This document shows, piece after piece, positions 1 to 64,000 of a stretch of DNA of 64,000 nucleotides. How positions within the stretch are numbered: the first letter of the stretch is position 1; each line of letters starts with the position of its first letter. A model generated the notes under the pieces. The model saw only the letters and a list, made by a program, of their open reading frames with translations, ran no database searches and was not told where the DNA came from. This DNA is from Flavobacterium celericrescens (lineage in GTDB: Bacteria; Bacteroidota; Bacteroidia; Flavobacteriales; Flavobacteriaceae). The position numbers and the translations under genes are program-made. The stretch lies in assembly GCF_011392075.1 (NCBI RefSeq), contig NZ_JAAJBV010000002.1, positions 124,001 to 188,000 on the forward strand, read 5' to 3'.

Positions 1-1055
1 GTTTCTAAAGCGTTAATTTTAAATTGTTTCAGTTTTGCTTTGTCTTTTAATAAATCAATTGCATCTTGACTCATTTTTGCAACATCGCCAACGTTGCTCA
101 AATATCCTGAAAAACCATCTTTATTTACTTCTGGTAAACCTCCAGAATTACTAGAAATAACAGGAACTCCACAAGCCATAGCTTCTAGTGCTGCTAAACC
201 AAAACTTTCAGTTTCTGAAGGTAATAAAAACAAATCGGAATACGATAAAATCTTATCAATTTCATTACTATTCCCAAAAAAAATCACTTTGTTTTGTATG
301 CCTAATTGGTTGCATAAATATTCTGCATTTTCTTTTTCAGGGCCTTCACCTACCATCATTAATTTTGAAGGTATTTCTTTTTGAATTTCATAGAATATTT
401 TTACAATATCTTCTATTCGCTTAACTTTTCTAAAATTAGAAATATGAGTAATAATCATTTCATTTTCGCAAGCCATTAACGAACGGTGACAAGCAATATT
501 TTCAATTGGTTTGGCCTTAGCTAATTCGATAAAGTTTGGAATAACAACAATTTCTTTTTTAATATCAAAAAGGCGGTACGTATCGTCTTTTAAACTTTGT
601 GAAACGCTGGTTACTACATCAGATTTATTGATACTAAAACTCACAGCAGGTTTATAGAACGGATGATTTCCAACTAAAGTGATATCGGTACCATGTAAAG
701 TTGTTACCATTGGAATATGAATACCTTCATCGGCTAGCATTTGTTTTGCCATATAACCTGCATAGGCATGTGGAATAGCATAATGCACGTGTAACACGTC
801 AATTTTATACAATTTAACCATATCCACCAACTTACTAGAAAGTGCTAATTCATAGGGCTGATAATGAAATAATGGATATTCTGGAACGTGAACTTCATGA
901 TAATGCACATTAGGATTCAACAAGGCTAAGCGCACTGGTTGACTGTAAGTTATGAAGTGAATTTCGTGACCTCTTTTGGCTAATTCTAAACCTAATTCTG
1001 TGGCTACTACTCCACTTCCTCCAAATGTAGGATAACAAACTATAGCAATTTTCAT
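1..1055 (-). CDS. bshA: N-acetyl-alpha-D-glucosaminyl L-malate synthase BshA (3' end outside window)
   Basis: Family 4 glycosyltransferase (GT-B fold) that joins UDP-GlcNAc to L-malate, the first committed step of bacillithiol synthesis in the cytosol. The start is ATG at 1055-1053. The N-terminus reads MKIAIVCYPTFGGSGVVATE, the glycine-rich loop characteristic of BshA. Towards the left edge lie ESFGLAALE, the ExxxxxxxE nucleotide-sugar motif, and ACGVPVISSNSGGLPE. The frame stays open to base 1. About 351 codons are visible, so only some 25 C-terminal residues are missing compared with the usual length of about 377. The family call is firm; other bsh genes would lie outside this window. Confidence 0.93.
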   Translation of the reverse strand, partial: MKIAIVCYPTFGGSGVVATELGLELAKRGHEIHFITYSQPVRLALLNPNVHYHEVHVPEYPLFHYQPYELALSSKLVDMVKLYKIDVLHVHYAIPHAYAGYMAKQMLADEGIHIPMVTTLHGTDITLVGNHPFYKPAVSFSINKSDVVTSVSQSLKDDTYRLFDIKKEIVVIPNFIELAKAKPIENIACHRSLMACENEMIITHISNFRKVKRIEDIVKIFYEIQKEIPSKLMMVGEGPEKENAEYLCNQLGIQNKVIFFGNSNEIDKILSYSDLFLLPSETESFGLAALEAMACGVPVISSNSGGLPEVNKDGFSGYLSNVGDVAKMSQDAIDLLKDKAKLKQFKINALE

Positions 1056-1118
1056 GTATGTAAAATTTGAAATAAAAATACCATTTCTATGATTGGTAAT
1101 TATAAAACATTTGTTAAT

Positions 1119-1574
1119 TTATTTTTTGAAAGCCGATTCGTAGGTTTCAATCCAATCTGCAACTGAGATTTTTTTTACTAACTCACCTATCAATTCAAAC
1201 GGAATATTTTCAGGTTTTTTAAATCGCACACAGCTTTTTCCCATATCTAATTTTTGTTTAGAATGTTTTGTATATTCTGTCACAAACCAGTCGTGTAATT
1301 CTGGGTTAGCATAAATGCACATGTGATAAAAATTGATGCTATTTTTTTGGCTTGCAAATGACATAAAAGGCAAAGGCAATTCAGGAGTACAATGATAACC
1401 CGCTGGATAAATTGAATGTGGCACAAAATAACCTATCATCCCATATCCAATTCCTTCTTGAAATCCTTCTGGAAGATTTTCTAAAATTACATTTCTTAAT
1501 TTTTGCAACGCTTCTCTTCTATCGTCTGGAGCTTCGTTGATGTATTGATCTACAGTAGTTGCTTTTGATATCAT
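1119..1574 (-). CDS. DUF1801 (YdhG-like) family protein
   Basis: A 151-residue cytosolic protein with the DUF1801 pattern: an N-terminal helix with VDQYINEAPDDRREALQKLR, a central GIGYGMIGYF strand, a middle segment with PFMSFASQKNSINFYHM, and the late motif KSCVRFKKPENIPFELI. The fold is related to frataxin-like YdhG proteins and the biochemical role is unknown. The ATG at 1574 is the only sensible start. A 14-bp tandem duplication lies directly upstream. A second, shorter and divergent DUF1801 protein is at 55330-55749. There is no signal peptide and no clear functional link to its neighbours. Confidence 0.8.
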   Translation of the reverse strand: MISKATTVDQYINEAPDDRREALQKLRNVILENLPEGFQEGIGYGMIGYFVPHSIYPAGYHCTPELPLPFMSFASQKNSINFYHMCIYANPELHDWFVTEYTKHSKQKLDMGKSCVRFKKPENIPFELIGELVKKISVADWIETYESAFKK

Positions 1575-1576
1575 GT

Positions 1577-1606
1577 TTAGATGTTTAGAACGTTAGATGT
1601 TTAGAA
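1577..1606. repeat. Tandem duplication TTAGATGTTTAGAA, period 16
   Basis: The 14-mer TTAGATGTTTAGAA occurs at 1577-1590 and again at 1593-1606. It fills the short gap between the DUF1801 start and the end of the GH3 gene. It looks like a simple local duplication, and no function is apparent. Confidence 0.7.
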
Positions 1607-1607
1607 A

Positions 1608-4496
1608 TTATTCTATAATACTCTCGTAAATCACTTTTTGAATATTTTCTCTAATATTTTCTTTAGATAATTTGTTTGCAGCATTTGAATCGGGAAATGT
1701 TCTGTTAGATAAAAAAACGTATACAATTTCCTTTTCTGGATCTGCCCATGTCATGGTTCCTGTAAATCCAGTATGTCCAAAACTTGTTAACGATACACAA
1801 CCACAAGTTGGTCCTTCATTTCCTAATTGTGGCTTATCAAAACCAACTCCTCTTCTATTTCCATCTTTACAAAAATAACAGGTATTAAATTTTTGCAAGG
1901 TTGCTTCAGTAATATATCGCATTCCTCCATAATTCCCTTTCTGTAAATACATTTGCATTACTTTGGCAATGTCTAGCGCATTAGAAAATAATCCAGCATG
2001 ACCCGAAATTCCTCCTTGCATAGCAGCAGCCATATCATGAACATAGCCATGAACAAGTTGGTATCTGAAATAATTATCATTTTCGGTAGGAATTACCACA
2101 CTCTTATCAAAATGATGCAACGGATTATAGGTAATTGACGTAGCTCCTAATTGATTATAAAAATTATTTTTTGCTAAGTATTCCAAGGTTTTTCCGTTTT
2201 GTTTTTCCAAATATTCTTTAAATAATATAAACGAAAAATCACTGTATTTGTACTGCTTTTTTGCCAATAACTCACTTGTTGCGATAGCTTTTATGATGGT
2301 ATCATTATAATCTCTTCTCAAGTACAAATCTTCGGCTACTTTTAATTGAAACTCCACTGTTGGACGCGTTCTATAGTATTTTTCGCTAGGTTTGTTTAAA
2401 CTATCTAATGTGGCTTTATAAAACGGAATCCATGGTTGAAAACGCGCTTGATGTGTTAACATATCTAAAACGGTTGCATCTTCTTTGTTTGAACCTTTAA
2501 AAACTGGCAACATCGTTTTTAATTTGGTTTCCAAAGTTAAATTTCCTTTGTCAAATTCTTGCATGATATTTGGCAACGTTCCAATAATTTTTGTTAGCGA
2601 AGCAATATCATACAAATCGGTATTTTGTACTTTGGCAGCACCTTCTTCATAAGTATGGTTTCCAAATGATTTTTGATAAACTACTTTTCCTTTTCTAGCG
2701 ACAACCACTTGTAATCCCGGTGTCATTTTTTTATCAATAGCATATTTTGCAATCGAATCTATTTTGGTCAAAATTTTAGAATTCATTCCTACATTTTCAG
2801 GAATTTCAAAACCTAACCTTTGTATCGCAAGTGTTTCTATTCCTTCATTTACTTTGAAATGTTCTTCAATGGAAACGGGTAGTTTACCTTTTGAACCAAT
2901 TGCTCCAAAAATCACTTGTGGTACAACCGTTTGGGCAATTGCATTGTTTTGATACCCAACAATTATGGTTTCTACCGATTCAAAATTTTTGATAGTTAAC
3001 AAAGAATAAGGTTTAGTAAAAAATGTCAAAATCACATCATTCTGCTTTGCGATTTGATTAATCCAAAGCAATTCTCTGAACGTTAAATTGTGGTTTCTCC
3101 ACGCTCCATCAGATTTGTGATAACCAATAATTACCTTCGTATAATCTTGTAATTCTACCAAAACAGAATCTAAGTTTTTAGAGGTAATTTGAGTCACATT
3201 CGCATAACTTTTTAACTTAGTAACAAAAACTTCCGAACTATCATTTCCTAATTTAACATAAGCGATTTTTTCTTTATCCAATTGTGCTACTGGAATTGAT
3301 TTTGTTTCGTTTTTAATTACTGTCACTGCATTTTCATACAACTGATAATTCAAAGCATCATATTCAACCGCATTCAAATCATTGTACAAATTCTCCAAGA
3401 CAATTGGTTGATAGTTTTGTAAATTAGCTTTGTATTTATAAGCTAAAATCTTTTTAACCGAATACGCTAAACGTTCTTCCGTTAATCTACCATCTTCTTT
3501 TGCTTCGTTAAACTTTTTGATGGCAACTGGCACATTTTCGGCGAAAAGCAATATGTCATTTCCTGCTAAAAAGGCTTCTAAATCAATATCGCCGGGTTTT
3601 TTAAAATTACTTGCGCCTTTCATATTCAAGGCATCAGTAAAAATTAAACCATTGAATTGTAGTTCATTTTTTAAAATATTAGTTACTACATTATAGGAAA
3701 TTGATGTTGGATAGTTTTCTCTTGGTTCAATACTTGGCACGTTTAAATGTGCTACCATCACACTCGTTAATCCATTCTTAATTAATTCTTTATACGGATA
3801 AAGTTCAACATCGTCCAATCGATTTTTATCAAATTGCACAGTAGGTAATGTATGATGCGAATCGGTAGAAGTATCGCCGTGACCAGGAAAATGCTTTGCA
3901 GTTGCATATACGCCTTCGTCCTGCAAACCTTTCATTAAAGCTAAAGCGCGAAGAGTTACATTTTCTTTTGTTTCACCAAATGAGCGATTGCCGATAATAG
4001 GATTTTTTGGATTGGTATTAATATCTATTACTGGCGCAAAATTAAAATGAATTCCCATTCGCTTCGATTGTTTAGCCATTTGGTTTCCTGTTTTTTCTAT
4101 CAATTTCATATCTTGAACAGCTCCAAGTGTCATATTCCATGGATAACGGTAAGTAGAATCTAATCGCATGCTCAAACCCCATTCAGCATCGATTCCTATA
4201 AATAAAGGCACTTTTGATTTTGCTTGATAACGATTTGTCAATTTTGCTTGACGCACTGGTCCGCCTTGAAAAAAGATTAAACCGCCAATTTTATTTTCTT
4301 CTATTAACCTATCAATTGATTTATTATGTGCTTCATCTTTGTTAGAATAAGCTGCTACCATAAACAATTGTCCTACTTTTTCATCAAAAGAAAGTTGGTT
4401 ATAAACGCTATCTACCCAAACTTCTTGTGAAAGATTGGATTTTTTTTGTCCAAAAGAAACAACTGAAAAAAGTATAAAAACAAGTATATATCGCAT
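1608..4496 (-). CDS. Glycoside hydrolase family 3 / serine beta-lactamase-like fusion, secreted
   Basis: A 962-residue two-domain envelope enzyme with an N-terminal signal peptide (MRYILVFILFSVVSFGQ). Residues of about 30-400 form a GH3 N-acetyl-hexosaminidase (NagZ-like) domain: KHFPGHGDTSTDSHHTLP near residue 201 carries the NagZ His/Asp loop, and FTDALNMKGA near 287 holds the candidate nucleophile Asp. After a linker domain, residues of about 590-955 form a class C beta-lactamase/esterase domain: SLTK near residue 632, YSD near 755, and HTGFTGT near 907 in place of KTG. The fusion is typical of Bacteroidota. The likely role is muropeptide or GlcNAc-glycan trimming in the periplasm; the exact substrate cannot be read. 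It begins just past a terminator, so it probably has its own promoter. Confidence 0.85.
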   Translation of the reverse strand: MRYILVFILFSVVSFGQKKSNLSQEVWVDSVYNQLSFDEKVGQLFMVAAYSNKDEAHNKSIDRLIEENKIGGLIFFQGGPVRQAKLTNRYQAKSKVPLFIGIDAEWGLSMRLDSTYRYPWNMTLGAVQDMKLIEKTGNQMAKQSKRMGIHFNFAPVIDINTNPKNPIIGNRSFGETKENVTLRALALMKGLQDEGVYATAKHFPGHGDTSTDSHHTLPTVQFDKNRLDDVELYPYKELIKNGLTSVMVAHLNVPSIEPRENYPTSISYNVVTNILKNELQFNGLIFTDALNMKGASNFKKPGDIDLEAFLAGNDILLFAENVPVAIKKFNEAKEDGRLTEERLAYSVKKILAYKYKANLQNYQPIVLENLYNDLNAVEYDALNYQLYENAVTVIKNETKSIPVAQLDKEKIAYVKLGNDSSEVFVTKLKSYANVTQITSKNLDSVLVELQDYTKVIIGYHKSDGAWRNHNLTFRELLWINQIAKQNDVILTFFTKPYSLLTIKNFESVETIIVGYQNNAIAQTVVPQVIFGAIGSKGKLPVSIEEHFKVNEGIETLAIQRLGFEIPENVGMNSKILTKIDSIAKYAIDKKMTPGLQVVVARKGKVVYQKSFGNHTYEEGAAKVQNTDLYDIASLTKIIGTLPNIMQEFDKGNLTLETKLKTMLPVFKGSNKEDATVLDMLTHQARFQPWIPFYKATLDSLNKPSEKYYRTRPTVEFQLKVAEDLYLRRDYNDTIIKAIATSELLAKKQYKYSDFSFILFKEYLEKQNGKTLEYLAKNNFYNQLGATSITYNPLHHFDKSVVIPTENDNYFRYQLVHGYVHDMAAAMQGGISGHAGLFSNALDIAKVMQMYLQKGNYGGMRYITEATLQKFNTCYFCKDGNRRGVGFDKPQLGNEGPTCGCVSLTSFGHTGFTGTMTWADPEKEIVYVFLSNRTFPDSNAANKLSKENIRENIQKVIYESIIE

Positions 4497-4517
4497 GAAA
4501 TCAGGGTTTTGTGTAAT

Positions 4518-4556
4518 AAAAAAATCATCATTAAAATTGGTTTAATGATGATTTTC
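4518..4556 (-). terminator. Rho-independent terminator after the 160-aa protein gene
   Basis: A perfect 13-bp stem, AATCATCATTAAA (4523-4535) and TTTAATGATGATT (4541-4553), with a 5-nt loop. On the minus strand it is followed by a run of T, as expected after the gene ending at 4579. Confidence 0.85.
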
Positions 4557-4578
4557 AAATATAGTTTAAATATTCGTT

Positions 4579-5061
4579 TTAGAAAAATCTATTATGCCAA
4601 CTTTCGCTAGCTGGAACTTCCCAAAAATCTTGCCATTCTCCAACAGTGTTTACTAAGTTATTAAAAACAATCGTATTGGCAGAAACGGCTTTTTCTTTTG
4701 CTAATTTTTTAAATTCAATTAGTGGTTTAAAAGCTACATGCTCGCCCATTTTAAAGGTTACATTCATTTTATCTAATAAATCAACCCCATACTTTTGTTC
4801 TAGATTTTGAATAAACTGTACCGAAGCATCGATTGAACAACCCGTTGCAGGCTGCACCTCTTGATTAACCGCAATAATAATGAAACGATTGTATTTTGTA
4901 ACAAAAGAAGCCTCAAGATGTTGTCCGTGTGAAGTCCAATTCTCTAAAAAAGCAGTCAAATCTTTTTCAATATCTTGAATTTCTTCATCAGAAAACTTTC
5001 TATTGGATTGGTATATCCAAATTTTAGATTCTTCGGGTAAAGTATCAAATGGTACGTACAT
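4579..5061 (-). CDS. Conserved flavobacterial protein of unknown function (160 aa)
   Basis: A cytosolic 160-residue protein beginning MYVPFDTLPEESKIWIYQSN and ending ESWHNRFF. My recollection is that relatives are often named ABC transporter ATPase, but no Walker A, Walker B or signature motif is visible, so that label is unsupported. A central segment, FIIIAVNQEVQPATGCSIDA, looks like the core strand of a compact alpha/beta domain with a conserved Cys. The gene starts 2 bp after the stop of the next gene upstream (5064-5672) and is followed by a strong terminator, so it is the last gene of a leftward transcription unit. Function unknown. Confidence 0.75.
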   Translation of the reverse strand: MYVPFDTLPEESKIWIYQSNRKFSDEEIQDIEKDLTAFLENWTSHGQHLEASFVTKYNRFIIIAVNQEVQPATGCSIDASVQFIQNLEQKYGVDLLDKMNVTFKMGEHVAFKPLIEFKKLAKEKAVSANTIVFNNLVNTVGEWQDFWEVPASESWHNRFF

Positions 5062-5063
5062 TG

Positions 5064-5672
5064 TTATTTTTTTATGATATCTGTAACTACTTTATAAGTA
5101 ACAAATTTTGATAATTTAGCATCAAATAATTCTAATTCATAGTAATATACTTCTAAACTATCATTTGTTTTTAAAACTTTATCCGTTAATAAGAAAGCGT
5201 TTTCAAAGCTACTTAATAAAATAAATTGATTCATTTTTCCTGAAGTTTCTTTAACAGAAAAAGTCATGAATTGTTCTGATTTAATTTCAGTTAATTTTCC
5301 TGAAATCATTGCGTCTGGTTCGTCTTCCATTACAGCTTCTTCATCGCCAGAATCATCTCCTAACATAGCCATGAAAACATCTGGACATTTTGCTCCCATT
5401 TTCAAACCAATATCATATCCTAACTCTTCCATTTTTTTATCGTTGGTGATTATGTTTTTACCATAATATTTTTCAACGTCTTTTTCATATTTGTTGATTG
5501 CTTCTAGAATACACAATCCTAAAGTCATTTCCATATTGTCTTTAGTCACTTCTTGTTTACTTGCACATTCACAACCTACATCAGACATTTTGTCGATTAA
5601 TTGTTCTTTTGTTAATTTTTGTGCAAAAATTGAACTAGAAGTAAGCAATAATAGTAATAGTAATTTTTTCAT
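5064..5672 (-). CDS. Secreted protein of unknown function, tandem paralog A
   Basis: A 202-residue protein with a signal peptide (MKKLLLLLLLTSSSIFAQ). Residues 20-100 carry a Cys-containing helical part (CECASKQEV, then MTLGLCILEAINKYE). An acidic linker of about residues 105-120 (GDDSGDEEAVMEDEPD) leads to a C-terminal beta-rich part with SGKMNQFILLSSFENAFLLT and YKVVTDIIKK. It is clearly homologous to the next gene (5751-6380): the same Cys pattern, TLGLC, SSGK or TSGK, LLTDKVLK and the ending VTDIIKK recur. The pair looks like a tandem duplication. No known family is recognised; a periplasmic location is inferred from the signal peptide only. Confidence 0.75.
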   Translation of the reverse strand: MKKLLLLLLLTSSSIFAQKLTKEQLIDKMSDVGCECASKQEVTKDNMEMTLGLCILEAINKYEKDVEKYYGKNIITNDKKMEELGYDIGLKMGAKCPDVFMAMLGDDSGDEEAVMEDEPDAMISGKLTEIKSEQFMTFSVKETSGKMNQFILLSSFENAFLLTDKVLKTNDSLEVYYYELELFDAKLSKFVTYKVVTDIIKK

Positions 5673-5750
5673 ACGTTTAAGTTTTAGTTTTTTGTCTTGA
5701 ATTATTTTAAATGTGTATTGCCAAGAGCAAAAACAATACCACTTATTTTT

Positions 5751-6380
5751 TTAGTTTTTTACAATATCAGTAGCGACTTTCTGCGTGATAAATTTGTTTA
5801 ATTTAGGATCATACAATTCTGCTTCGTAATAAGAAACTTTAATCAAATCATTTGCTTTTAATACTTTATCTGTTATTAAGAAAACATTATCAAAGCTTTG
5901 TAATATCACAAAATGATTTATTTTTCCTGAACTTTCTTTTACAACAACATATAAATACCCATCAATTTTAGTCTCTGTAAAAGTTCCCGAAATATTCAAA
6001 TCTTCTTCGTCTTCTGCACTTACATCAATACCATTATCTTCGGCAATCTCGTTCATTAATTCTTCATCATTTAGCAATTTTTCCATGATTTCTGGACAAA
6101 TGTCCATCATTTCTCCTCCGATATCTTCTCCAACATTTTCAATTAATTCAGAATCAATTGATTTTTTATTATACACTTTAAAAACTTCTGCTTTATTTGC
6201 ATTAATAGCTTCTAACATGCATAAACCTAAAGTTACTTTTAGTTTACTTGGTTCTATTTTGGCTTTATTTGTACAAGTACAAGTACTTTCGGTAAGTTTT
6301 TTTATTAACTCTTGTTTCTTAGTCGATTGACTAAAAACAATATTGGTAATTAAAAAAAATAAAACAATTAATTTTCTCAT
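5751..6380 (-). CDS. Secreted protein of unknown function, tandem paralog B
   Basis: The 209-residue sister of the gene at 5064-5672. A longer frame opens at 6410, but that start would overlap the upstream Fe-S gene and delay the signal peptide. The ATG at 6380 gives MRKLIVLFFLITNIVFSQ directly, so I use it. Shared features with the sister are CTCTNKAKI, VTLGLCMLEAIN, an acidic central linker, ESSGKINHFVILQSF, LITDKVLK and a VATDIVKN end. The stop of the upstream gene (6388) lies 7 bp before this start, so the two are probably co-transcribed. Function unknown. Confidence 0.75.
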   Translation of the reverse strand: MRKLIVLFFLITNIVFSQSTKKQELIKKLTESTCTCTNKAKIEPSKLKVTLGLCMLEAINANKAEVFKVYNKKSIDSELIENVGEDIGGEMMDICPEIMEKLLNDEELMNEIAEDNGIDVSAEDEEDLNISGTFTETKIDGYLYVVVKESSGKINHFVILQSFDNVFLITDKVLKANDLIKVSYYEAELYDPKLNKFITQKVATDIVKN

Positions 6381-6387
6381 CTGTTGA

Positions 6388-7179
6388 TTATAAGTCTTGT
6401 GCATTTGCAATTAATTCGGCAACGTCAAGCACTTTAACAGAAGCTTCTTTTTCTTTGTGTTTGATACCATCTGTTAGCATTGTATTACAGAATGGGCAAC
6501 CCGCAGCAATAATTTCAGGCTGTGTTTCTAAAGCATCTTCAGTTCTTTCAATATTGATGTCTTTATTTCCTTTTTCTGGTTCTTTAAACATTTGTGCTCC
6601 ACCAGCACCACAACACAATCCATTAGCACGAGAACGTTTCATTTCAACTAATTCAGCGTCTAATTTTTGTATTAATTCTCTAGGAGCTTCATACACATTA
6701 TTGGCTCTTCCTAAATAACAAGGGTCGTGAAAAGTAATGCGTTTTCCTTTAAATTGCCCACCTTCAATTGTTAATTTACCTTCATTTAATAAGGATTTGA
6801 TAAATTCAGTATGATGCAAAACTTCATACTTTCCTCCTAATTCAGGATATTCATTTTTTAAAGTATTGAAACAATGTGGACATGCAGTAACAATGCGTTT
6901 TACTTCATAAGCATTCATTACTTCAATATTAGTCATAGCTTGCATTTGAAACAAAAATTCGTTTCCTGCTCTTTTTGCTGGATCGCCAGTACAACTTTCT
7001 TCTGTGCCTAAAACCGCAAAAGAGACATTAGCTCTGTTCAATATTTTAACAAAAGCCTTTGTGATTTTTTTTGCTCTATCATCAAAACTTCCTGCGCATC
7101 CTACCCAAAACAAAACATCTGGTTGTTTCCCTTGTGCCATCATTTCGGCCATTGTAGGAACTATTAAATTTTCTGACAT
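6388..7179 (-). CDS. Cysteine-rich (CCG) Fe-S oxidoreductase subunit, HdrD/GlcF-like
   Basis: A 263-residue soluble protein with two copies of the cysteine-rich CCG domain found in heterodisulfide reductase subunit B/D, glycolate oxidase GlcF and LutA. The motifs seen are ACPHCFNTLKNEYPELGG near residue 100, LCCGAGGAQMF near 190 and AAGCPFCNTMLTDG near 225. It probably binds a Fe-S cluster at the membrane surface and takes or gives electrons together with the membrane Fe-S protein encoded at 7720-9045. A HAD-like gene separates the two in the same orientation. The electron donor and acceptor cannot be read from the sequence. Confidence 0.82.
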   Translation of the reverse strand: MSENLIVPTMAEMMAQGKQPDVLFWVGCAGSFDDRAKKITKAFVKILNRANVSFAVLGTEESCTGDPAKRAGNEFLFQMQAMTNIEVMNAYEVKRIVTACPHCFNTLKNEYPELGGKYEVLHHTEFIKSLLNEGKLTIEGGQFKGKRITFHDPCYLGRANNVYEAPRELIQKLDAELVEMKRSRANGLCCGAGGAQMFKEPEKGNKDINIERTEDALETQPEIIAAGCPFCNTMLTDGIKHKEKEASVKVLDVAELIANAQDL

Positions 7180-7192
7180 AATTATAGTTTAT

Positions 7193-7222
7193 GAGTTTAA
7201 AAGTTTGTGAGATTAAAAGTTT
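7193..7222. repeat. Tandem duplication of a GAGTTTAAAAGTTT-like unit, period 16
   Basis: GAGTTTAAAAGTTT (7193-7206) is followed by GAGATTAAAAGTTT (7209-7222), 13 of 14 bases identical with a period of 16. It lies just upstream of the Fe-S gene start at 7179. It resembles the simple duplication at 1577-1606 in period and position. Confidence 0.6.
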
Positions 7223-7251
7223 TATCAACCTTATCCTTCAAATACTTATTT

Positions 7252-7698
7252 TTATTCGTGATGTTCGTCGTCAAATACTTGTATAGTAACTTCTTTATCT
7301 ACTAAATCGGTAAATTTTCCTCTGTATCGAGTTGCTTTAACCAAGTGATTATCAATCCAGTGATAGTTCCCTCCTCTTGGTTTACCCATTAACATTCCGT
7401 GGTATTTGAATCCATGTAATTTTAACCAAGTTTCTGTAACTTCTCTATGCGCTTCTGTTCTTGACGTAAAAAAGAAAATAATATGTCCTTCATCATACCA
7501 TTTATTCAAGGTAATTAAAGCATCTGGATAAACCGCTGCTGTTACCATTCGCTCTGGTTCTTCATTTGGAATATCGTCGCAGATAGTTCCGTCTATATCA
7601 ATCAAATAGTTTTTAATTCCTTCTGGTAATATTGGACTCAATTGCTCACCATTTACAGATATAGCCTGTAATTTCCCTTCAATTTCTTCTTTTTTCAT
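7252..7698 (-). CDS. HAD-superfamily phosphatase-like protein
   Basis: A 148-residue protein with the HAD core: motif I DIDGTICDD near residue 33, motif II FFTSR near residue 78, a conserved Lys in MGKPRGGNYHW near 105 and acidic D in WIDNH. Relatives are, as I recall, often labelled phosphoheptose isomerase, which the motifs do not support. A small-molecule phosphatase acting in the cytosol is the reasonable reading; the substrate is unknown. It sits between the two Fe-S genes, with 21 bp to the membrane partner upstream, which suggests co-transcription. Confidence 0.75.
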   Translation of the reverse strand: MKKEEIEGKLQAISVNGEQLSPILPEGIKNYLIDIDGTICDDIPNEEPERMVTAAVYPDALITLNKWYDEGHIIFFFTSRTEAHREVTETWLKLHGFKYHGMLMGKPRGGNYHWIDNHLVKATRYRGKFTDLVDKEVTIQVFDDEHHE

Positions 7699-7719
7699 GT
7701 TATTATTAATTGTTGTGTG

Positions 7720-9045
7720 TTATTCTTCGTTTGCCCAATTCAATCTATCCATTTGGTTATATTGCCATGGTGCTCCATTGTTTTCAATATTTGTCATCAC
7801 ATTATTCAATTCAGTAGGAGCTGCACTTTGTTCCATTACTAAATAACGACGCATATCAATTATAATTGAAAGTGGACTAATATTAATTGGACACTCTTCA
7901 ACGCAAGCATTACAAGAGGTACAAGCCCATAGTTCTTCTGTTGTGATATAATCATTTAATAAAGATTTTCCATCATCTACAAAGACACCTTTATTTAAAT
8001 CGATATTTTTACCAACTTCTTCAAGCCTATCTCTTGTGTCCATCATTATCTTTCTTGGCGATAATTTTTTACCTGTTTGATTCGCTGGACACGATGAAGT
8101 ACATCTTCCACATTCGGTACAACTGTAGGCATTTAATAATTGAACCCAATTTAAGTCATGCACATCAGAAGCACCAAACTTTGCTGGAACTGCATCAGGA
8201 TTTGCTGGTGCTGCAAACGGATCAGCATTTGGATCCATCATTAATTTTACTTCATTAGTTACACTTTCTAAGTTATCTAATTTACCTTTTGCATTCAAAT
8301 CTGCATAAAAAGTGTTTGGAAATGCTAGTAGAATATGTAAATGTTTTGAAAAGTATAAATAATTTAAAAAGATTAAAATTCCAATGATGTGTAACCACCA
8401 TGCCATTCTTTCAATAACAACAATCAAACCTTCGCTCATTCCATTAAAAACTGGTGCAATGAATTGAGAAACTGGAAAACTACCCGCTTGACTATAATGA
8501 CCAACTCCTAAATTTTGCAAATGTAAATCAGCGGCATTCATTAGTAAGAATAATGACATCAATACCATTTCAAAATATAAAATATAATTGGCATCGTTTC
8601 TAGGTTTTCCATTCAAATCTGAACTTGCAAAACGTCCTAATTTTGTAATATTTCTTCTTATCCAGAAAACTACTACTGCCACTAAAACCAATAAAGCTAA
8701 TATTTCAAAAGAACCAATTAATACATCATATAAGATGCCCATGAACGACAAAACGCGATGTGTTCCAAAAAGCCCATCGATTATAATTTCTATTACTTCA
8801 ATATTAATGATAACAAATCCTACATACACAATAATGTGCAAAAAACCGGCAATTGGTCGTTTAACCATTTTGGATTGTCCTAAAGCTACCATCGTCATGT
8901 TTTTCCATCGTTCTGACGAATTATCAGTACGATTTACATCACGTCCTAACTTAATATTTCGGATTAATTTTTTAACATTAAGTGTAAAATAACCTACACC
9001 TATAGCCAAAAGCAATGCAAAGAAAATATTATCTAAAAAATTCAT
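7720..9045 (-). CDS. Membrane-anchored 4Fe-4S protein (HdrE/NarI-like N-terminus plus bacterioferredoxin)
   Basis: A 441-residue protein. The N-terminal half has about five membrane segments (around residues 5-22, 68-90, 104-126, 155-175 and 210-235) with several His residues that could bind haem. The C-terminal half is a di-cluster ferredoxin: CTECGRCTSSCPANQ near residue 305 and CTSCNACVEECPINI near 378. It likely passes electrons between a quinone pool and the CCG-domain partner encoded at 6388-7179. It is followed by the HAD-like gene and preceded, 12 bp away, by the MCE-domain gene, so all of these may belong to one leftward operon. Confidence 0.83.
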   Translation of the reverse strand: MNFLDNIFFALLLAIGVGYFTLNVKKLIRNIKLGRDVNRTDNSSERWKNMTMVALGQSKMVKRPIAGFLHIIVYVGFVIINIEVIEIIIDGLFGTHRVLSFMGILYDVLIGSFEILALLVLVAVVVFWIRRNITKLGRFASSDLNGKPRNDANYILYFEMVLMSLFLLMNAADLHLQNLGVGHYSQAGSFPVSQFIAPVFNGMSEGLIVVIERMAWWLHIIGILIFLNYLYFSKHLHILLAFPNTFYADLNAKGKLDNLESVTNEVKLMMDPNADPFAAPANPDAVPAKFGASDVHDLNWVQLLNAYSCTECGRCTSSCPANQTGKKLSPRKIMMDTRDRLEEVGKNIDLNKGVFVDDGKSLLNDYITTEELWACTSCNACVEECPINISPLSIIIDMRRYLVMEQSAAPTELNNVMTNIENNGAPWQYNQMDRLNWANEE

Positions 9046-9057
9046 ATTGAAGAGTTT

Positions 9058-10032
9058 TTACTTTTTAATTGTATCGTTGACTGGAGCAACGTAAGGTTTA
9101 TTTTTCTTACCAAACAAAGAAACGTTTACATATCTTGTAGGATTTAAACGCAAATCTTGCAATAATAATTCTAGCTCTTTTGACGTTTTGGCAAAATTAT
9201 TATACATCGTTTCGTCTTTCATTAATTTACCCATTGTTCCTTTTCCTTGCTCCATATCTGTCATTAACTTATCGACATTAGCTAAGGTTTTTTCTAAATT
9301 CTTAACGGTTTGCCCTAAGTTAGCACTTGCCAAAGAATCTGACATTTTAGAAAAATTTGCAGCTGTTTTATCAAAATTGCTTACTGTTGAATTTAATTTT
9401 GATTTGTTATCAGCAATTAAACCATTAATATTTTTTGAAGCTATGCTAAATTCTGACAATGTTTTGTTTAATTCAGCAATGCTATTTTTAAGATTTTGCT
9501 TGGTTTGAGTATCTAAAACATCATTAACATTGGTAAATAACACATCTGCATTTTCAAGTAATTTTTGAATTTTTACTTGAAGCGGTTCTAATTGTTGCGC
9601 TAAAGCATCTGTTAATCCTAATTTACTTGATGCCTGAAGGTAATCTCCTGACACAGCCAAGTTTGAATCTTTATCATTTGGAATAATAACAATTACTTTT
9701 CCTCCTAATGGAGAAGAACCTTGAAGTTCAGCTATACTTGTTTTTGAAATTGGATAATCGGAAGTGATTGACATTTCAACTAATACTTTTTTACTATCTA
9801 AAAAAGAATATGAATTTACTCTTCCTACAGGAACACCTTTTATTGTTATTGTTGATGAAGGTGCTAATCCTTCAACAGACTCAAAAATAACATATAACTT
9901 ATTGTTATTATCAAAAAGATTCTTTCCTTTTAAAAAGTTATATCCCCATATAAACAAGACAATGGATACAATTACAAGGACAGCGGTTTTAATTTCTTTA
10001 GTTAGTTTCAAAGCGAAATAATTTTTTAACAA
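9058..10032 (-). CDS. MCE/MlaD-family lipid transport protein
   Basis: A 324-residue protein with one N-terminal membrane anchor (about residues 14-34) and a single MCE domain (residues of about 38-115, with GLAPSSTITIKGVPVGRV and GSSPLGGKVIVII). A long helical region with repeated Asn/Leu/Lys heptads follows (residues 150-290). This matches MlaD-like subunits that hold phospholipids in the periplasm as part of an ABC system. No Mla ATPase or permease gene lies next to it here. It ends 12 bp before the membrane Fe-S gene and starts 15 bp after the amidase gene, so it probably belongs to the amidase transcription unit. Confidence 0.88.
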   Translation of the reverse strand: MLKNYFALKLTKEIKTAVLVIVSIVLFIWGYNFLKGKNLFDNNNKLYVIFESVEGLAPSSTITIKGVPVGRVNSYSFLDSKKVLVEMSITSDYPISKTSIAELQGSSPLGGKVIVIIPNDKDSNLAVSGDYLQASSKLGLTDALAQQLEPLQVKIQKLLENADVLFTNVNDVLDTQTKQNLKNSIAELNKTLSEFSIASKNINGLIADNKSKLNSTVSNFDKTAANFSKMSDSLASANLGQTVKNLEKTLANVDKLMTDMEQGKGTMGKLMKDETMYNNFAKTSKELELLLQDLRLNPTRYVNVSLFGKKNKPYVAPVNDTIKK

Positions 10033-10047
10033 AAATAAACTTTTATT

Positions 10048-11160
10048 TTATTTTATTGCATCAGCAAGGTTTATTTTTATTCCATCTTTATAAGCAACAA
10101 TATAAGCCGATGAGTAGCCTTTTTTCTTAGCTTCATCTAATCTTTTTTTAGCCTCTTCATATTGTGTTTCCATACCATAAAAATACTTGAACAATTTACC
10201 TGAAGTTTCAACTGAAATAGGTTTTAATCCTTTAAAATTTTGCGGAACCGTTTTTAATTTTTTTGAACTTGCAGCAATTTGAACTTTATACACAATTCCT
10301 TTATTAGATTGCTTTTCAACAGGTTTTGATTGTTCTTTCTCTACTGGTTTTTCCTCAGAAGTTGTTTTAACTGGCTCTTTCTCTTTAACCTCAGGTTCTT
10401 TTGAAGGGTTAAAAAACTCTTTTTTGTATTCTAAAATTGCTCCTGAAATTGCTTCAGCTAATTTGTCTTGACCAGATTCTGAATTTAAAAAAGCGCCTTC
10501 TTCTTTATTGGAAACAAATCCCATTTCAATTAAAACGCGCGGCATGGTAATTTGTCTTAACACCAGAAATCCTGCCTGCTTAACTCCTCTATTTTTGTTA
10601 CTGGTTTTTTTAGTAAAAAATTGCTGTACATTTCCAGCCAATTCAATGCTTTGGTCTAAATATTCTTCTTGTAAAATAGAAATTCCAATTACTGATTCCG
10701 GAGATTTTGGGTCAAAACCATCATATTTTACTTTATAATCAGATTCCAGAGTAACTACTTCATTTTCAGCTTTTGCCACTTCTAAATTGGAGGCATTTCT
10801 TGTAATTCCCATTACATAAGTTTCATTTCCAGATGCGGCTTCGCTTTTATTTGCATTACAATGCATGGAAACAAAAATACTTCCTTTTGATTTATTGGCA
10901 ATTTTTGCTCTTTGTTGCAATTCTATAAAAACATCTGTCTGCCTAGTGTAAACCACTTCAATTTGCGGATCCTTTTCTAAAATAGCCCCTACTTTTAAAA
11001 CGGTTTTTAGTGCAATATTTTTTTCAATATTTCCATGATAAACAGCACCATAATCTTTTCCACCATGGCCTGCATCTAAAACTACTTTAAATTTTGTGGT
11101 TTGACCAAAACCAAACGCAACAGTAAGAACTACAAGAAATGTGGCTATTTTATGTATCAT
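10048..11160 (-). CDS. N-acetylmuramoyl-L-alanine amidase with SPOR-like C-terminus (copy 2)
   Basis: A 370-residue periplasmic amidase that cleaves the MurNAc-L-Ala bond of peptidoglycan. It has a signal peptide (ending FGFGQ), then an Amidase_3 domain with the zinc ligands in LDAGHGGKDYGA (His, residue 32 region), the Glu of HGNIEKNIALK, VSMHCNANKSE (His near residue 100) and VLIEMGFVSN (Glu near 212). A Lys/Glu/Pro-rich linker (residues 255-290) leads to a SPOR-like end with YKVQIAASSKKL and FKYFYG. It is 5 bp from a tandem paralog (11166-12260). The paralogs share architecture but differ mainly in the linker. Confidence 0.92.
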   Translation of the reverse strand: MIHKIATFLVVLTVAFGFGQTTKFKVVLDAGHGGKDYGAVYHGNIEKNIALKTVLKVGAILEKDPQIEVVYTRQTDVFIELQQRAKIANKSKGSIFVSMHCNANKSEAASGNETYVMGITRNASNLEVAKAENEVVTLESDYKVKYDGFDPKSPESVIGISILQEEYLDQSIELAGNVQQFFTKKTSNKNRGVKQAGFLVLRQITMPRVLIEMGFVSNKEEGAFLNSESGQDKLAEAISGAILEYKKEFFNPSKEPEVKEKEPVKTTSEEKPVEKEQSKPVEKQSNKGIVYKVQIAASSKKLKTVPQNFKGLKPISVETSGKLFKYFYGMETQYEEAKKRLDEAKKKGYSSAYIVAYKDGIKINLADAIK

Positions 11161-11165
11161 ATTTG

Positions 11166-12260
11166 TTATTTATTCTCAAAAGTTACAATATAAGCCGATT
11201 TATAACCTTTCTTTTTTGCTTCTTCTAACAATTTTTTGCATGCTTCATAATCGGTTTCATCTCCATAAAAATATTTGTACAACTTATTCTCGTGAGTGTA
11301 TGAAATATTTTTTAATCCTTTAAAATTTGCTGGTTTTGTATCTATTAGTTTGGTTCCTGCTTCAAGTTGCACTTTATAATGAGTTGTTTTATCACTATTA
11401 ACCACAACATTATTCTCTGTTGGAATAGTATTCTCTGGAGCTACAATTAGTTCATCCTGAACATCAAGAGGTAATGCTACTTCTGAAGGGCTGAAAAAAG
11501 TATTTTTATAGGCTATAATTGAATTTGCAATAGACTGTGCCAATTCTGCTTTACCTTCTTCTGAACTTAAATATTTTGCTTCTTCAGGATTAGAAACAAA
11601 CCCTAATTCAATCAAAACGCCTGGCATTACAGTTGCATCTAAAACCCATAGTGGTTGTTGGTGTACACCTTTGTCTTTTCGGTTTAACTTTGTTTTAAAA
11701 CCATCTTGAATTAAACTTGCTAATTCAATACTTTGAAGCAATGATTCTTCTTGCATAATTTTTAATCCTATTAATGTTTCAGGATTGTTTGGATCAAAGC
11801 CTTTATATTTTGTTTTATAATCTGCTTCTTGAAAAATTACAGCATTTTCTGTTTTTGCTATTTCTAAATTAGTTCCTGTTCTCGACATTCCCATTACTAA
11901 AGTCATTGAACCATATGGCACAGCAGTTGTCGTTGAATTACAATGTACAGAAACAAATAAATTCGCTTTCGCACGATTAGCAATATTTGCACGCTCTCTT
12001 AATTCGATAAAAACATCTGTTTTTCGGGTGTAAACAAGAGCAACATCATTATAAGCTTCTAATAATTTACCTACTCTTAGCACTACATCTAATGCAATTT
12101 CTTTTTCTTTAAGACCGTTTTTCATGGCTCCTGGATCTTTTCCACCATGACCAGCGTCTAAAACTACTTTAAATTGATTAGAACTTTGTCCAAAATTTGG
12201 AATAAAAGCAAATAATAAAACTGCTAATAGGATATATTTGATAGTGTTTTTATAGATCAT
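11166..12260 (-). CDS. N-acetylmuramoyl-L-alanine amidase with SPOR-like C-terminus (copy 1)
   Basis: A 364-residue periplasmic Amidase_3 enzyme, the first gene of the leftward run that continues with copy 2 and the MCE gene. A signal peptide is followed by LDAGHGGKDPGAM (zinc His), GLKEKEIALDV (Glu), VSVHCNSTT (His) and VLIELGFVSN (catalytic Glu). The tail (YKVQLEAGTKLI, YKYFYGDETD, KSAYIVTFENK) resembles a SPOR-type glycan-binding domain. It starts at ATG 12260, 71 bp from the divergent lptD start, so the intergenic space holds both promoters. The role is probably daughter-cell separation or cell-wall turnover. Confidence 0.92.
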   Translation of the reverse strand: MIYKNTIKYILLAVLLFAFIPNFGQSSNQFKVVLDAGHGGKDPGAMKNGLKEKEIALDVVLRVGKLLEAYNDVALVYTRKTDVFIELRERANIANRAKANLFVSVHCNSTTTAVPYGSMTLVMGMSRTGTNLEIAKTENAVIFQEADYKTKYKGFDPNNPETLIGLKIMQEESLLQSIELASLIQDGFKTKLNRKDKGVHQQPLWVLDATVMPGVLIELGFVSNPEEAKYLSSEEGKAELAQSIANSIIAYKNTFFSPSEVALPLDVQDELIVAPENTIPTENNVVVNSDKTTHYKVQLEAGTKLIDTKPANFKGLKNISYTHENKLYKYFYGDETDYEACKKLLEEAKKKGYKSAYIVTFENK

Positions 12261-12304
12261 AAAACAAATGAAAAGTATTATAAGTTATAATTTTATTAAA
12301 ACAT

Positions 12305-12312
12305 TATTTTTG
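12305..12312 (+). promoter_or_regulatory. Putative Bacteroidota -7 element (TATTTTTG) for lptD
   Basis: TATTTTTG fits TAnnTTTG exactly and lies 19 bp before the proposed TTG start of lptD. No clear TTG -33 element is seen, so this is a partial match. Confidence 0.45.
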
Positions 12313-12331
12313 CAAAAAAATATATGTAAGT

Positions 12332-15016
12332 TTGACACTTCAAAAAGTAAGCCAAATTTTTACAAAAATACTATTAAAAGCATTGCGTACAAAGTTATTT
12401 TATATCGTTTTTTCAGTAATTTTTCTAACAATAGGAACTACACATGTATTTTCTCAAGAAATTAAGATTACCGATACCATCAAAATAGAGTCTTTATCCC
12501 TAATAAAACCTAAAGATTCTACTGCAATTGACTCCACAAAAAAGAAGAAACCTTTTTTGGATGGTGTTGTAAATATGAAGGCAAAAGATTATGAAAAATT
12601 AGACCAAAAAAAGAAACAAATTACACTTTACAACGAAGCCGAAATCTACTATACCGATTTTGAATTAAAGGCAGGAAAAATTGTAATGGACTATGAAAAA
12701 AATTTGGTTTACGCAGGAAGACTGAAAGATTCTACCGGAAAATACATCCAAAGACCTGTTTTTACTCAAGGAAGTAATGTAGTTGAACCCGATTCGATTG
12801 TTTTTCATACCAAAACAAAAAAAGCATTAGTTTGGAACTCTAGAACAAAACAAGGTGAACTAAATATTAAAGCAGAAATTTCAAAACGAGAAAACGATTC
12901 TGTGTATTTTATGAAAAATGCACGGTTGACTACTTCCAAAAATATTGAAGACCCAGAATATTACTTTTTAGTGCGAAAAGTCAAATTTGTTCCTAAAAAG
13001 AAAGTTGTTGCCGGATTAACAAACATGGTTATTGCTGATGTACCTACTCCAATTGGACTTCCGTTTGCTTATTTTCCGATGACGGAAGAAAGTACTTCTG
13101 GTTTTATATTGCCCACACCTGGACAAAACAACAGGCAAGGATATTTTCTTCAAAATGGAGGATATTATTTTGCTTTAAGCGATTATTATGATTTAGCCGT
13201 TTTAGGAGATTATTATACGAATGGTAGTTATGGTTTACGCGCTGAAAGCAGTTATGCCAAACGTTATAAATTTAGTGGTAGATTCAATTTTAGATTTGAA
13301 AACAACATTCAAAGTGAAAAGGGTTTTCCTGATTATGTAAAATCGAAACAATATAATATTCAATGGTCGCATAGTCAAGATGCAAAAGCGGCGGCTAATT
13401 CACGATTTTCAGCATCGGTGAATTTAGGAAGTAGCCAATATTACAGACAATCTATCAATATGAACAATGTTGGATCGAGCTTGAACAACAACTTGAGTTC
13501 TTCTATTTCATTTTCTAAAACATTCCAAACAGTACCACAAGTGAATATGTCGTTATCTGCCACACATTCACAAAACACCAACACAGAACAAATTGATATG
13601 ACACTTCCTACATTACAAGCAAGTGTTGATCGTATCTATCCTTTTGCTCCAAAAGATGGTATTAAAAAAGGATTTTTCAAAAACATCAATTTACAATATA
13701 ACGTAAGAGGAGAAAACCGAATCAAAACAGCTGATTCATTATTCTTTAAACCGCAGATGTTTAGAGATGCTAAAACAGGTTTTCAGCATAGTATTCCAAT
13801 CAATACCAATTTTAAAGTATTCAAATATTTTAGTGTTTCTATGGGTGCTGCTTACAACGAAGTATGGGCATTCAACACAATTCAAAAATACTTTAGCACC
13901 ATCGAAAACAAAGTGGTTACTGAAGATCAAAAAGGATTTGAAACCTTTAGAACCTATAATTTTTCAGCAGGAATTGGAACCACTATTTATGGAACTTTCA
14001 ATTTTGGTGAAGACAAAAAAATTCAAGCGATACGTCACGTAATGCGTCCAAATGTTTCTTATGGTTATACTCCAAGTTTTGAAAAATATTATGACACTTA
14101 TGCTATCGATGCTACTGGATTAACAACTGCCGAATACACTAAATTTGATGGTGGATTATTTGGCGCTCCAGGGAAAAGCTATTCAAACAGTTTAGGATTT
14201 TCGTTAAGTAATACTTTTGAAGCCAAAATGCAGGATAAGGAAAGTAAAAAAGGAGAAACTAAAAAAGTGATGCTTTTAAACAACTTAAACTTTTCAACGA
14301 GTTATAATTTAGCAGCCGATTCATTAGCTTGGTCACCAATGCGCGTGAGTGGAGGAACTCAACTGTTTAAACAAAAAATGAATGTGAATTTTGGCGCTAC
14401 TTTAGATCCTTATGCTATTGATAATTCGGGAAGACGAATTGAAAAATTCAATATTGATAACGGCGGTAGTTTGTTTCGTATGACAAGTGCTAATATGACA
14501 TTAAACTATTCGTTTTCTAGTACGGATGGTGAGAAAAAAACCAATAAGCAAAACCAACAAAATGGTGGAACTGGCGATGATTTATTTGGAACCAGTACCG
14601 ATTTAAGTGATTCACGTCAAAGTTTATTTGATAAAGATAACGAAGGTAAAAAAGAAGAAAGTTCGAATGAATGGTACAATACTAAATTGCCTTGGGATTT
14701 GCGATTGGCTTATTCAGTTACCTATAACAATAGTAATCGTCAAGATGAGATTTCTTCAAACTCATTGATGGCCTCAGGAAATGTAGAATTAGCACCACGT
14801 TGGAAAGTGGGCTTCTCTTCTGGATATGACTTTAAACAAAAAGGCGTTACTTTTACTCAACTTCGTTTTGAACGTGATTTAGAAAGTTGGCGCATGAGTT
14901 TCAATTGGGTTCCATTTGGCACTAATACTTATTGGGGCTTCTTTATAGGAATTACCTCATCGGTATTGAGTGACATTAAATATGATAAACGCCAATTACC
15001 TGATAGAGTATTTTAA
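12332..15016 (+). CDS. lptD: LPS-assembly outer-membrane protein LptD
   Basis: An 894-residue outer-membrane protein that, with LptE, inserts LPS into the outer leaflet. An N-terminal hydrophobic segment ends THVFSQ. An OstA/LptA-like periplasmic domain follows (about residues 75-230, with QITLYNEAEIYYTDFELKAG and KALVWNSRT). Then come the diagnostic plug/barrel motif VPTPIGLPFAYFPM near residue 240 and a long beta-barrel to the C-terminal F. The start is TTG at 12332: the only possible ATG nearby (12324) is followed at once by a stop, and the frame codes plausibly from the TTG. A second TTG at 12386 is an alternative. lptD is transcribed away from the amidases and is followed 26 bp later by ridA and a terminator. 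Confidence 0.92.
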   Translation: MTLQKVSQIFTKILLKALRTKLFYIVFSVIFLTIGTTHVFSQEIKITDTIKIESLSLIKPKDSTAIDSTKKKKPFLDGVVNMKAKDYEKLDQKKKQITLYNEAEIYYTDFELKAGKIVMDYEKNLVYAGRLKDSTGKYIQRPVFTQGSNVVEPDSIVFHTKTKKALVWNSRTKQGELNIKAEISKRENDSVYFMKNARLTTSKNIEDPEYYFLVRKVKFVPKKKVVAGLTNMVIADVPTPIGLPFAYFPMTEESTSGFILPTPGQNNRQGYFLQNGGYYFALSDYYDLAVLGDYYTNGSYGLRAESSYAKRYKFSGRFNFRFENNIQSEKGFPDYVKSKQYNIQWSHSQDAKAAANSRFSASVNLGSSQYYRQSINMNNVGSSLNNNLSSSISFSKTFQTVPQVNMSLSATHSQNTNTEQIDMTLPTLQASVDRIYPFAPKDGIKKGFFKNINLQYNVRGENRIKTADSLFFKPQMFRDAKTGFQHSIPINTNFKVFKYFSVSMGAAYNEVWAFNTIQKYFSTIENKVVTEDQKGFETFRTYNFSAGIGTTIYGTFNFGEDKKIQAIRHVMRPNVSYGYTPSFEKYYDTYAIDATGLTTAEYTKFDGGLFGAPGKSYSNSLGFSLSNTFEAKMQDKESKKGETKKVMLLNNLNFSTSYNLAADSLAWSPMRVSGGTQLFKQKMNVNFGATLDPYAIDNSGRRIEKFNIDNGGSLFRMTSANMTLNYSFSSTDGEKKTNKQNQQNGGTGDDLFGTSTDLSDSRQSLFDKDNEGKKEESSNEWYNTKLPWDLRLAYSVTYNNSNRQDEISSNSLMASGNVELAPRWKVGFSSGYDFKQKGVTFTQLRFERDLESWRMSFNWVPFGTNTYWGFFIGITSSVLSDIKYDKRQLPDRVF

Positions 15017-15042
15017 TTAGATTTTTTAAAATTGAATTAGCT

Positions 15043-15423
15043 ATGAAAAAAATAATTTATACAGACAAAGCTCCTGCACCTATTGGGCCATACAACCAAG
15101 CTGTTTTGGTGGGAAATACATTATACACATCAGGGCAAATTGCCTTAGACCCAGTTACAATGGAGTTGGTTTTAGACGATATTGAAACCGAAACCAAGCA
15201 AGTAATGGAAAACATGAAAGCCGTTTTAGCAGCAGCCGATATGACCTTTGAAAACGTAATCAAAACCTCTATTTTTATTATGAATATGGGTGATTTTGCA
15301 CGTATCAATACTATATATGGCTGTTATTTTGATGAAACCACAGCACCCGCAAGAGAAACTGTCCAAGTGGCTTGTTTGCCCAAAAATGTAAACATAGAAA
15401 TTTCAATGATAGCGGTAAAATAA
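15043..15423 (+). CDS. ridA: RidA family reactive imine/enamine deaminase
   Basis: A 126-residue Rid/YjgF/YER057c protein that hydrolyses reactive 2-aminoacrylate and related imines released by PLP enzymes. The family signature is complete: TDKAPAPIGPYNQAV at the N-terminus, LYTSGQIALDP, the central KTSIFIMNMGDF, APARETVQVACLP with the catalytic Arg, and the ending IEISMIAVK. Length is typical for the trimeric family. It is 26 bp downstream of lptD with no terminator between them and has a strong terminator behind it, so it is probably co-transcribed with lptD. The link to LPS assembly is positional only. Confidence 0.95.
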   Translation: MKKIIYTDKAPAPIGPYNQAVLVGNTLYTSGQIALDPVTMELVLDDIETETKQVMENMKAVLAAADMTFENVIKTSIFIMNMGDFARINTIYGCYFDETTAPARETVQVACLPKNVNIEISMIAVK

Positions 15424-15445
15424 ATTTACAACGCTTTATATTATG

Positions 15446-15478
15446 AAATCCTCACAATTTTTTGTGGGGATTTTTTAT
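15446..15478 (+). terminator. Rho-independent terminator after ridA
   Basis: AATCCTCAC (15447-15455) pairs with GTGGGGATT (15464-15472), with one G-T pair, and a T-run follows. This closes the lptD-ridA unit and marks the border of the accessory region to the right. Confidence 0.85.
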
Positions 15479-15614
15479 AACGTAATTCTTTAAGCTGTAA
15501 CTATTTTTTCTTATTTTTGGTAAAAGCTACTTTATGGCGTCAAGCTACCCAATTTTGGGTGTATAAGCTAATGTTTGTAGCCCATATATATAAGTTGTGC
15601 GTAATTTTAAAAAA

Positions 15615-15989
15615 ATGATAGACGAAATATATTCTCATTGTATACAAAATGATAGATATGGATTTACAATTCCATATTTATATAAGATTGAAAAAGACAA
15701 TAATCGTGAAAAATCTATCGAAGAAATTTTAGAATATTTATCAAAATCTGAAGCGTTTTACATTATATCAAAATGTAATGATCTCGATGAATATATCATT
15801 GGATTACACAAAAAAGAATATGCCCCAATATCTTATTATGCTCACTTTAATAATTTACTTTATGATCAGGAGGTCTTAGGTTTTTTTGAGTCTTTTCAAG
15901 AGTTATCTTCTTTCTTAACTAAAGAATATCAAAAATACATAGACAAAGGGCAATATTCAAAAAACATAGAAACTTTAAATTGGGAATAA
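15615..15989 (+). CDS. Small protein of unknown function in cassette-like module 1
   Basis: A 124-residue cytosolic protein starting MIDEIYSHCIQNDRYGFTIP. A GTG at 15597 is also in frame but lies within the terminal repeat of the module; the ATG at 15615 is preferred. The sequence is rich in Tyr, Ile, Lys and Glu (KSIEEILEYLSKSEAFYIIS), predicted alpha/beta, without a signal peptide or a catalytic motif I recognise. Its stop codon TAA shares its last A with the ATG of the next gene, so translation of the two is probably coupled. An adaptor, immunity or defence-related role would be a guess from context only. Confidence 0.6.
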   Translation: MIDEIYSHCIQNDRYGFTIPYLYKIEKDNNREKSIEEILEYLSKSEAFYIISKCNDLDEYIIGLHKKEYAPISYYAHFNNLLYDQEVLGFFESFQELSSFLTKEYQKYIDKGQYSKNIETLNWE

Positions 15990-16435
15990 TGGATATCAAA
16001 TTTTGGACAGCAATATATGCAGCAATAATTTCTACTATAGTTTTTATTTGGCGACTTTATGAATTTTATTATGATAGAAGAGGAAAATTTACTGTTGAAT
16101 TAAGAAATATTCATAGAACACCTGTAATTAACTTTAAGGTTGGAGATAGTGTTAGCTATCTTGTAATAAAAATCACTAATGTTGGTAAAAATAAAAGATT
16201 TATTGAAGAGCCTAGTTTTGAAAGTAATTCAAAACAGAAGAAACATTTCAACTTATTAAAATTAGACAAAAAAGAAAACTACCCCATAGCTTTAGAACCT
16301 GGCGAAATTCATGAATATTCAGTTGAATTTGAGACCTTAAAAAATGAATTATCTGAATTTGATATTACAAAAATTAAAGCTCTTGTCTTTGACACTCAAA
16401 AAAATACTTACAAATCAAATTGGTTTAATCTATAG
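15989..16435 (+). CDS. Single-pass membrane protein of unknown function in module 1
   Basis: A 148-residue protein starting MDIKFWTAIYAAIISTIVFI, whose first 25 residues form one membrane anchor, followed by a basic RLYEFYYDRRGK stretch and a soluble beta-rich domain (residues 35-140). The ATG at 15989 overlaps the previous stop by one base; a TTG at 15980 is the less likely alternative. The soluble part, with LVIKITNVGKNKRFIEEPSFE and LEPGEIHEYSVEFETL, looks like an immunoglobulin-like beta sandwich. The stop lies six bases before the terminal repeat of the module. Family not recognised. Confidence 0.6.
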   Translation: MDIKFWTAIYAAIISTIVFIWRLYEFYYDRRGKFTVELRNIHRTPVINFKVGDSVSYLVIKITNVGKNKRFIEEPSFESNSKQKKHFNLLKLDKKENYPIALEPGEIHEYSVEFETLKNELSEFDITKIKALVFDTQKNTYKSNWFNL

Positions 16436-16441
16436 AAAAAC

Positions 16442-16609
16442 TACGCACAACAGCGGTTTTGTGCAAGCGTGGTTTTGGGGATTTATCGGTAATGGTAAGT
16501 GTTTGCACTTCTCTCCTATTTTTCAATATTTTCTTTCAAACTTTTCGGTATATTTGTAAACGTCAGTAATAAAAATCCCCGCCTGACACAAAGCCGGCGG
16601 GACGTTAGC
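16442..16609 (+). repeat. attC-like recombination site 1 (long imperfect hairpin)
   Basis: The site runs from TACGCACAAC (16442-16451) to GTTAGC (16604-16609). Two nested arms pair: GGTTTTGTG (16455-16463) with CACAAAGCC (16587-16595), one G-T pair, and GGGGATTT (16477-16484) with AAATCCCC (16573-16580). The outer 7-mers GCACAAC and GTTAGC correspond in place and partly in sequence to the attC core boxes RYYYAAC and GTTRRRY. The size, about 170 bp, is at the large end for attC. The complementarity is seen directly; calling it attC-like is inference. Confidence 0.55.
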
Positions 16610-16635
16610 GGTAAGACTTGGGAACATTACGTTAA

Positions 16636-17001
16636 ATGGAAACAATAAAAAAATTTTCAATCAACAAAGATTTCAATTCACTAAACTTTCTCGAAAATTT
16701 AGCGAAAAAATTTGATTTGTATCTTATTGGAGATTTTGAGGTTGAGCCTTTCACAAAATGGTCAATGGAATTTGCTTCAGAATATTGGTATCTAAATTAT
16801 CACTTATTAAAAAAAGGAGAAGTAAGACTTGGAAATCAAGATTCTGAATTAAAATTTTTATTTCAAGAATCCAATTTGAATATTATTTGGCTAACCGTTA
16901 CAGACAAGAAAAATTTTGAATTAAAATGCGTCGATGGAAGTTGGGAAGTGAAAGTTTTAAATCCAAATTTTGATAGATTGCAAGAATTATTAAATATTTA
17001 A
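16636..17001 (+). CDS. Small protein of unknown function in cassette-like module 2
   Basis: A 121-residue protein starting METIKKFSINKDFNSLNFLE and ending RLQELLNI. It is probably a small alpha/beta cytosolic protein: aromatic-rich strands (WSMEFASEYWYLNYHLL, LNIIWLTVTDKKNFELKC) and no signal peptide or membrane segment. The gene is flanked by its own terminal inverted repeat, GGTAAGACTT (16610-16619) and AAGACTTACC (17001-17010), 9 of 10 paired; the second copy begins on the last base of the stop codon. Such tight packing is typical of gene cassettes. Family not recognised. Confidence 0.55.
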   Translation: METIKKFSINKDFNSLNFLENLAKKFDLYLIGDFEVEPFTKWSMEFASEYWYLNYHLLKKGEVRLGNQDSELKFLFQESNLNIIWLTVTDKKNFELKCVDGSWEVKVLNPNFDRLQELLNI

Positions 17002-17054
17002 AGACTTACCACAATAGTTTACTTCAATGCCTACTTCCGTATTTCCCAACGGAA
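17001..17054 (+). repeat. Terminal repeat and degenerate attC-like end of module 2
   Basis: AAGACTTACC (17001-17010) is the complement of GGTAAGACTT at 16610, with one mismatch. CACAATAG follows where GCTAAC would be expected. TTCCGT (17035-17040) pairs with ACGGAA (17049-17054). The rest of the gap up to mgsA shows no further structure that I can see. Confidence 0.45.
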
Positions 17055-17116
17055 AATCCTCTACTGAATGTAATTCTTTGATGTCGGTTCAACACCAGAG
17101 AAAGAAAGCTGTAAAA

Positions 17117-17488
17117 CTACACCTCATCCAAGCCTAATAACAATAACTGTGCAGTAGCTTCGTTGGTGGCTAGAGGCACGTTGTGTACGTCACAAATTCT
17201 GATTAGCATATTGATATCCGCTTCGTGTGGATGGCTTGAGTTGGGGTCTTTAAAAAACAATACCATTTTCGTTTTTCCAACCGCTACTCTGGCCGCAATT
17301 TGCGCATCACCGCCTAAAGGTCCCGACAACATTTTTTTTACTTTGAATCCAGCTGCTTCTGCTCTTCCACCTGTAGTTCCTGTGGCAATAATTTTAATGT
17401 TTTCTTTTAAAAGCAAGGCTTTGTTTTTGTTTAAAAACTGTACCATATCTGCTTTTTTTCCGTCGTGGGCAATGATTGCTATTTCCAT
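17117..17488 (-). CDS. mgsA: Methylglyoxal synthase
   Basis: A 123-residue enzyme that converts dihydroxyacetone phosphate to methylglyoxal and phosphate, a bypass of lower glycolysis. Signature elements are AHDGKKADMVQF at the N-terminus, ATGTTGGRAEAAGFKV (phosphate-binding GTTGG), SGPLGGDAQIAARVA with the catalytic Asp, and DPNSSHPHEADINMLIRICD with the conserved His and Asp. It lies next to a sugar kinase, gapA and pfkA, so the region groups genes around triose phosphates. A terminator stands between it and the sugar kinase gene, so it is probably transcribed separately. Confidence 0.95.
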   Translation of the reverse strand: MEIAIIAHDGKKADMVQFLNKNKALLLKENIKIIATGTTGGRAEAAGFKVKKMLSGPLGGDAQIAARVAVGKTKMVLFFKDPNSSHPHEADINMLIRICDVHNVPLATNEATAQLLLLGLDEV

Positions 17489-17517
17489 TTTTATTTTATA
17501 GATATTACAAAGTTCGC

Positions 17518-17552
17518 AAAAAAAACCTGAAAATTTCTTTTCAGGTTTTTTA
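17518..17552 (-). terminator. Rho-independent terminator after the sugar kinase gene
   Basis: AAAAAACCTGAAAA and TTTTCAGGTTTTTT form a long stem around a TTTC loop (17534-17537). Flanking A and T runs make it usable on both strands; on the minus strand it follows the kinase stop at 17556. Confidence 0.88.
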
Positions 17553-17555
17553 ATT

Positions 17556-18407
17556 TTATTTATTCAAAATATGATAGGCAATTAAGCCGTCTATTGGTCT
17601 TCTCAAAACATTACCTATTGTAATACCTCTTTTTGCTAATACTGCTGTTAATTCTTCTTTTAGATAAAAAGCAATAGAACCTACAAAATGCACTGGAATG
17701 TCTTTGCAATTATCAAATTGTTCAACATAATTTTCAACAAAATCTTCCATTTCTAACTGAATATACTTCTTGCAGAAATCATTGTCTTTGTGTTTAATTA
17801 AAAACTTAGCAAACGTAGCTAAATAAGCATTTGGATTAGGTTCTTTGTATAAATTATGCTTGATATAATCGGCATCTACATTGTACTCTTCTTCAAATTC
17901 TTGTGCTAATTCTTTTGGCATTTTATTAAAATAATACCCTCTTAACAAATGGCGTCCAAAACGATTTCCTGAGCAATCATCCATGGCAATATAGCCTAGT
18001 GATTGTACTTTTTGATGCAAAATTTTCCCATCAAAATAGCTACAATTTGAACCCGTTCCTAAAATACATACAATTGCTTCTTCGTCTTTTGGAGTGGTTG
18101 CATAAACAGCAGCATAGGTATCTTCATGAACTACTACTGTTGCATTTTTAAAATAGTTTTCAAAAACTTCGGTAAGGAAATTTTTCATTCTATCGGTTCC
18201 ACAACCTGCGCCATAAAAAAACAAATGTGTCGCTTTATCTTTGTTATGTGAAATATCAAACTTATCGTCTAAACGATTAATGATTTCTTCTTTATCTAAA
18301 ACTTCTGGATTTAATCCTAAAGTTTGTGTAGTGAATAATACTTTTCCGTTATCATCAATAGCAATCCAATCGGCTTTAGTAGATCCACTGTCAACTAGTA
18401 ATTTCAT
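17556..18407 (-). CDS. BadF/BcrA-type N-acetylglucosamine kinase-like protein
   Basis: A 283-residue ASKHA-fold kinase. A longer frame opens at 18452, but that part runs back into the gapA terminator. ATG 18407 gives MKLLVDSGSTKADWIAIDDN, with the phosphate-1 loop (DSGSTKADW) at residue 6, so it is the likely start. Further family motifs are VHEDTYAAVYAT, VCILGTGSNCSYFDG (phosphate-2) and HFVGSIAFYLKEEL (adenosine loop). Relatives act as N-acetylglucosamine kinases; the substrate here is inferred from that family and from the neighbouring glycolytic genes. GlcNAc from cell-wall recycling is a plausible source. Confidence 0.82.
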   Translation of the reverse strand: MKLLVDSGSTKADWIAIDDNGKVLFTTQTLGLNPEVLDKEEIINRLDDKFDISHNKDKATHLFFYGAGCGTDRMKNFLTEVFENYFKNATVVVHEDTYAAVYATTPKDEEAIVCILGTGSNCSYFDGKILHQKVQSLGYIAMDDCSGNRFGRHLLRGYYFNKMPKELAQEFEEEYNVDADYIKHNLYKEPNPNAYLATFAKFLIKHKDNDFCKKYIQLEMEDFVENYVEQFDNCKDIPVHFVGSIAFYLKEELTAVLAKRGITIGNVLRRPIDGLIAYHILNK

Positions 18408-18434
18408 TTGGTTGGTGTTAGTTAATTTAGGAAC

Positions 18435-18469
18435 AAAAAATCCCGTGCACAAATGTAACGGGATTTTTT
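18435..18469 (-). terminator. Rho-independent terminator after gapA
   Basis: AAAAAATCCCGT (18435-18446) pairs with ACGGGATTTTTT (18458-18469). It lies immediately after the gapA stop on the minus strand and separates gapA from the sugar kinase gene. Confidence 0.88.
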
Positions 18470-18478
18470 AAAGAACTA

Positions 18479-19504
<1,026 letters not shown>

Positions 19505-19533
19505 TTAAGCGATATATTAATATTAATTTATTT

Positions 19534-20520
19534 TTATGTTGTCATGATATCAGAAACACGCAATAATTCTTTATCGATTTCTGAATGACCTTTAATTGCT
19601 TGTTCCAATGGTGTTAGTGCAACTTTGTCGTTTAACATTCCTACCATATAATTTGATTTTCCTTCCAAGATAGATTCTACTGCTTTTACACCTAATCTAC
19701 TTGCTAAAACCCTATCGTAGCAAGATGGAGAACCACCACGTTGCATATGACCTAAAACCGATACACGAATATCATATTCTGGAAAATTTTCTTCGATATA
19801 GTCTTTTAATTCGAATACGTTTTTTCCGATTTTATCACCTTCTGCAATAACAACAATGCTTGATGATTTACCAGAAGCTTTACTTTTGCGTAACGAATCT
19901 AAAAGTCTTTCTAAACCTAAATCTTCTTCAGGAATTAAAATTTCTTCAGCTCCAGCGCCAATTCCAGCGTTTAAAGCAATATGTCCTGCATCTCTACCCA
20001 TAACTTCAACAAGGAAAAGACGGTTGTGAGAACTGGCAGTGTCACGAATTTTATCAATACAATCTACAACAGTATTCAAAGCAGTGTCATAACCTAAAGT
20101 ATGACTCGTTCCATAAATATCATTATCAATTGTACCTGGGATTCCCATTACAGGAAAACCATATTCGTTATTAAAAACTTCCGCTCCTGTGAAACTTCCA
20201 TCTCCACCTATCACTACAAGTGCATCAACTCCCGCAGCAACTAAATTATCATATGCTTTTTTACGTCCTTCAACTGTCATAAACTCTTTTGAACGCGCTG
20301 ATTTTAAAATAGTTCCTCCTTTATTAATGATATTATTAACCGAGCGTGGTCCCATTTCTTTAAAATCTCCTTCAATCATTCCTTGATATCCTCTGTAAAT
20401 ACCCAAACATTCAATGTTGTGATATGCACAAGTACGAACAACAGAACGAATAGCAGCGTTCATTCCTGGTGAATCGCCACCCGATGTTAAAACACCTATT
20501 TTTCTAATCTTTGAAGTCAT
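19534..20520 (-). CDS. pfkA: 6-phosphofructokinase (ATP)
   Basis: A 328-residue kinase making fructose 1,6-bisphosphate from fructose 6-phosphate in the cytosol. Visible motifs are VLTSGGDSPGMNAAIRSVVR (ATP loop), VIGGDGSFTGA, GIPGTIDNDI near residues 122-131 with the catalytic Asp, the substrate loop VEVMGRDAGHIA, and LGHMQRGGSPSCYDR. It is the first gene of the leftward pfkA-gap unit. The 134-bp gap to tamB holds no clear complete promoter; TACATTTT on the minus strand near 20550 is a weak candidate. Confidence 0.97.
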   Translation of the reverse strand: MTSKIRKIGVLTSGGDSPGMNAAIRSVVRTCAYHNIECLGIYRGYQGMIEGDFKEMGPRSVNNIINKGGTILKSARSKEFMTVEGRKKAYDNLVAAGVDALVVIGGDGSFTGAEVFNNEYGFPVMGIPGTIDNDIYGTSHTLGYDTALNTVVDCIDKIRDTASSHNRLFLVEVMGRDAGHIALNAGIGAGAEEILIPEEDLGLERLLDSLRKSKASGKSSSIVVIAEGDKIGKNVFELKDYIEENFPEYDIRVSVLGHMQRGGSPSCYDRVLASRLGVKAVESILEGKSNYMVGMLNDKVALTPLEQAIKGHSEIDKELLRVSDIMTT

Positions 20521-20654
20521 TATTTTGTTTGTTTATGTAAAGTTAAGAAACGAAAATGTAAAAAAACACGAATTTTGCTAACTATTTAATTATAGTGGCA
20601 AATTCAAACGTTTTCGTTAATAACTTTTTATTTTTTATGCTAAAAATTGAAGAA

Positions 20655-23600
20655 TTATTCTATTTCTGGTACTTTAATAGGTTCTTCTTTAGTGCCTTCC
20701 GATTTTTTTACTTTTCGGTCGTTAATGTAATCTAAAAACTCAGTTGGTATGTCAGAATCAGGCATTTGATCATTAGAATTGGTTGAGTCTTTATCTTCTT
20801 TCTTTTTTGTAAAGATTTTACGAATCATTTCTTTAAAAGTATTGAACTCTACATTATAGGTTAGTCCAAGTCCTTGAGTATAACCAATACCTTCTCCTAT
20901 ATAATTGATGTCATTTTCTCTATTAAATACGTGTGCTGTTAGTGTACCGTCATCGTTCAATTGCATTTGAATTTCGACATTTCCTACAATAACAGATTCT
21001 GTTACACCACCTACAGGTACACCGACTTTTCCGTTGATTGAAATTTTATCATTAATTCTAGTACTCAAGGTAACCCCAACTCTGTCTGAGATTTCAGTTA
21101 ATTTATTTCCTTGCGAATAATCAAAACCCAATTGCAGTTTACTATCTTCATCAGCAAATAAACCATTGATGATTGAATTTGCTCTTTCAAAAAGTGGACC
21201 ATACGCAGCATTTCCGGCTGTTTCAGCAGTTACAAATGAACCTGTAGAAAGTAATGCAAACGCTTGTGTTTGACGCGTATCTTTGTCTTGTAACTTATAA
21301 TCTATTTCGCTTTTTAGTACCGAACTAACATTAGGAAAATCAATATTAAAATCAGGTTCAGGATTGCTTAAATTTCCATTTAATAAAATAGAAACATTAG
21401 TATCTACCTTTTTATTAAACGAAGCACTTTCTAATAAAACGGCTGGGTTTGCAGTAGTTTTATAAGTTGCTTCTAAATCCAATACCGCATTCATAGGATC
21501 ACCATCCCAGCGAATAGTTCCTCCTTTTTCAACATTAAATTTTTTATCAATTAGTCCACCATATTTAAAGTTGTATTGTCCTTCTTGTACAATAAAATCC
21601 CCATTCATTTGGAATTTTCCTAAGGTATTAATTTCCATAAACATAGAACCTAATCCCTTGCCTTTCATGGCATGACCTGATTCTCTATCCAAAATAATTT
21701 CAATTTCGGCATCGGTATCAATATCAAAATCAAATTCAAGTTCAATCCCTTGGTATTTATTTTTCTCTACAACTTTTCCGTCTTTTATTTTTTGAAATTC
21801 TTCTTTAGTCATAAACTTAATAAAAGAATTATCACCTATATCTTCATCATCATTCACTGGAATTTTAATCGAAGTTCCTTTTTCTGATTCTCCAGCTACC
21901 TTGATATTTAAAGCATTTACAGCGCCCGTTATGCTTGCAGTTCCTTTCATAAAAGCAGTTCCATAATAGTAAGCATCTTCATTATCTTCAGTGTCTAATG
22001 CCAAAATATTATTGGAACTTAAATGTAAATCCAATTGCCAATCTCCTAGTGCTTCATGACGAATACTTCCGTCTAAAATTCCTTTAGTTTTGTATTTTGT
22101 ATCGGTAACTTCAATTTTTCTAAGACTAAATTGATGTTCGGTTATATCTACAATAGCATTTTTTTCAAACGCATAATCTACATTCAAATACGGCACACGC
22201 ATTCCTGCATTATTTAGATACAAACGGCCATCTATTTCGGGTTTTGTTAGTGCTCCTGCAATATTAGCTCTACCCGTAGCATTACCTCTAACATCAGACA
22301 AAACAGAACCTAAAAGTGGTCCAAAAGGTGCTAAATCAAATTCTTGAAAACCAGCTTCTAACTCCAAACTTGATTGTTCGCCAACAAAGTTTACGTTTCC
22401 GTCTAAAAAGAATCGTTCGTCTCCATCTTGTTTTAAACTAGAGGCTACTTTGAATTGGTTAAAATTCTCATTTCCTTCAACGTTAAAATCTAAATCTCCA
22501 ATTAGAATTTTATTAATTTGTAAGCTATCAATAGTTATACTTGATTGAGGATCATATACATTTTTATCTTGAAAGTATTTGACATTTCCATTTAGCTTCC
22601 CTCCAAAAGACAAACTATCTAACGATGGTGTTATTTTTTTCAAATCAACATCATCAAACGTTAACTGAAAATCTTTGTACGTTGAATCGCGCATAGAACC
22701 AAAGAAGTCCATTTTTTGATCATTATGTGACAAACTAATCTTTTGAAAATCAAAGTTTTTCATAAATTTATCAAACACAATTTTATTATCGTTAGTTTCA
22801 TTTTCATTGATAAACCAAGTGTAATCTTTGAATTTTACTTCCGATTTTTTGAATCCAACTACCGACTGTTTTTTCTCGTCTATGGTGTGATATAAGTTTA
22901 AATCATATTTATCCTGACTTTGATTTCCTCCTTTAAACTCTGAACGAACAAACAAAGTATCATTAAGTGTAATATTAATTAAATTAAAATCAGCAATCTT
23001 ATAATTTTTGTTTTTTATGGTGTCAACAGAAATATATGCGTTATAGATAGGATTTTTATTATCGATGTCAATTTTTACATTTTGAATATGATTTTCAAAA
23101 GCGACAATATTAGGTGATCTAAAATCCAATTCAAATTTACCTTCATCTGCATTGATTTTTCCTTTGAATCTGGTGTTTTCAGAAATCGAAACTTCTGGAA
23201 TAAAAACTTCTACTATTTTATCATAAATTGTAAAATCAAACTCTAAGAATTGATCTTTTGCTAATTTATTCGGGGAATAATTGGCATACAAACTACCTAA
23301 AGCATTTTCAACTATTTTACGAACTTCTTTTACCTTGTATTTTCCAACAACTTGACCGCTAATAATATCTGGAGAATTCATTGTTATCGTACGAACTTTT
23401 TGTTCATCAAAAGAAGACGTAATTTCAAAATCCTCGAAAAAATAAAAATCTTTACTATTTTGATAAGACACGTCATGAATTTCCAAATTTCCAACCAAAT
23501 CATCTATAGAACCACCATTAGCTTTAAAGTTGATATTCCCTTTAAAAATTGAAATAGAATCCTTTTTATAGAAATTCAAAAGATGTAAATCTGCATAATC

Positions 23601-25091
23601 AATTTGAGCTTTAAAATCATAATTATTGGCTTTCTTACTCAAATCAATCACACCGTCAAAGTCCATTTTTAAATTAGGGTCATTGCTGTTAAAATAACCT
23701 TTGTAATAAGGCATTTTCATACTTCCATCAACCGTAATATTTTGATAATTATATTTATTAAAATAGAACTTATCAATTTTACCTTTTATTTTAGTATTCA
23801 ATAGTTTTTGAGTAAATCCTTTTCCATCAACATCTAAATCCAAGGTTGCTTTACCCAAATCTTTTTCACTTAATAATGCTCCCAAATCAAAATTAGCCAA
23901 CTGAATATTTCCTTGATAAGAAGCATTATCAATATTATCAACATTTTGCATAGCTAATTTGCTCTCAATTTCGCCCAATTTTGAAAGTAAATAAACATCA
24001 GCATTGATATATTTCTGAGTTAATTCAACATCACCTGCTAAATTAACCGTTCCTAATTTTGCTAAAACAGATGGCAAATTTTCACCTAAAACTCTTGGCA
24101 GAATTCCTTTTAAATCTTCATAATTAGAGGTAACTCTATCAAAATTACCTTTCATGTAAAACGCTTGATTATCTTTTCCAAAAAGATTTCTAAAATTAAC
24201 CGTTCCAATAATTTCGGATTGATTTTTATCTACTAACTTTAAATCATGCGTTGTAAAGTTATTTAATGTACCTACTAAATGCGTGTCAACATAAAACGTA
24301 TTATTTTTTCCAAATTCATTATAAAAATGATTCAAATCATTTGAAGCAATTGAAGCTTTTTCAAACTGCACATCAAAAATTACTTTATTATTAAAATCTG
24401 AAAAATCTTTTCGATCATATTTTAACTCAACCCTTCCTTTCATTTCAGATTCTGGTGTATTCATTGCCAGTTGTTCTAAAAGAATATTCTTTTTTGTGTA
24501 AGTAAAATCGGCAGTTAAATTATTAACTTCTAAACCTCTATGATCTTTAAAAGAAAGCCTGTCTATAAATGTCGTTACATTTGGTCCTTTGATTAAAAAA
24601 TCTTCAATTTTACCATTCAATCGCGTAAAATCTAAAACTTTAGGTGTTTTTAAATTTTCATCAATATAGCGAAAACGACTACTATAAATTGTCATTTTAT
24701 TTGCTCTCATTCTAAACTTACCTGATGACGGTGTACCATCATCAAATGCTTCAATGAATTTATCTAAATTAGTATAATCTTCATTTTTATAGTTTACAAT
24801 TTTAGCATCTAATCCGTCAATAATTACATCTTTAAGATAAGGATGTCCTGGGTCATATATTTTTTTAAAGCTTAAAATAGAAGTGTTTAATCGTTTTATA
24901 GCAAACAAAGTATCCTTATGATGGTCAAGAATTAGGATTCCTTTTAACTTTACACTACCAAAAGGAGTTATTGCAACTTGTTCAATTGTGAGATTTGTTC
25001 CATATGTTTTGTTGAGCTCATCTGTTGCATATTTCCCCAAATAAGTTTGCACTGGAGGCAACGACAATAGTATCCCCAGAAAGAGTAGCAA
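20655..25091 (-). CDS. tamB: Translocation and assembly module protein TamB (DUF490)
   Basis: A 1478-residue (or longer) AsmA/TamB-type protein: an inner-membrane anchor, a very long beta-rich periplasmic groove and a C-terminal DUF490 domain (about residues 1080-1440, with FDYSQGNKLTEISDRVGVTL). Such proteins span the periplasm and take part in lipid transport or outer-membrane protein assembly. The TTG at 25091 is the first conventional start, but the frame continues upstream for 17 codons to an ATC at 25142, adding KKFKKILFRFLFGIIL, which completes the basic-then-hydrophobic anchor. There is no ATG, GTG or TTG in that extension and a stop lies just beyond it. The true start is therefore uncertain. 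Confidence 0.9.
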   Translation of the reverse strand: MLLFLGILLSLPPVQTYLGKYATDELNKTYGTNLTIEQVAITPFGSVKLKGILILDHHKDTLFAIKRLNTSILSFKKIYDPGHPYLKDVIIDGLDAKIVNYKNEDYTNLDKFIEAFDDGTPSSGKFRMRANKMTIYSSRFRYIDENLKTPKVLDFTRLNGKIEDFLIKGPNVTTFIDRLSFKDHRGLEVNNLTADFTYTKKNILLEQLAMNTPESEMKGRVELKYDRKDFSDFNNKVIFDVQFEKASIASNDLNHFYNEFGKNNTFYVDTHLVGTLNNFTTHDLKLVDKNQSEIIGTVNFRNLFGKDNQAFYMKGNFDRVTSNYEDLKGILPRVLGENLPSVLAKLGTVNLAGDVELTQKYINADVYLLSKLGEIESKLAMQNVDNIDNASYQGNIQLANFDLGALLSEKDLGKATLDLDVDGKGFTQKLLNTKIKGKIDKFYFNKYNYQNITVDGSMKMPYYKGYFNSNDPNLKMDFDGVIDLSKKANNYDFKAQIDYADLHLLNFYKKDSISIFKGNINFKANGGSIDDLVGNLEIHDVSYQNSKDFYFFEDFEITSSFDEQKVRTITMNSPDIISGQVVGKYKVKEVRKIVENALGSLYANYSPNKLAKDQFLEFDFTIYDKIVEVFIPEVSISENTRFKGKINADEGKFELDFRSPNIVAFENHIQNVKIDIDNKNPIYNAYISVDTIKNKNYKIADFNLINITLNDTLFVRSEFKGGNQSQDKYDLNLYHTIDEKKQSVVGFKKSEVKFKDYTWFINENETNDNKIVFDKFMKNFDFQKISLSHNDQKMDFFGSMRDSTYKDFQLTFDDVDLKKITPSLDSLSFGGKLNGNVKYFQDKNVYDPQSSITIDSLQINKILIGDLDFNVEGNENFNQFKVASSLKQDGDERFFLDGNVNFVGEQSSLELEAGFQEFDLAPFGPLLGSVLSDVRGNATGRANIAGALTKPEIDGRLYLNNAGMRVPYLNVDYAFEKNAIVDITEHQFSLRKIEVTDTKYKTKGILDGSIRHEALGDWQLDLHLSSNNILALDTEDNEDAYYYGTAFMKGTASITGAVNALNIKVAGESEKGTSIKIPVNDDEDIGDNSFIKFMTKEEFQKIKDGKVVEKNKYQGIELEFDFDIDTDAEIEIILDRESGHAMKGKGLGSMFMEINTLGKFQMNGDFIVQEGQYNFKYGGLIDKKFNVEKGGTIRWDGDPMNAVLDLEATYKTTANPAVLLESASFNKKVDTNVSILLNGNLSNPEPDFNIDFPNVSSVLKSEIDYKLQDKDTRQTQAFALLSTGSFVTAETAGNAAYGPLFERANSIINGLFADEDSKLQLGFDYSQGNKLTEISDRVGVTLSTRINDKISINGKVGVPVGGVTESVIVGNVEIQMQLNDDGTLTAHVFNRENDINYIGEGIGYTQGLGLTYNVEFNTFKEMIRKIFTKKKEDKDSTNSNDQMPDSDIPTEFLDYINDRKVKKSEGTKEEPIKVPEIE

Positions 25092-25255
25092 TAATATTAT
25101 TCCAAAAAGGAAACGAAATAGTATTTTTTTAAATTTTTTGATACTCTATTTTGTTTTAAATTTGCTTAAAATTATAAAAAAGGGGGATATCCAACAAAAA
25201 TAAGGATTTTTGTAAGATAATTACAATATCTTTAAGTCAAATTTCGTGCCTAAAT

Positions 25256-26278
25256 ATGTTAGAAAAGAAAATATATACTTTAGCGATAGAAAGTTCGTGC
25301 GATGACACGTCTGCAGCCATACTTTGTAACGATATTGTTTTATCAAATATTGTTGCCAGACAAGCCATTCATGAAGAATATGGTGGTGTAGTGCCTGAGC
25401 TTGCTTCTAGAGCCCATCAGCAAAATATTGTTCCTGTGGTAGATGTTGCCATAAAAAAAGCAGGCATTACCAAAGAAGATTTGAATTGTATAGCTTTTAC
25501 ACAAGGTCCAGGATTAATGGGTTCGTTGTTGGTAGGTGGTTCATTTGCAAAATCAATGAGCATGGCATTAGACATTCCGTTGATTGCAATAAATCATATG
25601 AAAGCACACATTTTAGCTCATTTTATAGCCGAAGATGGATATGAAAAACCAACATTCCCATTTTTAGCTTTGACAATTTCAGGAGGACATACTCAAATTG
25701 TGAAAGTAACCAGCTTTTTTGACATGGAAATCATTGGAGAAACTACAGATGATGCTGTTGGTGAAGCATTTGATAAAAGCGCAAAAATATTAGGTCTTCC
25801 CTATCCTGGCGGACCTTTGATTGATAAATTTGCACAAGAAGGTAATCCAAAAGCGTTTCCATTTACCAAACCAAAAGTGCCTGGATTAAACTTTAGTTTT
25901 AGTGGTTTAAAAACACAAATTCTATATTTTATTCAAAAAAATGTAGCCCAAAACCCAAACTTTATTGAAGAAAACAAAGCCGATATTTGCGCTTCCATAC
26001 AGCATACTATAATTCAAATTTTAATGGATAAACTTAAACTTGCTGTTGCTGAAACTGGTATTAATCAAATTGCAATTGGTGGTGGTGTTTCTGCAAATTC
26101 TGGAATTAGAACTACCTTGAAAGAAGCTGAAAAAAAATACGGTTGGAAAACGTATATTCCTAAATTTGAATACACAACAGATAACGCTGCCATGATTGGA
26201 ATTGTAGGTTATTATAACTTTTTAGAAGAAAACTTTAGCAATGCTGACGTGGTTTCTAAAGCACGAATTGAATTTTAA
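25256..26278 (+). CDS. tsaD: tRNA N6-adenosine threonylcarbamoyltransferase TsaD
   Basis: A 340-residue ASKHA-fold enzyme that transfers the threonylcarbamoyl group from TC-AMP to A37 of ANN-reading tRNAs, acting with TsaB and TsaE in the cytosol. The motifs are AIESSCDDTSAAIL at the N-terminus, the metal-binding NHMKAHILAH (His near 114 and 118), LALTISGGHTQIV, DDAVGEAFDKSAKILGLPYPGGP, GGGVSANSG and TTDNAAMIG. Length is typical. It is divergent from tamB and starts a rightward run with a small protein, rsmE and a DUF4159 gene. Confidence 0.97.
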   Translation: MLEKKIYTLAIESSCDDTSAAILCNDIVLSNIVARQAIHEEYGGVVPELASRAHQQNIVPVVDVAIKKAGITKEDLNCIAFTQGPGLMGSLLVGGSFAKSMSMALDIPLIAINHMKAHILAHFIAEDGYEKPTFPFLALTISGGHTQIVKVTSFFDMEIIGETTDDAVGEAFDKSAKILGLPYPGGPLIDKFAQEGNPKAFPFTKPKVPGLNFSFSGLKTQILYFIQKNVAQNPNFIEENKADICASIQHTIIQILMDKLKLAVAETGINQIAIGGGVSANSGIRTTLKEAEKKYGWKTYIPKFEYTTDNAAMIGIVGYYNFLEENFSNADVVSKARIEF

Positions 26279-26282
26279 CAAA

Positions 26283-26750
26283 ATGGATTCAATAATTAAA
26301 AGAAATAAGTCCAATTTTATTTGGCTAAGAAATGATAAGGTTTTAGGAAACTTATCATTTTCTGGTAATTCAAATCTTGAAGCTCAAATAAAAATTAGTG
26401 ATACTGAATTATACGAAGTAAAACCTTACGGATGGTTTGGACAGAAAATCAAGATAACAAAAGATTCTAATACAATTTGTGAACTGAAATCAACCTTCTG
26501 GCAATCAAAAATGATTATATCTTTCAAAAAAGAAAAATACATCTTATCGTCTAAGGGCTTTTTCTCGAATTTTTTTGTTTTAAAAGATGAAAAAAGTGAA
26601 ATTTTATTTGAATTACGTTTTTCAAGAAATATTAATAATTTCAAGGCTGTAATAAATCATAAAAACCATAACAAAGAAATATCTGATTTAGTCAAAATGT
26701 TAGCCGTCTACGGCGCAATCAATATAACTAAATCAAACTATCAATCTTAA
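26283..26750 (+). CDS. Conserved protein of unknown function (155 aa)
   Basis: A cytosolic 155-residue protein. The frame opens earlier, inside tsaD, but ATG 26283 (MDSIIKRNKSNFIWLRND) lies 4 bp after the tsaD stop and is the natural start. The sequence is made of short strands with many Lys, Phe and Ile (GWFGQKIKITKDSNTICELK, SKMIISFKKEKYILSSKGFF), suggesting a small beta-barrel or tubby-like fold without recognisable catalytic residues. It is packed between tsaD and rsmE, with 4 bp on each side, so it is translated from the same message. Function unknown. Confidence 0.7.
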   Translation: MDSIIKRNKSNFIWLRNDKVLGNLSFSGNSNLEAQIKISDTELYEVKPYGWFGQKIKITKDSNTICELKSTFWQSKMIISFKKEKYILSSKGFFSNFFVLKDEKSEILFELRFSRNINNFKAVINHKNHNKEISDLVKMLAVYGAINITKSNYQS

Positions 26751-26754
26751 AACT

Positions 26755-27459
26755 ATGCAACTATTCTATAATTCCGATATAAAACAAGGTGACACAAACT
26801 TCTTTTTTGATAAAGAAGAAAGTAAGCACATAGTTAAAGTATTACGTAAAAAAGAAAGCGATAAAATACTGATTACAAATGGAATAGGCTACTTATTTGA
26901 ATCGGAAATTATTTTAGCTTCTGAGAAAAAATGTGAAGTAAAAATCACTAAAGAAACCTTTCAAGAACCTGATAAATTTTACACACATATTGCAGTTGCT
27001 CCAACCAAAATGAACGACCGTTTAGAATGGTTTTTAGAAAAAGCCACCGAGATTGGCATTCATGAAATTACACCAATTATTTGTGATCATTCGGAACGAA
27101 AAGTGTATAAAATTGATCGAGCTGAAAAAATAATTCAGGCTGCTATGAAACAATCATTGCATTTTTATTTGCCTAAAATTAACGAACCTATTTCGCTTTC
27201 ACAGTTTGTAAAATCTAATATTGATGGTCAAAAGTTTATTGCACATTGCGAAGAAACCGACAAAAAATCGTTTCAAAAGGAAATTACTAAAAATGAAAAA
27301 ATTACTATTTTAATTGGTCCAGAAGGTGATTTTTCTACAAAAGAAATTAATTTAGCGATTGCCAATCAATTTATTCCTGTAACTTTGGGAAACACAAGAT
27401 TACGAACAGAAACCGCAGCGTTAGTTGCTTGCCATACAATTGCATTACTAAATGAGTAA
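26755..27459 (+). CDS. rsmE: 16S rRNA (uracil(1498)-N(3))-methyltransferase
   Basis: A 234-residue SPOUT-family methyltransferase that methylates U1498 of 16S rRNA. The N-terminal PUA-like part (MQLFYNSDIKQGD, HIVKVLRKKESDKI) is followed by the SPOUT knot: APTKMNDRLEWFLEKATEIG, ICDHSERK, AMKQSLHFYLPKI, ILIGPEGDFSTKEI and LGNTRLRTETAALVA. All canonical segments are present and length is normal. It overlaps the next gene by 8 bp, which argues for coupled translation. Confidence 0.95.
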   Translation: MQLFYNSDIKQGDTNFFFDKEESKHIVKVLRKKESDKILITNGIGYLFESEIILASEKKCEVKITKETFQEPDKFYTHIAVAPTKMNDRLEWFLEKATEIGIHEITPIICDHSERKVYKIDRAEKIIQAAMKQSLHFYLPKINEPISLSQFVKSNIDGQKFIAHCEETDKKSFQKEITKNEKITILIGPEGDFSTKEINLAIANQFIPVTLGNTRLRTETAALVACHTIALLNE

Positions 27460-28093
27460 ACCATTTTTAGTTGTATTTTTATTTCTTATAACCTTGGGAT
27501 TTTCCCAAGAAGTGGCTGTTGGAAAATATTCTGGTGGCGGTGATTGGTATGCAAATCCGACTTCTTTACCTAATTTGGTGAAATTTTGTAATCAAAATAT
27601 CAATACTACTTTAAATACCAAAATTGCAACTGTAGAAGTAGGTAGTGCAGAAATTTTTAATTATCCGTTTGTTCACATGACTGGGCACGGAAATGTAGTT
27701 TTTAGCGCAAATGATGTTATTAATTTACAAAAATATTTAAGCTCTGGTGGTTTCTTACACATAGATGACAATTATGGTATGGATGAATTTATAAGAAAAG
27801 AAATCAAAAAGATTTTTCCTGACAACCCATTAACAGAAATTCCTTCCAACCACATTCTTTTTCAAGAGCCGTATAATTTCCCTGGTGGATTACCTAAAAT
27901 TCACGAACACGATAATAAAAAACCACAAGCATTTGGCATTTTTATAGACGGACGGATTGTTTTATTATACACCTACGAGTGTGATTTAGGCGATGGTTGG
28001 GAAGATGCAGAAGTACACAATGACCCAGCAAATGTAAGAGAAAAAGCACTCAAAATGGGTGCAAACATAATTCATTATGCTTTTACTTACTAA
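27452..28093 (+). CDS. DUF4159 domain-containing secreted protein
   Basis: A 213-residue protein with a signal peptide (MSKPFLVVFLFLITLGFSQ) and a DUF4159 domain: YSGGGDWYANPTSLPNLVKF, FVHMTGHGNVVFSA, LSSGGFLHIDDNYGMDEF and LYTYECDLGDGWEDAEVHND. DUF4159 resembles a glutamine-amidotransferase-like fold, but the role is unknown. In Bacteroidota it is frequently found beside rsmE, as here. The ATG lies within the last codons of rsmE. Periplasmic location is inferred from the signal peptide. Confidence 0.85.
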   Translation: MSKPFLVVFLFLITLGFSQEVAVGKYSGGGDWYANPTSLPNLVKFCNQNINTTLNTKIATVEVGSAEIFNYPFVHMTGHGNVVFSANDVINLQKYLSSGGFLHIDDNYGMDEFIRKEIKKIFPDNPLTEIPSNHILFQEPYNFPGGLPKIHEHDNKKPQAFGIFIDGRIVLLYTYECDLGDGWEDAEVHNDPANVREKALKMGANIIHYAFTY

Positions 28094-28253
28094 TTCTTTT
28101 TAAATCAATTCTTAGTAATAGACCTTTAATATTATTTCAATCATTTAAATCTAATATTCCATATTTCATACTTTTTCATCTAATTTGATATTATATCCTA
28201 AAACTTTAACAAAATATACAGAAAATCTGTAAAATTAGAATTTTCAACTTCGT

Positions 28254-28261
28254 TAACTTTG
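28254..28261 (+). promoter_or_regulatory. Putative Bacteroidota -7 element (TAACTTTG) for the M43 protease gene
   Basis: TAACTTTG matches TAnnTTTG exactly, about 100 bp before the start codon. No clear TTG partner is found at the usual spacing. The rest of the 266-bp gap after the DUF4159 gene shows nothing else that I can identify. Confidence 0.4.
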
Positions 28262-28359
28262 AATCAGTTTTTTCATACAAACGATTTATTCTTTAAAAAT
28301 AGATTATTGCTATTGTAAAAACTAAAAAAACCAAATTAACTAACTAAAATTTTAATTTT

Positions 28360-29325
28360 ATGAAAAAAATCGTTTTATCAGCATTTGCTTTTCTGTTTTT
28401 GTTTTCATGTTCAAACGATGAAACATCAACAACAACGGAAGAAAAGACACTAGTTACACATGACCACAGAGGTTGTGCATCGCATGAAGTTTACGAAGAG
28501 CAATTGAGACAAAATCCAGAATTAGCTCAAAAAATGGAGCAAATTGAAAGATTTACAGAAGAAGCAATTAGAAACAATACTGCAAAATTAGTAAACGGGA
28601 AAATTCAAATTCCAGTTGTTGTAAATGTTTTGTATAAAACTGCTGCCGAAAATATTTCATTAACACAAATTCAATCACAAATAGACGTATTAAATAAAGA
28701 CTTCAATGCAACTAATTCCGATTTTAATCAAGTGCCTGCGGTTTTTTCTGGAGTAAAAGCTAATGTAGGAATCTCGTTTGTTTTAGATGCTGTTTACAGA
28801 AAATCTACTACAAAAACATCTTGGGGAACCAGAGATGCAATGAAAAAATCAGCTCAAGGAGGACTTAATCCTACATCACCAACTACAAAATTAAATCTTT
28901 GGGTTTGTACAATTGGTGGTGGAATTCTAGGTTATGCTCAATTTCCTGGAGGTTCATCTGCAACAGATGGAGTTGTTATCGATTCTAGATATTTAGGGAC
29001 AACTGGTACTGCAACAGCTCCTTTTAACAAAGGAAGAACAGCAACTCACGAAGTGGGTCACTGGATGAACTTAAGACATATTTGGGGTGATGCAACTTGC
29101 GGAAGCGACTTAGTATCAGATACACCTTCTCACAATACTGCAAATTATGGTATTCCAGCATTTCCACACTATTCAACATGTACTGGAACACCAATCGAAA
29201 TGACTATGAACTACATGGATTACACAGATGACGCTGGTATGTATATGTTTTCAAATGGTCAAAAAAGCAGAATGCTTGCCATTTTCGCTTCAGGTGGTGC
29301 AAGAAATTCGTTTGCACAACCTTGA
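28360..29325 (+). CDS. M43 (pappalysin/cytophagalysin) zinc metalloprotease lipoprotein
   Basis: A 321-residue exported protease. The lipobox FLFLFSC gives acylated Cys17, so it is anchored to a membrane or the cell surface. The metzincin motif HEVGHWMNLRH (His230, Glu231, His234, His240) and the downstream Met-turn MNYMDYTDD (Met near 286) identify family M43. Conserved Cys residues flank the catalytic region (DATCGSD, YSTCTGTP). The pro-region covers residues of about 20-80. No type IX sorting domain is seen at the C-terminus (ends NSFAQP). It is a single gene between its own promoter-like box and a terminator. Confidence 0.93.
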   Translation: MKKIVLSAFAFLFLFSCSNDETSTTTEEKTLVTHDHRGCASHEVYEEQLRQNPELAQKMEQIERFTEEAIRNNTAKLVNGKIQIPVVVNVLYKTAAENISLTQIQSQIDVLNKDFNATNSDFNQVPAVFSGVKANVGISFVLDAVYRKSTTKTSWGTRDAMKKSAQGGLNPTSPTTKLNLWVCTIGGGILGYAQFPGGSSATDGVVIDSRYLGTTGTATAPFNKGRTATHEVGHWMNLRHIWGDATCGSDLVSDTPSHNTANYGIPAFPHYSTCTGTPIEMTMNYMDYTDDAGMYMFSNGQKSRMLAIFASGGARNSFAQP

Positions 29326-29346
29326 TTTTAATTAATTGTTATTTGA

Positions 29347-29378
29347 GAAAACTCGCTATTTATTGGCGAGTTTTTTTT
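29347..29378 (+). terminator. Rho-independent terminator after the M43 protease gene
   Basis: AAAACTCGC (29348-29356) pairs with GCGAGTTTT (29366-29374), followed by T residues. It ends the protease transcript 20 bp after the stop. Confidence 0.88.
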
Positions 29379-29399
29379 ATTTTAGCCAAAAGAAAAAAA

Positions 29400-30494
29400 A
29401 TGACTTCAAAAGAACTATCACATGGAATCGTAAGAGCAGTTTTAATACTTACTGCAATTGCTCTTTTGTTGTTTTTTTTATACCAAATAGCTACTGTCAT
29501 TGTCTATTGCATTGTTGCTATTGTTTTTTCACTACTTCTTTATCCTTTGGTTTTGTTTTTAAGACGAAAACTCAAGTTTAGAAATACATTAGCTGTAGTA
29601 ACTTCGCTGATTTTAGTGTTACTTGTTATTAGTGGAATTGTGCTTCTTTTTGTACCATTGATTGTATCGCAAGGCGAAAATTTATCACTTTTAGACATCC
29701 AATCATTAGAGAAAAATTACTTACAATTATTAAATAATATTACCAATTATTTGAATTCGCATAATATTGATTTACAACAATTAGTAAAAAACTCAAAACT
29801 AACTTCATTTTCTAATTTTGAATTTATTCCCAACTTTTTAAATAGTATTGCGAGTACTATTGGAAATATTGGAATGGGTTTAGCCTCAGTGCTTTTCATT
29901 TCATTCTTCTTACTTAAAGAAAGAACTTCATTTTCAGTAGCTTTTAAGAAAGTATTACCTGAAAATCAAAAAGAAAAAGTACTAAATTCAGTTGAAAAAA
30001 TAAACGAAATGCTTTCTAAGTATTTTTTAGGCTTGTTATTACAATTATTCATAATTCTTATTTTATATTTCATTGTTTTCTTAATTTTTGGCATAGACAA
30101 TGCGCTGATTATAGCACTTTTATGTGCTGTTTTTAATATTGTTCCATACGTTGGTCCATTAATTGCAACATTTGTAGCAGGAATATTAATTATGACCAAC
30201 AGTATAGGTACAGGAGCCGATTTTAGCACCGAAACCTTACCTACTACCATCTACGTTTTAATTGGAATGTTTGTCGTACAATTAATAGATAACAACGTGA
30301 GTTCTCCTCTAATTTTCTCAAAAAGTACCAACTCGCATCCATTAGAAATATTTTTGGTTATCCTAATTTCTGGGATTTTATTTGGCATCACGGGAATGAT
30401 TATTGCGGTTCCTTTTTATACTTCATTAAAAGTAATTGGTAAAGAATTCTTACCTGATAATCGCATAATCAAAGCACTTACCAAAAATTTTTAA
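29400..30494 (+). CDS. AI-2E family (PF01594) transporter
   Basis: A 364-residue inner-membrane protein with about eight hydrophobic segments: near residues 12-50, 60-90, 150-175, 210-250, 255-280 and 300-355. An upstream in-frame extension to 29322 runs through the terminator hairpin, so ATG 29400 (MTSKELSHGIVRAVLIL) is used. Family features include AVFNIVPYVGPLIATFVAG and VQLIDNNVSSPLIFS. Members export autoinducer-2 or exchange ions; the substrate here is not predictable. Its stop is 2 bp before the methyltransferase start, so the two genes are likely co-transcribed. Confidence 0.88.
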   Translation: MTSKELSHGIVRAVLILTAIALLLFFLYQIATVIVYCIVAIVFSLLLYPLVLFLRRKLKFRNTLAVVTSLILVLLVISGIVLLFVPLIVSQGENLSLLDIQSLEKNYLQLLNNITNYLNSHNIDLQQLVKNSKLTSFSNFEFIPNFLNSIASTIGNIGMGLASVLFISFFLLKERTSFSVAFKKVLPENQKEKVLNSVEKINEMLSKYFLGLLLQLFIILILYFIVFLIFGIDNALIIALLCAVFNIVPYVGPLIATFVAGILIMTNSIGTGADFSTETLPTTIYVLIGMFVVQLIDNNVSSPLIFSKSTNSHPLEIFLVILISGILFGITGMIIAVPFYTSLKVIGKEFLPDNRIIKALTKNF

Positions 30495-30496
30495 TT

Positions 30497-31675
30497 TTGA
30501 ATATTCAACAACTTTTACATCCAGAAATTCAAAATTTCATTACAGAAAATTTAAGTATCGATAGCTCGAAATTAGCGCTAAAGAAAAATCCATTTCCGTC
30601 CGCTAATTATACCGAAATTATTCATCAAATTGTATCAAAAAAGAAAGCCAAAGACAAATTACCTACTTGGTTTGCTGCTTCAAATATTATTTATCCTGAA
30701 AAAATTTCTATAGAACAAACTTCTTCAGAAATAACAGCAAAATATAAAGCTTCATTGGTTTCTGGAGAAAATATAATAGATTGTACAGGCGGATTTGGCA
30801 TAGATGATTACTACTTTGCACAGCAATTCAAATCGGTTATACACTGCGAAATTAATACTGAATTATCAGAAATTGTAAAACACAACTACACACAATTAAA
30901 AACAGAAAACATAACCTGTATTTCTGGTGATAGTTCTGAAATTTTAGCCCAATTAAAACAACGATTTGATTGTATTTATATTGATCCTTCACGAAGAAAT
31001 GATTCCAAAGGAAAAGTATTCATGCTAGCCGATTGTCTGCCAAATGTAGTAGCGTTGCAAGATTTTTATTATCAATATTCAGATACTATTCTAATTAAAA
31101 CCGCTCCTATTTTAGACCTTCAAGCGGGTTTAAATGAGTTAAAAAATGTTGCTTCCATTCATATTGTAGCCGTTGAAAATGAAGTCAAAGAATTGCTATG
31201 GGAAATCAAAAAATCATTTACCGATAGCCCAAAAATAATTGCGGTAAACATTGAAAAAGAACAAATACTTTCAACTGCAATCGAGCTTACAAAAAACTAC
31301 CAAGCAACGTTTAGTTTGCCTAAAAAATATCTTTATGAACCTAATGCTGCATTACTAAAATCTGGCGGTTTTGAAGCGGTTTCTGAACTATTTGGTTTGG
31401 ATAAATTGCACCAACATTCCCATTTATATACAACTGATGCAATTAAAGATTTTCAAGGAAGGCGATTTGAAATTAAGCAAGAAATTCCGTTTCAAAAAAA
31501 CGATTTAAAAAAGTATGTTCAAAATCAGAAAATGAATGTTACTACCCGAAATTTCCCATTAAAAGTAGAAGACATCAAAAAGAAATACAAAATTAGCGAC
31601 GGTGGCACATTGTTTGCTTTTTTTACTACAAACTTAAAAAATGAAAAAATAGTTTTACTTTGCACCAAAATTTAA
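30497..31675 (+). CDS. SAM-dependent methyltransferase with THUMP-like C-terminal domain
   Basis: A 392-residue class I methyltransferase-like protein. The SAM-binding motif I region is IIDCTGGFGIDDYYFA near residue 97, the acidic strand end follows (VIHCEINTEL), and a motif IV-like CIYIDPSRRND is near residue 160. The C-terminal 100 residues (ALLKSGGFEAVSE, then KKYKISDGGTLFAFF) match the THUMP-like domain seen in Bacteroidota relatives. The likely substrate is RNA, but this is inferred from the family only. The start is TTG at 30497, 2 bp after the transporter stop; no ATG is available at this end. Confidence 0.82.
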   Translation: MNIQQLLHPEIQNFITENLSIDSSKLALKKNPFPSANYTEIIHQIVSKKKAKDKLPTWFAASNIIYPEKISIEQTSSEITAKYKASLVSGENIIDCTGGFGIDDYYFAQQFKSVIHCEINTELSEIVKHNYTQLKTENITCISGDSSEILAQLKQRFDCIYIDPSRRNDSKGKVFMLADCLPNVVALQDFYYQYSDTILIKTAPILDLQAGLNELKNVASIHIVAVENEVKELLWEIKKSFTDSPKIIAVNIEKEQILSTAIELTKNYQATFSLPKKYLYEPNAALLKSGGFEAVSELFGLDKLHQHSHLYTTDAIKDFQGRRFEIKQEIPFQKNDLKKYVQNQKMNVTTRNFPLKVEDIKKKYKISDGGTLFAFFTTNLKNEKIVLLCTKI

Positions 31676-31680
31676 AATCA

Positions 31681-32250
31681 ATGAAAAATATACTTGCCCT
31701 TTTACTTTTTATCCCTGTATTAGCCACAGCACAAACTAAAGATTGTGTTTATGATATAGAAGAAAAAACGGACTCTACATCATTAAAAGTACTACCAAAC
31801 GTATTAATTGATGAAAAGATTTTTGGAAACACAAATGAGTATCTGTTTTTCAATTTGATAAACAATGATGGCGCACCAATGTTAGGCTTGCAATTATTGC
31901 AAAAAAGTAAAGATTTTATACCAACCAAATGCATCAACAGTACTTCAAAAGTGATATTACAATTAAAAAACGGCAAAATTGTAACCCTAATTGCAAATGA
32001 CGAAGAAAGTTGTAGTGTGTTAAACTATGATGAAAAAGAAAAAAACAACATCCGCATTTTAACAGCATACTTCTATTTTACCAAAACCAACTACGAAGAA
32101 TTAAAAAATAGTTCTATCATGCTTATGCGAGTGCAATATGCAGGCGATTCAAAAGATTATGTACTAAAAAGTGAATTGACTTCAGAAACTTTAAATACCA
32201 AATCAAATCCTGAAACGTACTTTATGGATTTTATTAAGTGTGTGGAGTAA
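31681..32250 (+). CDS. Secreted protein of unknown function (189 aa)
   Basis: A 189-residue protein with a signal peptide (MKNILALLLFIPVLATAQ). ATG 31681 is chosen over an in-frame ATG at 31660, because the latter sits inside the preceding gene and would put eight residues before the signal sequence. The mature part is beta-rich, with Cys residues in TKDCVYDIEEKTDS, TKCINSTSK, EESCSVLN and the ending MDFIKCVE, compatible with two disulfides. No family is recognised. It starts 5 bp after the methyltransferase stop. Confidence 0.7.
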   Translation: MKNILALLLFIPVLATAQTKDCVYDIEEKTDSTSLKVLPNVLIDEKIFGNTNEYLFFNLINNDGAPMLGLQLLQKSKDFIPTKCINSTSKVILQLKNGKIVTLIANDEESCSVLNYDEKEKNNIRILTAYFYFTKTNYEELKNSSIMLMRVQYAGDSKDYVLKSELTSETLNTKSNPETYFMDFIKCVE

Positions 32251-32261
32251 AACTATAGCAA

Positions 32262-32714
32262 ATGAGAATTATTTATCTTGTCATCTTGAGTCTTTTTTTA
32301 CAACATAGAGTTGTTTCACAAGAGAGTTCATTAAATACTCCTTCAAAACTTACAATTGAATTTATAAAAGACTATAAAAAATGGAATGATTTAGCATATG
32401 GCTTAAATCAAAATGGGAAAGAATATGATATCATTGAGAAAGAATACAAAAAAATAATTTCAAAATATTGCCTTGAAGGAAAAATACATCAAGGAATTTC
32501 TTTTGGTAGCGATTCTAATCACTGCCCAGAGCGAGAAAAAATAATTAAAGAAGATATCAAAACCGATAGAGCCATAATTATTACAAAATTTAAAGACAAA
32601 GTATTTGATTATTTAGAATCCGATTATGAATATCATTATATAAAAGTAAATGAAAAATGGTTTTTAGAGGAAATATACCTAATTGATGAAGAAGGAAAAT
32701 ACGAAGGCCTCTAA
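32262..32714 (+). CDS. Secreted NTF2-like protein, possibly immunity-protein-related
   Basis: A 150-residue protein with a signal peptide (MRIIYLVILSLFLQHRVVSQ). The mature part starts with a helix-rich stretch (KLTIEFIKDYKKWNDLAY) and contains CLEGKIHQGISFGSDSNHC. It ends YIKVNEKWFLEEIYLIDEEG, the kind of C-terminal strand pair (KW..I..I....DGKYE) found in NTF2-fold polymorphic-toxin immunity proteins. That family assignment is tentative, and no toxin gene is adjacent. It lies just before the terminator that borders the tRNA-Arg island. Confidence 0.55.
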   Translation: MRIIYLVILSLFLQHRVVSQESSLNTPSKLTIEFIKDYKKWNDLAYGLNQNGKEYDIIEKEYKKIISKYCLEGKIHQGISFGSDSNHCPEREKIIKEDIKTDRAIIITKFKDKVFDYLESDYEYHYIKVNEKWFLEEIYLIDEEGKYEGL

Positions 32715-32741
32715 CATATTAGATATAATAACAAAAAAAAC

Positions 32742-32771
32742 AAAAAAGCCTTGCAAACGCAAGGCTTTTTT
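32742..32771. terminator. Bidirectional terminator at the left island border
   Basis: AAAAAAGCCTTGC (32742-32754) and GCAAGGCTTTTTT (32759-32771) form a perfect stem with a 4-nt loop. It abuts the att repeat. On the minus strand it was probably the original terminator of the tRNA operon before the island was inserted; on the plus strand it serves the gene ending at 32714. Confidence 0.88.
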
Positions 32772-32788
32772 GTGATCGCGCCAGGATT
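32772..32788. repeat. Left attachment repeat (copy of the tRNA-Arg 3' end)
   Basis: GTGATCGCGCCAGGATT, identical over 17 bases to 36529-36545. The complement is the last part of the T arm and the acceptor stem of tRNA-Arg, so this copy is the displaced tRNA fragment. Confidence 0.85.
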
Positions 32789-32824
32789 TTTATACACACT
32801 GATTGACAATAAGTTAATACTAAA

Positions 32825-32846
32825 CTGTGGCACAGCTGTGGCACAG
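32825..32846. repeat. Two tandem 11-bp palindromes CTGTGGCACAG inside the left end
   Basis: CTGTGGCACAG is repeated exactly at 32825-32835 and 32836-32846, and each copy is itself a palindrome around the central G. The right end carries two copies of the related CTGTGTCAAAA. Arm-type integrase or excisionase sites are the likely explanation. Confidence 0.65.
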
Positions 32847-33050
32847 AATTTTATTTTTCCCAAATTTAATTAGAAAAATAAAGAATAAAAATGTGTGTTT
32901 ACATACTCTATTACTGAGCCATATTTGTTAAACTATATTTAATAATCTTTTATTTTATATATTTGATTTAACTAATAACAATATAAAAATAATTTGATGT
33001 TATTTAATAGTTAGCAGTAATGATTTACAAGTCCGTCTAAACAATAATGT

Positions 33051-33058
33051 ATATTTGA
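33051..33058 (+). promoter_or_regulatory. Bacteroidota -7 element (TATATTTG) for the Shedu gene
   Basis: TATATTTG is an exact TAnnTTTG match 15 bp before the Shedu start codon. A TTTACA at 33025-33030 could serve as the upstream element at a spacing of about 22. It lies inside the cassette, so the gene brings its own promoter. Confidence 0.55.
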
Positions 33059-33073
33059 CATAAAATAAAATTT

Positions 33074-34216
33074 ATGAGTCTTAGAGGTTCAAAACCAAAT
33101 ACAGCAGAAATTATTGACAATTTCAAATTGGAGCAACTTTATAATCACGAAATCGAAAACGGAAGATTTTTTAAAGTTGTATTTGCAGATAATGACAGTA
33201 CAAATATACAGTTGGCTCCAAAAACATTTATGCAAGTCAAATATTTACCTTCAAGAAATAATATAGAAGGCATAGACATTATAAAAATTGTTGACGGGAA
33301 AGAAAGTCAAAAAGTTTCTTTCGCTAAGTTTGACTTTGCACAGTTAGAACTTTTCTTAAATTTTATACATGATATAGACTTAAGTACAGTTTCTGACAGA
33401 AGATTAAAATTAGCAGATAATTCATTAGATATTCTCGACGAAGAAACGAAAAAAAAAGTATCTACATTGTTGCAAGGTTCTGAAGGTGCCGAACTAATTC
33501 AACAATTATTAGATAACGATATTATCACAAGTCAAGATATTGTTAATACAGGCTACAGAAAGAATCAGTTAAAAATATTTAATAGATTGCTTAATGAGAA
33601 TGGCTATTTACAATTGTATAAAAAAGAAGAAAACGCTATTTCGGAAAACTCGAAAGATGAAATTGCATGGCAACATTTTTTTAATAAAAACCCTTGGATT
33701 TTTGGTTATGGCTTGGATTATCGATATCAAAATATTTTACAAAAGGAGTTTTCAGCATCAGGTAATGATGCAGCTGGAAAAGGACAAGTAAATGCAGATT
33801 TTTTAATTGGTGACAACTACTTTACAACTTTTGTCGAATTGAAAACTCCAGATACAGAATTATTTGTGAATACAAGCAGTGGTCAAAATCGTTCGGGCAG
33901 CTGGTGCTTGTCAACCAAATTAATATATGCCGTTTCACAAATTTTGGAACAGAAGGCCGCAGGACAAATAAAACTCGAAAGCGAACCGTACAATTCTCAA
34001 GAAGAAAAAATAACTCAGAAAGGTTACGATTCTAAATGCATTCTAATTATTGGCAATTTAGATACAGAAATACAAAAATCTCAAGACAGCTATAAAGTAA
34101 AGGAAATCAAAAAGAAAACTTTTGAATTGTTTAGACGTGACTCTCGAAATATTGAAATATTAACTTATGATGAACTTTATTTAAGAGCATATCACATTTG
34201 TCATAAAGAAATCTAA
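33074..34216 (+). CDS. sduA: Shedu-family (DUF4263) anti-phage nuclease
   Basis: A 380-residue cytosolic protein. The N-terminal 190 residues are a variable sensor part. From about residue 195 the DUF4263 domain begins with DEIAWQHFFNKNPWIFGYGL, followed by VNADFLIGDNYFTTFVELKT near 241-258. Asp243, Glu255 and Lys257 form the PD-(D/E)XK-type D...ExK site. The ending, RNIEILTYDELYLRAYHI, is also characteristic of Shedu proteins. Shedu is a known single-gene anti-phage system that cleaves DNA; that this copy is active is inference. It has its own promoter element, sits in a tRNA-linked island and is flanked by its own inverted repeat. Confidence 0.87.
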   Translation: MSLRGSKPNTAEIIDNFKLEQLYNHEIENGRFFKVVFADNDSTNIQLAPKTFMQVKYLPSRNNIEGIDIIKIVDGKESQKVSFAKFDFAQLELFLNFIHDIDLSTVSDRRLKLADNSLDILDEETKKKVSTLLQGSEGAELIQQLLDNDIITSQDIVNTGYRKNQLKIFNRLLNENGYLQLYKKEENAISENSKDEIAWQHFFNKNPWIFGYGLDYRYQNILQKEFSASGNDAAGKGQVNADFLIGDNYFTTFVELKTPDTELFVNTSSGQNRSGSWCLSTKLIYAVSQILEQKAAGQIKLESEPYNSQEEKITQKGYDSKCILIIGNLDTEIQKSQDSYKVKEIKKKTFELFRRDSRNIEILTYDELYLRAYHICHKEI

Positions 34217-34218
34217 AT

Positions 34219-34345
34219 ATCACTGCTGCTAATAGCAATTTCTATAAATAGCGAGCATTTTCCTTTTTTAAATTTTAACTTAGTAGAAAGTATATAGTCC
34301 CAAAGTTAACTACTTCCTGAAGCGGCAGACGTTAGCAGCAATTGA
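34219..34345 (+). repeat. attC-like recombination site 2
   Basis: TGCTGCTAA (34224-34232) and TTAGCAGCA (34332-34340) are perfect 9-bp complements 117 bp apart, edge to edge, between two accessory genes. Inner pairing is weak (AGTAG near 34284 with CTACT near 34311). Length, position and terminal sequences match attC-type sites. The complementarity is directly visible; the function is inferred. Confidence 0.55.
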
Positions 34346-34416
34346 CAGAGACTTAGATAGAATCATTTTCTTTATATAAAAAACAGCAAAATTTAACTTA
34401 GATTTTAACAATAGAA

Positions 34417-35079
34417 ATGGAGGATATAAAGAAAACGGAAATTGAATTTGATAATTTTATGTTAGAAATAGGATATTCTAAGGTTTCTAACGATGTTGGA
34501 TTTTCACCAAATTTTAAAAACGCAGATTATATAAATAAAAACAAAAATATAATTGTTGAACTTAAAATAATTGAAAAGGATTACTTTGAAAAAGGTGGAT
34601 TTATAGATTCGACCAATAGTTTCATTTCATTTCCAATTAATATTAATAAAGATGGAACAGGAATATATAATTTTCAATTTCCTAATGTAAATCGAGAAGG
34701 AACTTTAGACAATATAGAAGAACCAATTAGAAGAACACTCAAAAAAGCGAATAAACAACTTAAAGAGACAAAAAGTTACTATTATGAAAATTCATTAAGT
34801 TTTGGATTAGTATTTATTCTGTTAGTTGGACTAAAATCCATTTCAGCAGAAAACTTAACACCAGTAATTAGAAAAATTTGCAACAATGAGTTTTCTGACA
34901 TAGATGGAATTGTTGTATGTAAACCATATAAAACTGAAATTGTAAATACCAATTTCTTTAGAGACACCGAATGTTTTTCTATTACAAATGAAACGAATTT
35001 AGATAAGAAAACTATTTGCTTAGAACTTGCTGAAGATTGGGTTGTTTTTTTAGAAAAAGGCGGGCACAACTGCCAATAA
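34417..35079 (+). CDS. PD-(D/E)XK nuclease-like protein of unknown function
   Basis: A 220-residue cytosolic protein. Residues 30-55 read NADYINKNKNIIVELKIIEK: Asp37, Glu48 and Lys50 give the D...ExK core of restriction-endonuclease-like folds, preceded by a helix with GYSKVSNDVGFSPNF. A long helical part follows (IEEPIRRTLKKANKQLKETK), then a hydrophobic strand (FGLVFILLVGL) and a C-terminal domain with several Cys. I recognise no named family. It lies behind the Shedu gene, separated by attC-like site 2, and the core 7-mer GCACAAC overlaps its last codons. A defence nuclease is the reasonable guess. Confidence 0.6.
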   Translation: MEDIKKTEIEFDNFMLEIGYSKVSNDVGFSPNFKNADYINKNKNIIVELKIIEKDYFEKGGFIDSTNSFISFPININKDGTGIYNFQFPNVNREGTLDNIEEPIRRTLKKANKQLKETKSYYYENSLSFGLVFILLVGLKSISAENLTPVIRKICNNEFSDIDGIVVCKPYKTEIVNTNFFRDTECFSITNETNLDKKTICLELAEDWVVFLEKGGHNCQ

Positions 35080-35151
35080 AATGGTTTTTGCGAAAGTGGA
35101 AAAATGTTCTAATTCTGATTATTTATACTTCGATTGTCCCACCTTCGCAAA
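35064..35151 (+). repeat. attC-like structure 3 behind the nuclease-like gene
   Basis: GCACAAC (35064-35070), the same 7-mer that opens site 1, is followed by TTTGCGAAAGTGG (35087-35099), which pairs with CCACCTTCGCAAA (35139-35151) at 12 of 13 positions. No GTTAGC-like end follows, so this site may be degenerate. Confidence 0.45.
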
Positions 35152-35200
35152 GCTCAAAGATGATATGTGATATTTTAGAAACCCAAAAACCAACAATAAA

Positions 35201-36241
35201 TTGCAAAAACATTTAATATGTTCAGAATGCTTCAAGGACGAAGGTTTGAAACTTGATGCTCGTAAAATTGGCATCAAAAATAAAAAAGACTGTAGAAACT
35301 GCAACAAAAAAAACGGTTCAAAATTAACTGCCAAACTAATAGGCGATTTGGCATATCGATTTTTTGTAAAAGGTACATCCTGGAAAGTTGATTATGGAGC
35401 TGCACCATTAATTCAATTTAATGAACATCAAAAAACAAGTATTAGTTTTAAAGAACCATTAAAAAGTGACGTAGTTTTAATTGAAAAGAATATTAGTATT
35501 GGATTTTTTGATTATGGTCCCAGATTATGGATGTTAGGTCATATTGAACCATTAAAAAAATTGCAAACAAGAAAATATAGAAAAGAAATTATAGATAGGA
35601 TTATCAAAGAATATCCATCACTAACTCTAACTAGTGATGCTAAATTTTACAGATTACGCAAAAATCCAAAAGAGCCCGAAAAACATTCTGAATATGATAG
35701 CCCTCCTAAATCAGGTAATGGTCGTTTAGACTCAAATCGATTACCTATTTTATATGCTTCTCCAGATCTAGAAGTTTGCATTCATGAATGCAGATCAACT
35801 GCAATAGACCATTTATTCGTTAGTACTTTACAGCCTAAATCTAATTTAAAACTATTAAATTTGGCAGTAATCTTAGAAGAAGATTGCACTGAATTTGAGA
35901 GTTTAGATATTTCTGTTCAATTTTTATTTTATGCGGAAAATCATTCTTACGAAATCTCAAGAGAGATTGCTAAAGCAGCATATAAATCAGGATTTGACGG
36001 AATTATTTACCCTTCATATTTTAGTTCGCTGAGAACTGGCTCGTATCCTACAGAAACAATTTATGGAATGTCTATAAGGAAATTTCCACAGTTTAAAGAT
36101 AGAATTGAAAATCAAATCATTCCTAATGTTGCACTATTTGGAAGACCCATTAAAGAGAAAAAAATTTCTGTTGAGTGTATAAACAAAGTGATTTTAGACA
36201 GAATTGATTATCATATACATTTTGGACCTATAGGATATTAA
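35201..36241 (+). CDS. RES-domain protein (HEPN/RES N-terminal type), probable NAD+-degrading effector
   Basis: A 346-residue protein. The N-terminus has a zinc-finger-like pair, CSEC (Cys7, Cys10) and CRNC (Cys31, Cys34), as in the HEPN/RES N-terminal domain. The RES domain spans about residues 145-335: FYRLRKNPKEPEKHSEYDSP, GRLDSNRLPILYASPDLEVC, IHECRSTAI and GFDGIIYPSYFSSLRTGSYP. RES toxins break down NAD+ by phosphorolysis; here the domain may act in an abortive-infection response. No ATG exists between the upstream in-frame stop (35168-35170) and TTG 35201, so TTG is used. No adjacent antitoxin gene is seen. Confidence 0.75.
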   Translation: MQKHLICSECFKDEGLKLDARKIGIKNKKDCRNCNKKNGSKLTAKLIGDLAYRFFVKGTSWKVDYGAAPLIQFNEHQKTSISFKEPLKSDVVLIEKNISIGFFDYGPRLWMLGHIEPLKKLQTRKYRKEIIDRIIKEYPSLTLTSDAKFYRLRKNPKEPEKHSEYDSPPKSGNGRLDSNRLPILYASPDLEVCIHECRSTAIDHLFVSTLQPKSNLKLLNLAVILEEDCTEFESLDISVQFLFYAENHSYEISREIAKAAYKSGFDGIIYPSYFSSLRTGSYPTETIYGMSIRKFPQFKDRIENQIIPNVALFGRPIKEKKISVECINKVILDRIDYHIHFGPIGY

Positions 36242-36372
36242 AAACATCAAATAATAACTGTTTGCTTTATATGGGTCTCTTGAAATTAATTTAATGGAGA
36301 TTTTAAACTTTTGAATTAGGTGATAAACCGAAACTAAAAACAATAAAATCTACTTTTGCAATAAATTATACT

Positions 36373-36412
36373 CTGACACACTAAATTTTACTGTGTCAAA
36401 ACTGTGTCAAAA
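36373..36412. repeat. Tandem 11-bp repeats CTGTGTCAAAA inside the right end
   Basis: CTGTGTCAAAA occurs twice in direct tandem (36391-36401, 36402-36412), with an inverted relative CTGACACA at 36373-36380. They mirror the CTGTGGCACAG pair at the left end and are likely binding sites of the recombination machinery. The remaining DNA between 36242 and 36483 shows no gene. Confidence 0.62.
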
Positions 36413-36483
36413 AACGTTTTTTGAAATTTTGAAAATAAATTAAAACACTGAAAAACAAGTAGTTATATTTTAGAAATAGAAAC

Positions 36484-36525
36484 AAAAAAAATCCGTAACA
36501 TCTTGAAAATCAAGTTATTACGGAC
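36484..36525 (-). terminator. Terminator of the tRNA operon, supplied by the island
   Basis: TCCGTAA (36492-36498) pairs with TTACGGA (36518-36524) and CTTGA (36502-36506) with TCAAG (36510-36514). On the minus strand it is followed by a run of eight T. It lies just beyond the tRNA-Arg 3' end, inside the island. Confidence 0.82.
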
Positions 36526-36528
36526 TAG

Positions 36529-36545
36529 GTGATCGCGCCAGGATT
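36529..36545. repeat. Right attachment repeat (within the tRNA-Arg gene)
   Basis: GTGATCGCGCCAGGATT, the 3' part of the intact tRNA-Arg gene read on the plus strand; identical to 32772-32788. Confidence 0.85.
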
Positions 36546-36603
36546 CGAACCTGGGACCTACTCATTAGAAGTGAGTTGCTCTATCCAGCTGAGCTACGCA
36601 ACC
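36530..36603 (-). tRNA. tRNA-Arg (anticodon TCT)
   Basis: A complete cloverleaf on the minus strand. The acceptor GGTTGCG pairs with CGCGATC (two G-T pairs), the D arm is GCTC/GAGC, the anticodon stem ACTCA/TGAGT holds the loop CTTCTAA, and the T arm CCAGG/CCTGG holds TTCGAAT. CCA is not encoded. It is the last tRNA of the three-gene operon and the insertion target of the island. Confidence 0.96.
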
Positions 36604-36616
36604 TATTTTATTTTTG

Positions 36617-36691
36617 TCGGGGTGGCAGGATTCGAACCTGCGGCCTCCTGCTCCCAAAGCAGGCGCGATAACCGGGCTACGCTACACCCCG
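36617..36691 (-). tRNA. tRNA-Pro (anticodon TGG)
   Basis: The acceptor CGGGGTG pairs perfectly with CACCCCG. The anticodon stem CTGCT/AGCAG holds the loop TTGGG with TGG, and the T arm reads GCAGG/CCTGC with TTCGAAT. It is the middle gene of the operon, 13 bp from tRNA-Arg. Confidence 0.95.
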
Positions 36692-36704
36692 AAGACAAAA
36701 AAAG

Positions 36705-36788
36705 CGGAGAGACAGGGACTCGAACCCTGGCGACGGTTACCCGTCGACAGATTAGCAATCTGCTCCGTTACCACTCCGGCACCTCTCC
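36705..36788 (-). tRNA. tRNA-Ser (anticodon GCT)
   Basis: A class II tRNA with a long variable arm (GTCGACGGGTAACCGTCG region). The acceptor GGAGAGG pairs with TCTCTCC, the anticodon stem CAGAT/ATCTG holds TGCTA with GCT, and the T arm reads CAGGG/CCCTG. It is the first gene of the operon. Confidence 0.95.
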
Positions 36789-37110
36789 TATTATTCTGTA
36801 AGAACTTATCTTTTTTGCGGTTGCAAATGTATGGTTTCATTCGTTAATATACAACTATTATCAGACTTTTTTTATTTATTTTTAAATATATCTTTTAAAA
36901 GCGCTTATATTCAACACAATACCTTTATGCAAAAAAATGCAAACACCAGCTTGACTTTCCTTAAAAGGGTGACATACTAAAATATACATTCTTTGCTGTT
37001 AATTATGAAAAATCAATTTCATTTCCATTTTTAATTAGAATTGCATTAAATTAAGTATCTAAATTAGAATAAAATTAGTAAATTCGCAATTCAAATCTAA
37101 AAACACAATC
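36789..37110. other. Intergenic stretch between the tRNA operon and the thiolase gene
   Basis: This 322-bp gap contains the tRNA promoter (36824-36854). On the plus strand TAAATTCG (37079-37086) is a near match to TAnnTTTG and may serve the thiolase gene, but no TTG partner is placed correctly. Nothing else is recognised. Confidence 0.55.
36824..36854 (-). promoter_or_regulatory. Promoter of the tRNA-Ser-Pro-Arg operon
   Basis: On the minus strand TTG (36854-36852) is followed after 20 bp by TACATTTG (36831-36824), a full match to the Bacteroidota TTG-N17..23-TAnnTTTG consensus. It stands about 36 bp before the tRNA-Ser gene. Confidence 0.8.
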
Positions 37111-38289
37111 ATGAACAAAAAAGTAGTTATAGTTTCTGCCGTAAGAACTCCGATTGGAAGTTTTATGGGAGCATTATCAAGTGTACCTGCTACAAAATTA
37201 GGAGCAACTGCTATCAAAGGTGCTTTAAACAAAATCAATTTAGACCCTAAACTTGTTGACGAAGTATTGATGGGAAATGTGGTGCAAGCCGGAAATGGTC
37301 AAGCTCCAGCTAGACAAGCCGCTTTATATGCTGGTTTATCTGAAAATGTTGCTTGTACTACTGTAAATAAAGTTTGTGCTAGTGGAATGAAAGCCGTAAT
37401 GCAAGGTGCTCAAGCTATTATGGCTGGGGATGCTGAAATTGTAGTTGCTGGTGGGATGGAAAATATGAGTTTAATCCCTCATTATGTACATTTAAGAAAT
37501 GGTGTAAAATTTGGACCAACTTCTTTAGTGGATGGTATGCAAAAAGACGGGCTTACAGATGCTTATGATAATAACGCAATGGGAGTTTGTGCAGATTTAT
37601 GTGCATCTGAATATAACTTTACAAGAGAAGATCAAGATAACTTCGCAATTCAATCGTATGAGCGTTCTGCAGCAGCTTGGCAAGCAGGCAAGTTTGATAC
37701 AGAAATTGTTCCTGTAGAAGTTCCTCAAAGAAGAGGTGACGCTATCGTAGTTACTAAAGATGAAGAATATACTAACGTTAAATTAGACAAAATTCCTTCA
37801 TTAGCTCCTGTTTTTACAAAAGATGGAACAGTAACAGCTGCAAATGCTTCAACAATTAATGATGGTGCCGCGGCTTTAGTTTTAATGAGTGAAGAAAAAG
37901 CAAAATCGCTAGGATTAACTCCTTTAGCTTACATTAAATCATATGCTGATGCAGCACAAGAACCAAAATGGTTTACTACTGCACCTGCAAAAGCATTACC
38001 AAAAGCATTAGACAAAGCAGGATTATCTGTAGCTGATGTAGATTTCTTTGAGTTTAACGAAGCTTTTGCTGTAGTAGGTTTAGCTAATGCAAAAATCTTA
38101 GGATTAGACAATAACAAAATCAATGTAAATGGTGGAGCTGTATCCTTAGGACATCCTCTAGGTTGTTCTGGTGCTAGAATTATAGTGACTCTAATTAGTG
38201 TTTTAAATCAAAACAATGCAAAAATTGGCGCAGCTGCAATCTGTAATGGTGGTGGTGGTGCTTCTGCAATTGTGATTGAAAGAGCATAA
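37111..38289 (+). CDS. atoB: Acetyl-CoA C-acetyltransferase (thiolase)
   Basis: A 392-residue thiolase that condenses or cleaves acetyl-CoA and acyl-CoA in the cytosol. The catalytic triad is in place: Cys89 in NKVCASGMKAVM, His348 in SLGHPLGCSGAR and Cys378 in CNGGGGASAIVIE. Other conserved parts are RTPIGSFMGAL, GNGQAPARQAALYAG, AGGMENMSL and NEAFAV. Length and spacing fit degradative-type (class II) acetoacetyl-CoA thiolases; a longer-chain role (FadA-like) cannot be excluded. The gene stands alone between the tRNA operon and an NlpC/P60 gene. Confidence 0.93.
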   Translation: MNKKVVIVSAVRTPIGSFMGALSSVPATKLGATAIKGALNKINLDPKLVDEVLMGNVVQAGNGQAPARQAALYAGLSENVACTTVNKVCASGMKAVMQGAQAIMAGDAEIVVAGGMENMSLIPHYVHLRNGVKFGPTSLVDGMQKDGLTDAYDNNAMGVCADLCASEYNFTREDQDNFAIQSYERSAAAWQAGKFDTEIVPVEVPQRRGDAIVVTKDEEYTNVKLDKIPSLAPVFTKDGTVTAANASTINDGAAALVLMSEEKAKSLGLTPLAYIKSYADAAQEPKWFTTAPAKALPKALDKAGLSVADVDFFEFNEAFAVVGLANAKILGLDNNKINVNGGAVSLGHPLGCSGARIIVTLISVLNQNNAKIGAAAICNGGGGASAIVIERA

Positions 38290-38376
38290 TTTATAACTTT
38301 TACTAATGATGAATTTTGAAATTTAGTTACATTTGTAATTAAATTCTTAATTCATCATTTTTTATTTAGACCAACT

Positions 38377-39138
38377 ATGTTTGGAATTTGTAATTTAGCC
38401 ATCGTACCAATTAGAGCAGAAGCGAGCGACAGAAGTGAGCAAGTTTCACAATTGTTATTTGGCGAACACTTTAAAATTATTGAACTTACCGCGAAATGGG
38501 CACAAGTAGAATTGGCCTATGACGGTTATGTGGGGTGGATTGACAATAAACAATTTCAATCGATTACAGAAGAACAATATTTATTTTTAGACAAAGTCCC
38601 TAGTGTTCTAAATGCTGATTTAATTGACTACATCACAACACCTAACAATCAATTGATGCCTATTTCATTGGGTGCTTCTTTATCTTTTTTAGAAAACGAA
38701 GACATCAATACTGCCAAATATAGCTTTGAGGGCATGAAAGTTTGTGGTGTAAAGCCTAAATCAGAATTGGTAAAAACTGCTTTTATGTATTTGAATGCTC
38801 CCTATTTGTGGGGCGGAAAATCACCTTTCGGAATAGATTGCTCTGGATTTACACAAATGGTTTACAAATTAAATGGCTATCATTTGTTACGCGATGCCTC
38901 GCAACAAGCCACACAAGGTGATGCATTAAGTTTTATTGAAGAAAGCGAACCTGGCGATTTAGCCTTTTTTGACAATGATGAAGGAAACATTATCCATGTA
39001 GGAATTATGATGGAAAACAACTACATTATTCACGCTTCAGGAAAAGTTCGCATTGACAGATTAGATCATTTAGGAATTTATAATGCAGATACCAATCGAC
39101 ATACGCACAAACTGAGAGTTATTAAAAAGATTGTATAA
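38377..39138 (+). CDS. NlpC/P60 (C40) peptidoglycan endopeptidase with bacterial SH3 domain
   Basis: A 253-residue cell-wall hydrolase. An N-terminal SH3b domain covers about residues 5-60 (IVPIRAEASDRSEQVSQLLF, VELAYDGYVGWID) and a second SH3-like segment runs to about 125. The NlpC/P60 domain follows: Cys155 in FGIDCSGFTQMVYK, His207 in IIHVGIMM and His219 in IIHASGKVRIDR form the catalytic triad. The activity is cleavage of gamma-D-Glu-diaminopimelate links in peptide stems. No clear signal peptide is seen at this start; the product may be cytosolic, acting in recycling. A terminator lies right behind it. Confidence 0.92.
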   Translation: MFGICNLAIVPIRAEASDRSEQVSQLLFGEHFKIIELTAKWAQVELAYDGYVGWIDNKQFQSITEEQYLFLDKVPSVLNADLIDYITTPNNQLMPISLGASLSFLENEDINTAKYSFEGMKVCGVKPKSELVKTAFMYLNAPYLWGGKSPFGIDCSGFTQMVYKLNGYHLLRDASQQATQGDALSFIEESEPGDLAFFDNDEGNIIHVGIMMENNYIIHASGKVRIDRLDHLGIYNADTNRHTHKLRVIKKIV

Positions 39139-39167
39139 AAAAAATCCCGCAGAAGCGGGATTTTTTA
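39139..39167. terminator. Bidirectional terminator between the NlpC/P60 and TonB-receptor genes
   Basis: AATCCCGC (39143-39150) pairs with GCGGGATT (39155-39162), flanked by A and T runs. It can end both convergent transcripts. Confidence 0.88.
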
Positions 39168-39180
39168 TTACCTGTTGTGA

Positions 39181-41382
39181 TTATAGTGCAAAACTTAAGC
39201 TAAGAATTATATTTCTTCCCATATTATTTATACCCTCTGCTTTCAATCTTGATAGATGGTTAACATACGTTTTATTCAACATATTATTTGCATTAACCGA
39301 CAAATTAAAATTTGTTTTTCTATAAGCAACCTTTCCGCCAAGTGCAAAATTAACTAAGAAGTAATCGTTGGTTTTGGTTTCAAACTCCCCAAAATTATTT
39401 TGCTTGAATGTGTAATTTAAAAACATCGAAGCGAATCCTTCTTTGAACCAATTGCCGTATTCAAATTCTGCTTTGATATTATTTTTCCATTGATTGGCTG
39501 GAATTAATGGCAAATTACTTCCATCTTGTTTGGCTATTACATTTTCAAAACTACTGGTAAAATGTAACCAATCATAAGGATGTGGGTGAAAATGGATTCC
39601 TACCTCACTACCATACAATTGCGCATTATTTTGTACATAATTGTAAACATTATTTCCATCAATTACAGCTCCAGTTGGGGCGATGTAAATGTAATTATTA
39701 ATATGGTTGTAGAAACCATTAGCAAACCATTCAAAATGTTCGCTCTTGTATTCCAAATTCAAATCAAATTGAATATTTTGTTCGTTTTTCAAAGTTGCAT
39801 TTCCTATTTCATAGCGGTTACTTCCTTCGTGAACACCATTTGAAGTTAGTTCAGATAAATTGGGCGCTCTAAATCCAGAAGCAATATTAATTCTTGTTGT
39901 AATTGATTCTAATACATTTGTTTTGTATCCCAAAGAAGCATTAAAACTAGTAAACTGTTTGTTAATTCCTTCAAAATAGCCTTCCTCTCCTACTATTCCA
40001 TGTGTTGTTGTATTAACATTTCTATTATCAAAACGAAGTCCTGCTTGTAGTACATTTGTTTTCCAAGCAAAATTTGTAGTGGCATAAACCCCAAAATCAT
40101 TCACTTCAGCATTTGGAATTAATAATTCTTCTCCAAAATTGGTATTGATTTGATGAATTCCCTGCGTACCAATAATAGCTTCCCATTTTCCCATTTTTGG
40201 CATATAATATTTTAAATTGTAGCTTGCTGTTTGCAATTTCATTGATAAGGCAATTTCATTTAAAGCTTCTAATTCTTTTCTATTGTTTAATGAATATCCA
40301 AAATCGGCTTCTATTTTTGAATTTTTGAAATACAGTTTTTGATTCAAACTCAATACATGATTATCAACTTCTTGCTTTGGAAAAAGCGGATTTCTAAATC
40401 CTGAATTTTCAATATCTTCTTCGGGCAAACCTAAATTCAAATTGTTGTAATTATATCTAAAATCGGTAGCTAATTTTGAATTCGCAAATCCAATTCCAGC
40501 TTTAAAATCTTTTTCAATGAAACGCGTATTTATAATTCTATCGCCATTTGGCACTTTATAATCGGCATGTGATGTATAATTTCCTTTTACTAAAAATTTA
40601 AAATTCGACGGAGAAGCTTTAAAACCAAAAGTAGTAGCTGTACCTTGTGTATTGGTAAAATATTGCTGTTCCAATAAAGTTACTTTCTCATGTAAAGAAG
40701 CATATTTTTCTGGATTAAAATAGATTACACCACCAATAGCATCAGAGCCATACAACAATGATGCAGGTCCTTTGATTACTTCAACACTTTCAATTCCTGA
40801 AGCATTTAATCCCAATCCATGCTCTTCTCCAAATTGTTGATTTTCCATACGAATACCTTGAGAATAGACCAAAACTCTATTACCACTTAAACCTCTAATC
40901 ACCGGCTTTCCAATAGAATTTCCTGTAGCGATTTGTGCAACTCCAGGCAATGTAGCTAATCCGTCAATTAAAGTAGTAGCACCTTTTTGTTTGAGTGAAT
41001 TTACCGAAGCATGTTCGACTTTCATCACGTTTTGTGATTGTATCTTGTTGTATAATGTAGACACAATAACTTCATCTAAATGCTGTTCTTTTTCAACCAA
41101 TTGAACATTTAGAACTTGTATCGCTTTATCAGTATAAACCATTTCAGATTTGGTTTCAAAACCGATATAATTAAAGATGATTTTATTTTGCCCTTTTGGC
41201 AAAGCATTAATTTCATAATAACCAGAGTCATCAGTGGTAGTTTCTATATTGTTTTCTTCTACATGTATCGCTACTCCTTGCAGCTTTTGGTTGTTAGTAT
41301 CGGTTACATAACCGCTTATTTTATATTGTGAAAAGCTTGCCATTGAGAACAATAGCAAAGCCATATTGAAAAAAGATTTCAT
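39181..41382 (-). CDS. TonB-dependent outer-membrane receptor
   Basis: A 733-residue outer-membrane transporter. The frame is open further upstream, but ATG 41382 yields the signal peptide MKSFFNMALLLFSMASFSQ, so it is chosen. A carboxypeptidase-regulatory-like domain (about residues 20-100) is followed by a plug domain (GATTLIDGLATLPGVAQIA, VIKGPASLLYGSDAIGGVIY) and a 22-stranded type barrel ending NIILSLSFAL. The ligand is unknown. The His/Cys-rich small exported protein encoded just upstream (41476-41826) suggests metal uptake (zinc or copper) rather than glycans, and no SusD partner is present. Confidence 0.9.
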   Translation of the reverse strand: MKSFFNMALLLFSMASFSQYKISGYVTDTNNQKLQGVAIHVEENNIETTTDDSGYYEINALPKGQNKIIFNYIGFETKSEMVYTDKAIQVLNVQLVEKEQHLDEVIVSTLYNKIQSQNVMKVEHASVNSLKQKGATTLIDGLATLPGVAQIATGNSIGKPVIRGLSGNRVLVYSQGIRMENQQFGEEHGLGLNASGIESVEVIKGPASLLYGSDAIGGVIYFNPEKYASLHEKVTLLEQQYFTNTQGTATTFGFKASPSNFKFLVKGNYTSHADYKVPNGDRIINTRFIEKDFKAGIGFANSKLATDFRYNYNNLNLGLPEEDIENSGFRNPLFPKQEVDNHVLSLNQKLYFKNSKIEADFGYSLNNRKELEALNEIALSMKLQTASYNLKYYMPKMGKWEAIIGTQGIHQINTNFGEELLIPNAEVNDFGVYATTNFAWKTNVLQAGLRFDNRNVNTTTHGIVGEEGYFEGINKQFTSFNASLGYKTNVLESITTRINIASGFRAPNLSELTSNGVHEGSNRYEIGNATLKNEQNIQFDLNLEYKSEHFEWFANGFYNHINNYIYIAPTGAVIDGNNVYNYVQNNAQLYGSEVGIHFHPHPYDWLHFTSSFENVIAKQDGSNLPLIPANQWKNNIKAEFEYGNWFKEGFASMFLNYTFKQNNFGEFETKTNDYFLVNFALGGKVAYRKTNFNLSVNANNMLNKTYVNHLSRLKAEGINNMGRNIILSLSFAL

Positions 41383-41475
41383 ATTAGGGTTTTTAATAAT
41401 TAATATACGACAATAGCACGCCAAATCAATGACGCACCACAAACTTGTCTTTTATGCACTAGGCACAAGACACTA

Positions 41476-41826
41476 TTAAATATTAAAAGTGGGCGGTCCT
41501 CTTAAATAGAAGAAACTAACCTGTGAAGTTTTTTCATTTTTAGTTATTGCATCTAAATATGGAATCGGCTCACTAGGTACAAAAAGAGTATATTGAAAAC
41601 GTTCAGGAGAAAGAAAAGCCGCCCATTTGAAATCACAAATCGGACAGTCTTCTTTCTCGGTGAATGTTTTAAAAGTAGTTGATTTATCTGTTGAATTTTG
41701 CTTTTTCGCAATACTTTCAACAGTATGATGGTGTTCGTGTGAAAAAGCGTGTATTGATTGATAGCCAACAGTGAATATCACTGAAAGCATCAATAAAATA
41801 TTAATATACAATAGCTTTTTCTTCAT
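41476..41826 (-). CDS. Small His/Cys-rich exported protein next to the TonB receptor
   Basis: A 116-residue protein with an N-terminal hydrophobic segment (MKKKLLYINILLMLSVIFTV). It then has HAFSHEHHHTVE, KEDCPICDFKWAAF and a C-terminal FFYLRGPPTFNI. The His cluster and CxxC motif are likely metal ligands. Similar short proteins ending in RGPP precede TonB receptors in Bacteroidota, as here (93 bp upstream of the receptor start, same strand). A metal-binding or sensing partner of the receptor is an inference from composition and position. Confidence 0.7.
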   Translation of the reverse strand: MKKKLLYINILLMLSVIFTVGYQSIHAFSHEHHHTVESIAKKQNSTDKSTTFKTFTEKEDCPICDFKWAAFLSPERFQYTLFVPSEPIPYLDAITKNEKTSQVSFFYLRGPPTFNI

Positions 41827-41839
41827 TCAAAAAGAATAA

Positions 41840-42829
41840 TTAAACTAACTTATTTGCAACCAAATATTCTGCAATTTGAATCGTGTTTGTTGCTGCTCCT
41901 TTTCTCAAATTATCTGATACAATCCACATATTCAATGTATTAGATTGGCTTTCATCTCTTCGGATTCTACCTACAAAAACATCATCTTTTCCTTGTGCAT
42001 AAATTGGCATTGGATAAGTATATGTATCTAAATTATCCTGAACCGTTACGCCAGGCGTGTTATGTAAAATTTGACGAACTTCGCTAACATCAAATTCATT
42101 TTCAAACTGAATATTTACAGCTTCGCTATGACCGCCAACTACTGGAATACGAATTGCAGTTGCAGTAACAGCAATAGTTTTATCGTTTAATATTTTTTGC
42201 GTTTCACGAACCAATTTCATTTCTTCTTTGGTGTAGCCATTCTCTTCAAAACTATCGCATTGAGGAATTGCATTACGGTGAATTGGGTATTTGTAAGCCA
42301 TATCACCTTGAATACCTGCATATTCATTTTCTAATTGTTGTACCGCTTTTACACCCGTTCCTGTAATGGATTGGTAAGTAGAAACTACTATACGTTTGAT
42401 GTCATATTTAGTATGCAAAGGCGCCAAAGCCATTACCATTTGAATTGTCGAACAGTTTGGATTTGCAATAATTTTATCGTCTTTAGTTAAAACAGAAGCA
42501 TTGATTTCTGGAACAACTAATTTCTTAGTAGCATCCATACGCCAAGCGGATGAATTATCGATTACGGTTGTTCCTACAGCTGCGAATTTTGGAGCCCATT
42601 CTAAAGAAGTTTCTCCACCAGCTGAGAACAAAGCAATCTCAGGTTTCATGTCAACAGCGGTTTGTAAACCTACTACTTTATAGGTGTTCCCTTTCCATTC
42701 GATTTCTTTTCCAACTGATTTTTCAGAAGCAACTGGAATTAATTCTGTTACAGGAAAATTACGTTCTGCTAATACTTGAAGCATTATTTCGCCTACCATA
42801 CCGGTAGCGCCTACTACGGCTACTTTCAT
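41840..42829 (-). CDS. asd: Aspartate-semialdehyde dehydrogenase
   Basis: A 329-residue NADPH enzyme that reduces L-aspartyl-4-phosphate to aspartate semialdehyde on the way to lysine, diaminopimelate, threonine and methionine. The Rossmann start is KVAVVGATGMVGEIML. The catalytic Cys is in IANPNCSTIQMVMAL near residue 126, the acid/base His in VVGGHSEAVNIQF, and QSITGTGVKAVQQLE is conserved. Length is standard. It lies 13 bp before the small metal-binding protein gene. Upstream is a 451-bp gap with a tandem repeat. Confidence 0.96.
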   Translation of the reverse strand: MKVAVVGATGMVGEIMLQVLAERNFPVTELIPVASEKSVGKEIEWKGNTYKVVGLQTAVDMKPEIALFSAGGETSLEWAPKFAAVGTTVIDNSSAWRMDATKKLVVPEINASVLTKDDKIIANPNCSTIQMVMALAPLHTKYDIKRIVVSTYQSITGTGVKAVQQLENEYAGIQGDMAYKYPIHRNAIPQCDSFEENGYTKEEMKLVRETQKILNDKTIAVTATAIRIPVVGGHSEAVNIQFENEFDVSEVRQILHNTPGVTVQDNLDTYTYPMPIYAQGKDDVFVGRIRRDESQSNTLNMWIVSDNLRKGAATNTIQIAEYLVANKLV

Positions 42830-43050
42830 ATATTTTGATTTAATTTTATAGCTGTGATATCTATAATCGCTTTAAATTTATTTATACATACTGATACAAA
42901 CGAGTTTCGTAGCGATTTTTTTTTAAATTAATTTAGTTGTGCAAAAATATAGAATAATCAAATTACTTTTCAAATAGAATCTTATTTTTCACAAAAGTTT
43001 AATTATCTCATGAATTGCATTCAAAAATAAATCATTTGTGTTTTTATTAA

Positions 43051-43160
43051 AATACCTCAACAATACTTCTAGCATACTTCATCCATACCTTTAGCATACA
43101 CTATCCATACACTATTCATACACTATCCATACATTATCCATACACCATCTATACAGTATC
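43051..43160. repeat. Ten tandem copies of an 11-bp unit (consensus CATACACTATC)
   Basis: Ten consecutive 11-mers without spacers: AATACCTCAAC, AATACTTCTAG, CATACTTCATC, CATACCTTTAG, then CATACACTATC, CATACACTATT, CATACACTATC, CATACATTATC, CATACACCATC and TATACAGTATC. The central units are nearly identical and the outer ones are diverged, as in an ageing array. The period is about one helical turn. Confidence 0.88.
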
Positions 43161-43221
43161 TTATTCTGAAAAATTATTTTTGAACTGTTTCATATAATTT
43201 TATCCTATCATACCCAATGAT

Positions 43222-43250
43222 AAAAAAATACCCCGACGAATCGGGGTTTA
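43222..43250 (-). terminator. Rho-independent terminator after mscL
   Basis: ACCCCGA (43230-43236) pairs with TCGGGGT (43241-43247); on the minus strand a T-run follows. It stands about 30 bp after the mscL stop. Confidence 0.85.
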
Positions 43251-43280
43251 ATTTAGAATATATAGTGTAGCGTATAGTGA

Positions 43281-43658
43281 CTATTTTTTTAATAAATCTC
43301 TAATTTCAGCAAGCAATTGTTCTTGTGTTGGTCCTGCTGGAGGTGCTGGAGCTGGTTCTTCTTTTTTCTTCATGCTGTTGATTCCTTTTACCATTAAAAA
43401 GATAACAAAAGCAATGACTAAGAAACTAATAACAGCTGCTAAAAATTTACCGTATAAAATCCCTCCATCAGTTTTTAATCCGGCTAAATCTTCTACTTGT
43501 GCCGCTTTTAAAGCTGGGTTTAATAAAGCTGGGGTTATTACATCTGATACTAAAGAGTTTACAATCGCTCCGAATGAAGCTCCAATAATTACTCCAACAG
43601 CCAAATCCATTGCATTACCTTTTGCAATAAAGTCTTTAAATTCTGAAATCATTCCCAT
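43281..43658 (-). CDS. mscL: Large-conductance mechanosensitive channel MscL
   Basis: A 125-residue inner-membrane channel that opens under hypo-osmotic stress. The N-terminal helix MISEFKDFIAKGNAMDLAVG leads into TM1 (VIIGASFGAIVNSLVSDVIT). A periplasmic loop (GLKTDGGILYGKF) follows, then TM2 (LAAVISFLVIAFVIFLMVKG) and a charged cytoplasmic helix after KKKEEPAPAPP. All segments of the family are present and length is normal. It has its own terminator and appears monocistronic. Confidence 0.96.
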   Translation of the reverse strand: MGMISEFKDFIAKGNAMDLAVGVIIGASFGAIVNSLVSDVITPALLNPALKAAQVEDLAGLKTDGGILYGKFLAAVISFLVIAFVIFLMVKGINSMKKKEEPAPAPPAGPTQEQLLAEIRDLLKK

Positions 43659-43725
43659 AGGTCTTAATTTTTTAGGGTTAACTTTGTTTTTATATTTACG
43701 AATTTACAAAAATTTTAACACAATG

Positions 43726-46170
43726 TTAATTTTTGTAAAAAATTCTTTTAACACGTTGCGAAATGCCTGTTAGAATCTCGTAAGGTATTGTGCCAATTAC
43801 ACTTGCCATCTCTGTAACTTTAGGGTTTTTACCAAAAACAATTACTTCGTCTCCTGTTTTACAAGAAATATTAGTAACATCCACCATCATCATGTCCATA
43901 CAAATCGATCCTAAAATCGTAGCTTTTTGGTTGTTGATGGTAACAAAACCTTTTTCATTGCCCCAAGCTCTTCGAATACCATCTGCATAACCAATTGGAA
44001 TTGTAGCAACTTTCATTTTTTGAGTTACTTTATATCTTCTGCTGTAACCAATGCTTTCTTCAGCTGAAACTTCTCTGATTTGGGAAATAATGGTTTTTAA
44101 AGTACTTACATTTTCCAACACTTTTAATTCTTGTTCCGAATTTCCAATACCATACAAACCAATGCCTAATCGCACCATTTCCATTTGCTTTTCAGCATAA
44201 TTGAAAATTCCTGATGTGTTTAAAATATGACGAATCGGTTTTGAAGGCAATACTTTTTCTAATTCGGAATACATCGCATCAAAACGTTGAAATTGTAATT
44301 TTGTGAAATCGTCTAATTCTAAGTCATCACTCGCAGCTAAATGTGAAAACACGCTTTTCACTTTAACAAAATTGTTGTTTTTTAGTAAGGAACACAATTC
44401 GGAAATCAAATGCGGTTCAAATCCCAAACGATGCATTCCCGTATCTAATTTAATGTGAATAGGATAGTGCGAAATATTTTGGTGTTGCGCAATTTTTAAA
44501 AACGCTTGTAAACCCGTAATCGAATAAATTTCGGGTTCCAAATTATAGGCAATCATGGCTCTAAAACTACTGTTTTCAGGATTTAAAACCATAATTGGAG
44601 TCGTAATTCCGGCTTTTCGCAATTCGATGCCTTCATCGGCAAACGCTACGCCTAAGTAATCTACTTTATGATGTTCGAGCAATTTGGCAATTTCGTAACC
44701 ACCATTTCCGTAGCCAAATGCTTTAACCATCACCATAATTTTGGTTACTGGTTTTAGTTTGGATTTGTAGAAATTCAGGTTGTGACTAATTGCATCGAGA
44801 TTAATTTCTAAAATGGTTTCGTGATTTTTCTCTTCCAATAAAACCACAATTTCATGGAAGTTAAACCCACGCGCGCCTTTCACTAGAATGGTTTCGTTTT
44901 GAAAAGATTGCGTATTGAATTGCTGTAAAAATTCTTGTGTAGTGGCAAACGAAATCACATTCGGTAAATCGTTCAATTGTTTTCCGATAGTTTCGCCAAT
45001 GGTAATAATACGCTCGATTTTATTTTTCGAAAGCAATTGTTTTACTTGATTATAAAGCGTTTCAACCGCAATGCCACTCGTGAAAATGTCGGATAAAATA
45101 ATCGTTTTTTTATCGTGTAATTTTTGTTGTTCCAAGAAATCCAGTGCAATCTTCAACGATTGATAATCTACCGAATAACTATCGTCGATGACCAAACAAT
45201 TGTTGATACCTTTTTTAGCTTGCAATCTTAATTCTACTGGATATAATTCGGCAACACGATTTTGAATAAAAGCGATTTCTTCTCCTAAAAACAGCATGAA
45301 ATTCACGCAAGTAATTACATTTTCAATCGAATTTTCATCGGAAAACGGAATAGTTACACTAAAAGTGTTGGTTGCATTTTTGAAAGTTAATTCTGTTTTA
45401 CCATTTTCATTTTTCTTCGAAACGAAAAGATTCGCACTTTCATCTGAAAAACTCCAAGTGTGTATTTGACTGTTTTGTGGAAATAAAACTTCAATTTCAG
45501 CATTCTTTTCTAAGAAAACATCCGAACAATTTTCAAAAAGTTTGATTTTCTCTTTGATTTTGGTTTCATGATTTGCAAAACCTTCATCATGAACCGAACC
45601 GATATTGGTTAAAATGCCATATTTTGGTTGGATGATGTGTTCCAAATTCAACATTTCATTAGGTAACGAAATTCCAGCTTCAAAAATGCCTAAATCATAA
45701 TTTCCTTCAATCGCTAAAATCGATAGCGGAACGCCGACTTGCGAATTATAACTTTTCGGATTTCGAACGATTAAATGATTTGGACTCAACAAGAAATTCA
45801 ACCATTCTTTTACGATGGTTTTTCCGTTGCTTCCTGTAATTCCTACAAATGGAAAATCAAATTGTTTTCGATAGCCAATCGCAGTTTGTTGTATGGCTTT
45901 CAACGAATTTTCAACAATAATGAAATTCGCTTTTTCGTATACATGCTCTGGAATATATTCGACCACGAAATAACGAACGCCTTTTGCAATCAACTCTTCC
46001 AAATACAAATGGGCATCGTGATTTTGGCCTTTTATAGCAAAAAACAAAGTATTATTTCCATTTTGCAGAGAACGGCTATCTATTGAAATATGTGTTGCAG
46101 TAAACTCGGTTGAGTTTCCATGAAAAACACCTTTACAAAGCGAAATAATATGGCTTATTGTCAGTTTCAA
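43726..46170 (-). CDS. Bifunctional MurF / alanine racemase
   Basis: An approximately 814-residue fusion typical of Bacteroidota. Residues 1 to about 430 are a MurF ligase that adds D-Ala-D-Ala to UDP-MurNAc-tripeptide: VGITGSNGKTIVKEWL is the P-loop and GIFEAGISLPNEM the Mur signature. Residues of about 445-814 are a PLP-dependent alanine racemase that supplies D-Ala: MVMVKAFGYGNGGYEIA carries the PLP Lys and SIGYSRRYKV the catalytic Tyr. A longer frame reaches 46221 but overlaps tdk by 50 bp. TTG 46170, one base after the tdk stop, is the more likely start (LKLTISHIISLCKGVFHG). Confidence 0.92.
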   Translation of the reverse strand: MKLTISHIISLCKGVFHGNSTEFTATHISIDSRSLQNGNNTLFFAIKGQNHDAHLYLEELIAKGVRYFVVEYIPEHVYEKANFIIVENSLKAIQQTAIGYRKQFDFPFVGITGSNGKTIVKEWLNFLLSPNHLIVRNPKSYNSQVGVPLSILAIEGNYDLGIFEAGISLPNEMLNLEHIIQPKYGILTNIGSVHDEGFANHETKIKEKIKLFENCSDVFLEKNAEIEVLFPQNSQIHTWSFSDESANLFVSKKNENGKTELTFKNATNTFSVTIPFSDENSIENVITCVNFMLFLGEEIAFIQNRVAELYPVELRLQAKKGINNCLVIDDSYSVDYQSLKIALDFLEQQKLHDKKTIILSDIFTSGIAVETLYNQVKQLLSKNKIERIITIGETIGKQLNDLPNVISFATTQEFLQQFNTQSFQNETILVKGARGFNFHEIVVLLEEKNHETILEINLDAISHNLNFYKSKLKPVTKIMVMVKAFGYGNGGYEIAKLLEHHKVDYLGVAFADEGIELRKAGITTPIMVLNPENSSFRAMIAYNLEPEIYSITGLQAFLKIAQHQNISHYPIHIKLDTGMHRLGFEPHLISELCSLLKNNNFVKVKSVFSHLAASDDLELDDFTKLQFQRFDAMYSELEKVLPSKPIRHILNTSGIFNYAEKQMEMVRLGIGLYGIGNSEQELKVLENVSTLKTIISQIREVSAEESIGYSRRYKVTQKMKVATIPIGYADGIRRAWGNEKGFVTINNQKATILGSICMDMMMVDVTNISCKTGDEVIVFGKNPKVTEMASVIGTIPYEILTGISQRVKRIFYKN

Positions 46171-46171
46171 A

Positions 46172-46768
46172 TTATTCTTTTTCTTCTTTATGTTCCCGTA
46201 TAGCATTATAATATGCGGCACGACTCAATGGTTCATATTCTTCTGTTTCGCCTAACATTACTAATTTTTCATCACTTGATTTTCTAAAACTATAGTGCGC
46301 TAAATTTCCTGTGCGTGTACAAACGGCGTGTACTTTTGTGACATATTCGGCAGTAGCCATCAAAGCAGGCATAGGTCCGAACGGATTACCTTTAAAATCC
46401 ATATCTAACCCTGCAACAATAACTCTTATACCTGAATTGGCTAAATCGTTACAAACGGCAACAATTTCTTCGTCAAAAAATTGGGCTTCATCAATACCAA
46501 CCACATCACAACCTTGCGCTAAGATTCTAATATTTTCGGCAACAGGAACAGGTGTAGAACGAATTTCATTGCGGTTATGCGACACCACCATTTCGTCGTC
46601 GTATCTAGTATCGACAGCAGGTTTAAAGATTTCTACTTTTTGTTTGGCAAATTGGGCGCGCTTTAATCTACGAATTAACTCTTCGGTTTTACCCGAAAAC
46701 ATAGAGCCGCAGATTACTTCTATCCAGCCAAATTGTTCTTGTTGATTTACGGTATTTTCGAGAAACAT
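46172..46768 (-). CDS. tdk: Thymidine kinase, type II
   Basis: A 198-residue salvage kinase converting thymidine to dTMP with ATP. It has the P-loop [20 protein letters not shown], the DExH-like [13 protein letters not shown] with the catalytic Glu, and [19 protein letters not shown], which binds thymidine. Only part of the structural zinc site of type II enzymes is evident (VCTRTGN). The gene has a full TTG-N21-TATTTTTG promoter (46823-46854) and is followed directly by murF-alr, so the two are probably co-transcribed. Confidence 0.95.
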
Positions 46769-46785
46769 TTTTGTATCTTTCGTAC

Positions 46786-46813
46786 GTTAAAAAATTATTT
46801 TCTGCTACATTTG
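46786..46813 (+). promoter_or_regulatory. Promoter for the acidic protein / rsmI transcript
   Basis: TACATTTG (46806-46813) is an exact -7 match, with TTA (46786-46788) 17 bp upstream in place of TTG. It is about 60 bp before the start of the acidic protein gene. Confidence 0.55.
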
Positions 46814-46822
46814 TAAGCAAAA

Positions 46823-46854
46823 CAAAAATATTAAAAAAGTATCGATATATTCAA
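46823..46854 (-). promoter_or_regulatory. Promoter of tdk-murF/alr
   Basis: On the minus strand TTG (46854-46852) is followed after 21 bp by TATTTTTG (46830-46823), a full consensus match. It faces the divergent promoter whose -7 box begins only 9 bp away. Confidence 0.72.
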
Positions 46855-46871
46855 TTCCATCTAATAAAGTT

Positions 46872-47798
46872 ATGAAGAAAAGAGTTACTGCTGAATTAAT
46901 CAGTATTGCCCACCGCATTTTGAAATTAAAAAACCATTCTGAAACACTTCAATTACAGCAAGAAGCGAAAAACTTGTATGATCAATTGACCATTTTACGT
47001 TTTTATGAAGAAAACTTTGAATTGGTAAAAAATGAAATTTCAGAAGAAGTTTTAGCAACTAAATTAGAAGAAAAAAAAGAGGCAATTTTTGAACAACCTA
47101 TTGCTGTTACAGAAGAATTAGCGCCAGTTAAAGAAGAAAAAGAAATTGTTACCGAAACAATTGTTGAAACTCCAATTTTAGAAGAAAAAATTGTGGTAGC
47201 AGAATTAATTGTGGAAGAAGAAGATGAGGAAGAAGAAGTATTGATTACTCCGATGGAAGAGACATCTATTGAAGAAGAAATTATTACAGAAGAACCTATC
47301 GTTGCACAAAAAAAGGAAGAACCTGCAAAACAAATTTCATTTGAAGATATGTTGGTGCATGATTATAAAGAATTGGATTTTGTAAAAGTAGAAGATGTTC
47401 CTGTAGCTGTTGAGCAAGCTAATGCAACTATTTTTGAAGCTACGCCACCAGAAGAAATTACAGCGAAGACATCCGAAACCGCTTCTGTTGTTATTGAAGA
47501 AGAAGTTAAAAAAACGGTTGAAAAAGTTCAGAAAGAAGACAAACCTTTGTCTTTAAACGATAAATTAAACAAAGGCATTAACATTGGTTTGAACGATCGT
47601 ATTGCGTTTGAGAAAAAACTATTTGGCGGAAATGCTGAAGATTTTAATCGTGTACTTTCTCAATTGAATACATTTGATAGTTTTGAGGAAGCTAAGGGCT
47701 TTATAGTTGATTTTGTAAAACCAGATTATAACAATTGGGCAGGCAACGAAGAATATGAAACCCGTTTCTTAGAAATTGTAGAAAAAAAGTTTAGTTAA
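46872..47798 (+). CDS. Acidic repetitive protein of unknown function upstream of rsmI
   Basis: A 308-residue cytosolic protein in three parts. The N-terminal helical domain (residues 1-60: KKRVTAELISIAHRILKLKN, YDQLTILRFYEENFELV) is followed by a long low-complexity acidic region (about residues 65-170) rich in EE, IVE and ITEE, then a C-terminal domain (about 225-308: LNDKLNKGINIGLNDRIAFE, LFGGNAEDFNRVLSQLN). It has no signal peptide and no catalytic motif. Its stop lies 5 bp before the rsmI ATG, so the genes are co-transcribed. The two ends look conserved and the middle looks like a flexible tether. Function unknown. Confidence 0.72.
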   Translation: MKKRVTAELISIAHRILKLKNHSETLQLQQEAKNLYDQLTILRFYEENFELVKNEISEEVLATKLEEKKEAIFEQPIAVTEELAPVKEEKEIVTETIVETPILEEKIVVAELIVEEEDEEEEVLITPMEETSIEEEIITEEPIVAQKKEEPAKQISFEDMLVHDYKELDFVKVEDVPVAVEQANATIFEATPPEEITAKTSETASVVIEEEVKKTVEKVQKEDKPLSLNDKLNKGINIGLNDRIAFEKKLFGGNAEDFNRVLSQLNTFDSFEEAKGFIVDFVKPDYNNWAGNEEYETRFLEIVEKKFS

Positions 47799-47803
47799 TT
47801 TTG

Positions 47804-48484
47804 ATGAGTAAACTATATATCGTTCCAACGCCAATTGGCAATTTAGAAGACATGACTTTTCGTGCGATTAAAGTATTGAAAGAAGTCGATTTAATTTTAG
47901 CAGAAGACACACGTACCAGCGGGATATTGCTAAAACACTTCGAAATTGCAACGCACATGCATAGTCACCACATGCACAACGAACACAAAACCGTTGAGAA
48001 TTTGGTGAAGCGCTTACAAGCGGGCGAAACCATTGCTTTAATCAGCGATGCAGGAACTCCAGCGATTTCTGACCCAGGATTTTTGCTTACTCGCGCTTGT
48101 GTGGAAAACGGAATTGCGGTAGAATGTTTGCCAGGAGCAACTGCTTTTGTGCCGGCTTTAGTAAATAGCGGTTTACCCAATGATAAATTCGTGTTTGAAG
48201 GCTTTTTACCTGATAAAAAAGGAAGACAAACCCGATTTTTAGCCTTGCAAGAAGAATATCGCACTATGATTTTCTATGTATCGCCGCATAAACTAAATAA
48301 AACCTTAGCCGAATTTGTACAATATTTTGGAGCCGACAGACCTGTTTCTGTTTCTCGAGAATTATCCAAATTGCACGAAGAAACCGTAAGAGGAACCGCC
48401 GAAGAAGTTTTAAAACACTTTGAAGCAAAACCAGCTAAAGGGGAGATTGTTGTGGTTGTGGGAGGTTTAATTAAGACGAAATGA
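47804..48484 (+). CDS. rsmI: 16S rRNA (cytidine(1402)-2'-O)-methyltransferase
   Basis: A 226-residue SAM-dependent methyltransferase of the tetrapyrrole-methylase fold that modifies C1402 of 16S rRNA. The motifs are LYIVPTPIGNLEDMTFRAIK, LILAEDTRTSGILLKHF, ISDAGTPAISDPGFLLTRAC, LPGATAFVPALVNSGLP and FEGFLPDKKGRQ. TTG 47801 precedes ATG 47804 in frame; the ATG is used. Its stop overlaps the ATG of the next small membrane gene by four bases (ATGA), a sign of coupled translation. Confidence 0.95.
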   Translation: MSKLYIVPTPIGNLEDMTFRAIKVLKEVDLILAEDTRTSGILLKHFEIATHMHSHHMHNEHKTVENLVKRLQAGETIALISDAGTPAISDPGFLLTRACVENGIAVECLPGATAFVPALVNSGLPNDKFVFEGFLPDKKGRQTRFLALQEEYRTMIFYVSPHKLNKTLAEFVQYFGADRPVSVSRELSKLHEETVRGTAEEVLKHFEAKPAKGEIVVVVGGLIKTK

Positions 48485-48786
48485 TAATGAATTTTAAGAA
48501 AGTAGGATTATTCTTTTTTATTTTACTAACAATAAATGCTTTTATTTATTTTGTTATTATTGCGTACATTCAAAAATTAGTGAATAGTCATTTAGCTTTA
48601 GCCGACAATGTTACTATTGTTTTGTCTTTTGTTGCTTTATTGTTTTTTATTATCTCATTGTTTCGATTTTTTTATCAAAAGTTAAATATAACAACTTGGA
48701 TCCTTCTATTAATAGCTATTAGTTTGTTTTTCTGGTTACCGAAAATTTACAATCTTAAATGCTATGGTTGCTCGATTTCAGGTTAA
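48481..48786 (+). CDS. Small membrane protein of unknown function (101 aa)
   Basis: A 101-residue protein with three predicted membrane segments (about residues 7-30, 40-62 and 70-86). It ends with a short tail containing two Cys (LKCYGCSISG). The start ATG overlaps the rsmI stop (ATGA); a second ATG two codons later is the alternative. There is no recognisable family. It probably follows rsmI by translational coupling. The terminal CxxC could bind metal or form a disulfide, but this is speculation. Confidence 0.62.
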   Translation: MIMNFKKVGLFFFILLTINAFIYFVIIAYIQKLVNSHLALADNVTIVLSFVALLFFIISLFRFFYQKLNITTWILLLIAISLFFWLPKIYNLKCYGCSISG

Positions 48787-48805
48787 CATAATAATATTAT
48801 TTTAA

Positions 48806-49231
48806 ATGGAAACACACAACATAACCACCACATGGAAAGGTAACATGCAATTTGAGTCCACTAACCCAAGTGGCGATGTCATTTCAATTGATGCGGGTCC
48901 AGAAAATGGAGGCGAAGGAAAAGGTTTGCGTCCAAAAGCATTAATGTTATCGGCTTTAGCGGGTTGCACAGGTTTAGACGTTGCTTCTTTAATGGAAAAA
49001 ATGAAGTTAGAAGTAGCCGATTTCAAAATTGAAACTTCAGGCGAATTAACCGAAGAACATCCTAAAACGTATCACAAAGTAAAAGTAGATTATCATTTTT
49101 ATGGCAGTAATTTAGACGAGAAAAAGCTAGAAAAAGCCGTGAATTTATCGGTAGAAAAATATTGTGGAGTGATGGAAATGTTCCGTCAATTTGCTAAAGT
49201 TGAGGTGGCGATTTTTTATCATAAAATATAG
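48806..49231 (+). CDS. OsmC family peroxiredoxin-like protein
   Basis: A 141-residue OsmC/Ohr-fold protein. Characteristic segments are NGGEGKGLRPKALMLSALAG, then the conserved Cys in LAGCTGLDVASLME near residue 53, FKIETSGELTEEHPKTY, and the late KYCGVMEMFRQFAKVE with the second conserved Cys. Family members reduce organic peroxides using the Cys pair in the cytosol. Length is typical. It is 20 bp downstream of the small membrane gene and may be in the same transcript. Confidence 0.88.
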   Translation: METHNITTTWKGNMQFESTNPSGDVISIDAGPENGGEGKGLRPKALMLSALAGCTGLDVASLMEKMKLEVADFKIETSGELTEEHPKTYHKVKVDYHFYGSNLDEKKLEKAVNLSVEKYCGVMEMFRQFAKVEVAIFYHKI

Positions 49232-49236
49232 TTAGT

Positions 49237-49650
49237 TTGTCATTTCGACGTAAGGAGAAATCACATAAAGTTAAAAAGCATGAATGAATTTAATCCACAA
49301 ATAGGTTTTCATTCTTATTATGTCTATATCATTACCAATAAATATCGTTCTACCTATTATATTGGAATGACAAATAATTTGAAAGAGCGATTAAGTCAAC
49401 ACAAAGAAAATTTGGAACTAGGTAATAAAACGTTTGCTTCAAAATATAATTTAGAGTTTCTGGTTTATTATGAAAAATTCGTGTGGGTTGAAGAAGCAAT
49501 TGCAAGAGAAAAAGAAATTAAAAAATGGAGACGAGAAAAGAAGATGGATTTAATTAGAAATATGAATCCTGATTTCGAATTTTTAAATCATCATTTTCAG
49601 TAGTAATTTTTTAAAAGATTATGTGATTTCTCCTTACGTCGAAATGACAA
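49237..49650. mobile_element. GIY-YIG element: nuclease gene inside a perfect 32-bp inverted repeat
   Basis: Bases 49237-49268 and 49619-49650 are perfect inverted copies (32 of 32). The core of the unit is TTTCGACGTAAGGAGAAAT. The 414-bp unit contains only one short gene, a GIY-YIG domain protein. There is no transposase or other repeat. The layout suggests a nuclease that lives inside, and perhaps spreads, a REP-like intergenic repeat. Confidence 0.7.
49280..49603 (+). CDS. Single-domain GIY-YIG nuclease
   Basis: A 107-residue UvrC/YhbQ-like endonuclease domain. The sequence YYVYIITNKYRSTYYIGMTN contains the GIY-equivalent YVYI and the YIG strand. LKERLSQHKE supplies the catalytic Arg and a conserved His, AREKEIKKWRREKK the conserved Glu and a basic helix. 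Such stand-alone proteins act on DNA, but their biological role is usually unclear. The gene lies 12 bp inside the left inverted repeat and ends 15 bp before the right one, so the repeats frame it exactly. Confidence 0.9.
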   Translation: MNEFNPQIGFHSYYVYIITNKYRSTYYIGMTNNLKERLSQHKENLELGNKTFASKYNLEFLVYYEKFVWVEEAIAREKEIKKWRREKKMDLIRNMNPDFEFLNHHFQ

Positions 49651-49738
49651 CCGAAAAAATAAAAAATATTTATACCTTTGTCATTCAATTATATAAGCCA
49701 AAACAAATAATTCATAATTTTTAATTCGTAATTAAACT

Positions 49739-51439
49739 ATGCGTTGGAATCCAAAATCTAAGCCAAATCCAGAAAAAGTACAAGCCATTCAGAGCGCCCT
49801 TCAAGTCGATGAAATTATTGCGACACTTTTAGTTCAAAGAGGAATCGAAACCTTCGAACAAGCCAAAACCTTTTTCCGTCCCACTTTAGCCGATTTGCAC
49901 AATCCGTATCTCATGAAAGATATGGACAAAGCCGTGGCGCGAATCGAAAAAGCTATTGCGAACAACGAAAATATATTAGTTTTCGGGGATTACGATGTCG
50001 ATGGAACAACGGCTGTTTCCTTAGTTTCAAGTTATTTACGAAGTTTTTATCCGAATGTTGCGACCTATATTCCTGATAGATATGCAGAAGGTTACGGCAT
50101 TTCCTATATGGGAATTGACTATGCCGAAGACAACGATATTTCCTTAATTATAGCTTTGGATTGTGGTATCAAATCTATTGATCATATCAATTATGCCAAA
50201 GCAAAAAACATCGATTTTATTATTTGCGACCACCACCGTCCAGGCGATATTTTGCCTGATGCGATTGCAGTTTTAGATCCAAAACGAGACGATTGTTCGT
50301 ATCCATATGATGAATTGTGTGGTTGTGGTGTTGGATTCAAACTGATTCAAGCTTTAGCCGAAAATCGAAATCAAACCATTGAAGATTTAGTAGAATATTT
50401 AGATTTGGTAGCGACTGCTATTGCGGCTGACATTGTTCCGATTAATGGTGAAAATCGAGTGTTGGCGAAGTTTGGCTTAGAAGTGATTAATTCGAATCCG
50501 AGACCAGGAATAAAAGCATTGATTCAAAATGTAAAGAAAAAAGTGTTGACGATTACGGATGTGGTTTTCATCGTAGCGCCAAGAATCAATGCAGCAGGAA
50601 GAATCAAACACGGAAACGAAGCCGTTGCGTTGTTAACCGAATATGATTTAGACCAAGCCGAACAATTCGCTTCCGAAATCGAACAACATAATTCCGATAG
50701 AAAAGAGTTAGACAAACAAATTACGAAAGAAGCCTTACTTCAAATTGAAGAAAACAATGAGCAAGTACGATTTTCAACCGTCGTCTACCAAGAAAATTGG
50801 CACAAAGGCGTTATTGGGATTGTGGCTTCACGATTGGTTGAAAATTATTATCGTCCAACGATTGTTTTTACAAAAAGTGGTGAGAAATTAGCAGCTTCAG
50901 CGCGTTCGGTGAAAGATTTTGATATTTATAATGCGTTGGAAGCGTGTGCGGAACATTTGGAGCAATTCGGAGGTCACATGTATGCCGCTGGAATGACTCT
51001 TTTGGAAGAAAACTACGAGAATTTCAAAAATGCTTTCGAAAAAGTCGTGCAAGAAACCATTCATCCCGATTTATTGACTCCTGAAATTTCATACGATGCT
51101 GAAATCGAATTGTCCGAAATCAATCAGAAATTAATGCGTTTGTTGAAACAATTCGAACCTTTCGGACCCGAAAACATGACGCCTTTATTTTTAGCGAAAG
51201 GATTAACTGATTCAGGTTATGCGAAAACATTGGGTTCCGATAACGAACACTTGAAAGCATTCGTAAAGCAAGGAAATTCTGAGAGTTTTGGAGCAATTGG
51301 TTTTGGATTGGGAAATAAATTAGACTTAGTTACCAACAAAAATAAATTTGATGGAATTTTCTCTTTGGAAGAAAATGAATGGAAAGATACTGTAACTTTG
51401 CAACTGCAATTACGCGATATCAATACTTCAAATGGCTAA
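49739..51439 (+). CDS. recJ: Single-stranded-DNA-specific exonuclease RecJ
   Basis: A 566-residue DHH-family 5'-3' exonuclease for recombination and mismatch repair. The catalytic motifs are VFGDYDVDGTTAVSLVSSYL (motif I), LIIALDCGIKS (II), FIICDHHRPGD (III, DHH) and LDLVATAIAADIVP (IV). The DHHA1 region has GVIGIVASRLVE and a late EQFGGHMYAAGMTL glycine-rich loop. The OB-like C-terminus is present (LKAFVKQGN). Length is normal. Its last 8 bp overlap the MFS gene. Confidence 0.96.
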   Translation: MRWNPKSKPNPEKVQAIQSALQVDEIIATLLVQRGIETFEQAKTFFRPTLADLHNPYLMKDMDKAVARIEKAIANNENILVFGDYDVDGTTAVSLVSSYLRSFYPNVATYIPDRYAEGYGISYMGIDYAEDNDISLIIALDCGIKSIDHINYAKAKNIDFIICDHHRPGDILPDAIAVLDPKRDDCSYPYDELCGCGVGFKLIQALAENRNQTIEDLVEYLDLVATAIAADIVPINGENRVLAKFGLEVINSNPRPGIKALIQNVKKKVLTITDVVFIVAPRINAAGRIKHGNEAVALLTEYDLDQAEQFASEIEQHNSDRKELDKQITKEALLQIEENNEQVRFSTVVYQENWHKGVIGIVASRLVENYYRPTIVFTKSGEKLAASARSVKDFDIYNALEACAEHLEQFGGHMYAAGMTLLEENYENFKNAFEKVVQETIHPDLLTPEISYDAEIELSEINQKLMRLLKQFEPFGPENMTPLFLAKGLTDSGYAKTLGSDNEHLKAFVKQGNSESFGAIGFGLGNKLDLVTNKNKFDGIFSLEENEWKDTVTLQLQLRDINTSNG

Positions 51440-52688
51440 AAAAGACCCTTTTTCATCTTTACGTATACCGGAATTTCGATGGTTTTTAGCTATGAGATTA
51501 TTTATTGTATTAGCCTGGTCGATGCAATTTGTATTGATTGAGTGGGAAGTGTATCGCATCACGAAAGACCCGTTATCATTGGGATTAATTGGTTTGATGG
51601 AAATAATTCCCGCAATAAGTATGGCGTTGTTTGCCGGACACATTGTAGATCAAAATGAGAAAAAAGGTTTGTTAATCAAATGCTTTTCTGGATTAGCAAT
51701 TATCAGTGCTTTGTTTTGTTTGTTAGTGCATCCGAATTTTATCGATTCTTTTTCAAAAAACGCCATTTTATACGGAATTTACGCTCTAGTTTTCGTGGGC
51801 GGAATCATTCGTGCATTTTTAATTCCCTCCGTTTTTAGTTTGTTGGGATTAATTATTCCTAAAAAAGAACAACCTAACGCAGCGACATGGAGTAGTTCTA
51901 CTTGGCAAGTAGCAGCTGTAATTGGGCCAGCTTTGGCGGGATTTGCAATTGGTTGGATTGGTGTGTTTTGGTCATTGGTTTTTGTTGTTTTTTGTGTGAT
52001 AATGGCTTTAGTCGTATTGACACAAATTGAAAGAAAACCGATTTTGAATCCAAAATTAGGCGAACCAATTTTCAAAAGTTTGAAAGAAGGATTGTCGTTT
52101 GTGTTTAGTTCAAAACCTATTTTGAATGCTATCTCTTTAGATATGTTTGCGGTTTTATTCGGTGGAGCTGTTGCTTTATTACCCATTTTTGCGCAAGATA
52201 TTTTAAAAGTAGGTTCGGAAGGTTTTGGTATTTTGAGAGCAGCTCCAGCAATTGGCGGCTTAATTACCATGTTGATTTCGACTTCTATTCCATTACATCA
52301 AAAAGCAGGTAAAAAGTTATTATTGGCTGTTTTCGGATTTGGAGTTTGTATTATTGTTTTCGGATTATCGACTAACTTTTGGTTATCGGTAGTGGCGTTA
52401 TTTTTAAGTGGAGTTACAGATGGAATTTCTGTAGTAATTCGACAAACTATTCTACAAATTTATACGCCTGACCACATGCGAGGACGCGTTTCTTCTGTGA
52501 ATTCGATATTTGTGGGTTCATCTAATGAATTGGGTGCTTTTGAAAGTGGCTTAGCTTCTAAATTGATGGGAGTTGTGAATGCAGTAGTTTTTGGCGGTAT
52601 TATGACATTAGGCATTGTAGGTGTTACCGCTGTAGCATCACCAAAGTTTAGAGAATTGGATATCGAAAAAGATTTGGAAACGATTTAA
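51432..52688 (+). CDS. Major facilitator superfamily transporter
   Basis: A 418-residue inner-membrane protein with about twelve hydrophobic segments of the EmrB/enterobactin-exporter-like MFS type. It starts FRWFLAMRLFIVLAWSMQFV, shows ALFAGHIVDQNEKKGLLIK (motif A-like loop between TM2 and TM3) and GRVSSVNSIFVGSSNELGAF in the second half. The substrate cannot be read. The ATG lies within the last codons of recJ (8-bp overlap). The stop codon overlaps that of the convergent lpxH by two bases, leaving no room for a terminator. Confidence 0.9.
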   Translation: MAKKDPFSSLRIPEFRWFLAMRLFIVLAWSMQFVLIEWEVYRITKDPLSLGLIGLMEIIPAISMALFAGHIVDQNEKKGLLIKCFSGLAIISALFCLLVHPNFIDSFSKNAILYGIYALVFVGGIIRAFLIPSVFSLLGLIIPKKEQPNAATWSSSTWQVAAVIGPALAGFAIGWIGVFWSLVFVVFCVIMALVVLTQIERKPILNPKLGEPIFKSLKEGLSFVFSSKPILNAISLDMFAVLFGGAVALLPIFAQDILKVGSEGFGILRAAPAIGGLITMLISTSIPLHQKAGKKLLLAVFGFGVCIIVFGLSTNFWLSVVALFLSGVTDGISVVIRQTILQIYTPDHMRGRVSSVNSIFVGSSNELGAFESGLASKLMGVVNAVVFGGIMTLGIVGVTAVASPKFRELDIEKDLETI

Positions 52689-53437
52689 TTTTTGAATTCT
52701 TTCAATTCCATTTTTTCGCCATCAAAAACGCCATAGGTGAAATAACCAATCCAGTCGCCTAAGTTTACGTATTTAGAATTTTCGGTTAATTCGATTTCCA
52801 ATGGTAAATGACGGTGTCCAAAAACAAAGTAATTGTACTCTTTAGTTTCTAACTTTCGTTTACAATATTGAACTAACCATTCGTTGTCTTCTCCTAAATA
52901 TTTCACATCTTCTACACCTGAAATCAGTTTGTTTTTTACTGATAAATATTGGGCTAATTTCACACCAACATCCGGATGTAACCAACGAAATAACCATTTT
53001 GAAAACGGATTGGTGAAGACTTTTTTCATTCGTTTGTAGCCCATATCACCAGGCCCTTTTCCATCACCGTGCCCGATTAAAAACGTTTTTTCGTTAAAAG
53101 TAAATTCTTGATTATCGTGATAAACTGGAATATTCAATTCTTTATGAAAATAATCACTCATCCATAAGTCATGATTCCCCACAAAAAAGTAGATTGGAAT
53201 ACCTGAATCCTTAATTTCTGCTAATTTCCCTAAAACTCTAACAAATCCTTTTGGAACCACTGTTTTGTATTCAAACCAAAAATCGAATAAATCTCCTAAC
53301 AAGAAAATTGCAGCGGCATCCTGTTTCACTTCATCTAACCAAGCTACAAATTTTTGTTCTCTAGGAAAACTCAATTCGGGCGTTGGTGCTCCAAAATGTT
53401 GGTCTGATGCGAAATAGATTTTTGAATTTGGTTTCAA
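52685..53437 (-). CDS. lpxH: UDP-2,3-diacylglucosamine diphosphatase LpxH
   Basis: A 250-residue metallophosphoesterase of lipid A synthesis that hydrolyses UDP-2,3-diacylglucosamine to lipid X and UMP at the inner-membrane surface. Its metal-binding motifs are ASDQHFGAPTPE (in place of DxH, with Gln), LLGDLFDFWFEY, FVGNHDLWMSDYF, GHGDGKGPGD and FGHRHLPLE. The start is TTG 53437; no ATG is suitable. LpxH is consistent with lptD in the same window. The gene is monocistronic as far as visible. Confidence 0.92.
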   Translation of the reverse strand: MKPNSKIYFASDQHFGAPTPELSFPREQKFVAWLDEVKQDAAAIFLLGDLFDFWFEYKTVVPKGFVRVLGKLAEIKDSGIPIYFFVGNHDLWMSDYFHKELNIPVYHDNQEFTFNEKTFLIGHGDGKGPGDMGYKRMKKVFTNPFSKWLFRWLHPDVGVKLAQYLSVKNKLISGVEDVKYLGEDNEWLVQYCKRKLETKEYNYFVFGHRHLPLEIELTENSKYVNLGDWIGYFTYGVFDGEKMELKEFKN

Positions 53438-53502
53438 AGGATTGGAATTAATTAGGTGTCAAAAATATGAAAAATTGCGGTAAAACAATTGTTGTCTAGC
53501 CC

Positions 53503-53904
53503 TTAATTGTGTTGCTCACTAAAAACAGAAAGCAGTATTTCACCAGAAACCATTCTATCTGGAGCCGCTTTCATTAGATGCAAAACTCTCTTCATGGCAT
53601 AAGGATTTAGTCCCATATTAATACCAATTTCGTTAATTTTGATTTGCTCTCTTTCATGCAATACTCCATCGCAATGCATCAATAATGCCAAACGATAGAA
53701 TTGACAAATTCTGTTAAACTCATCTTTGATTACTTGAATTTCGCCTCTATTTTTAAATAATTCTAAAAAAGTAGTTTTATCAATTTCTAATTCTTGTGCA
53801 ACAATTTCTAAAAAATCGTATTCTCTATCATGCAATTCTCCATCAATTAGAGCAAATGCAATCATTTCTTGTAACAAACTGATTTTTTCTTGGTAAGTCT
53901 CCAT
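53503..53904 (-). CDS. TerB-like protein
   Basis: A 133-residue all-helical protein. METYQEKISLLQEMIAFALI begins the domain, with DGELHDREYDFLEIVAQELE and, in the second repeat, CDGVLHEREQIKINEIGINM. These two acidic loops (DGExxxxE and DGVxxxxE) are typical of the TerB/DjlA N-terminal metal-binding fold. ATG 53904 is used rather than the TTG one codon earlier. TATATTTG on the minus strand (53944-53937) is an exact -7 element 33 bp upstream. The cellular role is unknown. Confidence 0.72.
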   Translation of the reverse strand: METYQEKISLLQEMIAFALIDGELHDREYDFLEIVAQELEIDKTTFLELFKNRGEIQVIKDEFNRICQFYRLALLMHCDGVLHEREQIKINEIGINMGLNPYAMKRVLHLMKAAPDRMVSGEILLSVFSEQHN

Positions 53905-53947
53905 CAAAATACTAATTTTATAACTTGTTGATTTATCAAATATAAAA

Positions 53948-54736
53948 ATGAAAAAGCATTTATTCCTATATCCGTTGTTTTTTTTATTAACATTTCCATT
54001 TTGTAATGCCCAAAAAAATGTTTCTACTTTTGTGATAGAAGCTCCTCAATTGCAAAGCACGAAAAAAATATGGTTGTATTTGCCAGAGAATTATAATGCT
54101 ACCACCAAAAAATATCCTGTACTCTATTTGCATGATGCACAAAACTTGTTTGATGCCAGTACCTCATATGCTGGTGAATGGCGTATTGATGAAACTTTAG
54201 ATAGTTTGAAAGCTGAAGTAATTGTAGTTGGAATTGCACATGGGAATGAAAAACGAATTGATGAATTGACTCCATTTAAGCATGAAGAATATGGTGGTGG
54301 CGGTGCTGCCTCATATTTGGACTTTATTGTCAATACTTTAAAACCAAGAATAGACAGCACCTATAGAACTAAAACTGGGAAATATAATACCGCCATTGGT
54401 GGTAGCTCATTAGGTGGATTGGTTTCATATTATGCCGCTTTACAATATCCGAAAGTATTTGGAAAAGCAATGGTATTCTCTCCTTCCTTTTGGTTTAATC
54501 CAGCATTATATGTTCAAACCGAAAAATTAAAAACATTAAAAACCAAATTATATTTTATGTGTGGAGATGCCGAAAGCGAAACTATGGTTAGTGATATGAA
54601 TAAAATGGTGGACTTAGTAAACGACAAACGTTGCTCTTGTGAACATTTAACAAAAAAAGTAGTTGTAATAGGCGGAAAACATAACGAAAAATTATGGGCA
54701 AGAGAATTTGCAAAAGCGTATCTTTGGCTTTTTTGA
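53948..54736 (+). CDS. Secreted alpha/beta-hydrolase, esterase family (PF00756)
   Basis: A 262-residue exported esterase. A signal peptide (ending PFCNAQ) precedes the D-type esterase fold: WLYLPENYNATTKKYPVLYL, LHDAQNLFDAST, IGGSSLGGLVSYYAA with the nucleophile Ser in GGSSLGG, FMCGDAESET with the acid, and VVIGGKHNEKLW with the catalytic His. Relatives include enterochelin and siderophore esterases and acyl-carbohydrate esterases; the substrate is not determined. It is divergent from the TerB-like gene, with a 43-bp shared spacer. Confidence 0.87.
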   Translation: MKKHLFLYPLFFLLTFPFCNAQKNVSTFVIEAPQLQSTKKIWLYLPENYNATTKKYPVLYLHDAQNLFDASTSYAGEWRIDETLDSLKAEVIVVGIAHGNEKRIDELTPFKHEEYGGGGAASYLDFIVNTLKPRIDSTYRTKTGKYNTAIGGSSLGGLVSYYAALQYPKVFGKAMVFSPSFWFNPALYVQTEKLKTLKTKLYFMCGDAESETMVSDMNKMVDLVNDKRCSCEHLTKKVVVIGGKHNEKLWAREFAKAYLWLF

Positions 54737-54782
54737 GTGAAATGATAGCTCTGTTAGTTTTGAATTATTAAAAAATATTTAG

Positions 54783-55247
54783 ATGAATAATAATGATGTA
54801 TTTAAAAAGTTACGCGTGGCATTGCAATTGCGTGATGACCAAATTATTGAGATATTAAATTTGGTAAATTTTAGAGTTTCTAAAGGTGAATTAGGCAATG
54901 TTTTTCGCAGTGATGACCATCCCAATTTTATGGAATGTGGTGATCAGTTATTGCGCAATTTTTTAAATGGTCTGGTTATCTATTTACGTGGCACTAAAGA
55001 AGATCCTAAACAACCGATGGAAGTTTTGAACGCAGTAAAAGCAACTAAAGTGCCTTTGAAAGAAGTTTACAAGAAAGATACCTCTCCTAAAAATACTAAC
55101 ACAAAAGAAGGAAATAAAAAGCCTTTTAAAGCTAAAACTACCGAAGCTAAAAAACCATTTGGAAAAGGAAAACCAACAGATAAAAAGGTAAAACCCGAAA
55201 ATCCTGTAGAACGTTTTAAATTTAACTCTGGTAAAAATAAAAAGTAA
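54783..55247 (+). CDS. DUF1456 (YehS-like) family protein
   Basis: A 154-residue cytosolic protein. The DUF1456 domain is a duplicated helical unit of about residues 1-70: NNDVFKKLRVALQLRDDQII, FRVSKGELGNVFRSDDHPNF, then CGDQLLRNFLNGLVIYLRG. The C-terminal 70 residues are a Lys-rich, Pro-containing disordered tail (KPFKAKTTEAKKPFGKGKP), which could bind nucleic acid. Function unknown. Confidence 0.85.
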   Translation: MNNNDVFKKLRVALQLRDDQIIEILNLVNFRVSKGELGNVFRSDDHPNFMECGDQLLRNFLNGLVIYLRGTKEDPKQPMEVLNAVKATKVPLKEVYKKDTSPKNTNTKEGNKKPFKAKTTEAKKPFGKGKPTDKKVKPENPVERFKFNSGKNKK

Positions 55248-55329
55248 TTGGTATTTTTTATAACTATAGAGAAATCTCAACACGTAATTTATTTTAGATT
55301 TATAATACATCATACAGATCCAATATTAC

Positions 55330-55749
55330 ATGGAAATTCAAAGTCAAATCCAAGAATACATTACTAGTCAATCCGAGCCAAAAAGGACTGAGATTCAAAC
55401 CTTGCATAAACGTATTCTTGAACTATTTCCTGCGTGCAAGTTGTGGTTTTTAGATGGTAAAAACAATGAAAATAAAATTGTTTCCAACCCCAATATAGGT
55501 TATGGGCTTCACTTATTGAAATATTCCAATGGTACAACTAAAGAGTTCTATAAAATTGGATTAAGTGCAAACACAACTGGAATTTCTGTTTATATTATGG
55601 GAATTGAAGACAAAAAATATTTACTCGAAACCTATGGCAGTACGATAGGTAAAGCTAGCATATCAGGCTATTGTATCAAATTTAAAACACTAAAAGATAT
55701 AAATATTGATGTACTTGAAGCTGCGATTGTACAAGAAATGAAAAGCTAA
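55330..55749 (+). CDS. DUF1801 family protein (second copy)
   Basis: A 139-residue protein of the same broad fold as the one at 1119-1574: an N-terminal helix (IQEYITSQSEPKRTEIQTLH), KLWFLDGKNNENKIVSNPNI, then IGLSANTTGISVYIMGIED and SGYCIKFKTLKDINIDVLEA. The two copies are quite divergent, so this is not a recent duplication. No catalytic residues are evident and the role is unknown. It is followed 27 bp later by an exported protein gene. Confidence 0.75.
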   Translation: MEIQSQIQEYITSQSEPKRTEIQTLHKRILELFPACKLWFLDGKNNENKIVSNPNIGYGLHLLKYSNGTTKEFYKIGLSANTTGISVYIMGIEDKKYLLETYGSTIGKASISGYCIKFKTLKDINIDVLEAAIVQEMKS

Positions 55750-55776
55750 TAAAAAAACAAAAAACTAATTCTACCA

Positions 55777-56718
55777 ATGAAATCAATATATCTTTTATTT
55801 TCACTACTTACAATTACAATATCTTTTGCCCAAAAAAAGGAAACTATAACAATTCCAAAAGGGATTGTATATAACTATTGTGACAGTAAAATAGTTGAAA
55901 AAGCAAAAAAATTAATAGCAGACAATTTGAATAATTCTGGTAATTATGACCTATTGCAAGACAACCTTATTATTGGACCTGAGTTATGGAAAAGGTTTAA
56001 AAACTATGAAAATGTTCAAAAAATCGAGAAAGGAAGAGTTGAATTTCACGTTGATGATTTGATTTTGGAAGGGAAAATGTGTCAAGATGTGAAGGATAGT
56101 AAAATAATTTGGGATGAACTTAAAAAAGAAGTTGCTGAGCAGTACAAAATAAGAAAGGCAACTGAAGATGAGTTAAAATACTACTGGTCTGTTATTTCAT
56201 TTGATATTGATGAACCTTTGCTAATTATAGAAACCAAAGAGCACAATTATATTCTAAATTTATTGAAGAAAGATTTGAAATTGATGTGGTTAGATGAAGC
56301 TCCTAAACCGAATAAAAAGTCAAGTAATGGTACAAAAAAATATCAGGATGGAAAAGAAATGGATTCAATTTCTAAAGGGATTAAAGAAACCAGACTAGAA
56401 AAAGTAGTGTTGCTAAGTGCTGAAGAAGATTTTGAAAAAAACAGCTCTATTGAAGACATAAAAACTATTATTGACAAAACAAGTAAAATATTTGAAGATC
56501 TTTTTAAAAATTCAGATAAATCAGGAAAAATTATGGTTCAGTTTGAGTTAAAAAAGAAAAATAATGAAATACAATTTGCCGTTAGAGATGATTTAGATTT
56601 AGAAATTATGAAAGAGTTTGAAAAAAGAGTCAATGACGAAAAATATCCAAATTCGAAAAAAGAGCCTGTTAAACTTCAATTGATTTTCAAAGTAAACTCT
56701 TATAATGATACTGAATAA
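55777..56718 (+). CDS. Secreted protein of unknown function (313 aa)
   Basis: A 313-residue protein with a signal peptide (MKSIYLLFSLLTITISFAQ). The first half (about residues 25-190) carries two Cys (YNYCDSK, GKMCQDVKDS) and the central strand-rich WSVISFDIDEPLLIIETKEH. The second half is highly charged and mostly helical (LEKVVLLSAEEDFEKNSSIE, KIMVQFELKKKNNEIQF). The end, PVKLQLIFKVNSYND, faintly recalls the last strand of TonB C-terminal domains, but this is weak. No known family recognised. Confidence 0.65.
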   Translation: MKSIYLLFSLLTITISFAQKKETITIPKGIVYNYCDSKIVEKAKKLIADNLNNSGNYDLLQDNLIIGPELWKRFKNYENVQKIEKGRVEFHVDDLILEGKMCQDVKDSKIIWDELKKEVAEQYKIRKATEDELKYYWSVISFDIDEPLLIIETKEHNYILNLLKKDLKLMWLDEAPKPNKKSSNGTKKYQDGKEMDSISKGIKETRLEKVVLLSAEEDFEKNSSIEDIKTIIDKTSKIFEDLFKNSDKSGKIMVQFELKKKNNEIQFAVRDDLDLEIMKEFEKRVNDEKYPNSKKEPVKLQLIFKVNSYNDTE

Positions 56719-56723
56719 AAATA

Positions 56724-56754
56724 AAAAATCCTGAACTTTCATTCAGGATTTTTA
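56724..56754. terminator. Bidirectional terminator between convergent genes
   Basis: AAAATCCTGAA (56725-56735) pairs with TTCAGGATTTT (56742-56752), flanked by A and T runs. It serves both the 313-aa protein gene and the DUF2853 gene. Confidence 0.87.
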
Positions 56755-56761
56755 TTTTCTA

Positions 56762-57103
56762 CTATTTGTAAACTGATTCTTTTTTGAAGTGTTTTGCTAA
56801 TAGATAATATACCACTGCGCGGTATTTGTTTTTATTAGATTTTCCATATTGTTCAATCACAGCGGCAATTCCTTTATCCAAATCAGCACTATCTTTTAAA
56901 CCTAATTTTTTAATTAAAAAATTGTTCTTCACTGTTGCTAATTCTTTTTCATCAGAACCAGAAACTGTTGAAGCATCTGCGTTATAAATAGATGGACCAC
57001 AACCAATAACTACTTTAGTCAAAAAATCCATATCGGCAGTTACGCCACACTTTTCTTTTAAATCAGTTGCATATTTTGCAATTAATTCATCTCTTTTACT
57101 CAT
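56762..57103 (-). CDS. DUF2853 family protein
   Basis: A 113-residue cytosolic helical protein starting MSKRDELIAKYATDLKEKCG, with FLTKVVIGCGPSIYNADAST, a central ELATVKNNFLIKKLGL and the end YRAVVYYLLAKHFKKESVYK. This matches DUF2853, a small family of unknown role. TAAATTTG on the minus strand (57141-57134) is an exact -7 element about 30 bp upstream, though without a placed TTG. It is monocistronic, with a shared terminator. Confidence 0.85.
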   Translation of the reverse strand: MSKRDELIAKYATDLKEKCGVTADMDFLTKVVIGCGPSIYNADASTVSGSDEKELATVKNNFLIKKLGLKDSADLDKGIAAVIEQYGKSNKNKYRAVVYYLLAKHFKKESVYK

Positions 57104-57174
57104 AATTTTGTTCTTTTAAGGGATTAATCAACTCAAATTTACGCAAATAATTTAACATTTGTTTTAAATTATCA

Positions 57175-58830
57175 TTATTTTTTTAACGCCTTAAAGAAAT
57201 CTAAAAGAATCGTATCATTAGTCTTTTCAGGTGTAAAAATTTCTAAAATACTTGGTGCATTATTTTGATGTAAAAAGGATGAAAAAGCAGTTCTTAAGTT
57301 TATTTCATCTGCTGCGCTAAAATAGGTTAAACCGTACATTTTTGCTAAGTGAGACACACTCAATTGATGTGAAGTTTCAAAAAATGTATTGAAGGTTTCA
57401 GTTTCTTGATGCCCGGGTAAAATTCTGAATATACCTCCTCCTCCATTGTTTAAAACTATAATTTTAAAGTTTTTGGGAATGTAATTATTCCACAAAGCAT
57501 TACTATCATATAAAAAACTAATATCGCCAGTAACCAAAACCGTAGGCATTGTATTTATCACTGAGGCTCCAATAGCAGTTGATGTACTGCCGTCTATTCC
57601 GCTAGTTCCTCGATTGCAAAATACTTGAATTGTTCTGTCTAAGTCAAAAAGTTGTATGTAGCGAATAGCCGAACTATTGCTTACTTGTAGCTGAATATTT
57701 TTTGGTAGATTTTGACTTATAAAATCAAAAACCTTAAAATCAGAAAATGATGCTTTTTGTGCATATAATCTATGATTGGCTTGTCTGCTTTGCCAAATAT
57801 TTGCAATAAATGATTTATAGTTACTTACTACAGTATTTTCATCTAATAAATAACTAAAAAAAGTGTTTGGAGCAGTTTCAAAATGTTGCGATAAAGCGCC
57901 ATAAGTATCATAAGCTCTTAATTCATCTACATGCCAATGCTGTTTAGGTGTATATTTTCGTAAAAAAGACTTGATACGCTTTGAAACCACCATACCACCA
58001 AAAGTCAATAAAATTTCAGGTTGAAAATTCTCAAAATCTTCTTCAGTAAAAGGTGTGATTAGTGTATCTATTTGATCAATAAACGATTCATGATGCAAAT
58101 TAGAGGTTTTTTCGGTTAAAACCACCACACTAGAATCATTGCCTAAGTAATCTAAAAAACGTTGCTCTATAGCATTAGGAAGCAATTCTCCTACTAGTAC
58201 TAGTTTCTTTTTTGAATTATCCCATTGCTTTTTATGTTCCGAAGCTAAAACGAAATGCGCTACAGCACTTTCATTTAATTGCAGCGTTGGAAAATAAGTT
58301 GGTTCCAAAACTGTTTCATACAAAGGTTCTTCAAAAGGTGCATTAATATGAACCGGTCCTTTTTTAATTTCTGAAATTGCTATAGCTTCTTGTATCAATT
58401 GATCGTTAATTTCTGATGCTTCTTCAGTCAAATTGGCATTGAATAAGCTATGATTAGCAAATACATTTTCTTGACGAATAGTTTGTCCGTCGCCAATATC
58501 AATTTTACTTTGTGGTCTATCCGCAGAAATTACAATAAGAGGTGTTTGGCTATAAAATGCTTCCGCAAAAGCTGGATAATAATTTAATAATGCCGAACCT
58601 GAAGTACAAACTACAGCTACTGGCTTTTGGATTTGTTGTGCAATTCCTAATGCAAAAAAAGCAGCGCAACGTTCATCTGCAACACTATAACATTTAAAAT
58701 AAGAATTATTGGTAAAGCCAATTGTTAATGGCGCATTTCTAGAGCCAGGTGAAATTACGATATGTTGGACTCCTTTTTGTTGGCAAATTTCAAGAATACT
58801 TTGCGCTAAAGGAATTTTAGGATACATCAT
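57175..58830 (-). CDS. menD: 2-succinyl-5-enolpyruvyl-6-hydroxy-3-cyclohexene-1-carboxylate synthase
   Basis: A 551-residue thiamine-diphosphate enzyme of menaquinone synthesis that adds the succinic-semialdehyde unit from 2-oxoglutarate to isochorismate. The N-terminal Pyr domain has HIVISPGSRNAPLTIGF and VAVVCTSGSALLNYYPAFAE; the C-terminal PP domain has NRGTSGIDGSTSTAIGASV and GDISFLYDSNALWN, the ThDP motif. VLNNGGGGIFRILPG is also typical. Length is normal. Menaquinone is the expected quinone of flavobacteria. The minus-strand sequence TAACTTTG (58857-58850) is a possible -7 element 20 bp upstream. Confidence 0.95.
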   Translation of the reverse strand: MMYPKIPLAQSILEICQQKGVQHIVISPGSRNAPLTIGFTNNSYFKCYSVADERCAAFFALGIAQQIQKPVAVVCTSGSALLNYYPAFAEAFYSQTPLIVISADRPQSKIDIGDGQTIRQENVFANHSLFNANLTEEASEINDQLIQEAIAISEIKKGPVHINAPFEEPLYETVLEPTYFPTLQLNESAVAHFVLASEHKKQWDNSKKKLVLVGELLPNAIEQRFLDYLGNDSSVVVLTEKTSNLHHESFIDQIDTLITPFTEEDFENFQPEILLTFGGMVVSKRIKSFLRKYTPKQHWHVDELRAYDTYGALSQHFETAPNTFFSYLLDENTVVSNYKSFIANIWQSRQANHRLYAQKASFSDFKVFDFISQNLPKNIQLQVSNSSAIRYIQLFDLDRTIQVFCNRGTSGIDGSTSTAIGASVINTMPTVLVTGDISFLYDSNALWNNYIPKNFKIIVLNNGGGGIFRILPGHQETETFNTFFETSHQLSVSHLAKMYGLTYFSAADEINLRTAFSSFLHQNNAPSILEIFTPEKTNDTILLDFFKALKK

Positions 58831-58912
58831 TTTGATTGGTTGTAAGTTACAAAGTTACAAAGTTGGTCAGTATAATTATAGCGTTTAAATCAAAAAATAC
58901 TACTTTTGAACT

Positions 58913-59407
58913 ATGGAAATAAAAATTAGACCATATCAAATTGAGGATACTGCTGCTATTTTAGAAATTATTAATTATAATATTCTAAATTCTACCGCTT
59001 TATATGATTATGAACCTAGAAACTTAGCCCAACAAATAGCTATTTTTGAAGATAAAATTTCCAAAGGTTTTCCAATTATTGTAGCCGAAGTTGACAATAC
59101 TATTGCTGGTTTTGGTTATTATAGTGAATTTCGTTTTAGAGCAGCCTACCAATTCACTGTCGAGCATTCCGTTTATGCTGACAATCGATATAATGGAAAA
59201 GGTGTTGGAAAAGTATTATTAACCGAATTAATTCGATTAGCAAAAGCTCAAAAACTGCATACTATGATTGGAGTAATCGATTCAGAAAACACAACAAGTA
59301 TTGCTTTTCATAAGAAATTTGGTTTTGAAGAAGCTGGTTTTATTAAAGAATCTGGTTATAAATTTGACCGTTGGTTGCATTCCGTTTTCATGCAGAAAAT
59401 GCTATAA
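58913..59407 (+). CDS. GNAT acetyltransferase, phosphinothricin-acetyltransferase-like
   Basis: A 164-residue GNAT enzyme that transfers acetyl from acetyl-CoA to an amine. The pattern is that of the PAT/Bar/YncA group: IRPYQIEDTAAILEIINYNI, FGYYSEFRFRAAYQFTVEHS, VYADNRYNGKGVGKVLLTEL (acetyl-CoA loop RxxGxG variant NGKGVG) and FHKKFGFEEAGFIKESGYKF. The substrate may be methionine sulfone-type analogues or another amine. It is divergent from menD with an 82-bp spacer containing TACTTTTG just before the start. Confidence 0.88.
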   Translation: MEIKIRPYQIEDTAAILEIINYNILNSTALYDYEPRNLAQQIAIFEDKISKGFPIIVAEVDNTIAGFGYYSEFRFRAAYQFTVEHSVYADNRYNGKGVGKVLLTELIRLAKAQKLHTMIGVIDSENTTSIAFHKKFGFEEAGFIKESGYKFDRWLHSVFMQKML

Positions 59408-59411
59408 AATT

Positions 59412-59433
59412 AGTCGCAGTTCTCAGTCGCAGT
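59412..59433. repeat. Short direct repeat AGTCGCAGT
   Basis: AGTCGCAGT occurs at 59412-59420 and 59425-59433 in the gap between the GNAT and glutathione peroxidase genes, followed by related ACTG-rich pieces. No function is apparent. Confidence 0.5.
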
Positions 59434-59474
59434 AAACAAATACTGTACACTGCTACTGAACACTGAATCCTAAA

Positions 59475-60071
59475 TTATTTCCCTTCAATCCAATTTATGA
59501 TTTCGGCAGCATTTGGAAGTACTCTTGGTGCAATTACATTCACCAATTCTCCTTTTTCATTGATTAAATATTTTTGAAAATTCCATTCTACTTCACTGTC
59601 TTGCAATCCATTTTTTGATTGTTGAGTTAAAAATTGGTACACCGGATGCATATCCTCTCCTTTCACTGAAATCTTACCCATCATTGGAAACGTTACCCCA
59701 TAATTTTTTTGACAAAAAGCGCCAATTTCTTTGTTAGTCCCAGGTTCTTGAGCTCCAAAATTATTAGCAGGAAATCCTACAATAACAAAATCCTGATCTT
59801 TATACTTTTCATAAACTGCCTGTAACTGCTCATATTGTGGTGTTAATCCACATTCTGAAGCTGTATTCACAATCATTATTTTTTTACCTTTTAAAGTGGC
59901 AAAATCAAATTCATTTCCTTCTAGGTCTTGTACTTTGAATTGGTATATGGTTTCTTTGCTCATAACTGAAGATTTAGCGGTTTGTATGTTTGGCAATGTT
60001 GCATTTTGCGCTTGATTTTGACAACTCCATAAGGAAGTTAGCGCTAAGAATAATAAAAATGTTTTTTTCAT
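59475..60071 (-). CDS. Glutathione peroxidase family lipoprotein
   Basis: A 198-residue thiol peroxidase. The lipobox LTSLWSC (Cys17) indicates membrane anchoring in the periplasm, unlike the more common cytosolic form. The GPx core has the peroxidatic Cys74 in IVNTASECGLTPQYEQL, Gln in FPANNFGAQEPG and Trp/Asn in VEWNFQKYLI. A resolving Cys is at FCQKNYG. Cysteine replaces selenocysteine, and such enzymes often use thioredoxin. It is separate from ccsBA, which has its own terminator. Confidence 0.92.
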   Translation of the reverse strand: MKKTFLLFLALTSLWSCQNQAQNATLPNIQTAKSSVMSKETIYQFKVQDLEGNEFDFATLKGKKIMIVNTASECGLTPQYEQLQAVYEKYKDQDFVIVGFPANNFGAQEPGTNKEIGAFCQKNYGVTFPMMGKISVKGEDMHPVYQFLTQQSKNGLQDSEVEWNFQKYLINEKGELVNVIAPRVLPNAAEIINWIEGK

Positions 60072-60130
60072 GATGCTTTATTTTATTCAAATTTAAACTT
60101 TTTCAGCTGGTTTTTTGCTAAACAATTCAT

Positions 60131-60162
60131 AAAAAAAGGCCATCATTTGATAGCCTTTTTTT
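60131..60162 (-). terminator. Rho-independent terminator after the ccsBA gene
   Basis: AAAAAAAGGC (60131-60140) pairs with GCCTTTTTTT (60153-60162), with an inner ATCA/TGAT pairing. It follows the stop at 60179 on the minus strand. Confidence 0.85.
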
Positions 60163-60178
60163 ATATTTTATTACTTAC

Positions 60179-63100
60179 TTATCGTTTTAAATGCTTTCTA
60201 TAAGATGGATAAGCAACTGCGGCAATAACTAAAACAATGGCAAGTATTATAAAATAATACGTTACATTTTGTTTTTCTCCCGAAGCATAACTATGCAAAC
60301 CACTCAAGTGGAAATTCACTCCAAAATAAGTCATTAAAATCGACGCAAAAGCCAAAACGCTCATTACGTTGTATATCCAACGACCACGCAATGCAGGCAC
60401 AAAACGAGCATGGATTACAAAAGCATATACCATAATACTAATCAAAGCCCAAGTTTCTTTTGGATCCCAACCCCAATAGCGTCCCCAACTTTCGTTTGCC
60501 CATTGTCCTCCAAGGAAGTTTCCAATAGTTAACATTACTAAACCTACGGTTAACGCCATTTCGTTGATATAGGTAATTTCGTCAATGCTTAATTTAATTT
60601 TCTCTTTGTTTTTTGCATTGGTAAAAATCATTAAAAACAAAGCAACTAAACCTAATACCATTGCTAAAGTAAATGGTCCATAACTCGCAACAATAACCGC
60701 TACGTGAATCATCAACCAATACGAATTTAAAACAGGTTGTAAGTTTCCGATTGACGGATCCATCCATTGCCAATGAGCAACCATTAAAATTATAGAAACT
60801 ACAAAAGTGGTAGATGCAACTGTTAATTTAGACTTTCTTCCAAAGGCTAAACCAAAAAACATAGTTGCCCAACCTACATAAATCATACTCTCATACGCAT
60901 CACTCCATGGTGCGTGACCAGAAATATACCAACGCACAGCTAATCCAGCTAGGTGCATGACAAAAAACAAACCTATCAAGCCATGGAAAATATTGATACT
61001 TGTTCTAATAAATTTTGTATCCTTAAAAATTTGTATAATACAAAAAGCCAACATTAGCACACCTGCTAACATGTACAAATAAAACAATCGTTTGAAAATA
61101 TCATATTTGTTGTATAGAATTTCAGAATTGATTTTGCTTTCAGAAAGCATAACTTCTTTTCCATACTTTTTTTGATAAACATTTAAGCCTTTCAACAAAC
61201 TATTTGGAAGTTCATAATCGCCATTTAAAGTAGCTTTATCAACAGCGTTTAAATAAAATGGCATCACGTTTTTTATAGAATCCAATGCGGTTCCGGTAGG
61301 TTGATTAACTTCTAAATAAGAAAGCCATTTATTTGATTTATCCCCTGGAACAGGAAATACTTTTAAAATTTGTCCGCTTAAAGCTGAATATAATAAATTC
61401 ACTTTTTTATCTGCTTCAATAAAATCTTTTTGAAATTGATTTGGAACAGGCTCTTTGTACGCAGCTTCTAAATAATTTGACAATTTATACCCTCCTTTTT
61501 CATCAAAAAATGATACTAATGGCGCATATTTTGCGTCTTTTTCAATACCAATTATTTTACGAATACTATCGTTACCTCTTTTCAAATAAATAATTGGCAA
61601 ATTATACCAATATTGAGGAAATTGTGTCATTGATAAAAACGCTTGATCAGAATTCATTCCTTCATACGTATCGCTTTTGGATACTTTTCGAAGCAATTCT
61701 GATGAAAACGTATTAATAGGTTTCATTCGACCTGCATCTTGTATGACTAATTTTCCAAATTCAGCTGCATGTTCTTCAGAAACAATATGTTTTTTTAATA
61801 ATTTTAGCGTTTCCTCATTACTTGGTTGGTGATTGTGTTGTCCAAAAGTAAGTGTAGAAAACAGAAATAATATCAAACCTAGCAATTGATTTTTCTTCGC
61901 TTTTATTTTTTCTAATTTTTCTTTTAAACTAGCAAAACGGGTGTTTTTATTGAATAAAATAGCCATCAAACCTAAATACAATAAAAAATAACCAATATAA
62001 GTAATCCAAGTACCCCAAAAATCATGACTTACTGATAATTGTGTTCCTTTTTCGTCTGGATCAAAACCTGATTGAAACAATCTAAAACCTCTATAATCTA
62101 AAACGTTATTCATAAAAATACTGTCTTTAAACGTTTTATTTTCTTCGGTATCTATTACTTCAACTTTACTTTTGAAAGCAGAATAACTTTTATCCGTTCC
62201 AGGATATTTGTCCGCAATAAAATCATCTAACTTAATATTGAATGGTGTATTATAAATTTTACTTCCAAAGAATAATGTGAACTCTAATTTTCCAATTTTA
62301 ACACTTTGTGGTATACCTTGCTTTCCTTTTGAGCCTACTAAAGTTACTGTTTCTTCTTTTCCTTGACTTTTTACTTTTACAACTAAAGCATCATCACTCT
62401 GTTTGTCTTTGAAATCATTATTAGATTCTAAAACCAATTCCCCTTTAATTGCAGGTTCTGGGAATACAAATTGAGCACCTCCCATGTTGTATAAAGAGCG
62501 TAACATTAATGTTTGTGGTGCATCTTTTGTTACTTGACCTTGTAGTTTATCTGCCATTCGCATGAAGTTTCCTTCAAAAGGCGATTGTATAGTATAAGCT
62601 TCTCCTATTTTAGTAATATTGATTGCCCCTTTAGTGAATTTATTAAACGCAAACAATATATTGTGCAAATTTTGAACTTCGCCTTCTTTCAAATAGTGTT
62701 CATGACGTGTTCCGCCACTTGATTCAACCATTTTCAACATTAATTGTCCGTTCTCAGATGGTTTAATTTTTTCCTTTCCATTCAAAATAAATGCTTCGTG
62801 TAATACTTCAAACGGAATGTTATTAAACTCACCTCCCATAGAAAAATCATTACTGGCAAAAAATGCTAAAAAAGAATCACCTTTCACTTCAGGCGCTAAG
62901 ATTACATCTTTTTCAAAAGTTTTACGCTTCATCTCGCCTTTGTATTCTCCATCAACTAAAACCGTTAAATAAGGTTTGTCTGAATAAATAATATTTGCCG
63001 ATTCACCTTCTCTTATTGGCATCATACCTTCATAACTAATATATCTAGTAACAAAAGCACCCACAATAATTAAAATAAATGAAAGGTGTAATAACAATGT

Positions 63101-63334
63101 TGCCCAATTTTCTTTTTTGTGTAATTGATATCGCTTGATATTGCCAATAAAGTTAATTACAAAAAACACCATTATGGTTTCAAACCACCAAGTATTGTAT
63201 ACAATAACTCTTGCTGTATCGGTATTATAAGCGTCTTCAATAAAAGTTCCGGCTGCCATTGCTCCTGCAAAAACGATAAACAAAACCGCCATTAAACGGG
63301 TAGAAAACAAAAAAGAGAATATTTTTTTTTCCAT
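60179..63334 (-). CDS. ccsBA: Cytochrome c biogenesis protein, ResB-CcsA fusion
   Basis: A 1051-residue inner-membrane protein of the system II cytochrome c maturation pathway, which exports haem and attaches it to apocytochromes. A frame opens at 63367, but ATG 63334 (MEKKIFSFLFSTRLMAVLFI) starts the anchor. The N-terminal half is ResB-like (four membrane segments with a large periplasmic domain, about residues 140-440). The C-terminal half is CcsA with the tryptophan-rich haem site SWGRYWGWDPKETWALI near residue 965 and conserved His residues in flanking loops. The fusion is common in Bacteroidota. Confidence 0.94.
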   Translation of the reverse strand: MEKKIFSFLFSTRLMAVLFIVFAGAMAAGTFIEDAYNTDTARVIVYNTWWFETIMVFFVINFIGNIKRYQLHKKENWATLLLHLSFILIIVGAFVTRYISYEGMMPIREGESANIIYSDKPYLTVLVDGEYKGEMKRKTFEKDVILAPEVKGDSFLAFFASNDFSMGGEFNNIPFEVLHEAFILNGKEKIKPSENGQLMLKMVESSGGTRHEHYLKEGEVQNLHNILFAFNKFTKGAINITKIGEAYTIQSPFEGNFMRMADKLQGQVTKDAPQTLMLRSLYNMGGAQFVFPEPAIKGELVLESNNDFKDKQSDDALVVKVKSQGKEETVTLVGSKGKQGIPQSVKIGKLEFTLFFGSKIYNTPFNIKLDDFIADKYPGTDKSYSAFKSKVEVIDTEENKTFKDSIFMNNVLDYRGFRLFQSGFDPDEKGTQLSVSHDFWGTWITYIGYFLLYLGLMAILFNKNTRFASLKEKLEKIKAKKNQLLGLILFLFSTLTFGQHNHQPSNEETLKLLKKHIVSEEHAAEFGKLVIQDAGRMKPINTFSSELLRKVSKSDTYEGMNSDQAFLSMTQFPQYWYNLPIIYLKRGNDSIRKIIGIEKDAKYAPLVSFFDEKGGYKLSNYLEAAYKEPVPNQFQKDFIEADKKVNLLYSALSGQILKVFPVPGDKSNKWLSYLEVNQPTGTALDSIKNVMPFYLNAVDKATLNGDYELPNSLLKGLNVYQKKYGKEVMLSESKINSEILYNKYDIFKRLFYLYMLAGVLMLAFCIIQIFKDTKFIRTSINIFHGLIGLFFVMHLAGLAVRWYISGHAPWSDAYESMIYVGWATMFFGLAFGRKSKLTVASTTFVVSIILMVAHWQWMDPSIGNLQPVLNSYWLMIHVAVIVASYGPFTLAMVLGLVALFLMIFTNAKNKEKIKLSIDEITYINEMALTVGLVMLTIGNFLGGQWANESWGRYWGWDPKETWALISIMVYAFVIHARFVPALRGRWIYNVMSVLAFASILMTYFGVNFHLSGLHSYASGEKQNVTYYFIILAIVLVIAAVAYPSYRKHLKR

Positions 63335-63435
63335 GAGATTAAGGAATACTATTTTTAATTGCCACAAATGTACTTAAAAGGAATAGTTTTTGGAAAAGTT
63401 TAACAAAGGATTCACGATTTTAAGCAGGTTTTAAT

Positions 63436-64000
63436 TTAGTACAACATTTTTATTTCTTTGATATCAAATGAAGTTTGCATATCATCATCAAGTAAGACTT
63501 CTAATTTTCCTTCTTTTGATACTCTTATTATTTTTCCTACAAATCGATTTCCCATTGTATTCTCAAATGTTGAAACAACGTCTTTTTTAAATAATTTTTG
63601 ATGGTATAAATTCCAATAAAAATCTTCACCTACCCTACCTAAGCGTTCTAAATTAAATTTTAATTGATTTGTAATTTTTTCAAGAAGTATCATTTTATCA
63701 AAAATAGTATTCTCTAAGAGAGCTAACGAGGCTGCTTGTGGTAAATGCTCAAATTGGGTTTGGTTAACATTGATTCCTATTCCAATTATTGATTGTACTT
63801 CCTCTTGGTTTTTTATACTATTTTCGATCAAAATGCCACCGATTTTTTTATTTTCTGCCAAAATGTCGTTTGGCCATTTGATTTGAAATATTAATTTACT
63901 TTCAGATTGCAATGCTTCAACTATACTTATAGCCACAATGCAATTTAGTGTAAACAAACTTTTTAAATAATTTGTATTATTCCTGTATAAAACACTAAAG
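63436..64000 (-). CDS. birA: Biotin-[acetyl-CoA-carboxylase] ligase BirA (5' end outside window)
   Basis: The C-terminal part of a biotin-protein ligase that attaches biotin to the carboxyl carrier protein via biotinyl-AMP. The frame is open from the right edge to 63436; the first visible residues read FSVLYRNNTNYLKSL, and ATG/TTG-initiated shorter frames are artefacts. Identifying motifs are IFQIKWPNDILAENKKIGGI, which corresponds to the conserved KWPND...K.GG.L.E, and SIIGIGINVNQ. The end is the C-terminal SH3-like domain (GNRFVGKIIRVSKEGKLEVL). The biotin-binding GRG loop must lie outside this window. Confidence 0.9.
   Translation of the reverse strand, partial: FSVLYRNNTNYLKSLFTLNCIVAISIVEALQSESKLIFQIKWPNDILAENKKIGGILIENSIKNQEEVQSIIGIGINVNQTQFEHLPQAASLALLENTIFDKMILLEKITNQLKFNLERLGRVGEDFYWNLYHQKLFKKDVVSTFENTMGNRFVGKIIRVSKEGKLEVLLDDDMQTSFDIKEIKMLY

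Follow-up and report, generated by a model that had tools for sequence, protein, structure and literature searches.

The ridA-mgsA locus of Flavobacterium celericrescens

The window analysed here is a stretch of 64 kb from Flavobacterium celericrescens (genome G000, C2:124001-188000). At 15594-17117 it holds two adjoining modules that we read as gene cassettes, the first with an intact terminal site and the second with a decayed one (Table 1). As an earlier sequence-only reading of the window had stated, their genes lie on one strand and have no recognised family: all three ORFs are on the + strand and none scores above the Pfam curated cut-off. No homologue of ORF1 or ORF3 was found at E<=1e-8 in the 120 other genomes of the genus that were sampled (ORF2 was outside this search), and the cassettes of the window are therefore unseen elsewhere. 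A weak PADLOC match of ORF3 to Csx19 (E 0.0088) is probably due to chance, and neither this match nor MOV-10, a weak lead of the Pfam scan among the window ORFs, was used. At 10048-12260 of the window, two adjacent genes resemble, by reading, paralogous cell-wall amidases.

Table 1. Features of the two putative cassettes (window coordinates)
Feature	Position	Strand	Basis
Left junction CATATATATAA^GTT, attI-like or secondary insertion site, without hairpin	15583..15593	+	Sequence
Gene cassette 1 including its site	15594..16603	+	Sequence and repeat scan; boundary rule taken from array comparisons
Start arm of cassette 1, private, 15 nt, A at position 11	15594..15608	+	Sequence, repeat scan
ORF1, 124 aa, no family	15615..15989	+	ORF list, Pfam scan, genus homologue search
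ORF2, 148 aa, likely N-terminal membrane helix (by reading), Pfam match sub-threshold only	15989..16435	+	ORF list, Pfam scan
End arm of cassette 1, private, R''-like	16437..16451	+	Sequence, repeat scan
attC-like hairpin site of cassette 1 and start of cassette 2	16437..16618	+	Sequence, fold, repeat scan
Inner arm of hairpin, L''-like	16453..16462	+	By reading, on the plan of the covarying inner arm
Inner arm of hairpin, L'-like, one extra G	16588..16598	+	By reading on the same plan; fold
Gene cassette 2, terminal site decayed	16604..17117	+	Sequence, repeat scan
ORF3, 121 aa, no Pfam family	16636..17001	+	ORF list, Pfam, PADLOC, genus homologue search
Decayed site of cassette 2, its end touching the mgsA stop codon	17017..17117	+	Alignable to the commonest own-array site type

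The private terminal repeats and the joining hairpin that the same reading had described are all present: GTTGTGCGTA (15594) and TACGCACAAC (16442-16451) match exactly over 10 bp in cassette 1, GGTAAGACTT (16610) and AAGACTTACC (17001-17010) match at 9 of 10 in cassette 2, and the 168-bp stretch 16442-16609 forms an imperfect hairpin. When the bottom strand was folded, as had been proposed, with the own ends of cassette 1 joined, it gave -27.7 kcal/mol against -24.1 kcal/mol for the top strand. The arms of cassette 1 pair beyond these 10 bp (GTTGTGCGTA-A-TTTT against AAAA-C-TACGCACAAC, 14 of 15 positions), the sole mismatch being an A.C at position 11. This is the only private repeat with 11/11 matches and an ACGTT junction on the + strand of the whole 64 kb; ten plain shuffles gave none at 11/11 and a mean of 0.3 at 10, and the single minus-strand row of the scan is the same repeat read backwards.

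Cassette 2 starts with the GTT at 16604 and does not follow the A.C rule, its mismatch lying at position 13. Its end is decayed (AAT for AAC, one core base lost), and 17017-17117 differs from the commonest site of the array in the same genome by many changes and a deletion. Since its site is decayed, cassette 2 is probably no longer able to move. Three sites had been counted in the window, of which one stands as an intact site, whereas the others are this decayed site and the left junction, which has no hairpin. By eye, the left junction weakly resembles catacatataagcta^GTT and cgcatataaatga^GTT, found beside recombinases, and tatttacta^GTT of the own-genome array.

Besides the locus of G000, the 30 mgsA loci analysed include 15 that hold ridA next to mgsA and 14 that stop short of ridA, and nine of the 15 were read. 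The two genes are separated by about 24-28 bp in G319 and G392 and by about 160 bp in G410 and G375. Another gene each is present in G321 and G310, with a decayed site of cassette type, and in G364 and G412, with no visible site, while G417 has a long stretch in which no site was recognised. In the six loci outside this reading, the genes nearly touch in four and lie about 0.6 and 1.0 kb apart in the other two. By reading of its start, the gene of G364 (locus L068, no visible site) resembles one for a DUF4062 protein. The cassette reading would have failed had the locus been fixed with the same genes in all relatives; instead it is empty or holds different genes. As the contents of the interval vary among the relatives read, the ridA-mgsA spot takes up different genes.

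Cassette arrays in the same genome and in relatives

The modules had been described as cassettes without an integrase. A candidate integrase is encoded outside the window, 63 kb to its left (G000:C2:59584-61326), as a tyrosine recombinase of 580 aa. Behind it and on the same strand are 19 motif-matching sites, the first cassette starting 45 nt behind the recombinase at tatttacta^GTTGTACAAC (by reading). Further sites of this genome are found at C2:36-56 kb, at C2:103 kb and on C8, and parts of both window sites recur elsewhere in the genome. No Rfam family was matched at gathering score in 58000 bases from four site loci of this genome (the window not included). One cassette site of the own array (L010:15813-15890) is only about 62 nt long, much shorter than those of its neighbours. 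In addition, a solitary cassette is present at about C2:202.8 kb (L012:4794-5610), with a left junction, TTGATGGTATTTAATA^GTT, close to TTGATGATATTTACTA^GTT of the own array and a hairpin centre that matches window 16507-16604 at 83%. In the relative G370, a recombinase of 349 aa is followed by 233 sites, all on one strand, over 177 kb (C1:3075980-3252609), and 189 of these sites have a length of 125 nt.

The private pairing of cassette ends is a rule of these arrays. Across the 232 cassettes of G370, the start of a cassette agrees with its own end in 0.64-0.96 of cases at positions 4-10 and 12-15. At freely varying positions, agreement is 0.64-0.91 between the ends of one cassette and 0.26-0.42 when the ends come from different cassettes; positions 4 and 8 hardly vary, and different cassettes agree there in 0.83 and 0.90. 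Agreement drops to 0.026 at position 11, where the start has A in 228 and the end C in 218 cassettes, and is at background or lower from position 16 onward. Similar values were obtained for 133 cassettes from 15 stretches of nine genomes including G000, with 0.62-0.93 at positions 4-10 and 12-15 against 0.31-0.65 in the control, and 0.03 at position 11 (A in 130, C in 112). Partners were swapped in the control, base composition thereby being kept, and intervals of more than 2.6 kb between sites are omitted from the 133-cassette set. The site pattern fixes positions 1-3 of the cassette ends, and the letters AAC, TTT, AAG and ACGTT are not evidence because the pattern imposes them. The arms pair poorly in some arrays, with means of 5.9 of 11 in G379 (8 cassettes), 7.4 in G410 and 7.7 in G364_C1, the remaining arrays having means of 8.5-11 of 11. 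As far as sequence comparison can establish it, cassettes stand head to tail behind a tyrosine recombinase, each starting with GTT and a private tail and ending with the private complement and a hairpin site that closes with AC before the next GTT.

The inner arm of the hairpin covaries, positions 2, 3, 8, 9 and 10 pairing in 0.84-0.94 of 138 sites against 0.30-0.61 with shuffled partners. These 138 are the sites with a 7-nt gap outside G370 among 367 distinct ones; ten have another gap and the rest belong to G370. For folding, the end of a cassette, the site and the cassette's own start were joined as in a circle and both strands were folded with DNA parameters, the set being restricted to cassettes whose arms match at 9 or more of 11 positions (100 of the 133 outside G370 and 60 random ones of G370). 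By calculated energy, the bottom strand is the more stable in 158 of 160, with means of -30.5 against -25.8 for the top strand and -12.9 for plain base shuffles of 60 sequences. On the bottom strand the A.C becomes a G.T, so that the long arm continues through position 11; beyond it come an unpaired spacer and an inner stem, which has a single mismatch in the examples shown. An equivalent plan with other lengths is given for the folded bottom strand of attC sites (PMC2727003). A single-strand hairpin with the bottom strand favoured, an unpaired spacer and an interrupted stem is what defines an attC-type fold, and all are met here, the extrahelical bases of canonical attC corresponding to a 1x1 mismatch in these cassette sites.

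Distribution of sites and linkage to the recombinase

Sites of the same architecture were expected to recur next to variable genes in related genomes, and they do: the motif is present in 69 of 121 genomes of the genus (5 matches in total for a reversed-pattern control), and the sites adjoin variable genes wherever arrays were read. An initial loose pattern gave counts outside the genus on the order of the reversed control, and a tighter pattern was adopted for this reason. It matches in 59 of 395 Bacteroidota genomes, some of which have only coding-like matches as judged by eye, and still yields chance matches (7 with the reversed control in the 395 genomes). The recombinase is found in 71 of the 395 at E<=1e-55. 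Within the genus, at least three sites are present in 18 of 22 genomes with the recombinase at E<=1e-60 against 27 of 99 without it (Fisher 3e-6), and 49 of these 99 have motif sites. The test and the association counts treat related genomes as independent, and the threshold of 1e-60 misses at least the recombinases of G370 and G416.

Among 12 loci chosen for holding the recombinase, it lies upstream of the sites and on the same strand in 10, at about 0.5-9.9 kb from the first site; the two exceptions are a locus at a contig edge and one whose covered stretch contains no site. Within 25 kb of a recombinase, at least 24 sites across the phylum (15 genomes) are downstream on the same strand and at least two, at distances of 12 and 21 kb, are upstream on the opposite strand, with none in other arrangements. 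These counts are lower bounds, as they rest on 41 of 78 recombinase entries and on 58 of the site entries, only 2 of them for G000. Moreover, 80 named recombinase loci, mostly of Bacteroidota with two labelled Neomarinimicrobiota, have 26 motif sites downstream on the same strand, 5 upstream on the opposite strand and none in either other arrangement, the corresponding numbers of private repeats being 36, 2, 0 and 0; one shuffle of the downstream parts gave neither motif sites nor private repeats. Downstream sequence is shorter than 1.5 kb in sixteen of these loci, and of the other 64 only 8 carry a motif site there; the motif was derived from the genus Flavobacterium, and a few named loci carry private repeats without it. 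Tandem cassettes next to a recombinase, a criterion for integrons, are thus present. Seven loci (L111, L112, L113, L115, L117, L140 and L141) have a site or repeat on the other side of the recombinase, pointing away from it, which is the usual arrangement in integrons, and the five motif sites among them are at 0.8 to 7.6 kb from the recombinase. A few loci share left junctions of the tatatttgaga^GTT kind, which are attI candidates with no function shown. The attI finder chose a later cassette or nothing in most of 27 loci, and the five with a non-site left flank were used together with readings by eye.

Recombinase family and N-terminal domain

Membership in XerC, XerD or XerA was not met, the recombinases of G000 and G370 scoring below the NCBIfam cut-off of every family listed. 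The best matches are TIGR02249 for G000 (208.8, cut-off 265) and the XerA model for G370 (194.1, cut-off 220). For a named relative (L098), residues 72-350 of the predicted structure (mean pLDDT 82.9, pTM 0.51) match recombinases that include XerA and IntI4, with Z 22.5 and rmsd 12.5 over 266 aligned residues for XerA 5hxy, and Z 20.9 and rmsd 7.0 over 264 for IntI4 2a3v. The enzymes are alike to XerA/XerC in sequence and in the predicted fold of the core and catalytic domains, and differ from them in their linkage to cassette arrays and in an N-terminal extension. This extension is about 60-70 aa long (about 290 aa in G000), with W38, W45, D49 and R54 invariant in 16 sequences. Pfam DUF5710 was matched by 10 of the 16 at E up to 10, the best being 8.4e-6. 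The HARP domain of SMARCAL1 was the top hit, yet a weak one (Foldseek E 0.62, HMM E 0.19). With VIA-align 2, no match of the N-terminal domain reached Z 5, SMARCAL1 HARP was absent from the best 50 matches, and XPB gave Z 2.9-3.4. The domain may be HARP-like, which is a lead only; HARP is a domain type that binds branched DNA.

Movement of cassettes

Seven of the 25 similar cassette pairs listed were examined. Six consist of whole cassettes with 96-100% identity: G000_C2-2 and G000_C2c-3 (508/521 identical), G000_C2-14 and G364_C1-1 (793/808), G000_C2b-1 and G364_C13-19 (671/699), G416-2 and G416-30 (534/534), G416-3 and G416-14 (447/447), and G364_C1-2 and G364_C1-4 (616/616). In these six, identity starts at GTT and stops between AC and the following GTT; both flanks are unrelated in four pairs and one flank in two. 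Over the 120 bases to either side, agreement in these pairs is 0.38-0.53, with the exception of the flanks upstream of G000_C2b-1 (0.89) and G416-3 (0.80), where the upstream neighbour seems to carry a similar site. In the remaining pair (G364_C13-8 and G321_166-4) the cassettes are of unequal length, with an agreement of 0.889. At the level of sequence, these comparisons establish that individual cassettes have been transferred intact between arrays and between species, the breakpoints falling between AC and GTT, and the movement of cassettes as units, a further criterion for integrons, is met by genome comparison.

Relation to integrons

We consider it highly likely that both modules of the window belong, as gene cassettes, to an integron-like system found in Bacteroidota with an integrase and a site type of its own; no recombination has been tested. 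Such a system collects genes, as do the integrons by which antibiotic resistance spreads, with recombination sites and an enzyme other than those that define integrons. The recurrence of the sites in relatives and the variable locus support the integron-like reading first made from the window. The recombinase, whose activity is inferred, would excise a cassette as a circle and insert it by a crossover beside GTT, its substrate presumably being, by analogy with integrons, the bottom strand of the site in folded form. That the two ends of a cassette keep pairing may be due to their forming a single site once the cassette is circular. Both window cassettes would have been inserted between ridA and mgsA, away from the array, at an attI-like secondary site, the left junction resembling attI only loosely.

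A CALIN, the degraded remnant of a canonical integron whose IntI has since been lost, would follow the same logic of array, hairpin and private ends, and the IntegronFinder 2.0 survey mentions earlier In0 elements in Bacteroidetes and one complete Salinibacter integron (PMC9024848). This origin is nevertheless very unlikely. The best match of TIGR02249 is the array recombinase itself in five of five genomes, none over the cut-off, and model positions of about 182-236 are unmatched in all five, the alignment being split at about 176-181/237-242; a phmmer alignment to IntI4 2a3v is split at 177/247. We take this gap to be the position of the extra domain of IntI, on our own reading of the 2a3v alignment. 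The TIGR02249 test has no positive control, the 14 control genomes containing no integron. Canonical attC cores have the consensus RYYYAAC and GTTRRRY, which are matched by 4 and 2 of 389 sites, respectively, and never both together. With the IntI insertion absent from its recombinase and GTTRRRY fitted by 2 of 389 sites, the system is, by the tests run, neither a canonical integron nor a member of the IntI integron family. The additional domain is required for the activity of IntI (PMC9668308).

Exchange between cassettes might also need no site-specific enzyme today, homologous recombination between repeated sites shuffling the genes: near-identical sites within a genome permit unequal exchange, and the upstream flanks are 0.80-0.89 alike in two of the seven pairs. 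We hold this, too, to be very unlikely, given that cassettes 2 and 30 of G416 are identical throughout and yet agree at only 0.53 over the 120 bases upstream, and that G000_C2-2 and G000_C2c-3 agree at 0.53 upstream and lie on opposite contig strands. The least credible explanation is that dispersed hairpin repeats (MITE-, REP- or IS200/IS605-like) separate small genes by chance and that transposons move the genes. Hairpin repeats of this kind are intergenic, and the rve transposase core is matched by three of the 93 sampled cassette proteins, but the private 15-nt pairing of the ends of each gene, the single orientation over 233 sites and the recombinase at the head of the array are left unexplained.

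The integron-like system that we favour has its nearest counterpart in sedentary chromosomal integrons of the Vibrio superintegron type, with which it shares tandem cassettes in one orientation, complementary cassette-specific ends, bottom-strand hairpins, a tyrosine recombinase at the head, a very long array in one genome and diverse cargo. It differs from them in a recombinase that lacks the IntI insertion and has an extra N-terminal domain, and in cores that are not RYYYAAC/GTTRRRY; the recombinase reads toward the array in most loci read, some having sites on the other side. Integrons are defined by IntI and its insertion. The arm here is 15 nt long with a fixed mismatch at position 11, against 9-11 complementary nt in attC (PMC2727003). 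For the insertion-less members of the integron-like subgroup of simple tyrosine recombinases, no cassette arrays are described in the accessible part of PMC8138268. Among the papers listed in a literature search that excluded preprints and most subscription journals, none describes comparable arrays in Flavobacterium or elsewhere in Bacteroidota.

More tentatively, and short of what we would call probable, the arrays could represent a second kind of integron, Bacteroidota-wide and able to accumulate over 200 cassettes in one array. Its recombinase, lacking the IntI insertion, would read folded DNA through a 15-nt arm with a fixed A.C (G.T on the bottom strand) and through its N-terminal domain, maybe HARP-like. 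If the same logic is indeed served by another enzyme and site type, cassette platforms would have originated or diversified repeatedly, Bacteroidota would offer a large reservoir of unread cassettes, and a natural test would become available of the features that let a recombinase act on folded single-strand DNA. A survey with the standard tool lists few integrons in Bacteroidota (PMC9024848).

Cassette cargo

The arrays may carry phage defence. Among the 232 cassettes of G370, ORFs of at least 50 aa run along the array in 167 and against it in 16, and 49 have none. A sample of 93 cassette proteins (19 from G000 and 74 from G370) matches 41 Pfam families, and most of the 25 families listed are matched by one protein. 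The G370 part comprises 74 of 90 preselected ORFs (every second one), the omitted ones being mainly short or on the reverse strand. One cassette protein of the G000 and G370 set matches the HEC-01A defence model at 1.6e-137. One member is also matched by each of the models AriA, AbiLi, Old and GajA; this may be the same ATPase every time.
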